Shown: positions 1-64,000, counted from the stretch's first letter. The stretch is DNA of 64,000 nucleotides from Terriglobia bacterium (GCA_028716525.1 JAQUPQ010000010.1:1-64000), one strand, 5' to 3'. Notes: generated by a model from the sequence alone, not told the origin. A program made the numbers and translations.

Positions 1-110
1 GGACCAACGGGTTAACTGCTGGGTTTCCCATGGGGATAGTTCGATGGCGGTCGCTGTTCTGCTCATAGTTCCAGAGCATACCGCCTCCTGGGTAATATGT
101 AAAGCTATTT

Positions 111-3100
111 ATGACGCGCTACACTAGAACGTCTATGCCCAAGAACTTCATTACGCAACGCTATCAAATCATCCGGCCGGTTGGAGCGGGGGGGGCGGGC
201 GAAGTGTTTCTGGTCGAGGACCGCTGGGAAAGCGGCCGCAAGGTCGCCCTCAAACGGCTCCGTCAAGAGGCTCTGTCGGATCGCACGAGGGAAGGCTTGG
301 TTCGCGAATTCACAGCCTTGAAGCAGCTGCGCCATCCCAATTTGTGCCCGGTGTTTGACTTTGGCTACACCGATCAGGGAGACGCGTACTTCACATCCGA
401 ATTCTGCGAGGGCACCCATTTGATCCAGGGGACCGAGGATCTGGGGTTCAACAACCGTTTGGAGTTGGCCATCGAAATCTGCCGCGCCTTGTCCTATATC
501 CACGCGCGCGGATATGTCCATGGAGATCTCAAACCCGAGAACATTGTCGTTTCCTCCGATGGAAAAGGCGAATCCCCCTCCCTAAAAATTCTGGACTTTG
601 GATTGGCGCGGACCTTTGACGAAGCCTCCCGCCAGAAATTGGGTGGCACACTCGCGTACTTGGCTCCGGAGACTTTGCAGGGCCAGTCCATGAATCTGCG
701 AAGTGACTTGTACGCCCTCGGGGTAGTCTTTTATCAGCTCTTCACGCGCCAGCTGCCGTTCGAAGAAACCGATCCGCAACTGCTGGTCAATATGCAATTG
801 AGTGTTTCTCCGACTCGACCTTCCGAGCGGGACAACACCCTGCCGTCGGCGCTCGATAACGTGGTTTTAAAACTCCTTCGAAAAAATCCGGATGATCGAT
901 TTGAATCTGCGGAAGGGGTTATCCGTTCGATCAATCAACTTTTGGGAACGCAGTTTGAAATCGATACGCGCGCCACGGCCTTTGACTACATCCGAAGCGG
1001 TCGATTCGTGGGCCGGCGGACCGAGCTCGGCCAAGTCGTCCAATCGTTGAACAAGGCGCGCTCCGAGCACGCCGGCTCTCTCGTCCTGGTGCAAGGACTG
1101 AGCGGCGTCGGCAAGACCCGACTCTTGGAGGAAGCTAAAATTCAGGCCCAGTTGGACGGGTTTCGAACTTTTACCGTTGCCGCTTACGAAAAAATAAGAC
1201 AACCGTTCCAATGCTTTTTGGGAGTTCTTCGACCTTTGATTTTAGGGCTCCAACAATCCTCGGCCGACCCCGCCCATCTGCTGGAGCGATATGCGAATGC
1301 CCTCGCTCAAGTCCTTCCCGAGTTGATTGAAGTTACGGGACCGGTCGCGAGCCCCATCTCGGCATCCGCCAGCGAACGCGAGTTGTTGATGGAGTCTCTG
1401 GTCTTGTTCATGAAGGAGGCCTTGGAGGCCCAGCCCACACTGCTTGTGATTCAGGACATTCATTGGGCAGACGGTCTTTCACTGGAATTACTCTTGCGAT
1501 TGGCCCGCGACCTTTACTCCGCGGGAATTGTGTTGGCCGTGAACTTCCGCGAAGACGAAGTGGAAGGAAGCGAACTCGAAACGGTGCTGCCGGCACTTTC
1601 CGGTCTGCCGGGCACGCAAGTCATTTCACTGCAGCCGCTGATTCGATCCGAAGTCGAAGAACTGGTTTCCTCGGCGCTGGGGCACGGCCACACCCCGGTC
1701 CGGCTTTCCGAACGGATCCTCCAGCAAACCGGCGGCAATCCCTTCTTTATTCAAGAACTGCTGTGGTCGTGGATGGAAGAAGGCATCACAGCTCCGCGGG
1801 TCATGGAATGGGAGGAAAGATCAGACCGCCTGGAGTCTTTGCCCATTCCCCAATCCATGCAAGAAGCTTTTCGCCGTCGTTTGGATCACCTGCCCGCCGG
1901 CCAACGAGACGTCCTGGAAACGGTGACCTTATTCGACCGCCCGGTTTCGGCGAAAACACTCTCCGTTGTTCTGGGAAAACCCGTCCCGGGGATTGAAAAC
2001 GACTTGGAAGCCTTGGTCGAAAACGCCATCTTGCGACGTGAAGATTCTTCGGAGGGATCCAGCTATTCTCTCCATCACGCCATCATGAAACCGGCCATTG
2101 AATCGGGGGCCAAACCGGAATTCTCGCAAGCACTGCATCGCGCCATTGGCGAGTACCTGGAAGCCGAGGCCTCCTCATCGCCTTCGGACTTTTCGGAAAT
2201 TCTGGCGTACCACTTTGCGGCCGCCCGAGAAATCAAGAAAGCCCGTCGATATGCGATCCGCGCCGGCGACAAGCTTCGCAAACTCTTTTCCTATCGGGAA
2301 GCCGCCCAGGTTTACCGCATCGCCGAGGGTTATGTGGATCCGGACGACATCCGGGCTTTCGAAATCAAGGAAAAGATCGCCTTCTGCCTGTTCCAGGAGG
2401 GTGAGCTGGAGGCCTCCGAGCAGATGTACCAATCTCTGGTTGAACGGGGCGAGTCCAAACTACCGCCCGGGCGCATTGCCAAATTTCATCTGCGTCTGGG
2501 AATGATTACCGAATATCGCGGCAATTACCCGCAGGCGATTGAGATCAACCGGCGAGGATTGAGCCTGATCGAACACCTGCCCGAGCCCAAGACCAAAGCC
2601 GATCTGCTGGCGCGCATTGGATTCGAATACCAACGCATGTCGGAGTTCCGGATCGCCCGGGAATACGTGACCCAAGCACTCAATCTGGTCGAAGACACTG
2701 AAAATTACTTTGGGCTGGCCGACATTCACAACAGTTTGTTTGTCATCCATTTCTATCTCGGGGAATTTCAAAAGGCCTTGGAGGCGGGACATCACGCCAT
2801 CGCCGTGTTTACCCGATTCGGATGGGCCAAAGGAGTCGCCGGAGTGACGGCCAACTTGGGGGCGGTTTACGATGACTACCTGTACGATTACGCCAAGGCG
2901 TTCGATTACCAGCGGCGCGCCCTCCGTTTGCGCGAGAAGATTTTTGACCGAAGAGGCATCAAACAGTCCTACCTCAACCTGGCAAGCTTGTACTGCCGCA
3001 TGGGGGCCTATTCCACGGCGCTGGATTACCTCGAGCGGGCTCAAAAACTGAACGAACTCATACCTGAAAAACATATCGAAATTCAAATTCAGCACAACCG

Positions 3101-5624
3101 CGGTGAGAACTGCATCCGGCTGGGAGATTTTGTGGGCGCTCAGAAGGCGCTGGACTCGGCACTGCGCATGGCTGAAGAGTCCCAGTTTCAGCAGCTCAAA
3201 ATCTCCACATTGAACCGTTTCGCCGAATGGCACGAGCGGCTGGGGGAGTTGGGCACCGCTCGGGAAATGGCCATTCAAGCCAAAAACTCGGCCCATCACA
3301 CGGACAGCAAACTGGAGGAGTTGGTCGCTTCACTTTCATTGGCGCGCATCGAAATTGCGCAAAAGGATTGGAAGGCCTTGGAACCCTGGTTGCAGAACGC
3401 TTATGAAATCGCGGAACGCCTGCACCACCTGGATCTTCAGGCCATGGCAAAACTCTACGAGGCCAAGGCGGAATACCTCCGGGAAAATGTGGAGCGCTGC
3501 CGCACGCTGTTGTCGGACATCCGCGAAATCGTGCACCACAGCCAGGACCCGTTCCTGCGCATCCAGTATTTCCTCCTGCGGGGCCAGGCGGCCGGGGCCA
3601 AGAGGGACGCCTACATGCAAACCGGCGCTGAAGATCTTCATCAGGCTTTGCGATTGACCGATGCCATTCAAGACGGCGATTTGATTGCAGAAGCCCATTA
3701 TCGATTGGGTCAATGGTACCAGGCCCAGGCGGATTGGCCCGACACCCGCAAACATTTTCTTCTGGGCGCGGCCGTCCTGCGCGGGGTGGCCGAACGATTG
3801 CCCCAGGATCTTCAAAAAAAGTATTTGGAAAAGGCGGAGCGGAACACTATATTGAAAGCTGCGGATTCCCTTCAAGAGGAGCAGCACGAAGCCATCATGA
3901 ACGCTCCGAGTGCCGGCCCGTCATCACTCCACACTCAAAACTACGCCATCACATTGTTCCAGATCTCCAAGCTCGTGAATTCCATGCTGAATTTGAATGA
4001 ATTGCTGGAACGCGTGATGGATCTGGTGCTCGAAGCCATCCGTGTTCAGCGCGGACTCATTCTGCTGGTCAACGAGGACTCCGGAGATTTGGAGGTGAAG
4101 GCCGCGCGGAATATCAGCAAGGAAACCATTGAAGACGCCACAGCCATCAGCAAATCCGTTCTGGAAGATGTGGTCGAGGGTGGAAAACCCTTGATCTCAG
4201 TCAACGCCAAAGACGATCAGCGCCTGCGGGAAAGGCAGTCCATTGTCGACTTCGGGATCGGGATGGTGTTGTGCATCCCCCTGACCGTCAAACAGAAAAT
4301 CATTGGGGCGGTGTACATCGATAACCCCATCGCGACGCTCCCCTTCACCGAAGATGATGTGAATTTCCTGATGTCGTTCACCAATCTCTTCAGCATCGCC
4401 ATCGAAAATGCCCGGCTTTATGACAAGCTCCATCAGGAGAATATTTATCTGCGCCAGGAAGTCCGCGGAAAATACAAGTATGAAAATATTATCGGCCGCA
4501 GCCCCCAGATGATGGAGCTGTTTCGAAGGCTCGATAATGTCGTCAACAGCTCCGCCAACGTTTTGATCTTCGGGGAAAGCGGCACCGGGAAGGAACTCAT
4601 CGCCCGGGCCATCCACTACAACGGCAGCCGCAAGGAAAAGCGTTTTATCGCCATCGACTGCGGGGCTATTCCGGAAAATTTGATTGAAAGCGAACTGTTC
4701 GGCTACCGCCGGGGAGCTTTCACCGGGGCCCTGACGGACCGCAAGGGACTCTTTGAAGAAGCGGATGGCGGAACGGTGTTTCTCGATGAGGTCACCAATA
4801 CCAGCCGCACACTTCAAGCCAAGCTGCTGCGGGCCATCCAGGAGCGCGAGATCCGCCGCGTGGGAGACTCCGTGGACAGAAAAGTGGACGTGCGCATCAT
4901 TGCCGCGACCAACCGCGATCTCAGAGCCATGGTTCGGGCGGGTGAGTTCCGCGAGGACCTGTACTTCAGATTGAATGTACTGAATCTGACCATCCCACCG
5001 CTTCGGGAGCGGCAAGAAGATATTCCCGTGCTCGTCAACCATGTGCTCAAGCAGCTTCTGGCGCAAAATCCCGGCACGGTGCGGTCTATTTCACGCGAGC
5101 CCCTGCGCTTGTTGAAGGCCTACTCCTTTCCGGGAAATGTTCGAGAGCTGGAGAACTTGGTGGAGAGCGCTTTTTACATGTCGGCTCACGAAGAAATTCA
5201 AATCAAAGACTTTCCGCCGGACTTGGCACGCAAAGCTGCCTCCCCCACTTCGGAGTCAAGAGACCCAGAACCTTCCGCCCCGCCAACCGCAGCCGAGAAA
5301 ACTTCGAGCGGAACGCCCGAGCACGAACTTCCTCCTCATGAATTATTGAAACGCGCCAAGGAGTTGTACCGCATCATGAAACACGAAGGCGTTCCTTTTT
5401 GGAAGGCCGTCAAAGAACCCTTCATGAAGAGAGAATTGCCTAAGGGCGTAGTTCGAGAAGTCATCAAGCTGGGCCTCGTGGATAGCCACGGAAGGTATCG
5501 AGATTTGCTGCGGGATTTCCACTTGGATTCTTCAGAATATACGGTGTTTATGAATTTTCTGCGCAAATACGATTGCCAGGTCGACTACAAGCCCTACCGC
5601 CAAAAAGCATTGACCGTTTCCTAG
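111..5624 (+). CDS. Ser/Thr kinase - AAA ATPase - TPR - GAF - sigma-54 activator fusion protein
   Basis: An 1837-residue signalling protein that probably couples stimulus sensing to sigma-54-dependent transcription. Residues about 18-290 form a Hanks-type kinase with a G-A-G-G-A-G loop, K48, HGDLKPEN (137-144), DFG (162-164) and APE (185-187). The HRD Arg is replaced by Gly. A P-loop ATPase (SGVGKT near 330) follows, then a long helical TPR-like stretch (about 740-1250) and a GAF domain (about 1285-1440). The sigma-54 AAA+ domain (about 1460-1697) has Walker A GESGTGKE and the sigma-54-contacting GAFTGA loop. The C-terminal 90 residues do not look like the usual Fis helix-turn-helix. No clear ribosome site decides between the ATG at 111 and the one at 135. 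This architecture is known in Acidobacteriota and myxobacteria. The target genes are unknown, but a sigma-54-like promoter lies at 9208. Confidence 0.93.
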   Translation: MTRYTRTSMPKNFITQRYQIIRPVGAGGAGEVFLVEDRWESGRKVALKRLRQEALSDRTREGLVREFTALKQLRHPNLCPVFDFGYTDQGDAYFTSEFCEGTHLIQGTEDLGFNNRLELAIEICRALSYIHARGYVHGDLKPENIVVSSDGKGESPSLKILDFGLARTFDEASRQKLGGTLAYLAPETLQGQSMNLRSDLYALGVVFYQLFTRQLPFEETDPQLLVNMQLSVSPTRPSERDNTLPSALDNVVLKLLRKNPDDRFESAEGVIRSINQLLGTQFEIDTRATAFDYIRSGRFVGRRTELGQVVQSLNKARSEHAGSLVLVQGLSGVGKTRLLEEAKIQAQLDGFRTFTVAAYEKIRQPFQCFLGVLRPLILGLQQSSADPAHLLERYANALAQVLPELIEVTGPVASPISASASERELLMESLVLFMKEALEAQPTLLVIQDIHWADGLSLELLLRLARDLYSAGIVLAVNFREDEVEGSELETVLPALSGLPGTQVISLQPLIRSEVEELVSSALGHGHTPVRLSERILQQTGGNPFFIQELLWSWMEEGITAPRVMEWEERSDRLESLPIPQSMQEAFRRRLDHLPAGQRDVLETVTLFDRPVSAKTLSVVLGKPVPGIENDLEALVENAILRREDSSEGSSYSLHHAIMKPAIESGAKPEFSQALHRAIGEYLEAEASSSPSDFSEILAYHFAAAREIKKARRYAIRAGDKLRKLFSYREAAQVYRIAEGYVDPDDIRAFEIKEKIAFCLFQEGELEASEQMYQSLVERGESKLPPGRIAKFHLRLGMITEYRGNYPQAIEINRRGLSLIEHLPEPKTKADLLARIGFEYQRMSEFRIAREYVTQALNLVEDTENYFGLADIHNSLFVIHFYLGEFQKALEAGHHAIAVFTRFGWAKGVAGVTANLGAVYDDYLYDYAKAFDYQRRALRLREKIFDRRGIKQSYLNLASLYCRMGAYSTALDYLERAQKLNELIPEKHIEIQIQHNRGENCIRLGDFVGAQKALDSALRMAEESQFQQLKISTLNRFAEWHERLGELGTAREMAIQAKNSAHHTDSKLEELVASLSLARIEIAQKDWKALEPWLQNAYEIAERLHHLDLQAMAKLYEAKAEYLRENVERCRTLLSDIREIVHHSQDPFLRIQYFLLRGQAAGAKRDAYMQTGAEDLHQALRLTDAIQDGDLIAEAHYRLGQWYQAQADWPDTRKHFLLGAAVLRGVAERLPQDLQKKYLEKAERNTILKAADSLQEEQHEAIMNAPSAGPSSLHTQNYAITLFQISKLVNSMLNLNELLERVMDLVLEAIRVQRGLILLVNEDSGDLEVKAARNISKETIEDATAISKSVLEDVVEGGKPLISVNAKDDQRLRERQSIVDFGIGMVLCIPLTVKQKIIGAVYIDNPIATLPFTEDDVNFLMSFTNLFSIAIENARLYDKLHQENIYLRQEVRGKYKYENIIGRSPQMMELFRRLDNVVNSSANVLIFGESGTGKELIARAIHYNGSRKEKRFIAIDCGAIPENLIESELFGYRRGAFTGALTDRKGLFEEADGGTVFLDEVTNTSRTLQAKLLRAIQEREIRRVGDSVDRKVDVRIIAATNRDLRAMVRAGEFREDLYFRLNVLNLTIPPLRERQEDIPVLVNHVLKQLLAQNPGTVRSISREPLRLLKAYSFPGNVRELENLVESAFYMSAHEEIQIKDFPPDLARKAASPTSESRDPEPSAPPTAAEKTSSGTPEHELPPHELLKRAKELYRIMKHEGVPFWKAVKEPFMKRELPKGVVREVIKLGLVDSHGRYRDLLRDFHLDSSEYTVFMNFLRKYDCQVDYKPYRQKALTVS

Positions 5625-5658
5625 AAACGCTCCCACAAAACACACGCGCTTAATAAAT

Positions 5659-5694
5659 AATTAAATAATCATCAATAAAGATGATTATTTAATT
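5659..5694. terminator. AT-rich 15-bp perfect hairpin after the kinase/sigma-54 regulator gene
   Basis: AATTAAATAATCATC (5659-5673) is exactly complementary to GATGATTATTTAATT (5680-5694) around a 6-base loop. Pairing can continue past one wobble pair on both sides. It lies 35 bases after the stop codon of the giant regulator and is followed by T-rich sequence. It may act as a terminator, possibly in both directions. The low GC of the stem leaves open a protein-binding role instead. Confidence 0.55.
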
Positions 5695-5917
5695 GTTATT
5701 TATGTATTTTACAGCCTCACTAATTTCCTTAATAGTAAAACATTATACTTATAATCAATCACTTATAGATATCTTAAGATAATATTTAACTTTGGACATT
5801 TGATTGTATGACTAAATGGCGTTCGATCAGTTGGAGAAGAAGGCACAATGGATTTTGCAAGTCAAATTGAATTTCGGGTGACGAGTTCCTCGCGCGACGA
5901 CGAGGGGAATGTGGCAA

Positions 5918-5958
5918 CAGGGACACAGCCAACTCGCCCGAGCACCACTGTGTCCCTG
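5918..5958. repeat. REP-like inverted repeat with GGGACAC arms
   Basis: CAGGGACACAG (5918-5928) and CTGTGTCCCTG (5948-5958) form a perfect 11-bp inverted repeat with a 19-base spacer. Similar GGGACA-N-ACAC arms occur at 28165-28224 and 46835-46897. This suggests a dispersed palindrome family of the kind mobilised by IS200-like RAYT transposases. That link is inference, because no such transposase is in the window. Confidence 0.55.
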
Positions 5959-6062
5959 ACCACAACATCTCTTGTAGTTTTCCCCAAAAGAACGAACAGA
6001 GGTGCTTGACGGTTCAACATCACAACCTGAAAACTTTCAAAGAAATAGAGGAGGAAACGAAC

Positions 6063-6140
6063 ATGGAAGAGATTCTGGTTCTCGAAGTCGAAGAGTTGGA
6101 AGACAAAACGGCTCCGAACGTTATTTGGACAGGAAACTGA
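6063..6140 (+). CDS. 25-residue candidate precursor or signal peptide
   Basis: A tiny gene with an excellent ribosome binding site (GAGGAGG, 8 bases before the ATG) and a hairpin terminator 20 bases after its stop. The product starts MEEILVLEVEELED, an acidic Leu/Glu-rich stretch like a RiPP leader, and ends KTAPNVIWTGN. The ELEDKTAPN segment resembles the short LE-x-LE-D-R/K-x-AP motif at the N-termini of some planctomycete surface proteins, so it could be a recognition tag. The C-terminal NVIWTGN matches the repeat unit of the subtilase tail encoded at 9537-11429. A peptide-exporter-like fusion protein lies 380 bases downstream. The family was not recognised. Function as a modified peptide, signal or protease tag is inference. 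Confidence 0.6.
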   Translation: MEEILVLEVEELEDKTAPNVIWTGN

Positions 6141-6160
6141 AAGAAGTTCCTGGGGTGCAG

Positions 6161-6200
6161 ATGGAGCGGTTTCGAGAGGGATCGCTCCATTTTCACTTTT
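6161..6200 (+). terminator. Hairpin terminator or attenuator directly after the tiny peptide gene
   Basis: ATGGAGCG (6161-6168) pairs perfectly with CGCTCCAT (6183-6190) and is followed by TTTCACTTTT (6191-6200). Its position between the tiny gene and the downstream membrane genes would give more peptide transcript than exporter transcript. That arrangement is common for small precursor peptides. Confidence 0.6.
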
Positions 6201-6256
6201 AGCGTCGCTCGGCCGCGCAGTTTCGTGATCATCCCAGCTTGAGCAGGACGTAAACG

Positions 6257-6469
6257 ATGAACACCTTGAAGAAAAACAAAATTTCCGGACTGGCGATCAT
6301 AGGACTTATTTGTTGGTTGGCGGACCTCATCATTTTATGCAGTTCAGGTCCGGGATTTATAACGCTGCTCTTGTTTGTGGCTACGCTCAGCTTCCTCGGC
6401 ATCATTTTCTCTCGGGATTTCACGTTTGATCTGAAGTCCAACGAGTCCCGCCGGCATCTTCGTATTTGA
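6257..6469 (+). CDS. Small two-helix membrane protein of unknown function
   Basis: This 70-residue product has a basic N-terminus (MNTLKKNK), two hydrophobic segments (about residues 9-28 and 34-52) and a polar, Arg-rich tail (ESRRHLRI). An AGGA sequence lies about 9 bases before the ATG. It sits between the tiny peptide gene and the exporter-like fusion, 50 bases from the latter, so it may belong to the same unit. Small helix-hairpin proteins near peptide exporters can be immunity or accessory factors, but nothing in the sequence proves this. The family was not recognised. Confidence 0.5.
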   Translation: MNTLKKNKISGLAIIGLICWLADLIILCSSGPGFITLLLFVATLSFLGIIFSRDFTFDLKSNESRRHLRI

Positions 6470-6519
6470 GCTTTACGTGACCACGGGGTGCGGCGAGCTT
6501 CAATAAGGACCGCTCGCGT

Positions 6520-8955
6520 TTGGCCGGTTTCATCATGCACACCGAATTCCATCCTCAGCTTCGCCCCGACCTGCTGACCTCAGAGCAGCAGGAAAACGGT
6601 CAAAGTATATTCATTCTCAAAAATCCCGACACGCAACGATTCTTCCGGCTGAAGCGCCCCGAATATCTCATTGCACGGTTGTTGGACGGGACGCATTCGT
6701 TGAGCGCACTTCCGGATGTGCTTCAAGAGGTTCACCACCTCGGTGTAGCGCCGGAAGTCTTGCACCGCTTTGTTGAGAAACTGGCTCAAAACGGCTTACT
6801 TGTCGAGGTTTCAGAACACATCCCATCGCCCGACGCTGTCCCGCCCGATCAGTTGTCATCGCTTTCCGCCGAAAACCCCTTCGGGAAGGACGCGGCCCTC
6901 CAACACCCGATGGGTCACATGCCCGCCCCAAGGTCCGGACTGGGCCGCTTTCTGTATTGGAAGATTGCTCATTTTGATCCCGATGCTTTCCTGAACAAAT
7001 TGCTGACGTTGTCTCGTTTTTGTTTCACCCGGTCATTTCTCGTTATTTCCAGCATCCTCATATTCTTTTCGGTATGTATCACGATCGCCAATTGGGATGT
7101 GATCGGAGCAGAAACGCTGAAATTGTTTTCGACTCGATCCATTCTGTGGGCTTTCCTCGTGATGATGCCTATCGTTGTTTTTCACGAGCTGGCGCACGGG
7201 CTGACCTGCAAGTACTTTGGCGGAGAAGTGCGCCAAATGGGAATCCTGCTCCTCTATTTTCAGCCGGCGTGTTTCTGCAATGTCAGCGACAGTTATCTGT
7301 TCCCGAAAAGATCTCATCGTATCTGGGTGATGGGGGCGGGAATCTACGCTCAGGCCTTCTTGTGGGCGATCTTCACGCTGCTATGGCGAGTCATCACACC
7401 GGAGAGCCCGGTCAGCCGCCTACTCTTTATTTCCATTGCCGTGAGCGGAATCATCACCATCTTTCAGTTCAATCCCCTGCTGAAGCTGGACGGCTACTAT
7501 ATTTTAAGCGAGCTTTTTGGAATTCCGAATCTGCGCTCCCGGTCGTTTCGCTATCTGGGATCAGGTTTGAAGAAACTGGCCCTGGGCGCGTCCCCGTCAT
7601 ATCCAGCGGCCAGCCTCCGAGAGAAGCGTCTATATTGGGTTTACGGACTTGTAGCCATCTTCTATTCATTCAGTTTTCTCGGATACTACCTCCTGAAATT
7701 CGAACGATATCTGATCGACGAATATCAAGGAGCAGGGTTCATTTTCTTCTGGGGTGCCGTACTTTGGGTTGCGATCCAGCCTCTGGCCGCATCGCTTCGA
7801 AAGGCATTCCCCAAGAAGGCGAAAGCGAAGGGTATTCCCATGGCACGGCATAAGAATATCTATGTATCCAGTGTTCTTTGTCTTTGTGGCGCAGCCTTAT
7901 TGACGTTCGGCCGTTGGGAGCTGAAAGTCTCCAGCGAATGCAGCTTGCTTCCCTACGAACGCGCCGACGTCCGCGCTGAAGTTTCCGGAGTCATCGACCG
8001 CATCTACTTTGATGAGGGGCAGTACGTCCACTCGGGAGATATCATTGCGCGCCTGGCCGATTACAAATACGGCACCGAAAAGGCAAAAACCGAGGCCGCC
8101 ATCAGCGAGGCCCAGGCTCAACTGCAGTTAATGCTGGCGGGCGCTTCCAAGGAAGACATTGCCCTGGCCCAGGCGCAAGTGAAGCGGGCCGAGGTATCTG
8201 TTCTCAAAGCCGAATCGCAAATCCCCATTGCCAAAGAGCAAGTGGACTTCGCTAAACGAAATTACGAACGCTCCAAGAAAATGTTTGATGAAAAGCTGCT
8301 GGCCTCGGTGAGCTTCGATGAAGCCAACCGCGACCTGAATATTCGCAGCCGGGAACTCGATGAAGTGACTCGCGATGTGGAAGAGAAAAAGCAACAGTAT
8401 CAAGAGTCCCAGCGCAGCCTGGCTCGAGTGTCGGCCGGGCCCCGGCCGGAGGAAGTGGCTGCTAAACGGGCTGAAATTGACGGGCTCACTTCCCAAAAAC
8501 AGCTGCTTGAAACGGAAAGTGCCTACACGGCCATTCGGAGCCCCATCGACGGGGTGATCACCACGCATTTTCTCAAGCAGAAAGAGAAAGCGTTCCTGCA
8601 GCAGGGTGACATCATTTGCAGCGTCGCCAATACCGCCAAGATCATCACTGAAATTCCCGTTCCAGAAAAGGAAGTCGGCGATGTGAAGATCGGCTTTCCG
8701 GTGCGATTGAAAGCCAATGCCTATCCCCGCAAGGATTTTGAAGGCCGGGTCACTCAAATTTCAAACATCGCGGATCAACCCGACAACAATTTCAAGGTTT
8801 TGTATGTTCGCAGCGAAATCAACAACCCCGATTTGCTGCTAAAACCGGAAATGACCGGTTACGCCAAAATTTACTGCGGAAAACGAACCCTTGGGGATTT
8901 GGTGACGCGCCGCATGGTGCGCTTTGTACGCACCGAATTCTGGTCCTGGTTTTGA
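6520..8955 (+). CDS. PqqD-like / M50 metallopeptidase / HlyD-type single-chain exporter protein
   Basis: An 811-residue membrane protein. The first 110 residues look like a PqqD-type peptide-recognition winged helix. A multi-helix M50 site-2-protease-like region follows, with HELAH at 222-226 and the metal-binding LDGYY motif (Asp near 324). From about residue 475 it is a periplasmic adaptor of the HlyD type, with a biotinyl-lipoyl-like half (SGVIDRIYFDEGQYVHSGD), a long Ala/Glu-rich coiled coil and the returning half (SPIDGVITTHFLK). Proteins of this kind are known next to ribosomally made peptides and bacteriocin-type systems, where they probably bind, cleave or move a peptide. No ABC ATPase partner is encoded nearby. 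The TTG at 6520 has AAGGA 11 bases upstream. An ATG at 6535 is the alternative start. Confidence 0.88.
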   Translation: MAGFIMHTEFHPQLRPDLLTSEQQENGQSIFILKNPDTQRFFRLKRPEYLIARLLDGTHSLSALPDVLQEVHHLGVAPEVLHRFVEKLAQNGLLVEVSEHIPSPDAVPPDQLSSLSAENPFGKDAALQHPMGHMPAPRSGLGRFLYWKIAHFDPDAFLNKLLTLSRFCFTRSFLVISSILIFFSVCITIANWDVIGAETLKLFSTRSILWAFLVMMPIVVFHELAHGLTCKYFGGEVRQMGILLLYFQPACFCNVSDSYLFPKRSHRIWVMGAGIYAQAFLWAIFTLLWRVITPESPVSRLLFISIAVSGIITIFQFNPLLKLDGYYILSELFGIPNLRSRSFRYLGSGLKKLALGASPSYPAASLREKRLYWVYGLVAIFYSFSFLGYYLLKFERYLIDEYQGAGFIFFWGAVLWVAIQPLAASLRKAFPKKAKAKGIPMARHKNIYVSSVLCLCGAALLTFGRWELKVSSECSLLPYERADVRAEVSGVIDRIYFDEGQYVHSGDIIARLADYKYGTEKAKTEAAISEAQAQLQLMLAGASKEDIALAQAQVKRAEVSVLKAESQIPIAKEQVDFAKRNYERSKKMFDEKLLASVSFDEANRDLNIRSRELDEVTRDVEEKKQQYQESQRSLARVSAGPRPEEVAAKRAEIDGLTSQKQLLETESAYTAIRSPIDGVITTHFLKQKEKAFLQQGDIICSVANTAKIITEIPVPEKEVGDVKIGFPVRLKANAYPRKDFEGRVTQISNIADQPDNNFKVLYVRSEINNPDLLLKPEMTGYAKIYCGKRTLGDLVTRRMVRFVRTEFWSWF

Positions 8956-9207
8956 TTCCGGCTGGGACTGATTGCTGAAATAAGCGGAAGCGCGGATCCG
9001 GATGTTCCTCTGTTGGATCCGACCCAATCCCGCCTTCCCTCCTCTTCCGTAGATCCTCTCCTGAATGATTTGCAGTCAATTTTCCTCGGCAGTTCCATGC
9101 TTAGATTTCGGTCAAACTGACTTGATTTAACCGGTCAATTGGACCGAATTCTGCCATCCCCTTGGACTCTTCATCTCCTAACCCACACAAAACAAAGCCC
9201 GATTTCT

Positions 9208-9224
9208 TTGGAGAATTCATTGCT
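9208..9224 (+). promoter_or_regulatory. Candidate sigma-54 promoter (-24/-12)
   Basis: TTGG-N8-TTGC-T gives GG (9210-9211) and GC (9222-9223) exactly 10 bases apart. This matches the consensus -24 YTGG and -12 TTGCW elements, although the CACG part is poorly matched. Transcription would start near 9235 and cover the small ORF at 9308 and the subtilase. A sigma-54 activator is encoded at the start of the window, which adds weight. One site read by eye can arise by chance. Confidence 0.4.
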
Positions 9225-9235
9225 CAACAAGGGCG

Positions 9236-9271
9236 GGCCTGAAGCGAGACGTACCTCGTCGGGCCGGTTTT
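9236..9271 (+). terminator. GC-rich hairpin followed by GGTTTT
   Basis: GGCCTGA (9236-9242) plus CGAG (9245-9248) pair with CTCG (9255-9258) plus TCGGGCC (9259-9265), with a two-base bulge and one G-T pair, around loop ACGTAC. A GGTTTT tail follows. It can be the terminator of the exporter gene. If the promoter at 9208 is real, it would instead be a structure at the very 5' end of the subtilase transcript. Confidence 0.45.
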
Positions 9272-9307
9272 CCAAGAAAATCAAATAGAGACGCGCAGGG
9301 AGAAAAA

Positions 9308-9529
9308 ATGAGCCCGACATTCAAAAAGAGACAAAAACAAAAGAGTGAATTTGCTCACACCTCTGAAAAAACTCCGGCTCACCCCATGGAAGCCTCTGAT
9401 GTGACGTCCGCATTCCGCGGCGCACGACATCTCTGGAATCGCCAGACCATTTGGGAATTTCAGCCTGCTTTTGTGCCCTCTGATGCCATCTTGGTTCTCC
9501 CCATAGATGCAAACCACAAAGGATGGTAA
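9308..9529 (+). CDS. Small basic protein of unknown function abutting the subtilase gene
   Basis: A 73-residue product preceded by AGGGAG with a 5-6 base gap to the ATG. Its TAA ends 8 bases before the likely subtilase start, so the two could be translationally coupled. The N-terminus is highly basic (MSPTFKKRQKQK). The middle contains NRQTIWEFQPAF and the end is DANHKGW. There is no signal peptide or membrane helix. It may be a chaperone, a propeptide-like factor or a second small peptide of the locus. The family was not recognised, and it could be spurious despite the good ribosome site. Confidence 0.45.
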   Translation: MSPTFKKRQKQKSEFAHTSEKTPAHPMEASDVTSAFRGARHLWNRQTIWEFQPAFVPSDAILVLPIDANHKGW

Positions 9530-9536
9530 TGCGGTG

Positions 9537-11429
9537 ATGCGACGAATCCGATTGATTCTTTTGATCCTGGCGACGGCCCTGATGCTTCCGAGCGCAGCCG
9601 CGGCCCAAAGAATTGACAAACTCGATCGAGGTTTGAGAGCCCGCGTGAATCGCGGAGATCACGGAATGGTGCGTGTCATTCTTCGCACCAAACTTTCGCC
9701 GGATGACATCAATCCCAGCGAGATGATCGGGCGATGGGCCCGGCCCAAGAAGAATCTATATGCTATCGGTGGGGTGAGCGCCGATGTGGATGTTCGGGAC
9801 CTGGAGGGGCTCGCCCAAGACGGTGAGATTGAGGGAATCTCCGAAGATTACGTGGTGCGACCCTATAACGACACCACCGTGAAATCAGTGGGTGCGGATA
9901 TCGCACAACAAATTTACAGTGTCGATGGTCGGGGGATCGGCATCGCAATTTTGGACACGGGAGTGTCTCCGGATACCAAGGGCAGGGATTTGGACAACGA
10001 TCACGGAAAAGGAAGTCGTGTTATTGCTGAAACCAACACTTCGGAGAGCCATGGCGCCCCGAACGATTTTTACGGCCACGGAACCCATGTCGCAGGCATT
10101 GCCGCGGGGAACGGAGATCAATCCAAGGGCATTCTGGCGGGTATCGCTCCGGGGGCCAATATCATCAACGTAAAAGTCCTGGGTAATGACGGCTCGGGCT
10201 ACGTCAGCGATGTCATCGAAGGAATCCAGTGGGTCATCCAAAACAAGGATAACTACAATATCCGCATCATCAATCTTTCACTCGGCCATCCGATCGCTGA
10301 ATCCTACAAAACCGACCCGCTCACTCAAGCCTGCGAAGCGGCGGTCCATGCCGGCCTCTTCGTTGTTGTGGCTGCAGGAAACTATGGTCAGGATCAGTCC
10401 GGCAACATTGTCTATGGCGGAATCACCAGCCCGGGGAACGATCCCCTGGTCATCACGGTGGGGGCCATAAAGACGGAGGGAACTTCCAATCGTTCTGATG
10501 ATTTGATCGCCAACTACAGTTCACGTGGCCCTACGGCCATCGATCTGATTTCTAAACCCGATCTCGTGGCCCCGGGCAATCGGATCAAATCCATCGCCGA
10601 CCACAGTTCAAACAAGAAAGATCTCTTCGACCTGTACCCTCAAAACCGGGTGGACCCGACCTATTACGGAGAAAAACCCAAGAACCCCGACGATGATCAG
10701 TACTTCATCCTCAGCGGCACCTCGATGGCCACTCCGGTGGTCTCGGGAACATTGGCTTTGATGCTTCAGGCGAACCCGAATCTGACCCCCAATCTGGCGA
10801 AGGCCATCCTGATGGTGACGGCTCAAGATCTCCATCAACCGTTCATTGTACAAGGCGCAGGGTATTTGAATACTTATGGTGCTGTAATGCTGGCGCAGGA
10901 CATCCTGCAGCCGGGCGGTCTCGCTTCTTCATCCCAACTCCTGGACAAAGGATCCAGTTTGTCCACGCAAAACCAAATCCAGGGCGACAACATCATCTGG
11001 GGCGGAAACATCATCTGGGGCGGAAACATTATTTGGGGCGGAACCATCGAAAACAATCTTCCTCTTTGGAGTTCGCAAGTGGATTGGGGCAGTGGAACCC
11101 TCGCGTGGAACAACGGGACCCTGCTCTGGAACGGCGGAAATGTCTGGAATAAGGGTAATGCGACTTGGAGCAACAACGTGATCTGGGGTGGAAACATCAT
11201 TTGGGGAGGGAACTATACCGGTACAAGCGTCGTCTCGCTCCTCAATGTGGTGCAATATTCCAGCCCGATATGGACGGCCAATACCATTTGGGCCGCGAGT
11301 AACGTCGTGTGGAACAACGGCAATGCTGTTTGGAACACTGGAAACACGGTCTTCAGCAGCGGCAATACCATTTGGACCGATGGAAACGCTGTCTGGAGTT
11401 CGTCGATCCTCATCAACGGAGAAAATTAA
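9537..11429 (+). CDS. Secreted subtilisin-like serine protease (S8) with C-terminal W-G-G-N repeats
   Basis: A secreted serine endopeptidase of about 630 residues. It has a signal peptide (MRRIRLILLILATALMLPSAAAA) and an I9-like propeptide region. The catalytic triad is Asp (ILDTG, about 140), His (GHGTHVAG, about 184) and Ser (GTSMATP, about 396). After residue 460 the protein becomes a tail of short N-x-I/V-W-x-x-G-N repeats rich in Asn, Trp and Gly, including three tandem NIIWGGN units. The tail probably forms a repeat structure for surface attachment or secretion. I chose the ATG at 9537 because it gives a clean signal peptide. A GTG at 9534 and an ATG at 9507 are in the same frame. The repeat motif is shared with the tiny peptide at 6063. 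Confidence 0.92.
   Translation: MRRIRLILLILATALMLPSAAAAQRIDKLDRGLRARVNRGDHGMVRVILRTKLSPDDINPSEMIGRWARPKKNLYAIGGVSADVDVRDLEGLAQDGEIEGISEDYVVRPYNDTTVKSVGADIAQQIYSVDGRGIGIAILDTGVSPDTKGRDLDNDHGKGSRVIAETNTSESHGAPNDFYGHGTHVAGIAAGNGDQSKGILAGIAPGANIINVKVLGNDGSGYVSDVIEGIQWVIQNKDNYNIRIINLSLGHPIAESYKTDPLTQACEAAVHAGLFVVVAAGNYGQDQSGNIVYGGITSPGNDPLVITVGAIKTEGTSNRSDDLIANYSSRGPTAIDLISKPDLVAPGNRIKSIADHSSNKKDLFDLYPQNRVDPTYYGEKPKNPDDDQYFILSGTSMATPVVSGTLALMLQANPNLTPNLAKAILMVTAQDLHQPFIVQGAGYLNTYGAVMLAQDILQPGGLASSSQLLDKGSSLSTQNQIQGDNIIWGGNIIWGGNIIWGGTIENNLPLWSSQVDWGSGTLAWNNGTLLWNGGNVWNKGNATWSNNVIWGGNIIWGGNYTGTSVVSLLNVVQYSSPIWTANTIWAASNVVWNNGNAVWNTGNTVFSSGNTIWTDGNAVWSSSILINGEN
10989..11042 (+). repeat. Three tandem 18-nt units coding NIIWGG
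   Basis: Three consecutive 18-base units (10989-11006, 11007-11024, 11025-11042) encode N-I-I-W-G-G each. The first two are identical and the third has silent changes only. Further degenerate units continue to about 11400. Recent tandem duplication within the tail is likely. Confidence 0.85.
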
Positions 11430-11510
11430 TAGAGGACGGCAGCCAGTTATTTCGGTCGGTCTCAAGCCATCAGGGGCCTGAAAGCTTTCTGTAACTTGAG
11501 GAGGAGCTCA

Positions 11511-13991
11511 GTGGTGCAGAAGTATCTGAAAAAAATTCACCTTCTGGACATCTACATCTTCGCGATTTCTGCCCTGGGGGCGTATTTCCTCATTCACGCG
11601 GCCGTGACCGTGGACTATACGGCCCACTGGAAAGATCTGCTGACCCTCGTGGTGCTCAGTGGGGCAACGGCCTTCCTTCAAGTTGCTCTTCCTTTCTCAA
11701 AGGCATCCATTTCTGTTTCCTATGCCATTGTCTTCACCAGCATTCTCCTTTTGCCGCCGAGCGGGACCGTGCTGGTCGCTTTCGTGTCGGCTCTTTCAGG
11801 ATACCTCCGAAGTCCGACCAAACAATTTCGATTCAGTGTATTGACCTTCAATATCGGCAATCTTATTTTGAGCGCTGTCGCCGCCTGCAATCTGCTCAGC
11901 CTCTTTACCAATGTGAAATGGTTCTGGAGGGGTTGGCAGGCCCTGCCCCTATTGACGGCCACTTCGGTCTACTTCCTCGTAAGCACCTTCTCGATCGGGC
12001 TGGCCATTTCCCTTAAAGAATCCAAGAACGTCAAAGAAACCTGGAAACAAACATTCTTTTGGACGGCGCCCAGCTTTTACGTCGGAGCTTCCATTGCGTG
12101 GGCATTGACGGTCTTTTACCAACAGTTTGGAATCGCGGTTGTCCTGCTTGCGATTCCTCCGCTGTATCTCACCTATTACACGCACAAGATGTACATGGGT
12201 CGCTTGCGGGAGAACAATGACCACCTCAAGCACCTTGCGGACTTGCATTTGCGCACCATTGAAGCCTTGGCCCTGGCCATTGACGCCAAGGATGAAACCA
12301 CGCATCTGCATTTGCAGCGTGTGCGGATTTTTGCCAGCGGAATTGCCAAAGCCTTGAGTCTTCCCGAACCTGAAGTCCAAGCCATCCGGGCCGGCGCTTT
12401 ACTCCACGATGTCGGCAAGTTGGCGGTCCCCGAATATATTCTCAATAAGCCGGGCAAATTGACCCCGCAAGAATTCAATCGCATGAAGATTCATCCCATT
12501 GTGGGTGCCGAGATCCTGTCGGCGGTCAACTTTCCATATCCGGTGGTGCCGGTGGTCTTGTGCCACCACGAGAAATATGACGGTACCGGTTATCCCAACG
12601 GGTTGAAGGGCGAAGAGATTCCCATCACGGCCAGAATTCTCTCGGTGGTGGATTGCTTTGACGCACTGGCTTCCGACCGGCCCTATCGCAAAGCCTTGAA
12701 GCCGGAAGATGCCATGCAATACATCGGGGATCAAAAAAGCAAGGCCTTTGATCCGGCGATCGTCGAACTGTTTCAAGAACTTTATCCCCAGCTGGAAGCA
12801 GAAGCTTGGGCCGCGGCTCAGGAGGCCCAACGCATTTCCTCCAACCAGCCCACGCTCTCGTTCCACTTTAATCCTGTGGCGGAAGCCCAGGCAAAACCCG
12901 CGGCCGGTTTCAGCGAGCCGGTAAAAATCAATCATCTGAAGAACATCGCGGCCGCCAATCAAGAGGTTTATTCATTGTACGAGCTTGTTCAAAGTGTGGG
13001 AACCAGCCTCAGCCTGGTTGAAACCTTGAGCCTTATCGCCGCCAAGATTCGAAAGGTCATCCCCTGCGATTCATGCGTGACCTACCTGCGGCAAGAGAAC
13101 CGGTTGGTGCCCCAATACATCGACGGAAAAGAGAAAGAGACCTTTTCGGGTCTTTCCATCCCCTTGGGCGAGGGAATTTCCGGGTGGGTCGCCGAAAACA
13201 AGCGGCCTCTGATCAACGCCAACCCGGCGGTGGAATTTGGATATTTGGGCAACGCCGCGCGTTTTACCTTGATGCGTTCCGGCCTCTCCATTCCCCTCCT
13301 GGTGAAGGAAGAAGTTCTCGGTGTCATTACGCTCTATGACGAGTTGCCCAATAAGTTCGTCGGCGACAATCTTCGGGTTCTGGAACTCATTTCCGCCAAG
13401 GCCGCCTTGGCGATTAAGAATGCCATGACCTTCGAGCGCACCTACGAGAATTCTTTGACCGACGCGCTCACGGGCTTGCCCAACTCCCGGCATATGTTCC
13501 TGAAGCTCGACGAAGAAATCGCCCGGGCCCGGCGGAATGGAACCACGCTCGCCATCCTGGCGATGGATCTGGATTTCTTCAAAGAGATCAACGACTCGTT
13601 CGGCCACACCGTCGGCGACAAAGTGCTCCGTCAAATTGCCAAACAATTGCGCAGCACGCTTCGAGACTATGACTTTGTCGCCCGCCTGGGCGGCGACGAG
13701 TTTATGGCGGTGCTTCCCGGTCTTTCCGACGAGGATGTCCAGAAGAAGATGCAGCAGATTCAGTCCGAGGTCGAAAACCTGCAGTCGGAGAAACGCTTCG
13801 GACGATCCATTCGAACCTCCGTCAGCATCGGTGCGGCCACGTTCCCGCGCGACGGCAAAGATGCCGACACGCTTCTATCGGTGGCGGACGTCCGAATGTA
13901 CGACAACAAGTTTGAACAAAAGAAACGGCGGCAGGAAATTGATTTCTCCCTGGCCTCCATGGACAAGGAGAATCACTTCCCGATTCAGTAA
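11511..13991 (+). CDS. Membrane-bound HD-GYP phosphodiesterase with GAF and GGDEF domains
   Basis: An 826-residue c-di-GMP enzyme. The N-terminal 230 residues hold about six to eight hydrophobic segments (a MASE-like sensor). The HD-GYP domain follows with HD at 299-300, and its HHEKYDGTGYP motif is intact. A GAF domain lies at about 490-640. The C-terminal GGDEF domain has an intact GGDEF signature at 727-731 (RLGGDEFMA). Both synthesis and breakdown of c-di-GMP are therefore possible in one chain. AGGAGG at 11499-11504 points to the GTG at 11511 (or 11514) as start, rather than the TTG at 11496. A strong terminator follows the gene. Confidence 0.92.
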   Translation: MVQKYLKKIHLLDIYIFAISALGAYFLIHAAVTVDYTAHWKDLLTLVVLSGATAFLQVALPFSKASISVSYAIVFTSILLLPPSGTVLVAFVSALSGYLRSPTKQFRFSVLTFNIGNLILSAVAACNLLSLFTNVKWFWRGWQALPLLTATSVYFLVSTFSIGLAISLKESKNVKETWKQTFFWTAPSFYVGASIAWALTVFYQQFGIAVVLLAIPPLYLTYYTHKMYMGRLRENNDHLKHLADLHLRTIEALALAIDAKDETTHLHLQRVRIFASGIAKALSLPEPEVQAIRAGALLHDVGKLAVPEYILNKPGKLTPQEFNRMKIHPIVGAEILSAVNFPYPVVPVVLCHHEKYDGTGYPNGLKGEEIPITARILSVVDCFDALASDRPYRKALKPEDAMQYIGDQKSKAFDPAIVELFQELYPQLEAEAWAAAQEAQRISSNQPTLSFHFNPVAEAQAKPAAGFSEPVKINHLKNIAAANQEVYSLYELVQSVGTSLSLVETLSLIAAKIRKVIPCDSCVTYLRQENRLVPQYIDGKEKETFSGLSIPLGEGISGWVAENKRPLINANPAVEFGYLGNAARFTLMRSGLSIPLLVKEEVLGVITLYDELPNKFVGDNLRVLELISAKAALAIKNAMTFERTYENSLTDALTGLPNSRHMFLKLDEEIARARRNGTTLAILAMDLDFFKEINDSFGHTVGDKVLRQIAKQLRSTLRDYDFVARLGGDEFMAVLPGLSDEDVQKKMQQIQSEVENLQSEKRFGRSIRTSVSIGAATFPRDGKDADTLLSVADVRMYDNKFEQKKRRQEIDFSLASMDKENHFPIQ

Positions 13992-14028
13992 CGCCGAACA
14001 AGTTCTCTCTTCCGACGCAACACTTGAA

Positions 14029-14065
14029 GCCTGCGCGAATCCTCCTCCGCGCAGGCCTTTTTTTT
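14029..14065 (+). terminator. Rho-independent terminator after the HD-GYP/GGDEF gene
   Basis: GCCTGCGCG (14029-14037) pairs perfectly with CGCGCAGGC (14048-14056) and is followed by CTTTTTTTT. It is a textbook intrinsic terminator. Confidence 0.93.
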
Positions 14066-14097
14066 GCGATCGACTTTCATAAATATCCAGCCCCCGC

Positions 14098-14103
14098 TAT
14101 AAT
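14098..14103 (+). promoter_or_regulatory. TATAAT -10 element immediately before the dppB-like start
   Basis: A perfect TATAAT ends 6 bases before the ATG at 14110, and no Shine-Dalgarno sequence is present. This suggests a leaderless transcript, although no good -35 box is visible. Confidence 0.45.
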
Positions 14104-14109
14104 CCCGGC

Positions 14110-15081
14110 ATGCTGCGCCGTCTGATCCAGCGGCTCCTCATATCCATCCCCTTGATACTCGGCATCACGTTCTTTTCGTTTCTGCTGATGCATACGGCCC
14201 AGGGCGATTTCCTGTCGTCCATGCAGCTCAATCCCCAGATCGACCAGCGAACCATCCAAACCGCGCGCTCGCAGTTCGGGCTGGATCGCCCCTGGTACGT
14301 TCAGTATGAAAAATGGATGGTACAAATCCTGCACGGCAATTTGGGGTATTCGTTCGCTTTCCAGGAGCCGGTCGGCAGCATGATCGGATCCTTCGCCGAA
14401 AACACGATTCTGCTTTCAGTCACGTCCTTGGGAATCGCCCTTCTGATTGCATTTCCGGTGGGAATTTTCAGCGCCCTAAAGAGAAATTCCTGGATCGATC
14501 GCATCATTCAATTCATTTCAACCGCCGGAATGTCGGTTCCCACGATTCTGGTGGCGCTCTTGGCGCTCCTCGTGGCGTCCCGAACGCAGTGGTTCCCCAT
14601 TGGGGGGCGTCAGCAGGTCCTTATTTCAGAAATGAGTTGGGGTGAAAATCTTCTGGACCTGTTACACCACTTGGCCCTGCCCGCACTGGTCCTCTCCATC
14701 AATCCGACCATCCTTTATATACGCCAGGTGCGCAGCAATGTGGCTTCCGTATTAAGCGATCCCTTCATGACCAGCGCCCAGGCCAAAGGCCTCCACCCCG
14801 CCCGTATTCTCTGGGCGCACGCGCTTCGAAACGCTCTCAACCCCATCATCTCCCTGTTCGGTTTCTCGTTCGCCAATCTTCTGAACGGCGCCTTTTTGGT
14901 CGAGATTATCATGTCCTGGCCGGGCTTGGGGCGATTGACGTTTGACGCCCTTCTGGCCCGGGATTTGTATCTCGTCATGGGATCCCTGACCCTGGCATCG
15001 GTGATGTTGATGGGAGGAAATTTACTGGCCGATCTTCTCATGGCCTGGAACGATCCGAGAATACGCCGGGCCTCAGTTTAG
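14110..15081 (+). CDS. ABC transporter permease, oligopeptide/dipeptide type (DppB/OppB-like)
   Basis: A 323-residue inner-membrane permease of a peptide or nickel-type importer. Several hydrophobic helices are clear, starting with MLRRLIQRLLISIPLILGITFFSFLL, the typical N-terminus of the DppB family. The loop with NPTILYIRQVRSNV...DPFMTSAQAKGL is the EAA-like motif that contacts the ATPase. The second permease follows after 57 bases. No binding protein or ATPase gene is present in the window, so these subunits must come from elsewhere. The amino-sugar salvage genes downstream suggest that peptides or muropeptides are the cargo; this is inference. Confidence 0.88.
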   Translation: MLRRLIQRLLISIPLILGITFFSFLLMHTAQGDFLSSMQLNPQIDQRTIQTARSQFGLDRPWYVQYEKWMVQILHGNLGYSFAFQEPVGSMIGSFAENTILLSVTSLGIALLIAFPVGIFSALKRNSWIDRIIQFISTAGMSVPTILVALLALLVASRTQWFPIGGRQQVLISEMSWGENLLDLLHHLALPALVLSINPTILYIRQVRSNVASVLSDPFMTSAQAKGLHPARILWAHALRNALNPIISLFGFSFANLLNGAFLVEIIMSWPGLGRLTFDALLARDLYLVMGSLTLASVMLMGGNLLADLLMAWNDPRIRRASV

Positions 15082-15138
15082 AAAGGCCCCCAACCGCAGA
15101 ACGACTCAGATTCCATCGCGGTCTTTCTGCAGATTTCT

Positions 15139-16110
15139 ATGGATGGAAACGGCAAAACCAGCGTATTGAGGCAACCGCGGTTCCGATGCGGCATCGGACT
15201 GCTGGCCTTTATCACCCTATTGGCGCTGGGTGCGGACTTCATCGCTCCGTATTCCCCTTCCACCCAATTTAGAGAATCGTATATCTCGGCGCCTTGGCAT
15301 GACAACAATCCCTCCATTCAGGGATCGCCTCGCCTCACATTCTTTGCTGTGGGCGAACCGTATCGTTGGCTCGGACTGGTGCCCTGCCGCCGGCATTTAT
15401 TGGGATCTTCCAACTCGGCGCATCTGTTTCTTCTGGGCGCCGATGAATTCGGGCGCGACCTTTTCTCGCGGCTGCTTTTCGGGGCGCGCATTTCCCTTCT
15501 CGTGGGCCTGGTGGGCGTGGTCATATCGTTCGGAGTCGGAGTCTTGCTGGGGGGCCTTTCCGGATATTTCTCCGGATGGGTCGACCAGATCATAATGCGA
15601 AGCTCCGAACTCTTCCTGGCGCTTCCCGGATTGTATTTGCTTCTCACCCTGCGCTCGGTTTTTCCTCGAGAACTCTCTTCGACTGCCAGTTTCTTCCTGA
15701 TTATCGCCATTTTGTCGCTAGTAAATTGGGGATCCATTGCCCGCGTCATTCGCGGCATGGTGCTTTCCCTCCGCCAGAGTGACTTTGTGGAAGCCGCTCG
15801 CGCTTCGGGATGCACCCACCTCCGGGTTTTGGTGCGACACATCCTTCCTAACACCGCTCCCTTTCTGACCGCGCAGGCCCTGCTCAGCATTCCCTACTAC
15901 ATTCTCGGAGAGATCGCCCTGTCATTCCTGGGGCTGGGAATCCAAGAACCCACACCCAGTTGGGGAAACATGCTGGCGTCGGCAATGAACGTCAATTCAC
16001 TCACACAGCACCCCTGGATCCTTTCTCCCGGCGCCGCTATTTTTCTTGTGGTTTTGGCCTTCAACCTGGTGGGCGAGGAACTCAACGATGCCTTTTCGCC
16101 TCGAAAATAA
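15139..16110 (+). CDS. ABC transporter permease, oligopeptide/dipeptide type (DppC/OppC-like)
   Basis: A 323-residue permease, partner of the preceding DppB-like protein. It has one N-terminal helix, a periplasmic region, and then the conserved block GADEFGRDLFSRLLFGARISL typical of DppC/OppC. The cytoplasmic EAA-type loop is DFVEAARASGCTHLRVLVRHILPN. The C-terminus has the family motif PTPSWGNML. Gene order DppB-DppC is conserved in this transporter family. It is followed within 170 bases by the SIS-domain gene of the salvage cluster. Confidence 0.9.
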   Translation: MDGNGKTSVLRQPRFRCGIGLLAFITLLALGADFIAPYSPSTQFRESYISAPWHDNNPSIQGSPRLTFFAVGEPYRWLGLVPCRRHLLGSSNSAHLFLLGADEFGRDLFSRLLFGARISLLVGLVGVVISFGVGVLLGGLSGYFSGWVDQIIMRSSELFLALPGLYLLLTLRSVFPRELSSTASFFLIIAILSLVNWGSIARVIRGMVLSLRQSDFVEAARASGCTHLRVLVRHILPNTAPFLTAQALLSIPYYILGEIALSFLGLGIQEPTPSWGNMLASAMNVNSLTQHPWILSPGAAIFLVVLAFNLVGEELNDAFSPRK

Positions 16111-16278
16111 TCACGACGCCGATTTTTCCGGCCCCAATACTTTTGAGTACCGGCATGCCTCCGCGCGTTGTGAGTGTGCTAGAATGGCGCGAGCATTTGG
16201 AATTTGAGAGGCATTCCGCCTCGCTCCGCGAACGACCATCCTTTGTTTCAGCGTGCCAAGCCGGGAGCCCGCGATACC

Positions 16279-17319
16279 ATGTCCCTGATGCTTCAAGAGA
16301 TTTTCGAACAACCTCACGCCTTGGAACGCACGCTTTCCTCCGAACGGAGACACGCCGAACGATTGAGCCGGCGGATGCATGAACGACGGGCTTCGCTGAT
16401 TGTGCTGGTGGCACGCGGAACCTCCGACAACGCCGCGCAATTCGGTCGTTACTTGCTGGAAATTTCAACCGGGATTCCGGTTTCGTTGGCGGCCCCTTCC
16501 GTGCATACTTTGTACCGGGCGCGCTTGCGTCTTTCCAGTGCGATTGTCATCGGGATTTCGCAGTCCGGAGAATCCACGGATATCAACATCACCCTCGAGA
16601 ACGCCAAGCGTTCCGGCGCCATGACCATCGGAATCACCAACGATTCATCCTCCCCATTGGCCAAAATCGTCGATGAAGTCTTCGTGACGCGCGCCGGGCG
16701 GGAGCGGAGTGTCGCAGCCACCAAGACTTACACCACCCAGCTGATGGTGCTCTATCTTCTGGCCTCGGCGCTCAGGAATTCCAGCGGAGAGGGTTTTAAA
16801 GCCCTGGCCCGGATTCCGGAGTGGACTGCCCGCGCCTTGAAGCTCCAACCAACATTACTCGAGATGGTGGAACGATATCGCTTCATGCGCCAATGCGCCG
16901 TCGTGGGACGCGGTTTGAATTACGCTAATGCTTTGGAGTTGGGCATCAAGTTGATGGAAACCTGTTATGTCGGGGCCGAACGATTTTCATCGGCCGACTT
17001 TTTACACGGGCCCATCGCGATGGTGGAAGGGGGATTCCCTGTTTTTGTATTTGCGCCGCCGGGCCAGGTGTTCCCGGATATTCGGAACTTGATTTATAAA
17101 TTAGGGCGTCTGAAAGCCGAGACCGTAGTGATTTCCAGCGAAACTTCCATCTTGGAGAAAGCCACACGAGCCTTGCGGATTCCCGATCGAATTCCGGATT
17201 TGTATTCGCCGATTCCCTACATTGTTCCGGGCCAGATGTTTTCCGCCCTGCTGGCGGAAGCCAAAGGACTGAGCCCCGATCGGCCGCGTTCGCTCAGCAA
17301 AATTACGCGCACCGTCTGA
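16279..17319 (+). CDS. SIS-domain aminosugar isomerase/deaminase (NagB-II/AgaS-like)
   Basis: A protein of about 346 residues with two sugar isomerase (SIS) domains. It resembles the isomerase half of GlmS and the glucosamine-6-phosphate deaminases of the NagB-II type. It has ARGTSDNAAQFGRY in the first lobe and the phosphosugar-binding GISQSGESTD. The segment RERSVAATKTYTTQL is typical of GlmS-type enzymes. It lacks the glutaminase domain of GlmS, which fits a catabolic deaminase converting GlcN-6-P to Fru-6-P. I chose the ATG at 16279 because GGGAG lies 11 bases upstream and MSLMLQEIFEQP is the usual family start. Confidence 0.86.
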   Translation: MSLMLQEIFEQPHALERTLSSERRHAERLSRRMHERRASLIVLVARGTSDNAAQFGRYLLEISTGIPVSLAAPSVHTLYRARLRLSSAIVIGISQSGESTDINITLENAKRSGAMTIGITNDSSSPLAKIVDEVFVTRAGRERSVAATKTYTTQLMVLYLLASALRNSSGEGFKALARIPEWTARALKLQPTLLEMVERYRFMRQCAVVGRGLNYANALELGIKLMETCYVGAERFSSADFLHGPIAMVEGGFPVFVFAPPGQVFPDIRNLIYKLGRLKAETVVISSETSILEKATRALRIPDRIPDLYSPIPYIVPGQMFSALLAEAKGLSPDRPRSLSKITRTV

Positions 17320-17413
17320 GGACAAAAGAGGACCGCCTCTGAGATCGGCCTGAAAACTGTTTCGTTGTTCTGAAGTTTCAAAACCTCTTGAGCAGGAACA
17401 CGGAAATTGTTCT

Positions 17414-18349
17414 ATGAAAATTCTTATTGGCATCGACGGAGGCGGAACCAAGACGGAAGCCGCCGCCGCTACGGAGGACGGGCGGATACTGGGAACCTTT
17501 GAGGCCGGCCCGTCCAATGTCTTCAAAGTGGATGCCGCGGCCTCCGCGGCCGCCCTGGAAAGCGTTATTGAAGGGTGCTTGAAGAAAGCGGGCGCGGACA
17601 AGAAAAATGTTGCCGCTCTGTGCGCCGGTCTGGCCGGCGTCGATCGACCCACCATTCAACAACAAACCATTGAAGTTTTATCCCGCATCGTTCCCATTCA
17701 AGAAATCTCCGTGGTGGGCGATGCCACAACGGCCTTGGTGGGCGCCACCGACGGTGAACCCGGGATGGTTGTCATTTCAGGAACCGGATCGATTGCTTAC
17801 GGGATGAACACCCAGCATCTTCGTGCCCGGGCCGGTGGTTGGGGGCACATCGTCGATGATTTCGGCAGCGGCTACGACATCGTGCGCAACGCCTTCAACG
17901 AGGTTTTTCGCGCTCACGACGGATTGGAACCCCCCACCCGTTTGCGGCAGGCGTTTCTCGATGTCCTGGAGGTGGATACGGTCGACAACTTGTTGATCGC
18001 CATTCATCGGGACTACACCAGCGCCTCCAAAGTCGCTTCGCTGTTTCCCAAAGTGCAGGAGGTCGCGGACGGCGGCGACATCATTGCCAACAAGATTCTG
18101 GAGCGCGCCGGACACAACCTTTCTTCCATTGCGGAGGCGGTTGTGCGCAAGCTGGATCTGCACAATCAAACGTTCATTTGTGCCACCGCCGGCGGCGTTT
18201 TCCAATCCAGCCACCAGGTGCGCGACTCTTTCGCCTGGTATGTTCATCGCTACGCGCCGCACGCCAATGTGTGTTTTCCCAAGAAGTCCGCGGTGGAAGG
18301 GGCAATCATGCTGGCGCGTTTGACCCTTCAAGGAAAATCATTTTTCTAG
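17414..18349 (+). CDS. BadF/BadG-family ATPase, probable N-acetylglucosamine or MurNAc kinase
   Basis: A 311-residue sugar-kinase-fold protein (actin-like ATPase). The phosphate-1 motif is GIDGGGTKTEAA at the N-terminus. The phosphate-2 region VVGDATTALVGAT and the adenosine-type motif SGTGSIAYG follow. GGWGHIVDDFGSGYDI is the signature of GlcNAc kinases of this family. MurK of Clostridium, which phosphorylates both MurNAc and GlcNAc, belongs to the same family. With MurQ and NagA downstream, a role in producing MurNAc-6-P or GlcNAc-6-P is the best reading. The ATG has AGCAGGAA about 17 bases upstream, which is rather far. Confidence 0.85.
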   Translation: MKILIGIDGGGTKTEAAAATEDGRILGTFEAGPSNVFKVDAAASAAALESVIEGCLKKAGADKKNVAALCAGLAGVDRPTIQQQTIEVLSRIVPIQEISVVGDATTALVGATDGEPGMVVISGTGSIAYGMNTQHLRARAGGWGHIVDDFGSGYDIVRNAFNEVFRAHDGLEPPTRLRQAFLDVLEVDTVDNLLIAIHRDYTSASKVASLFPKVQEVADGGDIIANKILERAGHNLSSIAEAVVRKLDLHNQTFICATAGGVFQSSHQVRDSFAWYVHRYAPHANVCFPKKSAVEGAIMLARLTLQGKSFF

Positions 18350-18403
18350 CCACCCGATGTTCGAATTACGAATCGCCACTCCTGAGGAATGTGGAGGTTT
18401 TGC

Positions 18404-20191
18404 TTGCAGCTTAAATTGATCGATTGGATGGCCATTGCGGCCTATTTTCTATTCAACATTTTGATCGGCCTTTACTACCGCAAGCGCGCCACCGGATCCA
18501 CGGAAGATTTTTTTGTCAGCGGACGAAACGTCTCCTGGTGGCTCGCCGGCACCTCCATGGTCGCCACCACCTTTGCCGCCGACACGCCGCTCGCCGTCAC
18601 CGGATTTGTGGCCGCCAACGGCATTGCCGGCAATTGGATCTGGTGGAGCCTGTTGATGAGCGGAATGCTGACCGTGTTTTTCTACGCGCGCCTGTGGCGC
18701 CGCGCCGGCGTGCTCACCGATGTCGAATTTGCCGAAATTCGCTATAGTGGAAAACCCGCCGCTTTTCTTCGAGGTTTCCGATCGCTCTATCTGGGACTGC
18801 CCATCAACTGCATCATCATGGGCTGGGTCAACCTGGCCATGGTCAAAATCCTGATCATGATCTTCGGAATCACGAAGACTCAGGCATTGATTGTCGTTTT
18901 TGGCATCATGTTGATCACGGCCATGATCTCTACCCTCTCGGGACTGTGGGGCGTGCTGGTGACCGATTTGTTTCAGTTCGTTTTGAAAATGGGGATGGTG
19001 ATTGTCCTGGCCGTCTTCGCGGTCAAGGCGGTCGGAGGAATGGGCGCCCTCAAAATGAAATTGTTGACATTGGACGCCGCCAAGACCGCCGCCACGGGTG
19101 AACATGGATCCATTCTTTCCTTCGTTCCCGACCTCGGTTCTCCTTGGATGCCCATGATCACCTTCTTCGTATACATCGCCGTCAACTGGTGGGCTACCTG
19201 GTATCCGGGAGCAGAGCCGGGCGGAGGTGGATACATCGCCCAGAGAATTTTTTGCGCCAAGGACGAAAAGAATTCATTGTTGGCGACTTTGTGGTTCAAC
19301 ATTGCCCACTACGCCGTCCGCCCCTGGCCCTGGATTCTCACAGCGCTATGCTCTTTGGTTCTTTATCCCACGTTGGCCGACAAAGAATCGGGATTCATCA
19401 AAACGATCGTCGATCCCGCGGTGTTTCCCATCGCGTTGCGCGGCGTCATGATCGCCGCCTTTGCGGCCGCCTACATGTCGACCATCGGGACACAACTGAA
19501 CTGGGGCGCTTCTTATCTGGTGAACGATTTCTACAAACGTTTCCTCATCAAAACGAGATCCGAAAAACACTACGTCCGAATTTCGCAAATAACCACCGTC
19601 CTGATCATGGTGGCGTCTTGTATTGTCACGTACTATCAGGATTCCATTTCGAACGCCTGGAGGTTTTTGATTGCCATTGGCGCCGGCACCGGAAGTGTGT
19701 TTATTCTGCGGTGGTTCTGGTGGCGCATCAATGCCTGGAGTGAAGTGGCGGCCATGGCCACCTCGTTCGTGGTGTCGATTTTCCTTCAGTCGTTCTATCA
19801 CATAGACAGCGCCCAACCGCGGGAATTTGCCTGGCTGGTGCTGATCACGGTGGCCGCGTCCACCGTGGTGTGGCTCACCGTGACGTTTCTCACGGCGCCT
19901 GAAAATGATGCCACCTTGTTGAGCTTCTACCGGCGCGTGCGGCCCAGCGCGGCTCTGTGGGCCCCGATCGCGCGCCAGGCGAAAGACGTTATCCCGACCC
20001 ATGACGCCGCGTTCAATCTGCTGGACTGGTTTTCCGGCTGCGTGCTCGTTTACATGACACTCTTCGGCGTCGGGAAGATCATTTTCGGCAGCACACTGAT
20101 CGGTGTAGTCTTCCTGGTTGTCGCCGCTCTCAGCGCGACGGTCATTTATTGGGATCTGAATCGGCGCGGATGGAAGACCGTGATGGAATGA
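18404..20191 (+). CDS. Sodium:solute symporter family transporter, probably for amino sugars
   Basis: A protein of about 595 residues with at least 13 hydrophobic helices, typical of the SSS family (LeuT fold). The N-terminal block TEDFFVSGRNVSWWLAG, followed by TTFAADTPLAVTG, is characteristic. The neighbours (amino-sugar kinase, MurQ, NagA) suggest uptake of GlcNAc, MurNAc or a related sugar. GGAGG at 18393-18397 is ideally placed for the TTG at 18404. The in-frame ATG at 18389 lies upstream of that site and is less likely. Confidence 0.88.
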   Translation: MQLKLIDWMAIAAYFLFNILIGLYYRKRATGSTEDFFVSGRNVSWWLAGTSMVATTFAADTPLAVTGFVAANGIAGNWIWWSLLMSGMLTVFFYARLWRRAGVLTDVEFAEIRYSGKPAAFLRGFRSLYLGLPINCIIMGWVNLAMVKILIMIFGITKTQALIVVFGIMLITAMISTLSGLWGVLVTDLFQFVLKMGMVIVLAVFAVKAVGGMGALKMKLLTLDAAKTAATGEHGSILSFVPDLGSPWMPMITFFVYIAVNWWATWYPGAEPGGGGYIAQRIFCAKDEKNSLLATLWFNIAHYAVRPWPWILTALCSLVLYPTLADKESGFIKTIVDPAVFPIALRGVMIAAFAAAYMSTIGTQLNWGASYLVNDFYKRFLIKTRSEKHYVRISQITTVLIMVASCIVTYYQDSISNAWRFLIAIGAGTGSVFILRWFWWRINAWSEVAAMATSFVVSIFLQSFYHIDSAQPREFAWLVLITVAASTVVWLTVTFLTAPENDATLLSFYRRVRPSAALWAPIARQAKDVIPTHDAAFNLLDWFSGCVLVYMTLFGVGKIIFGSTLIGVVFLVVAALSATVIYWDLNRRGWKTVME

Positions 20192-20250
20192 CCGGGCTTC
20201 GTTCGATCCGAAGAGACACATCGCTATTCGTTGGTTGTAGAGCGGAAACT

Positions 20251-20733
20251 ATGGCCGGAAAAGTACTGTTCCGATCATCCACGGGACTGACCGATCTTCT
20301 TCATACGGTGTCGTTGGCGGTTCCGATTTTTTTGATCCTGCTGGGAAGCTTGATTCTATTTAAGGACCTGATCCCCAATCCTTGGTGGAAGAGCCTGACG
20401 CTGGCCGGTTTATTGGCATTGGTGGCGCTTGTTTCACCCTTGGGGAGCCGGTTAAAGCAGGTGGAAATTTTTGAGAAGAGCTTTAAAATCGAATCGGCTC
20501 ACGGCGAAGCGCGGGTCATTTCATTCGAGGAGCTTGGAAGTACCTCTGTTATTCGTTTGATTGGAATCATCCGGATGAACATCTTGCCCTCGGACCAACT
20601 TTCGAGCGATTCCGTGTGGTTTATTCCCGAGGTGACTGCTGTCCAATCGCGCCGCGTGGTACTCGAAGAAATTCGCGGCTTCCTGGACCAACAAAGGGGT
20701 CAGGGACGCATCACCGCCGCAGGAAATTCATAA
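20251..20733 (+). CDS. Membrane protein of unknown function in the amino-sugar cluster
   Basis: A 160-residue product with two hydrophobic helices in the first third (VSLAVPIFLILLGSLILF and SLTLAGLLALVALVSPL), followed by a soluble, mixed alpha/beta region. It lies between the symporter (59 bases) and murQ, whose ATG immediately follows its stop codon, so translational coupling is likely. No family was recognised. The ATG at 20251 is preferred because earlier in-frame starts would overlap the symporter gene. Confidence 0.65.
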   Translation: MAGKVLFRSSTGLTDLLHTVSLAVPIFLILLGSLILFKDLIPNPWWKSLTLAGLLALVALVSPLGSRLKQVEIFEKSFKIESAHGEARVISFEELGSTSVIRLIGIIRMNILPSDQLSSDSVWFIPEVTAVQSRRVVLEEIRGFLDQQRGQGRITAAGNS

Positions 20734-21678
20734 ATGCCGGCCAACCGAGTGAAACTTTCAAGTCTCGCCACCGAGGAGCGCAACCCCCGCTCCCTCCGGC
20801 TTGATCTGTTGACGGCCAAGCAAATTGCCGAACTCATGGTTCGCGAGGTGGATCAGGTCAACCGCGCCCTGCGCGGGGCCATACCTCAAATGGGGCGGGC
20901 CGTTGATGCCATCGTCAAGCAGATGTCGCGGGGCGGGCGATTGATCTACATCGGATCAGGAACCAGCGGACGGATCGGGATCTTGGATGCGGTCGAGTGC
21001 GTCCCCACCTTCAATACAAAGCCGGGACAGATCCAAGGCATTATTGCCGGCGGGCCACGAGCTTGCTATCAAGCTGTGGAAGCTTCAGAAGATGATGCCG
21101 GCGGGGGACGCGGGGATCTCCGGAAACTCAAACTCACCGCCCGTGATGTCGTCGTCGGTATCGCCGCCAGCGGACGAACTCCCTACACCTGCGGGGCTTT
21201 GAAATACGCAAAATCCGTCGGGGCCACAACTGTCGCCTTGGTGAATTCCCCGAAATCCCCCATGAAACGCCTTGCCGGCATCACCATAGAAGTCCTGACC
21301 GGTCCGGAGGTTCTCACCGGCTCAACCCGACTGAAGGCCGGCACCGCGCAGAAATTGGTCTGCAATATTCTCTCGACCGCATCGATGGTCCGATTGGGGG
21401 CAGTCTATTCCAACTGGATGATCCATGTGCATCTCAAGAACGAAAAGCTCATTGCACGCGGAATTAAAATCCTCATGGGCATCACGGGCGCAACCGAAAG
21501 CGCGGCAAACAAGGCGCTGGCCCAATCCCACTACGATTTGAAAGTGGCGGCGGTTATGTTGGCTAAGAAATGCGATGTCGAGCGAGCCCGAATCCTATTG
21601 CATCGATCAAAAGAAAATCTTCGAGCCGCTCTCCAGATGCGCACGACGCTTTCTTCGGATCGCTCGAAATCTCGATAA
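20734..21678 (+). CDS. murQ: N-acetylmuramic acid 6-phosphate etherase
   Basis: A 314-residue lyase that removes the lactyl ether from MurNAc-6-P to give GlcNAc-6-P and D-lactate in peptidoglycan recycling. The SIS-domain signature IGSGTSGRIGILDAVECVPTF is present with its catalytic Glu. The downstream block IAASGRTPYTCGALKYAK is also typical of the family. TSTASMVRLGAVYSNWMIHVHLKN-like segments and the C-terminal helical tail complete a normal length. It starts directly at the stop of the preceding gene and is followed after 24 bases by nagA. Confidence 0.95.
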   Translation: MPANRVKLSSLATEERNPRSLRLDLLTAKQIAELMVREVDQVNRALRGAIPQMGRAVDAIVKQMSRGGRLIYIGSGTSGRIGILDAVECVPTFNTKPGQIQGIIAGGPRACYQAVEASEDDAGGGRGDLRKLKLTARDVVVGIAASGRTPYTCGALKYAKSVGATTVALVNSPKSPMKRLAGITIEVLTGPEVLTGSTRLKAGTAQKLVCNILSTASMVRLGAVYSNWMIHVHLKNEKLIARGIKILMGITGATESAANKALAQSHYDLKVAAVMLAKKCDVERARILLHRSKENLRAALQMRTTLSSDRSKSR

Positions 21679-21687
21679 ACCCTGCAG

Positions 21688-21693
21688 TATACT
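21688..21693 (+). promoter_or_regulatory. TATACT -10-like element before nagA
   Basis: TATACT ends 9 bases before the nagA ATG at 21703. No ribosome binding site is visible, so nagA may also be made from a leaderless transcript in addition to read-through from murQ. The -35 region is poor. Confidence 0.35.
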
Positions 21694-21702
21694 TTCCTGA
21701 CT

Positions 21703-22872
21703 ATGTTGACTGCTCTTCAAGTTAAATCCGTCATTACTCCGACAGAAACGATCGAGGACGGTTTGATCGTCATCGAAGACGGAGTTGTGAAACAGGTCGG
21801 GACGAGGAACGCGCTGGAAATTCCCGGCGAGGCTCGCCCGGTGAATGAAAGTGAGAAGACGGTCGTCCCCGGCTTTGTAGACACTCATGTTCATGGAGGT
21901 GCTGGACGTGATGTCATGGAGCATGATGATGAAGCCTTGCTGACCGTTGCGGCTTCTTTGTTTCGACGCGGAACTGTGGCGTTTTATCCCACCACTGTTT
22001 CCGCCGACCGGGAATCGACGCTGCAAGCAGCCAAACATCTGGGCGAAGCCATCAAGCGTTTCGAAAACGGCGAAATGACCTCCGCTTCCAAGGAGCCGCT
22101 GGCCATTCCTTTGGGCATCCACCTGGAAGGCCCGTTTATCAGCAAAGAGAAGCGTGGCACTCACCCCGCCGATCAGATCATTCCCCCGTCCAAGGAATTC
22201 CTCAACGACCTTTTGGACGCCTCGGATGAACGCATTGAAATTCTCACAGTCGCGCCGGAGGTGGAAGGCGCCATTGAATTCATTCGATACGCTCGAACCT
22301 TGGATTTGAAGGTAGGAATCGGCCACAGCAATGCCACGTTCGAGGAGGCGGAGCGTGCCATTCAAGCCGGCGCCACGCATGCCACGCATCTTTTCAACGC
22401 CATGCGCCCCTGGCATCAGCGCGAGCCCGGAATTGTGGGCGCGGCGTTGGGCGATCCGCGTCTCTTGTGTGAAATTATCGCCGATGGCGTTCACGTCCAC
22501 CCGCTGAACGTGCGCATCGCTTTTCAACAGAAGTCGGCCAAAGGAATTCTTGGAATCACCGACGCCACGAGTGCGGCCACCATGCCGGATGGCAAGTATC
22601 AACTGGCGGGATTTGACATCGAGGTTCGGAATGGGGTGTGTTGGGGACCGGGAGGAATGCTGGCGGGTTCGACGCTGACGCAGGACCGTGCCGTCAAGAA
22701 CATGGCCGACTGGGGCTGCTGCACTTTTTCGGAAGCAGTGCAAACGGCGTCACTGAATACAGCCCGTCTGGTGGGAGTGGACTCGCATTACGGAAGAATC
22801 GCTCCGGGAACCTGGGCTAGATTTAACTTCTATGATACCGAAACGAAGTTCGTCAGGTCCCAGGCCTTCTAA
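21703..22872 (+). CDS. nagA: N-acetylglucosamine-6-phosphate deacetylase
   Basis: A 389-residue amidohydrolase that converts GlcNAc-6-P to GlcN-6-P and acetate. It has the metal-binding DTHVHGG motif, HLEGPFISKEKRGTHP with the metal-ligand Glu, and GIGHSNATFEEAERA. ATHLFNAM and the catalytic Asp in ITDATSAA are also present. The substrate comes from MurQ or from the kinase encoded upstream, and the acetate can be activated by the acetyl-CoA synthetase at 41919. Length and motif order are normal for the family. Confidence 0.95.
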   Translation: MLTALQVKSVITPTETIEDGLIVIEDGVVKQVGTRNALEIPGEARPVNESEKTVVPGFVDTHVHGGAGRDVMEHDDEALLTVAASLFRRGTVAFYPTTVSADRESTLQAAKHLGEAIKRFENGEMTSASKEPLAIPLGIHLEGPFISKEKRGTHPADQIIPPSKEFLNDLLDASDERIEILTVAPEVEGAIEFIRYARTLDLKVGIGHSNATFEEAERAIQAGATHATHLFNAMRPWHQREPGIVGAALGDPRLLCEIIADGVHVHPLNVRIAFQQKSAKGILGITDATSAATMPDGKYQLAGFDIEVRNGVCWGPGGMLAGSTLTQDRAVKNMADWGCCTFSEAVQTASLNTARLVGVDSHYGRIAPGTWARFNFYDTETKFVRSQAF

Positions 22873-22890
22873 ATAAAAGGAGAAATCAAG

Positions 22891-23667
22891 ATGAACGCCA
22901 TTCTCGGACTAGGCACCATCAATGATGTCGTGATGCTTGGGATTGCCAGTAATGTCTTCTGGTTAGCGATCTTCTTAATTTCCATCAGCCTTTTTCGCAC
23001 AGAACTAAAGGCCCTTCTTGGCTCTCTGAGCAGTGTCAGTGTTGCCGGGAGTCATTTTGAGCTGGGGGACAAGCAAAGAACTCTGAAATCCTATGCCATC
23101 TTGTCCAATATTTTCCTCGACCTGCTGTGCAACAGCGAGAACATCGAGAAGATGGCCGGACTTTTTTCCGAAGCCAACGCGCAACTGTTGACTAAGTTCA
23201 CCATGAAATATTTGATTGAAGCGCCCAAAGAGGACACCAATTTTACTCTGATCCGCAATATCGCCTTCATTGCAGGGCAGAGGGGTCGTCTTCAAGATTC
23301 TGTTTCCCTTTATCAATTTCTCATCGAAAGAGCCCCGAATGACATGGATCTTCGAAATAACATGGGAATTGTCCTTCTGGCGACGAATCCCAGAGAAGCC
23401 CAAAGAGTATACGGCGACTTGATGAATCAAAACCCCGGCGTGCTTCTGTATCGATACAACTATGCACTCACGAATATTGCTTTGGATAACTTTGACGATG
23501 GAGTTAAAGATTTGGAACAAGTCATTCGGGAAGGATTCTGGCCTTCCGATCCTCACATCTTCAACAAGGCCCCCATCAAGAGACTGGAAAACTATAGGCC
23601 GGAAGCTTATCGAAGGCTGATCGCGCTGGTTTCGGAAGAGCGGCGAAAAACAGGGCAGGCGCAATAA
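22891..23667 (+). CDS. Membrane-anchored TPR-like protein of unknown function
   Basis: A 258-residue product with one N-terminal hydrophobic helix (about residues 12-36). A helical region from about residue 110 contains TPR-like pairs, for example GRLQDSVSLYQFLIERAPND and LDNFDDGVKDLEQVI. AAAGGAG lies 8 bases before the ATG. It follows nagA by 18 bases and is probably cotranscribed with the salvage genes. A scaffold role at the inner membrane is possible, but no family was recognised. Confidence 0.7.
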   Translation: MNAILGLGTINDVVMLGIASNVFWLAIFLISISLFRTELKALLGSLSSVSVAGSHFELGDKQRTLKSYAILSNIFLDLLCNSENIEKMAGLFSEANAQLLTKFTMKYLIEAPKEDTNFTLIRNIAFIAGQRGRLQDSVSLYQFLIERAPNDMDLRNNMGIVLLATNPREAQRVYGDLMNQNPGVLLYRYNYALTNIALDNFDDGVKDLEQVIREGFWPSDPHIFNKAPIKRLENYRPEAYRRLIALVSEERRKTGQAQ

Positions 23668-23707
23668 TCTGCAAGACTCTCATTGAAGGAGACCCACTCC
23701 CCCAATG

Positions 23708-24475
23708 TCAAATCACCAATCCCCCATCGACCGACAGAACCGTCCCGTTGATAAAATCGGATTCGTCGCTGGCCAGGAAAACGTAGGCATGGGCTACTTC
23801 TTGAGGCTTTCCCATTCGCCCCAGCGGCGTGTGCTCCAATAATCGATTAATAATCTTCTCCGGAATCGTACCCACCATTTCTGTTTCAATAAATCCGGGC
23901 GCCACCGCATTCACACAAATTCCTTTGCGCCCCAGCTCTCTCGCCCACACTTTCGTCATTCCAATCAAACCGGCTTTCGTGGCAACGTAATTCGATTGCC
24001 CAAAATTCCCATACAACGCCACCACCGATGAGGCGTTCACGATTTTACCTTTCCCCTGCGCAATCATCACCGGGGCGACCGCCTGGGTGCACAGAAACAC
24101 ACCTTTCAAATTCACATCCAACACCCGCTGCCATTGGTCTTCGGTCATCTTCAGAAGCTGGGCATCAGCGGTGATCCCGGCATTGTTGATGAGGATATCA
24201 ATTTTCCCGAAATGGCCTTGTGCGGTAGCGACGAAGGCTTCCACACTGGCGCGATCTGTAACATCGAGGCGCTCAAACAAGACCGTCGGCGTTGGAGCGG
24301 GAGATCCTGCCTTTAGCGCGCTGTCGGAGACCCGGAGGGCAGCAGCTTGACCTGCGTCCGAATCGATGTCTCCCAACATGAGTCGGGCGCCTTCTTCCGC
24401 GAATCGCTGCGCCGTCACCAATCCGATGCCTCGGGCCGCACCTGTGATGAGGGCCACTTTGTCGCGCAATCGCAT
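23708..24475 (-). CDS. 3-oxoacyl-ACP reductase-like short-chain dehydrogenase
   Basis: A 255-residue NAD(P)H-dependent SDR, closest in pattern to FabG or the related acetoacetyl-CoA reductases. It has the TGAARGIG cofactor loop, the NNAG motif, and the catalytic Ser-Tyr-Lys in SSVVALYGNFGQSNYVATK. The C-terminal NGTVLSVDGG is typical of FabG. A strong AAGGAGG lies 6 bases before the ATG. It stands alone on the minus strand, away from other fatty-acid genes, so the true substrate cannot be told. It converges with the TPR-like gene, 40 bases apart. Confidence 0.88.
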   Translation of the reverse strand: MRLRDKVALITGAARGIGLVTAQRFAEEGARLMLGDIDSDAGQAAALRVSDSALKAGSPAPTPTVLFERLDVTDRASVEAFVATAQGHFGKIDILINNAGITADAQLLKMTEDQWQRVLDVNLKGVFLCTQAVAPVMIAQGKGKIVNASSVVALYGNFGQSNYVATKAGLIGMTKVWARELGRKGICVNAVAPGFIETEMVGTIPEKIINRLLEHTPLGRMGKPQEVAHAYVFLASDESDFINGTVLSVDGGLVI

Positions 24476-24559
24476 GTCTGCCTCCTTACTCTTTGTCCCG
24501 GTTGCCGGGAGAGACGCCCATACCAGTTCATTATCCTCCCGTCGAGCCGAATATTAAAG

Positions 24560-24790
24560 TCACCGGAAGCTCCACATTCCAAGTACCAAAATCCAAACAA
24601 GATCCAAAAATCAAATTCCAAACAAGCGGTACAGTGTCAAACAATCCCCAAGTTTCCCTGTTAAGATTTTGAAATCTGATCCCCCGCGGGGGATTGGAAT
24701 TTGTTTGGAATTTCGAGCTCGCAATTTGGAATTTATTTGGTGTCGGGATTTTGGGATTTGGAATTTTTCAAAATATGCTAACATCCCGCC
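24560..24790. repeat. Inverted AATTCCAAA-rich repeat block around a CCCCCGCGGGGG palindrome
   Basis: Runs of AATCCAAA/AATTCCAAA (24588-24626) are answered by TTTGGAATTT/TTTGGAATT runs (24694-24770). In the centre lies the palindrome ATCCCCCGCGGGGGAT (24679-24694). The block can fold into a long imperfect hairpin and looks like a dispersed non-coding repeat. It separates the divergent SDR and murA genes, so their promoters overlap it. Confidence 0.55.
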
Positions 24791-24814
24791 CGATTCAAAG
24801 TTGCGACGGAGCAA

Positions 24815-26086
24815 GTGATGGATCGATTGCGAATTCAAGGCGGCAGGTCCCTGCGCGGTGAGGTCACGATCAGCGGCGCCAAGAACGCGGCGCTGCCTTC
24901 GATGGCAGCGGCTCTGTTGACCGCCGATGAGGTCCATCTTGAAAATCTGCCCCATGTCTGGGATATCCGCACAATGCGACGCCTCATCGAGGAAATGGGG
25001 GGCGCCATTTCCTCGCGCGAAGAGCTGGCGTCTCATCGCTGTCACATCCGTGCTGAAAACTTGACTTCCCTGGAAGCGCCTTACGATCTCGTAAAAACCA
25101 TGCGGGCATCCGTCCTGGTGTTGGGACCGGTGCTGGCCCGATTCGGGCATGCCCGAGTCTCACTTCCCGGCGGTTGCGCCATTGGCGCCCGGCCCATCGA
25201 TCTTCATATCAAGGCACTTCGAAAACTGGGCGCCAAGATCACCACGACGCACGGATATGTTGATGCCAAGGCCGAACACCTTCATGGTGCAGACATTCAA
25301 TTTGACCGCATCACAGTGACCGGCACGGAGAATTTGATGATGGCCGCGGCGCTGGCCGACGGACACACGGTCTTGCGCAACGTGGCCCGGGAACCGGAGA
25401 TCGGGGATTTGGCGGATCTCCTCAACAAAATGGGAGCGAAGATCAGCGGCATCGGAACTGACACCTTGACCATCGAAGGCGTTGAATCGCTCCATGGCGC
25501 CACTCATCGCATTATTTCCGATCGCATCGAAGCCGGGACTTTCTTGATGGCTGCGGCCATCACCGGCGGCCAGGTCACGATTCAGAACTGTTGTCCCGCG
25601 CACCTCACGGCGGTGGTGGGCAAGTTGGTCGAGGCCGGGTTGTTGGTGGCAGTGCCCGACGCTTGCTCCGTGCACTATACCGATCACAAGACACTCCATT
25701 CGGTGGATTTGACAACCTCGGAATATCCCGGCTTTGCCACGGATCTCCAGGCTCAATTCATGTCATTGATGACGCAGGCCGAAGGAACCTCCATTATCAC
25801 CGAGACCATTTTCGAGAATCGCTTCTTGCATGCGTTGGAACTGAACCGCATGGGCGCTGACATTTCCATCGATGGACGGAGGGCAATTGTACGCGGCAAA
25901 ACAGCCCTGACTGGCGCCACAGTCATCGCCTCCGACCTGCGTGCCTCCGCGTCCTTGGTTTTGGCGGCACTGGCGGCCCAAGGTGAGACGACTATCGATC
26001 GAATCTATCATCTCGATCGAGGCTATGAACAAATTGAAGTGAAACTGGCAGGTTTGGGAGCTGACGTCGCGCGATTGAAGGACTGA
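24815..26086 (+). CDS. murA: UDP-N-acetylglucosamine 1-carboxyvinyltransferase
   Basis: A 423-residue enzyme of the first committed step of peptidoglycan synthesis, adding enolpyruvate to UDP-GlcNAc. The N-terminal SGAKNAALPSMAAALL and the loop PGGCAIGARPIDLHIK are diagnostic. Cys120 is the residue that fosfomycin alkylates. The internal inside-out repeat structure and C-terminal DLRASASLVLAALAAQG are normal. A ribosome site GGAGCAAGTG precedes the ATG. Together with lpxC it shows a cell wall plus outer membrane. Confidence 0.96.
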   Translation: MMDRLRIQGGRSLRGEVTISGAKNAALPSMAAALLTADEVHLENLPHVWDIRTMRRLIEEMGGAISSREELASHRCHIRAENLTSLEAPYDLVKTMRASVLVLGPVLARFGHARVSLPGGCAIGARPIDLHIKALRKLGAKITTTHGYVDAKAEHLHGADIQFDRITVTGTENLMMAAALADGHTVLRNVAREPEIGDLADLLNKMGAKISGIGTDTLTIEGVESLHGATHRIISDRIEAGTFLMAAAITGGQVTIQNCCPAHLTAVVGKLVEAGLLVAVPDACSVHYTDHKTLHSVDLTTSEYPGFATDLQAQFMSLMTQAEGTSIITETIFENRFLHALELNRMGADISIDGRRAIVRGKTALTGATVIASDLRASASLVLAALAAQGETTIDRIYHLDRGYEQIEVKLAGLGADVARLKD

Positions 26087-26345
26087 AATCCTCGCCTTTC
26101 AATCCGATCATTTGTCATTCCCTACTCCGAAAATTAGGTGTCGGGTGCCGGGTGTCAGGGCCCAGGGAAGGTCTTCTGTTCCGGATAATAACCGAGGATT
26201 TCTCGGCGTGAACACCGCGGGCTCTGTGCTTCTGCGGTGAATATTGATCCACATGTAAGAAGAGTTCACAACCCTGCCCGCGGCCGCCCGGAGAAAACTC
26301 CAGAAAAATCATTCTTGATTTGCTGAGGGGGAAAATGTAACGAAA
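26087..26345. other. Intergenic region with a short GGTGTCG repeat
   Basis: This stretch carries three tandem degenerate 7-base units (GGTGTCG, GGTGCCG, GGTGTCA; 26137-26157) and a short imperfect dyad around CGAGGATTTCTCGG. No gene is supported. It lies between convergent murA and the ABC ATPase gene. Confidence 0.4.
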
Positions 26346-27146
26346 TCAGTGGGCCGCTTGTTGAAGGGCTCTGACCTGGTCGCTTTTGACAAACTCCCGG
26401 ATTAACGTATCTGAAGAGTTGAAAAAATCGTCCCGCGTCCCGAAAAAGTGGACTCGACCTTCTTCCAGCAGCACGACGCGCTCGGCAACCCGCTGAGTCA
26501 ATTTCAAATCATGGGTCACAACAACCGAGGTCAATTGGTATTGATCATGCAACCGGCGGATCAATTTGGCCACCAGTTGAGACTGGATGGGATCAACCAT
26601 GGTGGTGGGCTCGTCGTAGAGGATCGCTTCCGGCTGGGCGGCCAGTGCCCGCGCAATGGCGACGCCGCGCTTGTGCCCCGTGGAAAGATCCTGCGGGTAG
26701 AGATCCACCAATTCCTCCAAGTCCACCATCTGAAGATACTTGATCGCTTCTTCCCGCGCTTCTTCATCACCCAGGGAGTGCTTTTCACTAATGGCGTAAG
26801 TTACATTCTCTGCCACCGACAGCGAATCGAACAGAGCTCCCGACTGAAAAACCAATGAAATGCGCTGGCGAAGATGGGTAAGTTGCTCCTCCGACATGGT
26901 CGCGACATCCTGGCCCTTCACGAAAATCCGGCCCTTGTCGGGCCTCAAAAATCCCACCAAGTGCATCAACGTGACGCTTTTGCCGACGCCGCTTCGACCT
27001 AAAATCGCCAGCGTCTCTCCGGGACGCAAATCAAAGGAAACATCAAACAACACTTTCTTTTCGCCGAAGGATTTGTAGACGTGTTCGAACTGAACAAAGG
27101 CCGCCCGGGGATCACCCGGGAGAGTTCTGGAATCCGACGTTTGCAT
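26346..27146 (-). CDS. ABC transporter ATP-binding protein, MlaF/Ttg2A type
   Basis: A 266-residue ATPase, probably of a phospholipid (Mla) or toluene-tolerance-type retrograde transporter. It has Walker A GRSGVGKSVT, a Q-loop (SLVFQSGALFDSLSV, where QSGALFDSL is typical for MlaF), and a variant signature LSTGHKRGVAIARAL. Walker B is LYDEPTTMVDP, in which the usual GLDP is replaced by MVDP. The permease (MlaE) and MCE-domain genes are not in the window. It lies 17 bases downstream of mobA on the same strand and is probably cotranscribed with it. A GAGGG ribosome site precedes the ATG. Confidence 0.85.
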   Translation of the reverse strand: MQTSDSRTLPGDPRAAFVQFEHVYKSFGEKKVLFDVSFDLRPGETLAILGRSGVGKSVTLMHLVGFLRPDKGRIFVKGQDVATMSEEQLTHLRQRISLVFQSGALFDSLSVAENVTYAISEKHSLGDEEAREEAIKYLQMVDLEELVDLYPQDLSTGHKRGVAIARALAAQPEAILYDEPTTMVDPIQSQLVAKLIRRLHDQYQLTSVVVTHDLKLTQRVAERVVLLEEGRVHFFGTRDDFFNSSDTLIREFVKSDQVRALQQAAH

Positions 27147-27163
27147 ATCCCTCTTCCATCAAC

Positions 27164-27787
27164 TCAGATTTTGTTTTGCCCCAACATCTGTTTAGCCTCC
27201 GCCCATTGCTCCGGCGTGTTGACGTTGGTAAAAATTCTAAAATCCGGGGAAAACCGGCGGATCTCACCGGTTCCGATCACACGCAGGCGTCCGGCCTTTT
27301 CATAAAAGTCGCTGACCTTGAATTGTTGGGCGGTTATGGCTGTCTCGATAGCCGGCAGACAGGCCCGCGAATACAGCGCGCACAGAGGCTGATACTCGCC
27401 TGTTCCATCGACCGGCACGACCATGTTGGGCCGCTCTGTCAGAGCCGCCCCAATCATGTAGTACAAAAACGGTTCCGTCATGAACGGCAGGTCACAGGCC
27501 AGAATCAATGCGTATTCCTGTTGAGCATGATGAAGGGCGGTCAGAATTCCCCCCAAGGGCCCGCAGGACGGCACCCCATCCTCGAAAATCTCGACATTCA
27601 AACCCGCCCGGTCGTAACGTTCTCGAGGCCCGATTAATGAGACGGATTCACACAACCCTTTCAATAAATTCAATGACCGGGCGGCGAAGGATTGATCGTC
27701 ACAGGTCAGAAGGGCCTTGTCCTCCCGCATGCGGGAACTCTGTCCGCCCGCCAAAACAAAACCGCAAACTGGAGAGGGTTTGACCAT
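27164..27787 (-). CDS. mobA: Molybdenum cofactor guanylyltransferase (MobA-like)
   Basis: A 207-residue nucleotidyltransferase-fold protein that should transfer GMP to molybdopterin. The N-terminal signature FVLAGGQSSRMREDKALL is typical, as is ILACDLPFMTEPFL with the metal-binding Asp. The segment EYQPLCALYSRACLPAIE is also characteristic. Length is normal. It suggests that the organism has bis-MGD molybdoenzymes, although none is encoded here. A CTP-using relative (MocA-type) is a less likely alternative. Confidence 0.85.
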   Translation of the reverse strand: MVKPSPVCGFVLAGGQSSRMREDKALLTCDDQSFAARSLNLLKGLCESVSLIGPRERYDRAGLNVEIFEDGVPSCGPLGGILTALHHAQQEYALILACDLPFMTEPFLYYMIGAALTERPNMVVPVDGTGEYQPLCALYSRACLPAIETAITAQQFKVSDFYEKAGRLRVIGTGEIRRFSPDFRIFTNVNTPEQWAEAKQMLGQNKI

Positions 27788-27849
27788 AGTTAAAGTGCGT
27801 CGATTCTACCAACCCTCGCCGAAATTCGAAATATCTTTGTAAAATGCTT

Positions 27850-27855
27850 TATAAT
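27850..27855 (+). promoter_or_regulatory. TATAAT -10 element upstream of the small Cys/His protein gene
   Basis: A consensus TATAAT lies 32 bases before the ATG at 27887, in the divergent gap between mobA and this gene. A convincing -35 box at the right spacing was not found. Confidence 0.4.
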
Positions 27856-27886
27856 CTAACGGGTATATTCTTCGAGAAGCGAAATC

Positions 27887-28090
27887 ATGAACACGCTCAT
27901 TAAAAAATTGAAGTCCTGCCGTTATTCAACCGCTGCTCAGCCGACGCGGCGCGATGAGCCCTTTCACAACACGCGTCATCATTGCGTCCATCCCGTCATG
28001 AAAGTGGATTGGAAACTCGAGCGCTGCGGCGGTTGCAAATACTACGAACTTATCCCCAAACCGGAAACTCTGCATTCCACCAAGAAGTAA
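27887..28090 (+). CDS. Small Cys/His-rich protein of unknown function
   Basis: A 67-residue basic product with four cysteines and several histidines: C12, an HHCVHP group and a CGGC pair followed by KYYELIPKP. The arrangement suggests a small zinc or redox protein, but no family was recognised. The gene has a TATAAT box upstream and GAGAAG about 8 bases before the ATG. REP- and MITE-like elements follow it. It might be a cryptic small ORF, yet composition and signals favour a real gene. Confidence 0.5.
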   Translation: MNTLIKKLKSCRYSTAAQPTRRDEPFHNTRHHCVHPVMKVDWKLERCGGCKYYELIPKPETLHSTKK

Positions 28091-28164
28091 ATCCCGGGAT
28101 AAGGTCCAAAGGCTCCGGCGGCCCGCTGGCCCAGAGCAACGAACTTTGCTTCCACGTCGAAGAT

Positions 28165-28224
28165 GGGGACAATACACTTTTCTCTTCTGCTCGGCGAAAA
28201 CGAAGGGAGGAAGTGTCTGTTCCC
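28165..28224. repeat. REP-like imperfect inverted repeat, GGGGACA arms
   Basis: GGGGACAATACACTT (28165-28179) is nearly complementary to AAGTGTCTGTTCCC (28211-28224). The arms match those of the perfect element at 46835-46897. Confidence 0.5.
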
Positions 28225-28255
28225 GTGTCATTTCGGGCGCCGCAGGAACCTTTTC

Positions 28256-28406
28256 GGTAGTGGCTCACTTTGAATTTTTTTTCACCACTGGGTGGCGCAC
28301 ACATCGGCCGCCGTGGCGGACGATGTGTGCGTACATCAACAGGGGGACTCCGCACACATGCCTGGAGCGCATGTGTGCGCCACCCCATTCAAAATGAGTC
28401 ACTACC
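28256..28406. mobile_element. MITE-like element with 20-bp terminal inverted repeats
   Basis: A 151-bp non-coding unit. Its ends GGTAGTGGCTCACTTTG (from 28256) and CAAAATGAGTCACTACC (to 28406) are 20-bp inverted repeats with two mismatches. Inside them a second, perfect 14-bp inverted repeat, GGTGGCGCACACAT (28291-28304) and ATGTGTGCGCCACC (28371-28384), is seen. Further ACACAT/ATGTGT pairs lie within. The whole can fold as a long hairpin. No transposase is nearby, so a non-autonomous element or a large REP cluster is the likely nature. Confidence 0.65.
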
Positions 28407-28575
28407 ACCTCTTCAATTCTCTTGACAATTCCGGGTGCCTATATGAACCTAATTTTGCGGCTTCGTTTGGGCAGGCTTCGGCTCCCGAATCTGAAAGAAA
28501 CGCCAGCTAAATTGGGGCTGGCCCAAAACCTCTTCGAATGATCCGCAGTCCTCAGCTCACTCAAACTTTGGAAGA

Positions 28576-29103
28576 ATGAAACCTGTGCACATTTTGCAAA
28601 GGGCACGGCCCTGGCTGCGCGATCTGGTCATCGCCATCGGACTCGCCGCCGTGGTGGTGGTATTTCTCTATCAGCCGGTTCGAGTCGAGGGCGTGTCCAT
28701 GCTGCCTCGCATTCACGACCAGGAACGCCTTTTTATCAACAAGTTTGTGTACCGTCTGCGCCACATCGAACGCGGTGACGTCATTGTCTTTTGGTATCCG
28801 CTCGATCCCCATCGATCCTTCATCAAGCGGGTCATTGGTCTGCCGGGTGAGAGGGTAGAAATCCGTCAAGGAATTGTGTACGTAAACGACAGGCCTCTGC
28901 CCGAACGTTATGTTTCGAAGATTTTCCAATGCAGTGACAACGAGCCGCCTTTGATGGTGGCCCCGGGTCATTATTACGTACTGGGGGACCACCGCAATTC
29001 CTCAAACGACAGCCGCACCTGGGGCTTGGTGCCACAGGAAGATATTTACGGCAAGGCGACCCTGAGCTATTGGCCGCTCGACAAGTTTGGATGGATTCAA
29101 TAA
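28576..29103 (+). CDS. lepB: Signal peptidase I
   Basis: A 175-residue inner-membrane serine protease that removes Sec and Tat signal peptides. A single N-terminal helix (about 17-33) is followed by the catalytic Ser41 in EGVSMLP and the general base Lys84 in SFIKRVIGLPG. The C-terminal box GDHRNSSNDSR is also present. It is short, like the compact Gram-positive or Acidobacteria-type enzymes, with a small beta-domain insert. It lies 9 bases upstream of carA and is probably cotranscribed with it. Confidence 0.93.
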   Translation: MKPVHILQRARPWLRDLVIAIGLAAVVVVFLYQPVRVEGVSMLPRIHDQERLFINKFVYRLRHIERGDVIVFWYPLDPHRSFIKRVIGLPGERVEIRQGIVYVNDRPLPERYVSKIFQCSDNEPPLMVAPGHYYVLGDHRNSSNDSRTWGLVPQEDIYGKATLSYWPLDKFGWIQ

Positions 29104-29112
29104 CTCCAATCG

Positions 29113-30282
29113 ATGAATTCTCACACCGCCATACTCGCACTTGAAGACGGCCGGCTCTTCAAAGGCCGGGCGTTCGGGGCTCCCCTCGAACGGACCGGTG
29201 AAATAATTTTCAACACGTCCCTCTCCGGGTACCAAGAGATTTTCACCGATCCCTCCTATTGCGGTCAGATTGTTGTCCTCACCAATCCCGAGATCGGCAA
29301 TTACGGACTTAACGAACTCGATCAGGAATCCAGGAAGCCCTTTATCGAAGGGCTGGTGGTTCGCGAATACTCGCCGATAGCGTCCAATTGGCGTTCGGAG
29401 ATCCGCATCGACGATTATTTGAAAAAGCACAATGTGCCCGCTGTTTCTGAGATCGATACGCGCGCCCTAGTGCGGCATCTGCGCGAGTGTGGAGCCATGC
29501 GTGCTGTCATTTCCTCCCGGGATCCCGATACCCGCAGTTTGATCGAAAAAGCGCGCCATTCCCCTTCCATGGTGGGCCTGGATTTGGCTCAAGTCGTCAC
29601 TTGCAGTCAACCCTATGACTGGAAGAAGGCGAGCGTCAACTTGTCAGAACCGAAAAACGGGAGCCACTCGAAGAGCCCTCTGCCTCCCACAGGAAAGACC
29701 CTCAGAGAGTCTAAAGGCTTGTTTCGAGTCGTTGCTTATGATTTTGGCATCAAGCACAATATTTTGCGGCGGCTGGTGGATGCGGGATGTGATGTTACAG
29801 TTGTTCCGGCGAAAACTTCGGCCGACGATGTGCTGACGTTGAAGCCGGATGGCATCTTTCTTTCCAACGGACCCGGCGATCCCGAGCCGGTTTCTTACGC
29901 CGTCCATGCCATTAAAAATCTTCTGGGGAAAAAACCCATCTTCGGCATTTGTTTAGGTCACCAGCTGATCGGGTTGGCCCTGGGCGGGAAAACCTACAAA
30001 TTGAAATTCGGGCATCATGGCGGAAATCAGCCCGTCAAGAATCTGCTCACGGGCCGGGTTGAGATCACAGCCCAAAATCATGGATTCGCAGTCGACCCGG
30101 ACTCATTGAATGCGAATGACGTCGAGATCACCCACGTTAATCTCAACGACCAGACGTGCGAAGGATTGCGCCATCGTTCCCTACCGGTGTTTTCAGTTCA
30201 ATATCATCCCGAGGCTTCTCCCGGCCCGCACGACGCCGGATATCTCTTCAATGACTTCATTCGGCTGATGTCAAACTCATGA
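29113..30282 (+). CDS. carA: Carbamoyl-phosphate synthase small (glutaminase) subunit
   Basis: A 389-residue amidotransferase subunit that supplies ammonia to CarB for carbamoyl phosphate (pyrimidine and arginine synthesis). The N-terminal domain has [17 protein letters not shown]. The class I glutaminase domain has the nucleophile Cys in [10 protein letters not shown] and the His-Glu pair in [23 protein letters not shown] is also typical. Length is normal. There is no clear ribosome site, so translation may be coupled to lepB. The large subunit gene lies 5.8 kb away on the same strand. Confidence 0.96.
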
Positions 30283-30595
30283 TCCCCGGGTGAAGCTGAA
30301 CGCATTTTCTGACCCACAGGGTGTAATTCACCCATCTACCCGTTGACGTCCCCGCTCGCAGGTGACCCACACGTTGCTTGGATGCTGGGAGGTCTTATGT
30401 CAGAGCAAGGGTGGGCGCAGAAGTAGTCTGCGGTCGTACTCCTCGAAGAAAACTCGTTCCTTCGAATTTCAGGCTGTGTCCTTGGGGTCATATCGCTGCC
30501 TTGATCGGCCAGCCCCAATAAAAAATGGCCGGCCCCAAACCGCGGCCGGCCAAAAATCTATTAGGTCAATCTAAATCCAATCGCGTCTCTTTGCC
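30283..30595. other. Intergenic region between carA and the convergent secreted-protein gene
   Basis: No gene is supported in these 313 bases. A small hairpin GGGTG-TAATT-CACCC lies at about 30319-30333, and the terminator at 30526-30551 closes the region. Confidence 0.5.
30526..30551 (-). terminator. Intrinsic terminator of the minus-strand secreted-protein gene
   Basis: TGGCCGGCC (30526-30534) pairs perfectly with GGCCGGCCA (30543-30551). The plus strand has an A run before the stem, which reads as a T run on the minus strand. A shorter A run on the other side allows weak bidirectional use. Confidence 0.8.
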
Positions 30596-32077
30596 CTACT
30601 GACCGGGGCACTTGCAACTTGGAGCGGGAACCTGGGGGCCAGAGAAAAATCCTATTCCGGGTCCCGCACCTCCACCTCCGGTCTGAGTGCAGGTATTGAA
30701 GGCGGCTTTGATGAACTGCCCTCCTCCAAAATTGAACAACACGAAATTACAGGGTCCGAACGGAACTATTGTCCCGGTCCCCGTCAGACTTGTTCCACCG
30801 CAACTCTGCAATTGATATTCACCGGTCACGGAATTGACCCTGATAAGATTGTTTCCCGACAGGATGCAGGAATTAAATACGCCTATCTGGAAAACCAGGG
30901 CGGAATTGGGATCCGAGGCATAGACCGACTCGGAATCCGCCGCCAAGCGAACATTATTCGACGTTGCAACATTGCCTTGTTGATCATCGATATTCGTATA
31001 CAGCTGCGGGGAACCGAGATTCCCGGTTGAAGGGTCAATGGGCATGCGGAAAAGCTGCACGGTTGATCCACGAAAATCAGGATTTTCCCTTTTAAAAGAA
31101 CCTCCACCATTTGCCGCCGCGTAAAGATTGTTGCCCAAAACTACCATTCCGCCATGGCTCCACCGTTGTGATGAAAAGTTGAACGGGGTGATATGGTGGC
31201 TCCCACCTGCGGTATCCACGTTTTGTAGATCGACACTAAAGAAATCACTGTCACCGTCACTATTGATAAAGGCAAATCGATTATCTTGACTGAGAGAGAT
31301 GGCGTCCAGGTCAAAGTCAAACACGTCGTTACAATCTCCCAAGGAGACGGCATCTGTGACATTCACTGACCCGTCATTGGCAATGGGAAGGGCGACGAGC
31401 CCTGTGTCATCTTCCTGAGTAACTAAAAGTGTCTTCCCCGACCAGTTGCTTCGGACAAACGGGAAAGTATTCCCCCCAATAGTAAGCGGACTGCCTGTCG
31501 GGGTCGTGGAGAAGAAAGGCACCCCGTTTCTGAACCTCGGGCCCCCATTCATCACCACCACTCCTTCCACATTGTTGAGAACGGCTGAACTCCCTGCAGG
31601 GCAATCACCAGAACCACCGGAAATGCCACTGGCAGTTCCCAAGGAAACCCCGGATCCGCTTCCGGTAACCGGAATTCCGTAGACTTCTGATTCACATTCA
31701 TTCGCAAAGAACAGCAGATTGGTTCCGTTGCTCAGGGAAGTGAAGGTGATTCCCTCATTTGTATTGCAACTTCCCCCGGGCGACCCACCCACGGGAAGAA
31801 ATTGGAAGGTGCCTGGGGTGGACCCGCTGGGTCCAGTTGACCCGAAAATTGCGCCGCCCTGCACAAGAAACAAATTGCCGGCACCAAGCCCAGTGGCGTG
31901 AGTATTACCTATGCCACAAGGTGACGAAATATTTGAGTTGGCCCTTTTAGAGCACCCCCCTTCAGCGTCAGCCCACACCCGCACAGTCGGGCCGCCCAAA
32001 GCCTGATGGATTGCTGGAGCGATGAACAATCCTACTGCAATAAAGAATACTTTCCAAAACCCGTACGTGTTTTTCAT
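30596..32077 (-). CDS. Secreted, Cys-containing protein of unknown function, possibly beta-propeller-like
   Basis: A 493-residue product with a clear signal peptide (hydrophobic stretch at 10-27, cleavage near AIHQALGG). The mature part is rich in Gly, Ser, Thr and Asn. It carries repeated motifs such as NLFLVQGGAIFG, NLLFFANECESEV, NRFAFINSDGDSDFFSVDL and NNLYAAANGGGSF that look like blades of a beta propeller. It has about ten cysteines, including a C-terminal CKCPGQ, which suggests disulfides. No catalytic motif was recognised. It lies in the block that separates carA from carB and has its own terminator, so it may be a later arrival. Confidence 0.7.
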   Translation of the reverse strand: MKNTYGFWKVFFIAVGLFIAPAIHQALGGPTVRVWADAEGGCSKRANSNISSPCGIGNTHATGLGAGNLFLVQGGAIFGSTGPSGSTPGTFQFLPVGGSPGGSCNTNEGITFTSLSNGTNLLFFANECESEVYGIPVTGSGSGVSLGTASGISGGSGDCPAGSSAVLNNVEGVVVMNGGPRFRNGVPFFSTTPTGSPLTIGGNTFPFVRSNWSGKTLLVTQEDDTGLVALPIANDGSVNVTDAVSLGDCNDVFDFDLDAISLSQDNRFAFINSDGDSDFFSVDLQNVDTAGGSHHITPFNFSSQRWSHGGMVVLGNNLYAAANGGGSFKRENPDFRGSTVQLFRMPIDPSTGNLGSPQLYTNIDDQQGNVATSNNVRLAADSESVYASDPNSALVFQIGVFNSCILSGNNLIRVNSVTGEYQLQSCGGTSLTGTGTIVPFGPCNFVLFNFGGGQFIKAAFNTCTQTGGGGAGPGIGFFSGPQVPAPSCKCPGQ

Positions 32078-32378
32078 CGTGGTTTCTCCTGTTGTTTCTT
32101 GTTTTTAAACTCCCTGAAAAGTCGCAAGATCGTGCAACGCGTTATGGCGAACCTGAAACGCAAATTACCCGCATAATCTAATTCGAAAATTCCGTCGGCT
32201 TGAACTGCTGAACTAAGCTAGGATGAAGTGAAGGGTAGGAAATTTGGTCCCAAGCTCTTCTTGCTTCAACAACCTAAATGCAGATTTCACGTCCCACAAG
32301 TCATAAGAAATATAAGTTTATATGGCGACAATTCTACAGAGAGAATTGAGGAAAGTCAATGTGATAAATTGATGTTCG
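32078..32378. other. Divergent intergenic region upstream of the secreted-protein gene
   Basis: About 300 bases that must hold the promoter and ribosome site of the minus-strand gene (AGGAGAAACC lies before its ATG). No conserved element was recognised apart from ordinary AT-rich sequence. Confidence 0.4.
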
Positions 32379-32600
32379 ATGGATCGTCACATCATCGAAC
32401 CTGTCATGGGAAAGTCCTGGATGAAAAATCTTACGCGTATCACCCGGACAATTGGTGGCGAATTCGCCGTGAACGGCGAAATCGCGACGGTAGAAGAGCA
32501 AAGCGGCGCCGTCATTCGCCTCGACAGCGGCAAGCCCGCGCGTGTGCCGCTCGCCCTACGTGAAAAATTTGCACGCGCCACGGGCACCGCGGCCGGCTGA
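32379..32600 (+). CDS. Small hypothetical protein
   Basis: A product of up to 73 residues with the body GGEFAVNGEIATVEEQSGAVIRLDSGKP, likely a small beta-rich domain, followed by a helical end (LALREKFARATG). Three in-frame ATG codons (32379, 32406, 32421) compete and none has a convincing ribosome site. Codon use looks like that of neighbouring genes. No family was recognised. It lies ahead of the DUF6600-like gene but 230 bases away. Confidence 0.4.
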   Translation: MDRHIIEPVMGKSWMKNLTRITRTIGGEFAVNGEIATVEEQSGAVIRLDSGKPARVPLALREKFARATGTAAG

Positions 32601-32831
32601 TGGCATCCCGGACCCTGCCCACCTCCATCTGCTTGCCCCGCAACAATCCAGCCAAATCACTACATGTCGGGAAGATTGTCGATCCTCGGGACGTCCTCCT
32701 CCATGGATCCTGATTTGACAACGGTTAACCCTTCCGCGAAAATTAGCGTCTAACCAACCTGTGCCAACGAATCGGAGTCCGAACCATGCACAGTGCCTGG
32801 TTCGTAAAGAACATGAAGCGTGGAGGACCAT

Positions 32832-34751
32832 ATGAATATCGCGCGCATCGTACGCAAAGTTGCTTTGGCTGTGACCGTGATCTGCTGTGGCTCACTTATT
32901 CTCCGGGCCGATCCTCCCGGACGTGTCGGTCGAATTAATTTTATTCAAGGCCCTGTTTCATTTCGACCCGCCACCGTGGATGACTGGGGGCCGGCCACTC
33001 CCAATTACCCTTTAACAACGGGGGACCATCTGTGGACCGATCAAGGCTCCCGCACAGAAATTCACATCGGTTCGACGGCCATTCGCATGGCCGATCAAAC
33101 CGAAATTGGATTCTTGAACCTGAGCGACGAGGCCATACAAATCCGCCTTTCCCAGGGATCCCTGAACCTCCGTGTTCGTCATTTTGACGCGGATGACGCT
33201 TACGAAGTAGATACACCAAATGTGGCGGTTTCCTTGTTGCGTCCGGGGAGTTACCGCATCGATGTGGATCCGGACGGCGATACCAACGTGAGTGTCGTTC
33301 AAGGCGAGGCCGAAGTGACCGCCAATGCTTCCGCCTTTTCGGTCTATCCTCGCCAGGTCGCCATCATTACGGGAATCGACCAGCCGACTTACGATATCCG
33401 TCCTGTAGGTCCGCCGGACGGCTGGGATCAATGGTGTCTTAATCGCGATCGCCGCGAAGATCATATCTCCTCACTTCGATACGTTTCAGCGGACATGGTC
33501 GGCTATGAGGATCTCGATACCTACGGCACGTGGCACGCGACGCCTGAATATGGCTCGGTGTGGTTTCCAACGTCCGTGGCCCAGGGGTGGGCACCCTATC
33601 GTTTTGGACACTGGGTGTGGGTAGAACCTTGGGGATGGACTTGGGTCGATGACGCTCCTTGGGGATTCGCGCCCTTCCATTATGGGCGTTGGGTGTTCAT
33701 CGACGATACCTGGGGTTGGATCCCGGGAACCTACGTTGCTCGCCCGGTCTATGCTCCCGCCTTGGTGGCTTTCATCGGAGGAAGGAACTGGAACATCTCC
33801 ATCGGCGTTGGCGGGGGCGTTGGCGTCGGATGGTTTCCATTGGGGCCGCATGAACTTTATGTGCCTTCCTACGCCGTGAGCACGACCTACATTCGAAATG
33901 TGAATGTCACCAACGTGAACGTCACGAACATCAATGTTCAAAATATCAACGTCACGCGAATTAATTACGTTAACCGAACCGTTCCCAACGCAGTAACCGT
34001 GGTTCCACAACAAGCTTTTGGCCGTACGGAGTCGGCGGCAAAAGCCCGCATTGCGGTGAACAGTCGTGAGGTTATTTCCGCTCCGGTAACCGGAACGACG
34101 GCCCCCGTGACGCCTCGAGTCGAAAATGTGTTGGGCCGGCCCGAGTCCGGGAGCAAGGAAGTTCCTCGTCCTCCCAGCACCGTGGTGCAACGTCCCGTGG
34201 TGGCGCACATGCCTCCGCCTCAGCACCCTGCACCGTTTGAGGCGCGACAGCCGGCCAATCAAGGAAATCAGCAACCTCCGGTGAATCGGCGGGGCGAGGA
34301 AGCTCCCAAGGCAGCTGCGCCGCCGCAAAGCCCGAATCGCGTCTCTCCGACTTTTCCAAGTCAAGGCCAACCCGTGAATCCGCGGCCAGAAGAAACACCA
34401 AAAACAGTTCAGCCCCAGCCACGGCCCAGTCCCACTCCTCCGCAGAATCAAGAAAACCAGGGGCGCCCGGCCAATCCCCGGTTCGAGGAGAATCGGCGAC
34501 CGATCACTCCACAGCAGCCGCAGCAGCCGCAGCAGCCGCAGCCAAACCAGCGGCCGGCCAACGTCAGACCCGCGGTTCCGCCACGCCCTGCCGAAGGCGG
34601 AGCCCCTCCGGCCATGCAACCGGCTCGACCGGGAATCACTCCTCCTCATCCCGCTGCACCCAAAGAGCGCCCCGAGGCGAGAAAGGGATCCGACGAGCAG
34701 AACAAGAACGATAAGAACAAGGAGAATCCGCGCAAAGAGGACCGGAAATAA
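32832..34751 (+). CDS. Secreted FecR/DUF6600-like protein with W-G-x-W motifs and a proline-rich tail
   Basis: A 639-residue exported protein. It has a signal peptide (VALAVTVICCGSLILRA) and a FecR-like beta domain (about 30-190). A YXWGxW-type region follows with FGHWVWVEPWGWTWVDDAPWG and YGRWVFIDDTWGWIPG. A run of N-x-N-V units (NVNVTNVNVTNINV) precedes a roughly 250-residue Pro/Gln/Arg-rich, charged tail. Such proteins are common in Acidobacteriota and are probably envelope-associated; their role is unknown. GGAGG at 32822-32826 points to the ATG at 32832 rather than the earlier one at 32820. A terminator follows at 34843. Confidence 0.85.
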   Translation: MNIARIVRKVALAVTVICCGSLILRADPPGRVGRINFIQGPVSFRPATVDDWGPATPNYPLTTGDHLWTDQGSRTEIHIGSTAIRMADQTEIGFLNLSDEAIQIRLSQGSLNLRVRHFDADDAYEVDTPNVAVSLLRPGSYRIDVDPDGDTNVSVVQGEAEVTANASAFSVYPRQVAIITGIDQPTYDIRPVGPPDGWDQWCLNRDRREDHISSLRYVSADMVGYEDLDTYGTWHATPEYGSVWFPTSVAQGWAPYRFGHWVWVEPWGWTWVDDAPWGFAPFHYGRWVFIDDTWGWIPGTYVARPVYAPALVAFIGGRNWNISIGVGGGVGVGWFPLGPHELYVPSYAVSTTYIRNVNVTNVNVTNINVQNINVTRINYVNRTVPNAVTVVPQQAFGRTESAAKARIAVNSREVISAPVTGTTAPVTPRVENVLGRPESGSKEVPRPPSTVVQRPVVAHMPPPQHPAPFEARQPANQGNQQPPVNRRGEEAPKAAAPPQSPNRVSPTFPSQGQPVNPRPEETPKTVQPQPRPSPTPPQNQENQGRPANPRFEENRRPITPQQPQQPQQPQPNQRPANVRPAVPPRPAEGGAPPAMQPARPGITPPHPAAPKERPEARKGSDEQNKNDKNKENPRKEDRK

Positions 34752-34842
34752 AGCGGCGTTTTGCCTCTCTGCAAATGGCTTTGAGATGAGATTGGGGTCT
34801 TGACTTCATGAAGAGACACCAAAGCCTCTTAAAAGGTATGAC

Positions 34843-34880
34843 GAAGCGCTGCGTCCAAGAAACCGCAGCGCTTCTTTAAT
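34843..34880 (+). terminator. Intrinsic terminator after the DUF6600-like gene
   Basis: GAAGCGCTGCG (34843-34853) pairs perfectly with CGCAGCGCTTC (34864-34874) and is followed by TTTAAT. Confidence 0.85.
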
Positions 34881-35003
34881 TTATGCGCGACTTTGACCGA
34901 AGCCTCCATCACATTTCGAGAGATTGCTGGTGAAACAAGAGATTCTCGTGATTCGCATAGCATTCGTCCATGTCTCGACGCATAGGCAATTAACCAACCT
35001 CTC

Positions 35004-35032
35004 TTGACTCGCTGCTTTCCCCGGCGTACGCT
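35004..35032 (+). promoter_or_regulatory. Possible promoter for the four-helix-bundle gene
   Basis: TTGACT (35004-35009) and TACGCT (35027-35032) are 17 bases apart. The -35 is good and the -10 is weak. Confidence 0.35.
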
Positions 35033-35164
35033 TCTTTCGAACTTGTTTGTGAGCAAAGTTCCGCACGACTACCCCCCTTAAAAACTAACAGAGTCGAACT
35101 GCTCTTCTCTCGAGGTCGAAGACCCCAGGAAAGGATGGAAAATGAACTTCAGAAACAGCGGAAA

Positions 35165-35204
35165 GTCGGACTGGTCCGACTCGTCGGAGGTGTCGGATCA
35201 GTCC
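35165..35204 (+). repeat. First 9-nt repeat cluster (GTCSGANNN), codes SDx units
   Basis: Units GTCGGACTG, GTCCGACTC, GTCGGAGGT and GTCGGATCA follow in tandem, each 9 bases, and a partial unit follows. They encode SDW, SDS, SEV and SDQ. Confidence 0.8.
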
Positions 35205-35548
35205 AAATGCAAACTCATTCCAAAGCATGGCGGCTATCGCAAGCTGCGAAGTTTTCAAGCAGCCCAACTGGTGTACGACGGCACCGCCATCTTCTGTGAA
35301 CGTTTTGTGGACAAACGCTCCCGTACGCACGATCAAATGGTGCAGGCCGCGCGCAGCGGCGTGCAAAACATCGCCGAGGGCAGTATGGCCTCTGCCACCT
35401 CCAAGAAGACCGAGTTGAAACTGACCGGCGTGGCCCGCGCCAGCCTTGAGGAACTGCTGCTCGATTACCAAGATTTTCTCCGGCAGCATGGTCTGCGACA
35501 GTGGGACAAAAACTCGCCCCAGGCGCTGGCAGTCAGAAGAAAGTACAT

Positions 35549-35584
35549 GTCAGACGAGTCTAACCGGTCGGACCTGTCCGACCT
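35549..35584 (+). repeat. Second 9-nt repeat cluster
   Basis: Units GTCAGACGA, GTCTAACCG, GTCGGACCT and GTCCGACCT follow in tandem and encode SDE, SNR, SDL and SDL. They sit between the bundle and the suffix domain. Confidence 0.8.
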
Positions 35585-35751
35585 CTATTCTTTCAGGTCA
35601 GCCTCGCCGGAAATAACCGCAAACACGCTGATCTGCCTGATTAACCAAGCGAGCTTTCTGTTGGCCGGCAATTGGAAACTTTGGAGAAGAACTTCCTTAA
35701 GCATGGCGGGTTCACTGAGCGGCTCTACCGGGAGAGAAGCAGGGCAAGGTT

Positions 35752-35796
35752 GTCCCACAGTTCGGACAACTCCTACCGGTCTGACTGCTCAGACAA
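35752..35796 (+). repeat. Third 9-nt repeat cluster
   Basis: Five 9-base units (GTCCCACAG, TTCGGACAA, CTCCTACCG, GTCTGACTG, CTCAGACAA). They read as S-D-x only in the frame restored by the proposed frameshift correction. Confidence 0.65.
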
Positions 35797-36064
35797 GAAT
35801 AGCAGTTAAAGCATAATCGCACTCATCTGCCAGACATGCGCGGGGTACTGGTGTCCGCATTGAACTACCCCCACCCTATCCGGCACAAGCGGAGCTGCCA
35901 ATCCTCCCTTTTCAGTTTACGAAACTGAAGTCCGCTCTTATACTCCCCAGCGACTATTGACAGAATAGGCGATGTGATCCGGAGAAATCTCAAAAAGCGA
36001 AATTTGGCCGGATGGGTGAAAAAGCCCCTGGTCTCAAACCGCGGGATCGGAACTACCAGAACAA

Positions 36065-39295
<3,231 letters not shown>

Positions 39296-39386
39296 GCAGC
39301 GTTCTTCAACGGAGGACGCGCCTTGTGAAAATAGCCGGCTCTCCTGACGCGGGTGTCCTCTGTGGTCGGTTTCAGCCAACTTCACT

Positions 39387-39414
39387 TTGACAATTGGAGA
39401 GGCTTCGATTAGAT
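39387..39414 (+). promoter_or_regulatory. Promoter-like pair upstream of the zinc-ribbon membrane protein gene
   Basis: A perfect TTGACA (39387-39392) and TTAGAT (39409-39414) are separated by 16 bases. The 5' leader would be about 165 bases long. Confidence 0.5.
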
Positions 39415-39585
39415 TTGGCCCAATACGAAACTCGTTTGTCCGTCCGAGGAGGGTATGGAGCGTGTGTCAAACCGGCAGTATCAGCTTATTTTTTGACCCC
39501 CTCAAGATCGAATGTCATTATCGACGAGAATCTGACCTTTCGACACGCGGGCGTTAACTTGGATTGAAATCAAAGGAGGACACGC

Positions 39586-40086
39586 ATGGCAAAATTTTGC
39601 ACCGGTTGTGGAACCCAACTCGACGACGCGATTCGCTTTTGCACCAAGTGTGGCGCAGCGGTTGGAGGGGCGCAAGGTCCACAAGCCGCTCCCCCGTCTC
39701 CCCAGTACCAGTCGGCACCTCAGAATCCCGGCGCGCCCGCGGGGGCGGGACTTGAGGCCAATGTGGCGGGAATGCTGTGCTATCTTGCCGGCTTCATCAC
39801 GGGAATTATCTTCCTGGTGATTGAGCCGCATAACAAGAATCGCTTTGTTCGATTCCATGCGTTCCAATCGATCTTTTTCAGCGTGGTTTGGATTGTCTTC
39901 TCGATGATCTGCAGCTTCTTCATTATGGCGCTGCCCTTTGGGCTGTGGTTTGTCGGAAGTTTACTGCACCTGATCATTTGGCTGGGTGGATTCCTGTTGT
40001 GGCTCTTCCTAATGTACAAGGCCTACAACAACGAAATGTTCAAGCTGCCGGTCATCGGCGACATCGCCATGAAGCAGGCGGGCTGA
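39586..40086 (+). CDS. Zinc-ribbon plus DUF4870-like membrane protein
   Basis: A 166-residue protein. The N-terminus is a double CxxC zinc ribbon (CTGCG and CTKCG). A Pro/Gln-rich linker and three to four hydrophobic helices of the DUF4870 type follow, with MLCYLAGFITGIIFLVIEP and the signature NKNRFVRFHAFQSI. The function of this widespread family is unknown. The cytosolic zinc ribbon suggests a regulatory or assembly contact. AAAGGAGG lies 6-7 bases before the ATG. It has its own promoter and terminator, so it is a single-gene unit. Confidence 0.88.
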   Translation: MAKFCTGCGTQLDDAIRFCTKCGAAVGGAQGPQAAPPSPQYQSAPQNPGAPAGAGLEANVAGMLCYLAGFITGIIFLVIEPHNKNRFVRFHAFQSIFFSVVWIVFSMICSFFIMALPFGLWFVGSLLHLIIWLGGFLLWLFLMYKAYNNEMFKLPVIGDIAMKQAG

Positions 40087-40150
40087 TTTTTTGAGGGTCC
40101 GTTCCGGCTCGTGGAGTAGTCTCGGTTGAACTTTGAAGTGGTTGATCTCA

Positions 40151-40187
40151 CGGCAGCGGGACAGCGATCGCCCGCTGCCGTTGTTGC
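40151..40187 (+). terminator. Hairpin terminator after the zinc-ribbon membrane protein gene
   Basis: CGGCAGCGGG (40151-40160) pairs perfectly with CCCGCTGCCG (40171-40180) and is followed by TTGTTGCC. The tail is only partly T-rich. Confidence 0.65.
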
Positions 40188-40192
40188 CTTTC

Positions 40193-40221
40193 TTGAATCT
40201 CCCCTTGAGCACCGATATAAT
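40193..40221 (+). promoter_or_regulatory. Strong sigma-70-type promoter of the aldolase gene
   Basis: TTGAAT (40193-40198) and TATAAT (40216-40221) are 17 bases apart, near consensus. Transcription would start near 40228, about 90 bases before the aldolase ATG. Confidence 0.75.
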
Positions 40222-40319
40222 GACCTGGCTCGATTGATCGAGTACCTTTACTTTGCGGGACGTCCGCCGCGTGCGGCTCATCCCGCCTTCGAGCAGCCAT
40301 CAAATTTTAGGAGTTCATC

Positions 40320-41417
40320 ATGTCCGTCACTCAAGAACGAGCCACCTCCGATCGCCTGGCACGCATTGAAAAACTGTTGGGCGATAAAGCCGCCTATTTG
40401 CTGGAACACCGTTGCCAGACGCTCCCCAAGGATCAGCTGCATTTGCCCGGGCCCGATTTTGTTGAGCGTGTGTTGTTGACGAGCGACCGGCCTGCCCCGG
40501 TATTGCGGAACCTTCAAACACTCTTCAATCACGGACGCTTGGCGGGAACAGGTTATCTGTCGATCCTCCCCGTGGACCAGGGCATTGAGCATTCGGCCGG
40601 CGCTTCATTTGCTCCCAATCCCATCTATTTCGACGGCGAAAACCTGGTCAAACTGGCCATCGAAGGCGGATGCAATGCCGTGGCCTCGACGCTGGGCGTT
40701 CTGGGATCTGTCTGCCGCCGCTATGCCCACAAAATCCCGTTTATCATGAAAATCAATCATAATGAGTTTATTTCCTACCCCAACACCTACGATCAGATTC
40801 TCTTCGCGAATATCCGCCAGGCTTTTAACATGGGCGCCGTGGCCGTCGGGGCGACCATTTACTTCGGTTCGGAGGAATCAAAACGCCAACTTCAGGAAAT
40901 TACGGCCGCATTTCATGCCGCGCATGAACTGGGAATGGTGACCGTCCTGTGGTGCTACCTGCGCAACCCGGCTTTTAACAAAACCAAGGAGGGCGGCCCG
41001 GATTATGATTTGTCGGCCGATCTCACCGGTCAGGCCAATCACCTCGGCGTTACGATCGAAGCCGACATTATCAAACAGAAATTGCCGGAGAATAATGGCG
41101 GGTTCAACGCCTTGAAATTCGGTAAGACCGACAAGCGCGTGTACGAAAAATTGACCACCGACCATCCCATCGACTTGACCCGTTATCAAGTGATCAATTG
41201 CTACCTCGGGCGCGCAGGTCTGATCAATTCGGGCGGCGCCAGCGCCGGCGAAAGCGATCTCACCGAAGCCGTCAAGACTGCCGTCATCAATAAGCGAGCC
41301 GGCGGAATGGGCCTGATTTCAGGGCGAAAAGCGTTTCAAAAACCCATGAAAGACGGTATCCAAATTCTGAATTCCATTCAGGACGTATATCTCGCGACCG
41401 AGATCTCAGTGGCCTGA
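40320..41417 (+). CDS. fbaB: Class I fructose-bisphosphate aldolase (FbaB/DhnA type)
   Basis: A 365-residue Schiff-base aldolase of the archaeal/FbaB type. It splits fructose-1,6-bisphosphate to DHAP and glyceraldehyde-3-P. The N-terminal [21 protein letters not shown] is diagnostic. [11 protein letters not shown] contains the usual region of the active site. The C-terminal [17 protein letters not shown] and [12 protein letters not shown] bind the phosphate. AGGAG lies 7 bases before the ATG. With the PPi-type PFK it forms the glycolytic core encoded in this region. Confidence 0.92.
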
Positions 41418-41918
41418 AGAACCAGGGCCCACGCGAACACGAGACAATGCCCGGTAAATGAATCATGCCTTAAGCCGCCCGCCCCTATCTCTCCACGAAA
41501 TTGCGGTTTTTCCTTGAACCAACCTCCGGCTCCCGCCGGAGGGATTGGTGGGCTACTTGTGCCTTCGATCTTAGGCTGACGCACATGCACAGCTCGGGAC
41601 GACAGAAGCAACTCGCTAGGATCAAGAACAATCATCGCCGTTAAATACAATTGGGCCAATTTGGGTCTGCCATGACATTCAACACCTATCGGGAGGAATG
41701 AAACCAGAAACAGGCACCGGTTTTACAAACTCCTTACGGCATGCTTGAGGGGCCTTTCCACTTTTTCAAGGCAAAGGTCCTCCATCCCGCAAAAAACTCC
41801 AATCGACCCATGACACCGCGGGTCCTTTTCCGATACACTATTTACGGATTCGTGCACACAGCTTTCAAAAGTAGAAGATCGGCATCTTTCTTCTCAATCG
41901 TCAGGAGATTCAACCTCT
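41418..41918. other. 500-bp intergenic region before acs
   Basis: No gene is supported. A hairpin CCTCCGGC (41523-41530) / GCCGGAGG (41535-41542) with flanking CCAA/TTGG may terminate the aldolase transcript, though no T run follows. The acs promoter should lie near 41830-41870 (TACACTATTTAC), which is weak evidence. Confidence 0.4.
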
Positions 41919-43874
41919 ATGTCTTCGACCCAAATCGACTCGGTGCTCAACGAAAAACGCCTCTTCAAACCTCCCAAACGATTTTCTGAAAAGGCGCATC
42001 TGGGAAATCCCGAAGCCTACCGCCGACTATGTCAACAGGCCGCCAAATCGCCCGAAAAGTTCTGGGCCAAGGTAGCCGGAGATTTATTTTGGTTCAAAAA
42101 ATGGAAGAAGGTGCTGGTGTGGAAAGAGCCGTTCGCTCAATGGTTCGTCGGCGGAAAGATCAACGTCAGCACCAACTGCCTGGACCGCCATCTCACCACC
42201 GCACGGAAAAACAAGGCCGCCATCATTTGGGAAGGAGAGCCCGGCGAGCAACGCATCCTGACGTACCAGCAATTGCATCGAGAAGTTTCTAAATTCGCCA
42301 ATGTTTTGAAATCGTTGGACGTGAAGAAAGGCGACCGGGTTGTTCTTTACATGCCCATGATTCCGGAGCTGGCTATCGCCATGCTGGCTTGCGCCCGCAT
42401 CGGCGCCCCGCACACGGTTATTTTCGGCGGATTTTCTTCGGAGGCCATTAAAGACCGCGCCAACGACGCTCAAGCAAAAATTCTGGTGACCGCCGATGGC
42501 GGGTACCGCCGCGGCATGGAAGTGATGCTTAAGAAAAACGTTGATGCCGCCATGAAAGATTGCCCCACCATCGAGCATGTAGTGGTGTTCAAGCGCACCG
42601 GTTCAGAAATTCATATGGAGCCGGGACGCGATCATTGGTGGCACGAATTGATGAAAGTGGCGCCCGACCTTCCCTGCCCCGCAGAACAGTTGGACGCGGA
42701 ACATCCCTTGTTCATCTTGTATACCAGCGGCACCACGGGAAAACCCAAGGGTGTCGTTCACACCACTGGCGGATATTTGACGCAGGTGGCCTACACCACC
42801 AAGATTGTGTTCGATCTCAAGGAAGAAGACACTTACTGGTGCACGGCGGACATTGGTTGGGTCACGGGCCACAGCTATATCGTTTACGGCCCGCTGGCCA
42901 ACGGCGCAACTTCGGTGATGTACGAAGGCGCCCCCAATTTTCCCGAGCCGGATCGATTCTGGCGGCTCATCGAAAAATATAATGTGAGCATTCTTTACAC
43001 CGCGCCCACGGCCATCCGGGCATTCATGCGATGGGGAGAACAATGGCCGATGAAACACGATCTGTCTTCCCTGCGGCTGCTCGGAACCGTCGGTGAACCC
43101 ATCAATCCCGAGGCCTGGATGTGGTATTACAAGGTCATCGGAAAACAACGCTGCCCCATCGTGGACACCTGGTGGCAAACAGAAACCGGCTCCATTTTGA
43201 TTTCTCCGACGCCCGGGGCCGTGCCGACGAAGCCCGGCTCAGCGACGTTTCCTCTTCCGGGGATCGTTGCAGATATCGTCACACGCGACGGCAAACCCGT
43301 CGACAAGAACCAGGGCGGCTTTCTGGTTATTCGAAAACCGTGGCCTTCCATGTTGCGGACGATTTACCGGGATGATGAACGCTATATCCGCCAATACTGG
43401 AGCGAGGTTCCGGGCAGCTACTTCACCGCCGATGCAGCCCGGCGCGACGCCGACGGTTATTTGTGGTTGATGGGGCGTGTGGATGATGTCATCAATGTAT
43501 CCGGACATCGGCTCGGAACGATGGAAATCGAGAGTGCCTTGGTTTCACATCCCAAGGTGGCTGAGGCTAGCGTGGTCGCCCGCCCCGATGAAGTGAAGGG
43601 TCAAGCCATCTGTGCCTTCGTGACCTTGAAATCCGGCATCGAGCCTTCGCCGCGACTTCGGGAAGAACTCCGCGGACACGTGGCCAAAGAAATCGGCGCT
43701 CTCGCCAAACCCGACGACATCCGCTTTACCGAAGCCTTGCCCAAGACGCGAAGCGGCAAGATTATGCGGCGCCTGCTGCGGGAACTGGCTACCAGCGGCC
43801 GCGTCGCTGGAGACACCACGACCCTCGAAGATTTCTCGGTTTTAGAGAAGTTGCGGGAAGCATCGGACGAGTAG
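41919..43874 (+). CDS. acs: Acetyl-CoA synthetase (AMP-forming)
   Basis: A 651-residue enzyme that activates acetate via acetyl-AMP. The adenylate-forming motifs are all visible: [33 protein letters not shown] and [23 protein letters not shown]. The C-terminal acetylatable Lys lies in [16 protein letters not shown]. Length is standard. GGAG lies about 9 bases before the ATG. It could use the acetate released by NagA. Confidence 0.97.
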
Positions 43875-43875
43875 C

Positions 43876-43989
43876 GGTCAGAAATCAGCGATCAGCCAAC
43901 AGCTTTGAAGATTAAGCTTTGGGCTTATGGCTTAGTGCTTGTGGCTGAAGTCTGACTGCTGACAACTGATAGCTGACTTCTGACAGCTA
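43876..43989. repeat. Degenerate low-complexity repeat (AGCTGACTTCTGAC-like) between acs and pfk
   Basis: The 110-bp gap between the two convergent genes consists of overlapping degenerate copies of GCTTATGGCTT and CTGACTGCTGACAACTGATAG-like words. These can fold on themselves. It looks like a dispersed intergenic repeat and may serve as a bidirectional terminator. Confidence 0.5.
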
Positions 43990-45126
43990 TCACAACACCC
44001 TCCACCCCAGCGCCGTATCGCGGCGGGCATTGAGGCGTTCTTTATCGTACATGAGATCGACATCGACCGAACGAACCGGGCCGTTCAGCGCTGTCAGCGC
44101 TTTTTCGGTAATGTGGCCATTTTCAACCGCCACCATTTGGCCGAACTTTTGGTTGACCACCAGGTTGACGGCCGTCACGCCGAACATGAATCCCATCTTG
44201 ACGTCGAAGGCCGAAGGCGCTCCGCCACGCTGCAAGTAGCCGAGCTTCTCACTGAAGGTATCCAGGCCGCTGCGCCGTTTGATTTCGTCTGCCAGGTGCT
44301 CTCCGATTCCACCGAGATGCACGTGTCCGAAATTATCAATCTCCTGCCGATGGGCGACAATCTGGCCGCCACACTCTTTGGCCCCTTCCGCCACAACCAC
44401 CAGGGTGTAACGGGATTTCAGATTTTTCCTCCGGTTGATCAAATCGCACAATAAATCCAGATCAAATTCGTATTCCGGGATAAGTATAAAATGGGCGCTC
44501 GAAACAATGCCGCCGCTTATCGCCAGAAAGCCGGCGTGTCGGCCCATGACTTCGATGACGGCCACTTTGCGATGCGAACCGGCCACCGAGCGGGCGTGAT
44601 CAATCAGCAGCTTGATGTTGTTGACAGCGCTGTCGAAACCCAGTGAATAGTCCGTCCCCGGCAGATCCAGATCGATGGTTTTCGGTATCCCGACGCACGG
44701 GACACCCTTCTGCCAGAGTCGATGGGCCACGCCCAGGGTGTCTTCTCCGCCCATGGCGATCAAGGCATCCAAACCCAGCGCCTGGAAATTTCGAACTGCA
44801 ATATCGGACCGGTCGACCTTTTCTCCCTTTTCATCTTTCATGGAAAATGGATTAGTGCGGGAAGTTCCAATAAAGGTGCCGCCATCACGGTCAATCTTCC
44901 GGACTATGGGCGCCGTCAAAGGAACAACATAACGGTCGTCTTCCAGGCCTTTGTGGGAATCCAGATACATCAAACTTTCCCAACCTTCTTTGAGGCCATA
45001 GACGTCCAATTCATTTCCGAATCGTTCTTTGACGAAGCGCGATATGGCCCCGTAAACCACCCACTTGATGGCCGCGTTTAATCCTGCAGCGTCGCCTCCA
45101 CCCGTCACTACGCCAATCCGTTTCAT
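43990..45126 (-). CDS. pfp: 6-phosphofructokinase, PPi-dependent type by active-site residues
   Basis: A 378-residue phosphofructokinase. The N-terminal nucleotide loop is TGGGDAAGLNAAIKWVV. The key residues that separate ATP from PPi enzymes (E. coli 104 and 124) are here Asp129 in MGGEDTLG and Lys149 in GIPKTIDLDLPGTDYSLGF. Asp and Lys are the pyrophosphate-type pair, as in the Amycolatopsis enzyme. The substrate loop VIEVMGRHAGFLA is intact. The ATG at 45126 has GGGAGGG at the right distance; an upstream start at 45156 is unlikely. Divergent from hemW. Confidence 0.9.
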   Translation of the reverse strand: MKRIGVVTGGGDAAGLNAAIKWVVYGAISRFVKERFGNELDVYGLKEGWESLMYLDSHKGLEDDRYVVPLTAPIVRKIDRDGGTFIGTSRTNPFSMKDEKGEKVDRSDIAVRNFQALGLDALIAMGGEDTLGVAHRLWQKGVPCVGIPKTIDLDLPGTDYSLGFDSAVNNIKLLIDHARSVAGSHRKVAVIEVMGRHAGFLAISGGIVSSAHFILIPEYEFDLDLLCDLINRRKNLKSRYTLVVVAEGAKECGGQIVAHRQEIDNFGHVHLGGIGEHLADEIKRRSGLDTFSEKLGYLQRGGAPSAFDVKMGFMFGVTAVNLVVNQKFGQMVAVENGHITEKALTALNGPVRSVDVDLMYDKERLNARRDTALGWRVL

Positions 45127-45307
45127 AAAAAGCCCTCCCAACAATTGCAGCTTCAAGGAAATTATAACGACAGAAGGCTGTCCAAAGAAGCGAAAAGGCT
45201 TGGTTGTCTCATTCGGCCGCGCGTTTCAGGAGTGTCCCGGACTTTTGGTTTCAGCGGTGTGATTGGCGCCCTGTTCACAGGCGGGCCAATGTGTTAATTT
45301 GACTGGA

Positions 45308-46558
45308 ATGAACCAGCCGCTAGGAATTTATATTCATATTCCCTTCTGCGCTGCCCGATGCTTTTACTGCCACTTTACAATCGACTTGGGCCGAGGCGCC
45401 ATCCAGGAGCGCTATGTCGATGCCGTTGTCCGTGAGATCCGCCGAAGTCCGGAACTGCACGAGCCTTCGTTTTCGCGAACGGTGGATTCGATTTACATCG
45501 GCGGAGGCACGCCTTCGTGGATCGAGGCAAAAGGGATTAAAGAAATTCTTTCAGAGATCCACAACCGTTTCGAGGTGCATCCTGCAGCTGAAATAACCAT
45601 TGAGGTCAACCCGGATTCACTGGATCACGAGAAGGCGTCGCTGTATCGAGCGATAGGAATCAACCGCGTCAGCGTGGGCGCGCAATCCTTTCACGACGAC
45701 GAGCTGAAGCGGCTCGGTCGGACCCATTCGTCCGGAGATGTTCATGAAACCCTCCAAATGTTACGATCATCGGGCTTCAACGATATTTCCATCGACTTGA
45801 TGGCCGCGCTCCCGCAGCAATCGCTGCAATCCTGGAAGAACAACTGGAAATTCATCGAAGAAATCCGACCCGAGCATATATCTCTCTATCTTTTCGACCT
45901 CGACGACGAAAGCGCCTTGGGCCGGCGTGTGCTTGCGTCTCACGATCGAACCTCTACGGTGCTCGCCCGCGGAGAAAATACAATTCCATCGGACAAGAGA
46001 CCGATCGTGCTCCCCTCGGAAGAAGAGACCGTCGAAATTTATAATGAGGCGGTTTCGGAATTGCGGCGCCAGGGATACCTCCACTACGAAATATCCAATT
46101 TTGCAGCATTGCAAAAAGCAGAACCTGGCCCGGCGGCGAGCTTCATCTCGCGCCACAATCTAAAGTATTGGAATCTGCAACCCTATCTCGGTTTTGGCTG
46201 CGCCGCGCACTCGTTTATTTATCCATCCCGTTGGCATAACGAGAATTCTGCGGAATCTTACATCCGTGGAATCGAAGGCGGGGAAAGCGTCCGCCGGGAG
46301 GCCGAAACGATTTCTGCGGCCCGGCTTACGGAAGATGCGTTCATTTTCGGACTTCGTCAAATCGCCGGAATTCGATATGACACGTTGTCGGAAATGCTGG
46401 GGAATGACGCGCGGCAGCTGTTTCGTCGGATCATCGATCCCCTGATTCAAGAGGGCTGGCTACTGGAATCCCAAAACACTTTGCGATTGGCGCCTCAAGC
46501 TCTCCTCGTTTCCAATGAAATTTTCCAACAATTTCTCGGGGCCAATGAATCGGATTGA
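45308..46558 (+). CDS. hemW: HemW-like radical SAM protein (heme chaperone family)
   Basis: A 416-residue radical SAM protein of the HemW/CPDH-like family. IHIPFCAARCFYCHF carries the C-x3-C-x2-C motif for the 4Fe-4S cluster. Family blocks IYIGGGTPSW, INRVSVGAQSFHDDELKRLGR and ISIDLMAALPQQS follow. The C-terminal HemN-type region begins near HYEISNFA. HemW relatives pass heme to acceptors and are often misnamed coproporphyrinogen oxidases. The ATG at 45308 gives the usual N-terminus; an upstream ATG at 45263 adds 15 unusual residues. Confidence 0.92.
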   Translation: MNQPLGIYIHIPFCAARCFYCHFTIDLGRGAIQERYVDAVVREIRRSPELHEPSFSRTVDSIYIGGGTPSWIEAKGIKEILSEIHNRFEVHPAAEITIEVNPDSLDHEKASLYRAIGINRVSVGAQSFHDDELKRLGRTHSSGDVHETLQMLRSSGFNDISIDLMAALPQQSLQSWKNNWKFIEEIRPEHISLYLFDLDDESALGRRVLASHDRTSTVLARGENTIPSDKRPIVLPSEEETVEIYNEAVSELRRQGYLHYEISNFAALQKAEPGPAASFISRHNLKYWNLQPYLGFGCAAHSFIYPSRWHNENSAESYIRGIEGGESVRREAETISAARLTEDAFIFGLRQIAGIRYDTLSEMLGNDARQLFRRIIDPLIQEGWLLESQNTLRLAPQALLVSNEIFQQFLGANESD

Positions 46559-46918
46559 TAAACACGTTTCTTTTTAAAGCTATTGTGTAACCCTCCGCGA
46601 AACTTTGAGATCCCAGCTCCTCCGCGGTAAATCACCTCTCGAAAGACGATTTGTTCCGTGAGTCTGGGGTTGGAACGGATTTTCTATTCTCCAATTCGAA
46701 CGCCGACTCCCCGCGGGGAGGCAAAGGGCGCGGAGGTTGACCGAGGATTGGACAGCCGGCAACAAAAGAAATCCCGGACTCGAAAAACTTGAATTGGCGT
46801 TTTCTTTTTGTCAGAATGCCCAACGGTTGAGGAGTGGGGACAGACACCGCACAGTGCATTTCTCAATAATTACAACAAGGAAAGGTGTCTGTCCCCATCC
46901 TTTCCAAGGTGAAAATCA
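46559..46918. other. 360-bp intergenic region with palindromes
   Basis: It contains the perfect palindrome CTCCCCGCGGGGAG (46707-46720) and the REP-like element at 46835-46897. No gene is supported. The ribosome site AAGGTGA of the threonine aldolase gene is at its end. Confidence 0.5.
46835..46897. repeat. REP-like element with perfect 14-bp arms (TGGGGACAGACACC)
   Basis: TGGGGACAGACACC (46835-46848) and GGTGTCTGTCCCCA (46884-46897) are exact inverted repeats. A smaller GCAC-A-GTGC dyad lies between them. The arms match the elements at 28165 and, partly, 5918. Confidence 0.7.
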
Positions 46919-47959
46919 ATGACTGAATGGATTGATCTTCGTAGTGACACCGTAACGCGGCCCACGCCGGAAATGCGCGAGGCCATGATGAAAGCCGAGG
47001 TGGGCGATGATGTCTACATGGAAGATCCGACCGTCAATCACCTGCAAGAGCGAGCCGCCGAAATTTTCGGCCGTGAAGCGGCTTTGTTTGTTCCCTCCGG
47101 GACCATGGGCAACCAGATCGCCGTTAAATCCCACACCCATCACGGGCAAGAAGTGATCCTGGAGGAGGCCGGACACATATTCAATTACGAACTGGCAACC
47201 ATGTCCGCTTTTTCCGGCGTCATGCCTCGCCCTATTGCCGGCCACGACGGTGTCATTACTTGGAATGAGATCAAGACCCGCATACGGCCCAAAATTTATT
47301 ACCTCTCTCACACCGGTCTGGTGGCGCTCGAAAACACTCACAACATGGCGGGGGGGAGCGTCTTTCCGCAGGCTGTTGCCGACGAAGTCTGCGACCGCGC
47401 TCATGAATCCGGTATCCCCGTCCATCTGGACGGAGCGCGAATTTTCAACGCATCCATCGCCACGGGAAAAAGCGTGGTGGAGTTGACGCAAAAATTTGAC
47501 AGCGTCATGTTCTGCCTCTCGAAAGGGCTGGGGGCGCCGGTGGGCTCTCTGCTTCTGGGATCGCGCGAACTGATTGAGCGGGCCCGGGTTTATCGCAAAG
47601 CCATGGGTGGCGGCATGCGACAAGTCGGCGTCCTGGCTGCGGCCGGATTGGTGGCTTTGGAGAAACATCCCGCCAAATTGCATGAGGATCATGCCAACGC
47701 CAAACACCTGGCGAAGGCTCTGGCTGAAATGCCGGGCATCCAGATGGACCCATCAAAAGTCCAAACCAACATCCTGGTATTCGATATTTCCGGAACAGGC
47801 CAGGACACCAGTTCTTTTTCCCAGGCCCTTCGAAAACACCGCGTCCTGGCCAACGGCATCAACCCCACCCACATGCGCATGGTGACGCATTACGACGTTC
47901 ATCGTGACGACATCGAAAAGACAATTCAGGCCATCCACTCGATTTTGGAAACCCCATAA
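46919..47959 (+). CDS. ltaE: Low-specificity L-threonine aldolase
   Basis: A 346-residue PLP enzyme splitting L-threonine or L-allo-threonine to glycine and acetaldehyde. It starts with [19 protein letters not shown], the family signature. The PLP Lys lies in [34 protein letters not shown] supplies the Asp and Arg contacts. Length and motif order are normal. It appears to be a single-gene unit. Confidence 0.95.
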
Positions 47960-48077
47960 GGACCATCACCTCTCACCGGAAATCACTGCAAGCCATTTAA
48001 TTCAAGCCTGTTACCAAATGCCGGATCACCCCAACGTCCGCCCTTGGCCGCGGGCCCCGATTTTTTCAATTTTTATC

Positions 48078-48123
48078 TTGACAGTGACATTGCAATATGC
48101 AATATTAACTTTGCATTTTGCAA
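48078..48123 (+). promoter_or_regulatory. Promoter and double 13-bp operator of the XRE regulator gene
   Basis: TTGACA at 48078-48083 is followed by AT-rich -10 candidates (AATATT or TATTAA, 48101-48108). Two near-palindromic copies, TTGCAATATGCAA (48090-48102) and TTGCATTTTGCAA (48111-48123), lie with centres 21 bases (two helix turns) apart. They overlap the -10 and the start of transcription. The position strongly suggests autorepression by the regulator encoded 13 bases later. Confidence 0.7.
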
Positions 48124-48135
48124 TTGGAAAATCAA

Positions 48136-48618
48136 ATGACGCTCGGACAAAAAATTCGTTATCTGCGGTCGGTGGAGGGCACCTTGCGTGGTATAGGCCG
48201 GGAGATGACCCAGATTGAGGTGGTGCACGCCATTCGCAAGGAGTTGCGCAAGAAGCTGAGCCAGGCCTATCTGTCGCAAATCGAAAACGGCGCCCGCCCG
48301 CATCTCACCAACAGCACGCGCCTGATGCTGGCGGATTTTTTCAAAGTGCATCCGGGTTATCTGGTGGATGATCCCGAGGGGTTTCATACCGAGCTTACTT
48401 CCCCACTGCGTATTGAAGAGAATGCCTTGGATTTCTGGCTGATCAACGGAGCCGAGCAGTTTCGAGGCGACCCCGGGCTCTGTCAGGCGCTGCTGACCAT
48501 TGCCCGGCAGGAAGATTCACGCAGCCTGCTGATTTTGCTTCAGGAGATTGTGGAGACGCCTCCTCTAGCGGATCGCTTGCTGGAGGTTTTGAAACCGCAG
48601 AAGGGAGCGGCTCAGTAA
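48136..48618 (+). CDS. XRE-family transcriptional regulator
   Basis: A 160-residue DNA-binding protein. The N-terminal 75 residues form a helix-turn-helix (KIRYLRSVEG... QAYLSQIENGARPHLTNSTRLMLADFFKV) with an insertion between helices 1 and 2. The rest is helical (SPLRIEENALDFWLINGAEQF, ALLTIARQEDSRSLLILLQEI) and may bind a ligand or dimerise. The gene lies upstream of NfeD, flotillin and PspA, so it may control this membrane-stress group as well as itself. The promoter places the start at the ATG 48136 rather than 48118. Confidence 0.85.
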   Translation: MTLGQKIRYLRSVEGTLRGIGREMTQIEVVHAIRKELRKKLSQAYLSQIENGARPHLTNSTRLMLADFFKVHPGYLVDDPEGFHTELTSPLRIEENALDFWLINGAEQFRGDPGLCQALLTIARQEDSRSLLILLQEIVETPPLADRLLEVLKPQKGAAQ

Positions 48619-48647
48619 ATCGAGCTGAGTTTGGAGGCAGAGGAATT

Positions 48648-48722
48648 ATGCTGCATCGATTCTGGATTATGGTCATCATGATTTTATTTTTACTCGCAAA
48701 ACTCATCGGGCTGCTGGCCTGA
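48648..48722 (+). CDS. 24-residue single-helix membrane micropeptide
   Basis: A very short gene with a good ribosome site (GAGGA, 5 bases before the ATG). It starts 29 bases after the regulator stop. The product begins MLHRFW and is then almost completely hydrophobic (IMVIMILFLLAKLIGLLA), long enough to cross the membrane once. Small membrane peptides are known in stress operons of the phage-shock type. Neither the family nor the role is recognised, and chance cannot be excluded. Confidence 0.5.
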   Translation: MLHRFWIMVIMILFLLAKLIGLLA

Positions 48723-48852
48723 TTCAAACCGTTTCATGAGCAGCGATGCCTTGTTTCACTCCCTGCCGTGAAGCGTGGACGGCCCACCTGGCGAGAATCG
48801 AATGAGCTTGGAAGAGACATCCCTACTTTGGAACGGGTGATGAGGTGAAAAC

Positions 48853-49485
48853 ATGTCGACGTTTTTTCTGATCTGTTTTGTCATCGGTTTCGCATTGACC
48901 GTTCTCTCTTTTCTGGCAGGACATCTCCACTTCCACTTTCACTTTCATGCCCCCCAGGGTGGAACGCACAGCGTTCCTATGACTGGTGTGTCTGCCGCTC
49001 CCCCTCACGGCGTGAGCGCCTCCAACGACATTTCCCCGATCAACTTTTCGACGCTGATGGCTTTTTTGACGTGGTTCGGCGGCATGGGTTATCTGTTACT
49101 TCATTACTACCATTTCTGGCTGATGTTTTCTCTGGGAGTCGCGATGGCGGCCGGGCTCGCCGGCGGCGCTTTCATGTTCTGGTTCATGGTCAAGGTCCTG
49201 GCGCCCCATCAGGCCCAGCTGGATCCGGAAGATTATGAATTAGTGGGACAGCTCGCCACCATCTCCATTGGGATTCGCGAAGGCGGGACAGGAGAAATTG
49301 TGTTTTCACAGGCCGGAACGCGGCATTCGCTGGGCGCGCGAAGTGCGGATGCCAAGGCGCTTCTTAAAGGAACAGAAGTTGTCATCACTAGATTCGATCA
49401 TGGCTTGGCCTACGTTCAGCCTTGGGAAGAATTTGCAGACGAGGGCGGCGGACGGGCCGGAGCAACCACCGAGTTGAACTCTTAA
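48853..49485 (+). CDS. NfeD-like membrane protein
   Basis: A 210-residue inner-membrane protein with three to four hydrophobic helices. The C-terminal soluble OB-fold is typical of NfeD short forms (GQLATISIGIREGGTGEIVFSQ, then GTEVVITRFDHGLAYVQPWEEF). The loop after the first helix is an odd alternating His/Phe stretch (HLHFHFHFHAP), perhaps metal-binding. It is followed after 40 bases by the flotillin gene. NfeD-flotillin pairs organise membrane microdomains in many bacteria. Confidence 0.85.
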   Translation: MSTFFLICFVIGFALTVLSFLAGHLHFHFHFHAPQGGTHSVPMTGVSAAPPHGVSASNDISPINFSTLMAFLTWFGGMGYLLLHYYHFWLMFSLGVAMAAGLAGGAFMFWFMVKVLAPHQAQLDPEDYELVGQLATISIGIREGGTGEIVFSQAGTRHSLGARSADAKALLKGTEVVITRFDHGLAYVQPWEEFADEGGGRAGATTELNS

Positions 49486-49525
49486 TTCTTGGGCCAAATT
49501 CAAACATGTTTCAAGGAGGCAGGCA

Positions 49526-50947
49526 ATGGAAGGAACAATAGGCATGTGGGTTCTTATTGGAATGTTAATCATGGCGCTGGTCATTCTGATCGGTATCGCG
49601 GCGTCCATGTTTCGCAAGGTCGGCCCCAACCAAGCGTTGGTGGTGTACGGATTTCGAGGCACACGCATTGTTCAGGGCGGTGGCACCATCATCTTTCCGA
49701 TGGTGGAAAGCTGCCGGGATCTGTCGTTGGAGTTAATGTCGTTTGATGTGGCCCCGCAGCAGGATCTCTACACCCGGCAGGGCGTAGCGGTCACGGTCGA
49801 AGCGGTGGCGCAAATCAAGGTGAAGTCGGATCCGGAGTCCATCCGCACGGCGGCCGAACAATTTCTGACCAAGACTCCGTCAGAGCGCGAGGCGCTCATC
49901 CGCCTGGTGATGGAAGGCCACCTGCGCGGCATCATCGGCCAACTCACGGTGGAAGAGATCGTGAAGCAACCGGAGATGGTGGCGGACCGGATGCGTTCCA
50001 CCTGCGCGGACGACATGAACAAGATGGGTTTGGAAGTCATTTCCTTCACCATCAAGGAAGTTCGCGACAAGAATGAATACATCGCCAACATGGGCAAACC
50101 GGACGTGGCGCGCATCAAGCGTGACGCCGACGTCGCCGCGGCCGAAGCAGACCGTGACACCACCATCCGCCGCGCCCTGGCCCAAAAGGAAGGGGCCATC
50201 GCCCGCGCCCAGGCCGATCAGGAACGTGTTCTTGCGGAGACGCTGTCGCAAGCCAAACAGGCCGAAGCGCAGCGCGATCTCGATATCAAACGCGCCCAAT
50301 TCCTTGAGGTCACCAAACACGCCCAAGCACAGGCGGACAAAGCCTACGAGATTCAAACCAATGTCATGCAACAGCAGGTCACGGCAGAATCCGTAAAGAT
50401 CCAACAGGTGGAAAAGGAACAACAGGTGAAGGTGCAGGAGGCGGAAATCCTGCGCCGCGAAAAGGAACTCATCGCCACGATCCTCAAACAAGCGGAGGTG
50501 GAACGTCAGAAGATTGAGACGTTGGCCGCCGCCGAAAAACAAAGGCTGATCGCCGAGGCCGAAGGCCACGCCAATGCCATCCGGGTGCAGGGCGAGGCGG
50601 AAGCGGACATCATCTTTAAGAAAGGTGACGCCGAGGCGCGTGCGATGAATGTCAAAGCGGAAGCCTTCCAGGAGTACAACCAGGCGGCGGTGGTCGACAA
50701 GCTGCTCACCAGCCTGCCGGAAGTCGTCCGGGCTCTGTCGGCACCGCTCGCAAACGTCGACCGGATCACTGTAGTTTCCACCGGAGACGGCGACACTGCC
50801 GGCTTGAACAAAATTACCGGCGATATAACGAAAATGGCGGCTCAAGTTCCAGCGCTCTTTGAAACCCTGTCCGGCATGAAGTTGAACGATCTCTTGTCCA
50901 AGGTTCGAGCCATTGGAGACAAGACCCCCAAGCCGGAGAACAAATGA
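49526..50947 (+). CDS. Flotillin-like SPFH-domain protein
   Basis: A 473-residue protein with one N-terminal membrane helix (about 5-27), an SPFH/band-7 domain (RKVGPNQALVVYGFRGTRIVQGGGTIIFPMVE onwards to about 200) and a long coiled coil rich in Ala, Glu and Gln (about 200-400). This is the flotillin pattern (YuaG/FloT type). It acts as a scaffold of the cytoplasmic membrane together with NfeD. A ribosome site AAGGAGG lies 9 bases before the ATG. PspA follows, which fits a membrane-stress operon. Confidence 0.92.
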   Translation: MEGTIGMWVLIGMLIMALVILIGIAASMFRKVGPNQALVVYGFRGTRIVQGGGTIIFPMVESCRDLSLELMSFDVAPQQDLYTRQGVAVTVEAVAQIKVKSDPESIRTAAEQFLTKTPSEREALIRLVMEGHLRGIIGQLTVEEIVKQPEMVADRMRSTCADDMNKMGLEVISFTIKEVRDKNEYIANMGKPDVARIKRDADVAAAEADRDTTIRRALAQKEGAIARAQADQERVLAETLSQAKQAEAQRDLDIKRAQFLEVTKHAQAQADKAYEIQTNVMQQQVTAESVKIQQVEKEQQVKVQEAEILRREKELIATILKQAEVERQKIETLAAAEKQRLIAEAEGHANAIRVQGEAEADIIFKKGDAEARAMNVKAEAFQEYNQAAVVDKLLTSLPEVVRALSAPLANVDRITVVSTGDGDTAGLNKITGDITKMAAQVPALFETLSGMKLNDLLSKVRAIGDKTPKPENK

Positions 50948-51072
50948 GCCGGGCCCAGATCCGCATGGCGAGGAATCCCAGAGAGAGGCAGCTTCGGGCA
51001 CTTCAACGCGGGCCGCTTCCCTTCTCTCGGACCGCTTGAAAGGAACATCGAAGTACAGAAAGGAGAAATAAC

Positions 51073-51741
51073 ATGGCATTATTGGAGCGAGTCACAACCC
51101 TTATCCGCGCAAATCTCAACGACTTGATCGACAAGGCGGAAGACCCGGAAAAGATGATCAAGCAGGTCATCTTGGACATGCAAAATCAGCTCATCCAGGT
51201 CAAAACGCAAGTGGCCGTATCGATTGCCGATTTTCATCTATTGGAGAAAAAACAGAAGGAAAACGAAGAAAAGACCCGGGACTGGATGAAGAAAGCGGAG
51301 CTGGCGGTCGACAAGAAGAACGACGATTTGGCTCGGGCCGCTTTGGAACGCTACAAAAGTTTTGAAGGGCTGGGTGAGAGTTTCAAACAACAAGTGGAAC
51401 ACCAGAGGGAGCAAGTCGAGAATCTTAAAGACATGTTCCATCGGCTGGAGCAGAAACTGGCGGAAGCGGAATCGAAGAAAGACGTATTGTTGGCGCGCCA
51501 TCGGCGGGCCCGCGCCGCCTCCAAGGCCAGCGATGCTCATGCCGCTATTGGAGACAAATCCAAATTGGCAACGTTCGATCGCATGAAGGACAAAGTCGCG
51601 ATGGGTGAGGCCATCAGTCAAGCCAAAGCCGAATTGCTCGCCGATAACCTCGACGACCAACTGGCCCGGCTGGAACGGGATCACGAAATTGAAAATCTGT
51701 TGCAGGAAATCAAAGCCCGGAGAGTTCAGGACAAAGCCTGA
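51073..51741 (+). CDS. pspA: PspA/IM30-family membrane stress protein
   Basis: A 222-residue, almost fully helical protein starting MALLERVTTLIRANLNDLIDKAEDPEKMIKQ, which is the PspA/IM30 hallmark. Coiled-coil segments run through the whole length. Such proteins form ESCRT-III-like rods on damaged membrane. AGAAAGGAG lies about 8 bases before the ATG. It probably shares a transcript with NfeD and flotillin. It converges with the LOG gene, 6 bases apart. Confidence 0.95.
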   Translation: MALLERVTTLIRANLNDLIDKAEDPEKMIKQVILDMQNQLIQVKTQVAVSIADFHLLEKKQKENEEKTRDWMKKAELAVDKKNDDLARAALERYKSFEGLGESFKQQVEHQREQVENLKDMFHRLEQKLAEAESKKDVLLARHRRARAASKASDAHAAIGDKSKLATFDRMKDKVAMGEAISQAKAELLADNLDDQLARLERDHEIENLLQEIKARRVQDKA

Positions 51742-51747
51742 GCGGCA

Positions 51748-52455
51748 TTACTTCACACCGTTTTCGCCGTTGAAGGTCACGCGGTAGGATTCCGGGATGG
51801 CTTTTTCTTCGATCGCGCTGATGACTTCTTCCGGCGTATCGACCACCTTGAACAGCTCGGTGTCGTCCGGCGAAATCTTGGCCTCCGCCAACATGGTGGA
51901 TCGAATCCAGTCGGTCAGGCCCTTCCAATATTTTCGGTCGACCAGAATGACGGGAAACGGCTTGATCTTGCGGGTTTGGATCAAGGTTAGAGATTCGAAC
52001 AACTCATCCATGGTTCCAAAACCGCCGGGCAAAATGACAAACGCCTGGGAATACTTCACGAACATCACTTTGCGGACGAAGAAATATCGGAAATTAAGAA
52101 GCGTGCTAATGAAGAGATTTGATTTTTGCTCGAAGGGCAGTTCAATGTTGAGTCCGATGGATTCCCCTCTCGCTTCAAAGGCCCCTCGATTGGACCCTTC
52201 CATGACGCCCGGGCCCCCACCGGTAATGACTGCGTAGCCGTTTTGAACCAGCAGGCCGGCTATTTTTCGACCCGCTTCGTACTCCTGGGAGCCGGGCTTG
52301 GCACGCGCCGACCCAAATATGGTGACGGCCTTTTCAACCCGGGCCAAAGTCTCAAACCCCTCTACAAACTCCGCCATGATCCGAAATAATCGCCACGATT
52401 CCTTCGGGGCGAATTGGTCAATAACGTATTGCTTTTCCCAGTCTTGTCTGCTCAT
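51748..52455 (-). CDS. LOG-family protein (nucleoside 5'-monophosphate phosphoribohydrolase)
   Basis: A 235-residue Rossmann-fold protein with the LOG motif PGGFGTMDELFE and the earlier ITGGGPGVMEGSNRGAFEA. Family members cleave AMP or cytokinin ribotides to the base and ribose 5-phosphate. They are often misnamed lysine decarboxylases. The N-terminal 35 residues (MSRQDWEKQYVIDQFAPKESW) are an extension found in the longer subgroup. No operon partner is on this strand. Confidence 0.9.
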   Translation of the reverse strand: MSRQDWEKQYVIDQFAPKESWRLFRIMAEFVEGFETLARVEKAVTIFGSARAKPGSQEYEAGRKIAGLLVQNGYAVITGGGPGVMEGSNRGAFEARGESIGLNIELPFEQKSNLFISTLLNFRYFFVRKVMFVKYSQAFVILPGGFGTMDELFESLTLIQTRKIKPFPVILVDRKYWKGLTDWIRSTMLAEAKISPDDTELFKVVDTPEEVISAIEEKAIPESYRVTFNGENGVK

Positions 52456-52828
52456 ATCCTCTGATCTACTCTTTCAGTAGTCCCTTATTTTGATCCGGGG
52501 GTGGATTGTTGCTACATTCGTTCCCTGCCCACAGGAGCCACAGTTAAGCGGGGCCGTCAAAGATATCACAAAACGGGCTGGAGGTGGTCAGTTTGTATAT
52601 GTTGTGAAGGCACCGCGAACTCTCAATATCGCCACATCCCCAAACAAAAGTGTGTACAAAACAACACACCTAAGTCCATCCAGACGAGTATCAAACAACA
52701 TCCATGCTATTGAAAATAAGTATCTTGTATACTAAGCGAGGATTTGGCTTTGAAGTTGCAAGTCTTTAGACGGCTTCAGACAGAGCCAGGGTTGAAACAG
52801 CCTTATCTATCGCTATTCGGAGTTATCC
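52456..52828. other. Divergent intergenic region between LOG and lpxC
   Basis: About 370 bases. A dyad AGTAT-N5-ATACT (about 52720-52734) lies close to a TATACT box that may serve lpxC. The spacing to any -35 box is poor. No gene is supported. Confidence 0.4.
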
Positions 52829-53761
52829 TTGTATTATCGCCAAACGACCCTCAAGTCTCCCATCGTCGTTTCCGGAATTGGCTTGCACACGGGCCAGACA
52901 GTTACTTTAAAGCTCCTTCCGGCCCCCGTTGATCGGGGACTGGTTTTCCAGCGAACCGACCTCGACGACTTTGAAATCGAAGCCTCCGTATCCAGTGTTG
53001 CTAAAGTCAGCTACGCCACCACCATCATGAAGAAAGGCGTACTGATTTACACTGTGGAGCACGTTCTTTCGGCGTTGCGAGGATGCGGGGTCAGCAATGC
53101 CATCGTCGCCATTGATAATTTGGAGACTCCCATTCTGGACGGTAGCGCGCGCCTGTTTATTGAAGCCATCGATCGAGCTGGAATCATAGTTCAAAAGAAG
53201 CCCCAGAAGTTTCTTAAAATCAAGAAGGAATTGCATGTGCAGGATGGGTGGAAATCGATCACCATATCACCCGCGGATGATTTTTCATTGTGCTACGACA
53301 TTGATTTTTCTCATCCGCTTATCGGCCGGCAGCATTTTGAATGGGTCGTGACGCCCGAGAGTTATCGCCGTGAGATCGGAATAGCCCGCACCTTCGGATT
53401 TCTCGACGACGTAGAGATGCTGCGTCACAATGGGCTGATCCGCGGAGGTTCACTCGAGAACGCCATCGTCTTGACCCGTGATGGGATGCTGAATAAGGCT
53501 ACTTTGCAGTTTCAGGATGAGTTTGTCCGCCACAAGGTTCTCGATCTGATTGGGGACTTGGCCTTGGTGGGCTTTCCCATTCTGGGACGCATCAATGCCC
53601 AGAGAGCCGGACATGCGCTGCATACCGCCCTGGTTTCCAAGATCTTGAAAGAACATTCTCATTGGGAGTTGGTCGAACTTGAGAAACCTGTTTCCAAGAC
53701 CCAACCGAATGCTGACTGGCAAGCCGAGGGACTTACAGCCCCGGCGCCATCCGCTGTTTAA
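52829..53761 (+). CDS. lpxC: UDP-3-O-acyl-N-acetylglucosamine deacetylase
   Basis: A 310-residue zinc deacetylase, the first committed step of lipid A synthesis. The N-terminus TTLKSPIVVSGIGLHTGQTVTLKL is diagnostic. Zinc ligands are His78 in TVEHVLSAL and the His and Asp in RHKVLDLIGDLAL. FGFLDDVEMLRHNGLIRGGSLENAIVL carries further conserved residues. The TTG at 52829 has CGGAG at 6 bases. No ATG gives a full-length N-terminus. It shows that the organism makes LPS. Confidence 0.95.
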   Translation: MYYRQTTLKSPIVVSGIGLHTGQTVTLKLLPAPVDRGLVFQRTDLDDFEIEASVSSVAKVSYATTIMKKGVLIYTVEHVLSALRGCGVSNAIVAIDNLETPILDGSARLFIEAIDRAGIIVQKKPQKFLKIKKELHVQDGWKSITISPADDFSLCYDIDFSHPLIGRQHFEWVVTPESYRREIGIARTFGFLDDVEMLRHNGLIRGGSLENAIVLTRDGMLNKATLQFQDEFVRHKVLDLIGDLALVGFPILGRINAQRAGHALHTALVSKILKEHSHWELVELEKPVSKTQPNADWQAEGLTAPAPSAV

Positions 53762-53917
53762 ACCTCGCTGGCCTTCAGAACTTACGGCATCCCCTCTTCT
53801 AGATTTATTTCAGACCCTCTGATCCCGCCGGTTCCCCATTTTCCTTGCTATCGAATATTCAGTTCTCCTATACTTCAAGTATCTGCCGATAAACAGAAAA
53901 TGGCATCAGGAGTGACT

Positions 53918-55183
53918 ATGCCGGCAATACTGCAGGATAAAGAGACAAATCCTTTCGAATCCATGATGTCGAGGTTTGATGCCGCGGCGGAAAGGTTAAA
54001 GCTCGATCCCGGGTTGTATCAAATACTCCGGGTACCGGACCGGGAGATCACCGTGTCCATTCCGGTGATGATGGACAGTGGACGCTTGCAGGTTTTTATC
54101 GGGTATCGGGTGCAACACAATTTGGCCCGGGGCCCGTGCAAAGGGGGAATCCGCTTTGCCCCTACGGTGACGCTGGATGAGGTACGGGCTCTGGCCGCGT
54201 GGATGACTTGGAAATGTGCCATTGTCAATATTCCGTTCGGGGGGGCCAAAGGCGGAGTCATCTGCGATCCCTCAAAGCTGAGCAATTCGGAAATCGAAAA
54301 GATTACGCGGCGTTACACCGCCATGTTGATGGATGTGTTGGGACCGGAGCGCGACGTCCCGGCGCCCGATATGAACACCAACGAGCAGGTCATGGCCTGG
54401 GTGATGGATACCTACTCCATGCATCAACGGCACACCGTGACCGGAGTGGTGACGGGAAAACCGATTGAATTGGGCGGTTCCCGGGGACGACACGACGCCA
54501 CCGGTCGGGGCATCATGATTTGCTGTAACCAAGCCATCAAGCGGCTGGGCCTGACTCGAGAGCAGACACGCGTGGCCGTCCAGGGTTTCGGAAATGTCGG
54601 ATCCACGGCCGCTCGCTTAATGCAGGAGGGCGGCTACAGGATCGTGGGCCTTTCCGACATCAATGGCGGAATCCTGAGTCCCGATGGCATTCGTGTGAGT
54701 GAGGCTATCGCCTATTACAAGGAGAAACGCACCCTCGCCGGCCTGCCTGGAACACGATCCTGTTCCAACGCGGAACTCCTGGAAACCGATTGTGACATTC
54801 TTGTACCCGCAGCAACTGAGAACCAAATCACCAGCCACAATGCCGGTCGTTTGAAGTGCAAGATTTTGTGTGAGGGAGCGAACGGGCCGACGACCGCGGC
54901 GGCTGACGACATTGTGGAAGCCAAAAAGATCTTCATCATTCCGGATATCCTGGCCAATGCCGGTGGGGTGACGGTTTCTTATTTTGAGTGGGTCCAGGAT
55001 CGACAGGGCTACTTTTGGACGGAAAACACGGTGAATTCGGAGCTGGAACGCATCATGATTGAGAGTTTCGAGGCGGTCGTGTCGTACGCCGATCTGCATC
55101 ATGTCAACATGCGCATCGCCTCCTACATGTTGGCAGTTGATCGTGTCGCCTCCACAACCCGGCTGCGCGGCATTTACGCGTGA
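53918..55183 (+). CDS. gdhA: Glutamate dehydrogenase
   Basis: A hexameric-type amino-acid dehydrogenase of about 421 residues. [29 protein letters not shown] contains the substrate Lys residues, and [11 protein letters not shown] is the family block. [17 protein letters not shown] and [15 protein letters not shown] (nucleotide binding) follow. It interconverts glutamate and 2-oxoglutarate plus ammonia. The Leu/Val dehydrogenase relatives are less likely by length. AGGAG lies 5 bases before the ATG at 53918; an ATG at 53900 precedes that site. Confidence 0.93.
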
Positions 55184-55222
55184 TAAGGCGGCCACCCGCC
55201 CGTTTTGAAGGACAAACAAAAG

Positions 55223-55254
55223 AAAGGCGCTCCCTAAGATCGGAGCGCCTTTTC
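55223..55254. terminator. Bidirectional terminator between gdhA and the OmpA-like gene
   Basis: AAAGGCGCTCC (55223-55233) and GGAGCGCCTTT (55242-55252) form a perfect 11-bp stem. A tract on one side and T tract on the other suit both convergent genes. Confidence 0.92.
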
Positions 55255-55366
55255 ATTTCTTTGCCAAAAAGGCATACCACCCGCAACGGGCGGCTTGAAA
55301 TCAAGGTCAGAGGACCTGATTTCGACCACTCAAAAAATATTTACCGAACCGAACTGCGGGCTGTGG

Positions 55367-56065
55367 TTATACGCTGGTTCGGAGCAAACGAACTTCGACC
55401 CGGCGGTTGTTGGCACGGCCTTGCTTGGTCTTGTTGTCATCCACCGGTTGGGCCTTTCCGACGCCGATGATCGACATTCGGAACAACGGAATGTTTTGCG
55501 ACGTGGCCAGATAGCGTTTCACTTCCTCGGCGCGCTTTTGGCTAAGATCCAAGTTGAAGGCCTCGGCCCCCCGGCTGTCCGTGAAACCTTGAATTTCGAT
55601 GACATATCCCTTCTGGTCCTTGGTTTTGGCAGCCAAAGCGTCCAATTTGGCCTTGGCCTCATCGTCCAGATTGTGTCGACCGCTCTTGAACGTCACCGCA
55701 ATGGAATCCGCCAGTTTATAACTGTCAATATTGGCAAATCGCGAATCCACCGCCTTGACGCTGGTGGCCACTTGGTCTGCTGAAGCTTGGGCCGCATTGG
55801 CCTTCTGCTCCGCTGTGGCGGCGTGGGTATCAGCAGCGTCGGCCCTCTGTGAAGCCGCTTGTATGCCCTGCTGGGATCGGGAGTCTACCGCACGAATTTC
55901 CTCGGTATTCTTCTTTGTAATCGACTCCACCTCGGTTACCTTTCCGGTCAGCGGATCAATTTGTTGTTTGACATATTTCTTGCTGGCACAACCTATGACA
56001 AGGAATGAAAAGGAACTCACTACGAGCATCGCCAGAATGGCCTTGCGAATGTTCTTCCGGAACAT
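55367..56065 (-). CDS. OmpA/Pal-like peptidoglycan-binding lipoprotein
   Basis: A 232-residue envelope protein. The signal peptide ends in a lipobox (FLVIGC-A), so it should be lipid-anchored. A helical, coiled-coil stretch (about 45-125) spans the periplasm. The C-terminal OmpA-like domain has EIQGFTDSRGAEAFNLDLSQKRAEEVKRYL and the final RANNRRVEVRLL, the peptidoglycan-binding hallmarks. It ties the outer membrane to the wall. No Tol genes are nearby. Confidence 0.92.
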   Translation of the reverse strand: MFRKNIRKAILAMLVVSSFSFLVIGCASKKYVKQQIDPLTGKVTEVESITKKNTEEIRAVDSRSQQGIQAASQRADAADTHAATAEQKANAAQASADQVATSVKAVDSRFANIDSYKLADSIAVTFKSGRHNLDDEAKAKLDALAAKTKDQKGYVIEIQGFTDSRGAEAFNLDLSQKRAEEVKRYLATSQNIPLFRMSIIGVGKAQPVDDNKTKQGRANNRRVEVRLLRTSV

Positions 56066-56322
56066 AACATCTCCTTTGGCTTGGGCATTGAACCGAACCT
56101 CTTATCCCCAAGTGCCGCCAAAGGATACCATCGCCCTTGTGAAAATCGCAACAATTAAGGGATTTCTGGGCCGTCTCCGGGAAAATCATTCACCCGCTTG
56201 ACGCCAAGGGGCTGCGGATTGAATCAGACCATGAGCATAACCTCGCGATAACGCCCCCGTGGAGAGTGGCTTTATGGTAGATTCAAATGTGTGGTTTTTT
56301 GAACACAGGTGAAGGCCTGGAT

Positions 56323-58125
56323 ATGATCCTCCCGGAAGAAAAACTGAATGCAATTCCCACCGGCCCGGGCGTCTACCTGTTCCTGAATACGGACCAAGAC
56401 ATCATCTATGTGGGTAAGGCCAGATCGCTTCGGAATCGCGTAAGGAGTTACTTCCAAGCCTCGCGGGGCCGCGACGACAAGACCGGTCGCCTGGTAGAAG
56501 AGCTGGTCGACGTCCGGACCATTGTCGTTGATAATGAACACGAAGCGTTGGCTCTTGAAAACAATCTCATCAAACAGAATCGGCCCCGGTTCAATATCCT
56601 TCTACGGGACGACAAGACTTATCCTTACCTCAAGTTGACGAGTCAAGAAAAATTTCCCCGGCTCATTTACACGCGCCGTGTTCGAAAAGATGGGGCCATA
56701 TACTTCGGCCCTTACTTTCCGGCCGGCATTGGCATCCGCGCCAAAAAGATCGCACATCAATACCTTGGAATTCGGTCCTGTTCCATCGATATCGACCACG
56801 GACTTCCCCGTCCCTGCCTTCAATATCACATTAAACGGTGCTTGGGCCCCTGCGTCGAGACGCTGTGCTCCAAAGATCGTTACGATGAGGCCGTTCGCGA
56901 TGCCCGCTTGTTGCTGGAAGGTCGAGCTTCACATTTGGCGGAGCAACTGGAGGCCCGCATGCTGGCCGCCGCCCAAGAAGAGCGCTTCGAAGCGGCAGCG
57001 AAGTTTCGGGATCTGGCGCACACCATTCAGGAATTGGGAGAGCGGCAGAAACTCGCTACAGCTCGAGCCGATGACATCGACATCATCGGGATCCATGGCG
57101 AGCCTCCGCGTGCAGCCGTAAACCTTTTTCATATGCGAGCAGGACGGGTGGTGGAACGGCGAGAATATTTTTGGGAGGACTTGGAGGAATTCAACCCTCC
57201 TCAATTCCTTGAAGCCTTCCTGAAACAATTCTACTTGGGCGAATCCTTCACCCCGGCGCAAATTTTCGTCCCCGTTGATTTTGAAGACCGCAACCTGCTG
57301 GAAGAAATCCTCACTGAAAAACGCGGGCGAAAAGTAGAAATTGCAACACCCCAGCGTGGCGCCAAACGGGAGTTCGTGGAGTTGGTTGAGCGCAATGCCA
57401 AATTGTCGTTTGACCAACGATTTCGCACTCTGATGCCGTCGTCCAAAACCATCAGCACAGCCCTGCAGGACGCTTTGGACCTCGAGGCCGCCCCGCGGCG
57501 CATCGAGTGCTTCGACATTTCAAATATTCAAGGGACCGACAGCGTGGCCTCCTGTGTCGTGTGGGAAGACGGAAAGATGAAGAAGTCCGATTATCGAAAG
57601 TTCATCATTAAGACAGTGGAAGGCGCCGACGACTTTGCCTCCATGAAGGAAGTGGTGACAAGGCGTTACCGGCGTCTGCGGGATGAAAAGCGGCGCCTGC
57701 CCGATTTGACGCTGGTGGATGGGGGCCTCGGCCAACTTCATGCGGCGGCCGAAGCGCTGGATTCGCTCGATCTGGTGGCCCATCCCCTCGCCGCCATCGC
57801 CAAGCGGGAGGAAATTTTGTACCTGCGTGGCCGCGAAAACGAACCGGTGATGCTGGAGAAAAGCCATCCCGTCCTCCATCTCATTCAGCAAATACGCGAT
57901 GAATCACACCGCTTTGCGGTCACATTCCATCGCCACCGACGCCGCCAGCGGACTCTCACCACAGAACTTGAAACCATATCCGGCATCGGCCCGAAGACCG
58001 CGCGGCAATTGCTCAATCGTTTCGGCAGTGTGGCCAAGGTTCAAAAAGCATCCCTCGAAGAACTTTCCACCGTTCTGGGGCCTGCGGCTGCCCAAAAAGT
58101 CTTCAATCACTTTCATTCGAAATAG
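56323..58125 (+). CDS. uvrC: UvrABC excinuclease subunit C
   Basis: A protein of about 600 residues that makes both incisions in nucleotide excision repair. The N-terminal GIY-YIG nuclease reads GPGVYLFLN... IIYVGKARSLRNRVRSYF. The UvrB-binding UVR helix pair is near 200-240. The RNase H-like nuclease core has IECFDISNIQGTDSVASCVVWEDG. The C-terminal helix-hairpin-helix pair begins at TISGIGPKTARQLLNRFGS. AAGG lies 7 bases before the ATG at 56323; an ATG at 56287 is also in frame. Confidence 0.95.
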   Translation: MILPEEKLNAIPTGPGVYLFLNTDQDIIYVGKARSLRNRVRSYFQASRGRDDKTGRLVEELVDVRTIVVDNEHEALALENNLIKQNRPRFNILLRDDKTYPYLKLTSQEKFPRLIYTRRVRKDGAIYFGPYFPAGIGIRAKKIAHQYLGIRSCSIDIDHGLPRPCLQYHIKRCLGPCVETLCSKDRYDEAVRDARLLLEGRASHLAEQLEARMLAAAQEERFEAAAKFRDLAHTIQELGERQKLATARADDIDIIGIHGEPPRAAVNLFHMRAGRVVERREYFWEDLEEFNPPQFLEAFLKQFYLGESFTPAQIFVPVDFEDRNLLEEILTEKRGRKVEIATPQRGAKREFVELVERNAKLSFDQRFRTLMPSSKTISTALQDALDLEAAPRRIECFDISNIQGTDSVASCVVWEDGKMKKSDYRKFIIKTVEGADDFASMKEVVTRRYRRLRDEKRRLPDLTLVDGGLGQLHAAAEALDSLDLVAHPLAAIAKREEILYLRGRENEPVMLEKSHPVLHLIQQIRDESHRFAVTFHRHRRRQRTLTTELETISGIGPKTARQLLNRFGSVAKVQKASLEELSTVLGPAAAQKVFNHFHSK

Positions 58126-58182
58126 GTGCCCGGCTTGGAATTACAGGTTTATAAATCCTCAAAGGAGATGACACCCAATTTT

Positions 58183-58545
58183 ATGGACATCAAGATTCAC
58201 AAATGGATGGATATAAAAGAAGAACAACTTACGCCTCTGCTGACCCGCCAGATGGTTTCCACCGACAAACAGACCATCGCCCTGGTTCGATTGAAGAAAG
58301 GTTGCGTTGTCCCCGAACACCACCACGAACCGGAACAGGTGACTTCCATCATCGATGGCGCGCTGGAATTTACCATCGATAACCGCACGATCGTCCTACG
58401 CAAGGGCGAGTCGATGATCATTCCCGCCAACGTCCCGCATGCCGCCCGCGCACTGGAAGACACGCTCGACCTCGACATTTTCAGCTCCGTCCGTTGGGAT
58501 TGGGTGAACGGAACGGATGATTACATTCGATCGGGAAATCGATAG
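58183..58545 (+). CDS. Cupin-domain protein
   Basis: A small protein of about 120 residues with a single cupin barrel. Metal ligands are in PEHHHEPEQVTSIIDGALEF (cupin motif 1) and in IPANVPHAARALED (motif 2). Its substrate is unknown; relatives include dioxygenase-like and pectin-degradation proteins. A near-perfect anti-Shine-Dalgarno match AAGGAGATGA (58162-58171) ends 11 bases before the ATG at 58183. An ATG inside that sequence (58168) is a less likely start. Confidence 0.85.
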   Translation: MDIKIHKWMDIKEEQLTPLLTRQMVSTDKQTIALVRLKKGCVVPEHHHEPEQVTSIIDGALEFTIDNRTIVLRKGESMIIPANVPHAARALEDTLDLDIFSSVRWDWVNGTDDYIRSGNR

Positions 58546-58554
58546 AACGTTCTT

Positions 58555-58632
58555 CACCGCAGAAACGCGGAGGACGCCGAGGCTCAGAGAGAACGTCTTT
58601 CCGTCCCTCGGCGTTTTTTGCGTTTCGGCGTG
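58555..58632. repeat. Inverted repeat of the CACCGCAGA-GACGC type
   Basis: CACCGCAGAAACGCGGAGGA-like sequence at 58555-58582 is answered by CCTCGGCGTTTTTTGCG-like sequence at 58606-58632. The inner stem ACGCCGAGG / CCTCGGCGT is perfect and followed by TTTTT, so it can also terminate the cupin transcript. Confidence 0.65.
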
Positions 58633-58687
58633 AGTTCGTCTCTCCCCGCTTTGTGACGATTGCGAACTTCTTTCCTCGTTTCACGCT

Positions 58688-58716
58688 TTGGTTTCCAACT
58701 GGAAATTTGTTATAGT
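58688..58716 (+). promoter_or_regulatory. Promoter upstream of the M20 hydrolase gene
   Basis: TTGGTT (58688-58693) and TATAGT (58711-58716) are 17 bases apart. The leader to the ATG at 58846 would be about 125 bases. Confidence 0.45.
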
Positions 58717-58845
58717 CTCGAACCCGGAATCACGGCGAGAGTATCCTTGGAGGTATTCCACACAGACCGCGATCACGTGGAATCACAAATATTTGGATTC
58801 CAGAATGTTGCCAGGAGAGATTCGAAAGAACAAAAGGAGACCGGA

Positions 58846-60054
58846 ATGACGGCTTTAAATCAAGAGGCCATTGCCAAACGGGCCCAAGAGTATGAGAAGG
58901 ACATCATCAAGTTTATGCGCGACCTCATCGCCATTCCCAGCGAAAGCTCGCAGGAGGAAGGCGTGGTCATGCGCATCAAGGAAGAGATGCACAAGGTGGG
59001 TTTCGATGAAGTGACCATCGACCCCATGGGAAATATTTTGGGGCGCATTGGCACCGGTAAGCACATCCTGGCCGGCGACGCTCATGTGGACACCGTCGGC
59101 GTCGGTAATCCCGGCGAATGGCAGTGGGACCCGTTCAAAGGAAAATTTGAGAACGGCATCATCTATGGCCGCGGCGCCACGGACCAGGAATCGGGGCTGG
59201 TCGCCATGGTGTACGGCGTTGCCATCCTCAAAGACCTCGATCTTTCCGGCGACTTTACTTACTACATCGTCGGCAGCGTCCAGGAAGAAGATTGCGACGG
59301 ACTGTGTTGGCAGTACATCGTCAATGAAGACAAGCTGGTGCCGGAGTGCGTTGTTCTCACCGAACCCACCAACATGAACATCCACCGGGGACATCGCGGC
59401 CGCATGGAAATTGAGGTTCACATGAAGGGGGTCTCCTGCCACGGGTCGGCCCCGGAGCGCGGCGTGAACGCCATTTACAAGATGAACCAATTGATTATCG
59501 AGATCGACGAGCTCAATCGCCGCTTAAAGCCTCATCCCTTTTTGGGAAAGGGATCCGTCACCGTAACCGAAATCCGTTCCCAATCACCTTCGCTGTGCGC
59601 CGTTCCGAATGGTTGCTCCATCCATTTGGATCGCAGGCTCACTTTGGGCGAAACCAAGCAATCAGCCGTCGACGAGATTCGAAATCTTCCTTCTTTCGGA
59701 GACGGGGAAGTGGAAGTGCTGCAGTACGCGCGTCCGAGTTGGCGGGGATTGACCTATCCGACTGAGAAGTATTACCCGACGTGGCTCATGGAAGAGAATC
59801 ACCCTTTGGTGCAGGCCGGAGTCAAGGCTTTTGAACGCGGCGTAGGACGTCCCACCAAGGTCGACAAATGGGTGTTTTCGACAAACGGCGTGGCCACCAT
59901 GGGCATGTTCGGAATTCCCTCCATCGGATTCGGTCCGGCGAATGAGATTTACGCCCACACCGTGAACGATCAAGTACCGGTGAAAGACCTTGTCGACGGC
60001 GCCAAGTTCTTCGCAGCGTTCCCGTTGACTTACCTCGAACAGATCGGCGCCTGA
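58846..60054 (+). CDS. M20-family metallohydrolase (YgeY-like)
   Basis: A 402-residue zinc hydrolase of the M20 family (ArgE/DapE/carboxypeptidase fold). Metal ligands are seen in AGDAHVDTVGVG, YGRGATDQESG and GSVQEEDCDG. The C-terminal block is close to the YgeY subgroup, named for its link to selenium-dependent metabolism in some genomes. No selenium genes are nearby, so peptide or N-acyl amino-acid hydrolysis is equally possible. AAGGAG lies 9 bases before the ATG. An upstream in-frame start at 58660 adds unlikely residues. Confidence 0.88.
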   Translation: MTALNQEAIAKRAQEYEKDIIKFMRDLIAIPSESSQEEGVVMRIKEEMHKVGFDEVTIDPMGNILGRIGTGKHILAGDAHVDTVGVGNPGEWQWDPFKGKFENGIIYGRGATDQESGLVAMVYGVAILKDLDLSGDFTYYIVGSVQEEDCDGLCWQYIVNEDKLVPECVVLTEPTNMNIHRGHRGRMEIEVHMKGVSCHGSAPERGVNAIYKMNQLIIEIDELNRRLKPHPFLGKGSVTVTEIRSQSPSLCAVPNGCSIHLDRRLTLGETKQSAVDEIRNLPSFGDGEVEVLQYARPSWRGLTYPTEKYYPTWLMEENHPLVQAGVKAFERGVGRPTKVDKWVFSTNGVATMGMFGIPSIGFGPANEIYAHTVNDQVPVKDLVDGAKFFAAFPLTYLEQIGA

Positions 60055-60065
60055 TGCTCTGGTAG

Positions 60066-60160
60066 ACCCGCCGAGCGCTTTTCTCGGCGGGTGGAACAAC
60101 CTCTTCTCCGACGCCGGGTTTTCCCCGGCGAGGAAAGCTCTCGCCGGTGCTACCCAAACA
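60066..60160 (+). repeat. Run of overlapping GC-rich hairpins
   Basis: ACCCGCCGAG (60066-60075) / CTCGGCGGGT (60083-60092) is a perfect stem. CGCCGGG (60112-60118) / CCCGGCG (60124-60130) is a second one. The latter's right arm can alternatively pair with CTCGCCGG near 60150. The first probably terminates the M20 gene; the rest may be a dispersed repeat. Confidence 0.55.
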
Positions 60161-60171
60161 AATAGTCTTCC

Positions 60172-61365
60172 ATGGGTGAAGCACCTCCAACCTCAACTCA
60201 CTGGCTGAACCGCAACATCGCGGCTATTGCAACCACCAGTTTTTTCTCCGACCTCTCCCACGAAACCGCCACGGCCATTCTTCCGGTGTTCCTGGCCTCC
60301 ATCGGCGCCGCCCCGTCGGCGTTGGGGATCATTGAAGGGGTTGCCGACGCCATCTCCAGTTTCGCTAAAATGGGCGCGGGTTACTGGAGCGACCGCCTCG
60401 GCATCCGCAAGCCCATCGCGGTGATCGGATACCTATTCACTGCACTCGGCCAAGCGTCCTTTGGATTTGCCACTCACTGGACGCATGTCTTGGCGGGACG
60501 AACAGCCGGCTGGTTCGGGCGCGGCATTCGAGGCCCGGTGCGGGATGCCATCGCCTCGGAATCCACGGAACCTCAGCATTATGGCAAGGTGTTTGGCTTC
60601 GATCGAACCCTCGACACGCTCGGCGCTATACTCGGCCCTTCGACGGCATTGGCGCTGGTCGCATGGACCAGCTATCGAAATATCTTCTTCCTGACCTTCA
60701 TTCCCGGCCTGCTGGCCGTGTTGACCGTTGGGTTCCTAGTCAAGGCCAAGAAGCTCCCGCCTAATCCCACTCTTTCGTTTCGGCAAAGCCTAAGAAATTT
60801 GCCGCCCGACTTTCGCTTTTTCCTGGTGGGTGTGGGAATCTTCGGCGCCGGAGATTTTGCGCACACCTTGCTCATTCTCAGGGCTTCACAGATGCTCACA
60901 CCGGCGCATGGCCCTGCGACCGCTGCCAAGCTGGCGATTAGTCTCTATCTCATTCACAACATCATTTATGCCGCGGCGTCCTACCCGGTCGGATACCTGG
61001 CCGACCGCTTTGGCAAACGGCGCTTTCTCGCCGCCGGCTATTTCATCAGCGGTTTGATGTGTGCCGGATTCCTCTTCCCGATCTCACACTACTACTATCT
61101 AGGAATTCTATTCGCGCTGGCCGGGCTGTTCATCGCCATTGAAGATGCCTTGGAGCGTGCCATCGCCGCTGAGTTGCTGCCTGCGGAGGTACGCGCTTCG
61201 GGTTACGGTGTCCTGGCCACCATCAACGGCGTCGGCGACTTCGTATCCAGCGTCGTCGTCGGCTTGCTGTGGGCACATGTCTCCACCGGGGCAGGATTTC
61301 TTTACAGCGGGATCCTGAGTATTATCGGCGCTTTCATGATTGCCCGGGTTCGGAAATCCAATTAA
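60172..61365 (+). CDS. Major facilitator superfamily transporter
   Basis: A 397-residue integral membrane protein with 12 predicted helices. The loop between helices 2 and 3 reads GYWSDRLGIRKPIAVIGY, the MFS signature, repeated between helices 8 and 9 as GYLADRFGKRRFLAAGY. FGRGIRGPVRDAIASES also fits. The substrate is unknown; drug efflux or metabolite export are possible. No ribosome site is evident before the ATG. Confidence 0.88.
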   Translation: MGEAPPTSTHWLNRNIAAIATTSFFSDLSHETATAILPVFLASIGAAPSALGIIEGVADAISSFAKMGAGYWSDRLGIRKPIAVIGYLFTALGQASFGFATHWTHVLAGRTAGWFGRGIRGPVRDAIASESTEPQHYGKVFGFDRTLDTLGAILGPSTALALVAWTSYRNIFFLTFIPGLLAVLTVGFLVKAKKLPPNPTLSFRQSLRNLPPDFRFFLVGVGIFGAGDFAHTLLILRASQMLTPAHGPATAAKLAISLYLIHNIIYAAASYPVGYLADRFGKRRFLAAGYFISGLMCAGFLFPISHYYYLGILFALAGLFIAIEDALERAIAAELLPAEVRASGYGVLATINGVGDFVSSVVVGLLWAHVSTGAGFLYSGILSIIGAFMIARVRKSN

Positions 61366-61481
61366 CTTGATCGGAAGGTCGGATCGGTTCAAATGCCAGC
61401 TCAAGCTGTAAATCACAACTATTGAATTGTCTTCTATGGGGGTTCTGCCGCGTCGAAGACGCCGTCCCTTTGACCAACTGG

Positions 61482-61709
61482 TCAGTGGACCAAACGTTCC
61501 ACCTTGGTGGGAACATTCATCATGAAATCAATGCTGACGAGGTCGCCCGGCTGAGGATCGCTGTAGACCGATTCCACAGGGACTCGTGAAGCTTGTATCG
61601 TCTTATCGGGATCTTCCAGAAAAAAATAGTACAGATCATGGAAACGCTGTCCATGGATGTCAGAGGGCGCAACCTTCACGATTTGTGCTTTTCGGGGTCC
61701 AAGAAGCAT
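61482..61709 (-). CDS. Small hypothetical protein
   Basis: A 75-residue product with a mixed beta-type sequence (AQIVKVAPSDIHGQRFHDLYYFFLEDPDKT, then PQPGDLVSIDFMMNVPTKVERL). It could be a small OB- or SH3-like domain. The ATG at 61709 has GAGACTAGA upstream, a weak ribosome site. It stands alone on the minus strand. No family was recognised. Confidence 0.45.
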   Translation of the reverse strand: MLLGPRKAQIVKVAPSDIHGQRFHDLYYFFLEDPDKTIQASRVPVESVYSDPQPGDLVSIDFMMNVPTKVERLVH

Positions 61710-62165
61710 TTTCTAGTCTCAATCGTACCGGAGGCGATTGATCACAGGCCTCGGTCGCACTTCGTAAGACGCGGGCTGGTAATCGCAGGATATTGTCAAA
61801 TTAAGTGCATGGCCCCTGAAAGGGACACCTTCAATAGCCCGGGGTTGCGCTCTCAGCAACCCTGGGTTAGCACGTTTCAGAAAATGAGCCCTGAAAGGGC
61901 TTTCTAGAATATCAAATCACATTTCCAGGCGGCAAAATCAATGCCAGTGATTCCAGCACACGCAGTACCGCAAAATTGTCTCTAAATGGACCAATAAGTC
62001 CTCGGTCCGAATATCGACCGGAGCTGCCAGATCTCAGCGCTTTCGCGGTGCACTGAATTCCCGTACGTCACCAACTTCCGATTTACAGAAACGCCGCGCT
62101 TCAGTATTCTACCGCTTCGGCTTGAAGCAACATCTCAAATTTATTCTCACCAACATTCGACACTT
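61710..62165. other. Intergenic region with a palindromic repeat
   Basis: About 455 bases. Apart from the element at 61811-61900 nothing could be identified. Confidence 0.5.
61811..61900. repeat. CCCTGAAAGGG-type palindromic repeat element
   Basis: The unit starts with CCCTGAAAGGG and ends with GCCCTGAAAGGGC, each a palindrome. Between them AGCCCGGGGTTGC (61836-61848) pairs with GCAACCCTGGGTT (61856-61868). Elements of this look recur in many environmental genomes. An overlapping ORF containing SPERAF is probably an artefact of the repeat. Confidence 0.65.
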
Positions 62166-62645
62166 ATGCTGGCTTATCTATCCGGATCGATTGAAAACTC
62201 TCCCGACGGCGGCCGCGCCTGGCGGGCCGCCCTCAAACCGTTCCTGCAAGACACCTTGCGCCATGAAGTTTATGACCCTTCAGAGGCCATTCCTGCTTTT
62301 CTGGGTTCTGAAGTCTACGAATCTTTCCGCGGATGGAAAAAGGCGGAGCCTGATCGCTTTCGAGCGGTGGTGCGAAGCATCATCGCGCACGATTTGGACA
62401 TCCTGACCCGAAGGGCCAGCTACGTCATCTGCAATTGGGATGAATCGACCATCCTCGGAGGCGGAACCCACGGGGAACTGACTGTCGCCTATCACCGCGG
62501 AATCCCCGTCTATTTGGTGACCCATCTGCCGCTTGAAACCATCAGCGGTTGGATTTTAGGATGCGCCGATCTCCTCCTTCCTAATTTTTCTGAATTGCGC
62601 GTCTTTCTCGAAAGAAAATACGGCCTGCCCAATCTGTCGTTGTAA
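62166..62645 (+). CDS. Nucleoside 2-deoxyribosyltransferase-like protein
   Basis: A 159-residue protein starting LAYLSGSIENSPDGGRAWR, with CNWDESTILGGGTHGELTVAYHRGIPVYLV later. Both segments resemble the nucleoside 2-deoxyribosyltransferase fold, where the second carries a catalytic Glu. It could salvage or sanitise nucleotides, in keeping with the two following genes. No ribosome site was found before the ATG. Confidence 0.65.
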   Translation: MLAYLSGSIENSPDGGRAWRAALKPFLQDTLRHEVYDPSEAIPAFLGSEVYESFRGWKKAEPDRFRAVVRSIIAHDLDILTRRASYVICNWDESTILGGGTHGELTVAYHRGIPVYLVTHLPLETISGWILGCADLLLPNFSELRVFLERKYGLPNLSL

Positions 62646-62708
62646 ATCGGAACGAGAGCTTCCAGATTTGAGAGGAATGGCTTCAATCGCAGAGGAGATA
62701 TCACGTTT

Positions 62709-63296
62709 ATGATCATTGCTGTGGGTTCGATCCGCGGACCCAAGGTGGAAGCAGCACGGGAAGTGGGGACCCTGCTGCAGGCCCGGTTTTTTTCCTCCAG
62801 CGGGCAGGTGAAGCTTCTGATACGTGAGGCTGCAAGCGGCGTCCCTGCCATGCCGACGACCCTGGATGAAATGATGCAGGGCGCGAAGAACCGCACTCGA
62901 TCTTTGAAGAGTTCATTGACAGCCGAAGGTGTTCATCCGGATTTTCTTGTGGGGATGGAAGGGGGCTTTGTTGTCGTGTCCAACGAGGGTCAACGGTGCT
63001 GCTTTCTCCAAAATTGGGCGTACGTGTGTGATGCCGAGCGGGGCGCATTTGGCGCCAGTGGCGCCATCCCGGTGCCTGAAGGGATTGCCCGCCAGGTGCT
63101 GGACGGCGGCCGGGAGCTGGCCGACGTAATCGACGAATTCGCTCAACGACGGGACGTGCGCAGCCAAGAAGGGACCTGGGGTCTTCTTTCATGCGATCTG
63201 ATTTCCCGGAAAGACGCTTTTAAAATTGCGTTGCTCAATGCCTTCGCCCCGTTCTATAATCCGCGCGCTTATTCCACTGAGGCCTCTTATCCATGA
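62709..63296 (+). CDS. DUF84/YjjX-like inosine/xanthosine triphosphatase
   Basis: A 195-residue protein with [18 protein letters not shown] at the start, [11 protein letters not shown], and [10 protein letters not shown]. This is the pattern of the DUF84 NTPases that hydrolyse ITP and XTP. The stop overlaps the thymidine kinase start by 4 bases (ATGA), so the two are translationally coupled. GAGGAG lies 11 bases before the ATG. Confidence 0.85.
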
Positions 63297-63862
63297 ACAT
63301 TACAAAAGGAAGTACCGGCTGGATCGAAGTGATCTGCGGCTGCATGTTTTCAGGAAAGAGCGAGGAACTGATCCGCCGGCTGCGTCGCGCTGAAATCGCA
63401 CAACAGCGCGTCCAGATTTTCAAACCCAAGCTCGATAACCGTTACGGCGAGGATCACATTTATTCCCACAGCGAGCTGAAGATCAAAGCCGAATTGGTCG
63501 CTGACGCCGACGAAATCCAGCGGATAACCGATGCCCGCACGGAAGTCGTGGGAATCGATGAAGGACAGTTCCTCGGTGACCACCTGCCGCGCGTTGCCGA
63601 CATCCTCGCGAACATGGGCAAACGCGTCATCGTCGCCGGTCTGGACACCGATTACCTGGGAAAGCCCTTCGAGCCCATGCCCGTGATGATGGCCATCGCC
63701 GAAGAAGTCACCAAAACACTGGCCATCTGCATGCGCTGCGGCAACCCGGCCATGCACACCCAGCGGCTGATCGACAGCGATGAGCGTGTCGTGGTGGGCG
63801 CCAAGGGCATGTACGAGGCCCGCTGCCGCCGCTGCTTCGATCCCGGGGCGCCGGGCAAGTAA
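63293..63862 (+). CDS. tdk: Thymidine kinase (type II)
   Basis: A 189-residue kinase phosphorylating thymidine and deoxyuridine in salvage. The P-loop is [28 protein letters not shown] contains the catalytic Glu. The zinc-binding lasso has CMRCG and [14 protein letters not shown] fits the substrate region. Length is normal. It closes a nucleotide-metabolism run with the two preceding genes. Confidence 0.95.
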
Positions 63863-63887
63863 CCCACCTTTCGGGGACTCCCCTTTT

Positions 63888-63907
63888 ATATCGTAATACG
63901 ATATGAT
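63888..63907 (+). promoter_or_regulatory. Palindromic operator overlapping a -10 box
   Basis: ATATCGT (63888-63894) and ACGATAT (63898-63904) form a perfect dyad around AAT. TATGAT (63902-63907), a good -10 element, overlaps its right arm. The regulated gene lies beyond the window; an ATG at 63981 opens a frame running off the end. Confidence 0.5.
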
Positions 63908-64000
63908 AGCTGCGCCACATTAAACCTGCAGGCGGAGCGCCCGTTCATGCCCTCCGGACCTTCAGCTATCGGATGAATCTATGGTCAAGATGAAACGCGT

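Follow-up and report, generated by a model that had tools for sequence, protein, structure and literature searches.

A conserved leader motif and an RRE-M50-HlyD fusion protein point to a peptide maturation and export system in Acidobacteriota and other Gram-negative phyla

In a 64,000-nucleotide stretch of DNA from a Terriglobia bacterium (GCA_028716525.1 JAQUPQ010000010.1:1-64000; hereafter the window), a gene of 25 codons lies upstream of a single-chain protein that joins a PqqD-like domain, an M50 protease and an HlyD-type adaptor. Do the two belong together, and does the large protein mature and export the product of the small gene? The initial annotation of the window had suggested so, placing the locus at 6063-11429 and proposing a possible new class of peptide system. 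We followed up this proposal by comparing the locus with related and distant genomes.

Results

Layout of the locus

The host genome (G000) is 4.2 Mb and 96% complete. The conserved unit proves to be longer than 6063-11429, reaching from 111 to 13991 with a regulator gene at one end and an HD-GYP/GGDEF gene at the other, all on the + strand. Its features are listed below; G001 and G002 are two genomes from another genus of the same family, and f3 is another acidobacterial family.

111-5624, +, regulator of 1837 aa with Ser/Thr kinase, AAA_16, TPR, GAF and sigma-54 activator domains (Pfam; orthologues with the same domains adjoin the fusion in G001, G002 and f3 genomes)
6048-6054, +, ribosome-binding site GAGGAGG of the precursor gene (read in the sequence; identical in G001 and G002)
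6063-6140, +, precursor peptide gene of 25 codons, MEEILVLEVEELEDKTAPNVIWTGN (conserved family; codon selection)
6063-6116, +, leader segment predicted for residues 1-18, including the recognition motif EELEDKTAP (family logo L-E-x-R/K-I-A-P; likeness to the daptide leader ELExMEAP)
6117-6137, +, predicted released core NVIWTGN, 7 residues (from daptide cleavage after P(-1); tail variable across the family)
6159-6192, +, terminator-like stem-loop 3' of the precursor gene (counterpart in G001, weak in G002)
6257-6469, +, two-helix membrane protein of 70 aa (orthologues only in G001 and G002; no Pfam family)
6535-8955, +, RRE-M50-HlyD fusion of 806 aa, predicted to be leader-binding domain, intramembrane protease and periplasmic adaptor (Pfam/NCBIfam; invariant catalytic residues; AlphaFold model)
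6535-6813, +, RRE domain of the fusion, residues 1-93 (profile matches TbiB1, PqqD and TfuB1; fold matches 6jx3, 5sxy and 5v1v)
9308-9529, +, 73-codon ORF for a conserved small protein, ...FRGAR..WN...EFQP (orthologues in G001 and G002, both behind strong ribosome sites)
9507-11429, +, secreted S8 subtilase with C-terminal NxIWGG repeats (PF00082, 3e-54)
11496-13991, +, membrane HD-GYP-GAF-GGDEF protein of 831 aa (Pfam; orthologues adjoin fusion and precursor in f3 genomes)

All the elements that the initial annotation had read between the 25-codon gene and the subtilase are thus present, including the strong ribosome site, the terminator and the two-helix protein. The stem-loop has a 15-bp stem and a T-rich tail (z -4.2), with a counterpart in G001 (z -3.4) and a weak one in G002 (z -1.5). 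A strong inverted repeat upstream of the precursor in the window is kept in neither G001 nor G002, and an Rfam search around the precursor returned no element. The 73-codon ORF is a real gene, judging by its codon substitutions (dN/dS ~0.19 between G001 and G002). Together with the two-helix protein and the subtilase, the latter found in 4/80 fusion loci (described below), it is a lineage accessory and not a defining part.

The claim that no ABC gene is present stands for the core of the locus, where no ABC exporter with its own ATPase was found in the operon, but not for its surroundings: an Opp/Dpp-type permease pair lies 3' of the unit at 14110-16110, together with amino-sugar genes. These permeases and amino-sugar genes are probably unrelated to the peptide unit.

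Conservation and selection of the precursor gene

The window precursor consists of the leader MEEILVLEVEELEDKTAP and the core NVIWTGN. Orthologues are found at the same place, behind the same GAGGAGGAAA ribosome site, in G002 (MEENLVLEVEELEEKIAPNVIWVS) and G001 (MEENLVLEVEELEEIVAPNILWGV). Gene order in these two genomes is weak evidence alone, because they share wider synteny with the window. Over 22 codons, the window differs from G002 by 10 synonymous and 3 non-synonymous codon differences, and from G001 by 7 and 6, respectively (dN 0.17, dS 2.66, or ~2.7). Since the small ORF is conserved in both genomes at the same place and its changes are mostly synonymous, it is more than a chance occurrence, and the comparison indicates that it is under purifying selection.

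A translated search gives weaker precursor matches in f3 genomes, and when 399 genomes of the class were scanned with a pattern, motif genes turned up in clusters; Pfam and NCBIfam gave no match to the precursors even at E 10. Family members such as MKENYGVIWTEIIDIEELEAKIAPSGSAAVTED and MNTELKNEIVSIEIEELEQKIAPGGADTSFLD are constant up to "AP" and then carry a tail of 2 to more than 60 residues. Precursors often occur as 2-5 genes in tandem (for example, MSDRIQLRIEELEQRIAPGSTGNPGNNNPPLNNTNNPGNEGTGGQVSTGGH), and some genomes encode several.

The fusion protein

The PqqD-like domain noted in the single-chain protein can be specified further. A profile built from 40 sequences and compared with all PDB chains has TbiB1 (5v1u, E 0.0018), PqqD (3g2b) and TfuB1 (6jx3) as its three best matches, and the predicted fold (pLDDT 83) best matches 6jx3, 5sxy and 5v1v, which are lasso-peptide and PQQ leader-binding proteins. 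The ten best matches of the fold search are all RRE-containing RiPP proteins, and several of the matched structures have a bound leader. Because individual E-values are modest (~1e-3), the assignment relies on the agreement of profile and fold, which together confirm the N-terminal ~95 residues of the fusion as an RRE.

The M50 part has an HExxH motif (H217, E218, H221) and an LDG motif (D319) that are invariant in 39 fusions, and residues 459-806 resemble EmrA (4tko)/HlyD/MacA-like adaptors by sequence and fold. Among NCBIfam models, the fusion scores best against that of the daptide protease, NF041824 (E 2e-56, 191.6 bits, below the cut-off of 300), and its likeness to the epipeptide protease YydH/LiaK NF058609 is weak (48.5 bits; cut-off 225). 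No energised transporter was found within the fusion chain; a TolC-type gene adjoins the fusion in Planctomycete loci.

A leader motif that accompanies the fusion

A profile search of genome contigs with an alignment of nine fusions yielded 80 fusion loci, which span about a dozen phyla, named as in the sequence records: Acidobacteriota, Verrucomicrobiota, Pseudomonadota, Planctomycetota, Gemmatimonadota, Rokubacteria, Nitrospirae, Zixibacteria, Ignavibacteria, Latescibacteria, Aminicenantes, Bacteroidetes and Eisenbacteria. Under a strict rule (an ATG with a ribosome-site-like sequence and the motif within 60 codons), a gene with the motif ELExRIAP lies within 1.5 kb of the fusion in 54/80 loci. 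Precursor and fusion are both present in the cultivable Pseudogulbenkiania subflava DSM 22618 (L163). Both expectations attached to the original proposal, that the peptide ORF be conserved beside fusions and that its codons be under purifying selection, are borne out, the former for orthologous and distant fusions alike.

The motif matches 72 times in 208 kb near the fusion and once in 699 kb elsewhere, vs 0 near and 2 far for the reversed motif; the pattern was widened after the data were first inspected, and the reversed control was widened equally. Most of the near motif genes (64/72) are on the fusion's strand. Among 62 distinct leader segments, the search pattern itself fixes the L, E and P of LExRIAP. 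The R position holds R in 56 segments and K in the other 6, I occurs in 58 and A in 59; outside the searched motif, 52 segments have E at -2 and 46 have L at -5.

Strict matches are absent from 26/80 loci, ~8 of which have a looser match or a different ribosome site, some end at contig ends, and the rest have neither. The loci without a strict match include L131, L137 (four copies), L151 and L155, where the gene is present with an unrecognised ribosome site, and L172, with a near variant of the motif gene. Planctomycete loci encode longer clients bearing LEDRIVPS or LEERIAPS, and f3 genomes have precursors also downstream of the fusion. The cores elsewhere are very different from that of the window, including GLLGYEGQPGNQGG repeats, GSKSH repeats and His-rich tails, and other uses are therefore likely. 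A fixed leader followed by very different tails is, at the level of sequence, the leader/core signature of a precursor family, and the pairing of a conserved leader and variable core with an adjacent RRE protein is that of RRE-guided RiPP-type systems in the broad sense.

Discussion

Proposed mechanism

We consider it likely that the fusion carries out RRE-guided cleavage after AP and adaptor-assisted export as one membrane protein, which we take as the best explanation of the locus. The 25-residue product would be a precursor whose first 18 residues form the leader, with EELEDKTAP at its end, followed by a short core. The N-terminal RRE would bind the leader motif in the cytoplasm and present the precursor to the fusion's own M50 protease, a recognition step that is strongly supported by the predicted fold and by the co-occurrence of motif and fusion. 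The intramembrane protease would then cut after AP, by analogy with daptide cleavage after P(-1), releasing a 7-residue peptide in the window; the predicted products are NVIWTGN here and NVIWVS and NILWGV in the sister genomes. Finally, the HlyD-type adaptor may lead the core through the periplasm; its presumed destination is a TolC-like channel in the outer membrane. The tag itself appears to be generic, with other fusions of the family handling many different cores.

Alternative readings

In the strongest rival, the tag is an N-terminal sorting signal of general use and the fusion a general processing and export device, analogous in logic to other pairs of sorting signal and peptidase, with clients small and large and the tiny peptide as the smallest. 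Clients of 90-180 aa with GSSKK repeats and LEDRIVPS or LEERIAPS accompany Planctomycete fusions, as does one client of 1490 aa (KKLEDRIAPA), and a fusion-bearing Gemmataceae genome has 34 LEDR[ILMV]xP matches vs 1 in the control, 9 of the 11 inspected being at ORF N-termini. However, other fusion-bearing Planctomycete genomes have no genome-wide excess, the window genome has no further client (pattern matches are below the reversed control), and it is not obvious how a protein of 1490 aa would pass by way of an M50 fusion. We regard this reading as possible but rather doubtful. Similarly tentative is our suggestion that LExRIAP may be the recognition and cleavage tag of an undescribed cross-phylum export pathway, in which one polypeptide reads (RRE), cuts (M50) and hands over (HlyD); its clients might, with the same reservation, be as small as 6-residue signals and as large as repeat-rich surface proteins, among them the LEDRxxP proteins of Gemmata-like Planctomycetes.

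It is unlikely that the system is a true RiPP in which an unrecognised enzyme modifies the core, for example at Trp, before the fusion removes the leader and exports the product. RREs usually serve modification enzymes, and recurrent unknown proteins adjoin the fusion in related loci (a 338-385 aa family in 15 loci and a metallo-beta-lactamase-fold protein in 4), but window-type loci lack these families. None of the genes scanned from 111 to 22872 belongs to a known RiPP modification family, and the only unassigned genes of the window unit, those for the 70-aa protein and the 73-codon ORF, are too small for typical enzymes.

An equally improbable reading makes the peptide a partner of the subtilase, with the core mimicking its C-terminal repeat (NVIWTGN vs NVIWGGN) and capping, anchoring or inhibiting the enzyme, or being trimmed by it. 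The core's best match in six frames of the window is indeed a repeat of the subtilase (6/7 identical), further repeats of this protein take the next three places, and subtilases also occur near the fusion in L123, L124 and L184. Against this, a shuffle test is marginal in the window (14/2000) and not significant for G001 or G002, and most fusion loci have no subtilase, among them window-type f3 loci with regulator and precursor.

A chance ORF is ruled out by the codon selection and the association of the motif with the fusion, and a purely regulatory leader (attenuator) of the downstream operon, for which the terminator-like hairpin after the ORF might speak, is extremely improbable along with it, because cross-phylum motif conservation, selection, tandem copies and the f3 positions downstream of the fusion would otherwise be unexplained.

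A possible signalling role

Under RRE-guided cleavage and export, what might the released peptide do? Orthologues of the kinase/TPR/sigma-54 activator and of the HD-GYP/GGDEF protein accompany fusion and precursor in both the window family and the f3 family. Fusions of these two families share only ~33% identity and do not group as sisters in a midpoint-rooted tree; RpoN is present in the host genome. Retention of the same two regulators beside distant fusions speaks for a secreted signal that feeds into sigma-54 and c-di-GMP control. That the 6-7 residue peptide of window-type loci is such a signal, with its production or perception tied to the adjacent activator and HD-GYP/GGDEF protein, is a tentative proposal, which we would sooner see as a lead to follow than as the expected outcome.

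Novelty and meaning

The open-licence literature yielded no relevant text on the motif strings, on PqqD with M50/HlyD or on Planctomycete LEDR sorting motifs, and a description elsewhere is possible. What appears new is an RRE/M50 leader processing that lacks known modification chemistry, is fused to an export adaptor and spans about a dozen phyla. An unnamed membrane fusion protein thereby becomes a testable device with defined clients, and one motif now finds more than 70 precursor genes, mostly too short for annotation. The results further suggest that Acidobacteriota may use a short-peptide signal connected with sigma-54 and c-di-GMP control, and offer a candidate explanation for the LEDRxxP N-terminal motif across a Gemmataceae genome.

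Comparison with known systems

The adaptor resembles those of type I secretion and tripartite efflux (EmrA, HlyD, MacA), but here it shares its chain with a protease, and that chain contains no ABC, MFS or RND pump. Gram-positive short-peptide pheromone systems employ the M50 protease Eep and TPR-type receptors. As is proposed here, an M50 protease cuts a tiny precursor to a peptide of the hydrophobic, Trp-containing hepta/octapeptide class, with a TPR-bearing regulator and Opp-type permeases nearby; in contrast, those systems have a lipoprotein signal and an Rgg/RRNPP regulator, neither of which is found here, where the leader is predicted to be recognised by an RRE and the envelope is Gram-negative.

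Epipeptides are closer in one respect: EpeP, an M50 membrane protease, is thought to both cleave and export its short peptide (PMC10885120), a precedent for combining both steps. The epipeptide systems have a radical SAM epimerase and a different precursor, whereas here HlyD and RRE are in the same chain as the protease. Membership of this class is ruled out by the lack of a radical SAM epimerase in the scanned neighbourhood (111 to 22872) and by the YydH/LiaK score below cut-off.

The closest likeness is to daptides, whose precursors carry an N-terminal ELExMEAP motif, with the L, M and E/P positions important for recognition in an assay of the MpaB RRE; an RRE-dependent M50 protease takes off the daptide leader, whose numbering ends at P(-1) (PMC10036551). 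The daptide protease (MpaP/DapP, NF041824) is likewise an RRE fused to an M50 site-2 protease, several precursors per locus also occur in the fusion family, and both leaders end in AP. The motif here (EELExKxAP; family logo LExRIAP) is similar to the daptide one without being identical, having K/R-I/T where daptides have M-E. Daptide loci encode a DUF-RRE DapB, an alcohol dehydrogenase, an aminotransferase and a methyltransferase, whereas no DapB/C/D/M modification genes are among those scanned with Pfam from 111 to 22872; daptide cores end in Thr, those here in N, S or V; here the HlyD adaptor is fused to the protease and a dedicated multi-component ABC exporter is lacking; and daptides belong to Actinomycetota/Bacillota, the fusion family to about a dozen Gram-negative phyla. 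The missing chemistry genes, the core without C-terminal Thr and the NF041824 score below cut-off rule out daptide membership. The proposal of a new class of peptide system is thus upheld as regards a peptide system, while its recognition and cleavage part is a variant of the daptide mechanism and not wholly unprecedented, because leader motif and RRE-M50 protease match those of daptides. Since the daptide chemistry genes and the C-terminal Thr are absent, the system appears to do what a daptide pathway does in recognition and cleavage, without being a daptide. The daptide leader is thereby connected with a far broader use that apparently involves no modification.

Repeats at the window locus

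The C-terminus of the secreted S8 subtilase (window 10974-11415) is built of NxIWGGN-like repeats, within which an exact tandem array of an 18-base unit lies at window 10989-11048. A strong inverted repeat, CAGGGACACAG...CTGTGTCCCTG (z -4), stands 5' of the precursor gene at window 5918-5960; no equivalent fold was found in G001 or G002, genomes of another genus in the same family with orthologous precursor and fusion genes.

Precursors and repeat peptides in other genomes

At Gemmatimonadota loci, two or three genes in a row belong to the fusion family, and the precursors there end AP-RRPGLA, RPALGI or GKVTPGN:
L178:8576-13559; L188:8051-13532; L190.

Genomes of the acidobacterial family f3 have extra precursors with the core DGGETVLPL, at sites away from the fusion and flanked, in the two loci examined, by genes for aconitase and 6-pyruvoyl-tetrahydropterin synthase:
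L079:7943-8212; L096:6327-6840; L099:4416-4733; and others.

In the Gemmataceae genome G401 (source of locus L162), LEDR[ILMV]xP-type sites number 34 and the reversed pattern occurs once; no comparable excess was found in other Planctomycete genomes with a fusion. Of 11 G401 sites inspected, 9 were close to the N-terminus of long ORFs.

More distant fusions (~30% identical) adjoin repeat peptides of 81-94 aa that lack LExRIAP, some starting MAIQKKSLIS, with the repeat stretches LGKLGKLGK, LSKQAHLSKQ, LAESKLAES and TALQRTALQR; these peptides are possibly a second client type of the fusions:
L011:3989; L013:3541; L014:528; L015:639.

Proteins encoded beside the fusion

A metallo-beta-lactamase-fold protein of ~515 aa recurs close to the fusion in four loci:
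L118:4116-5663; also L139, L155, L184.

Directly 3' of the fusion, 15/80 loci, mainly those with GSKSH-type or GIGVG/His-type precursors, encode a 338-385 aa protein (alignment A4):
L142:7919-8959, example copy; 14 further loci.
Searches of Pfam and PDB gave no match for this protein. Its motif is NNGSHRAYALRxMGITHVPCIIQH, of which the GSHRAxALR stretch may be reminiscent of ParB-like domains.
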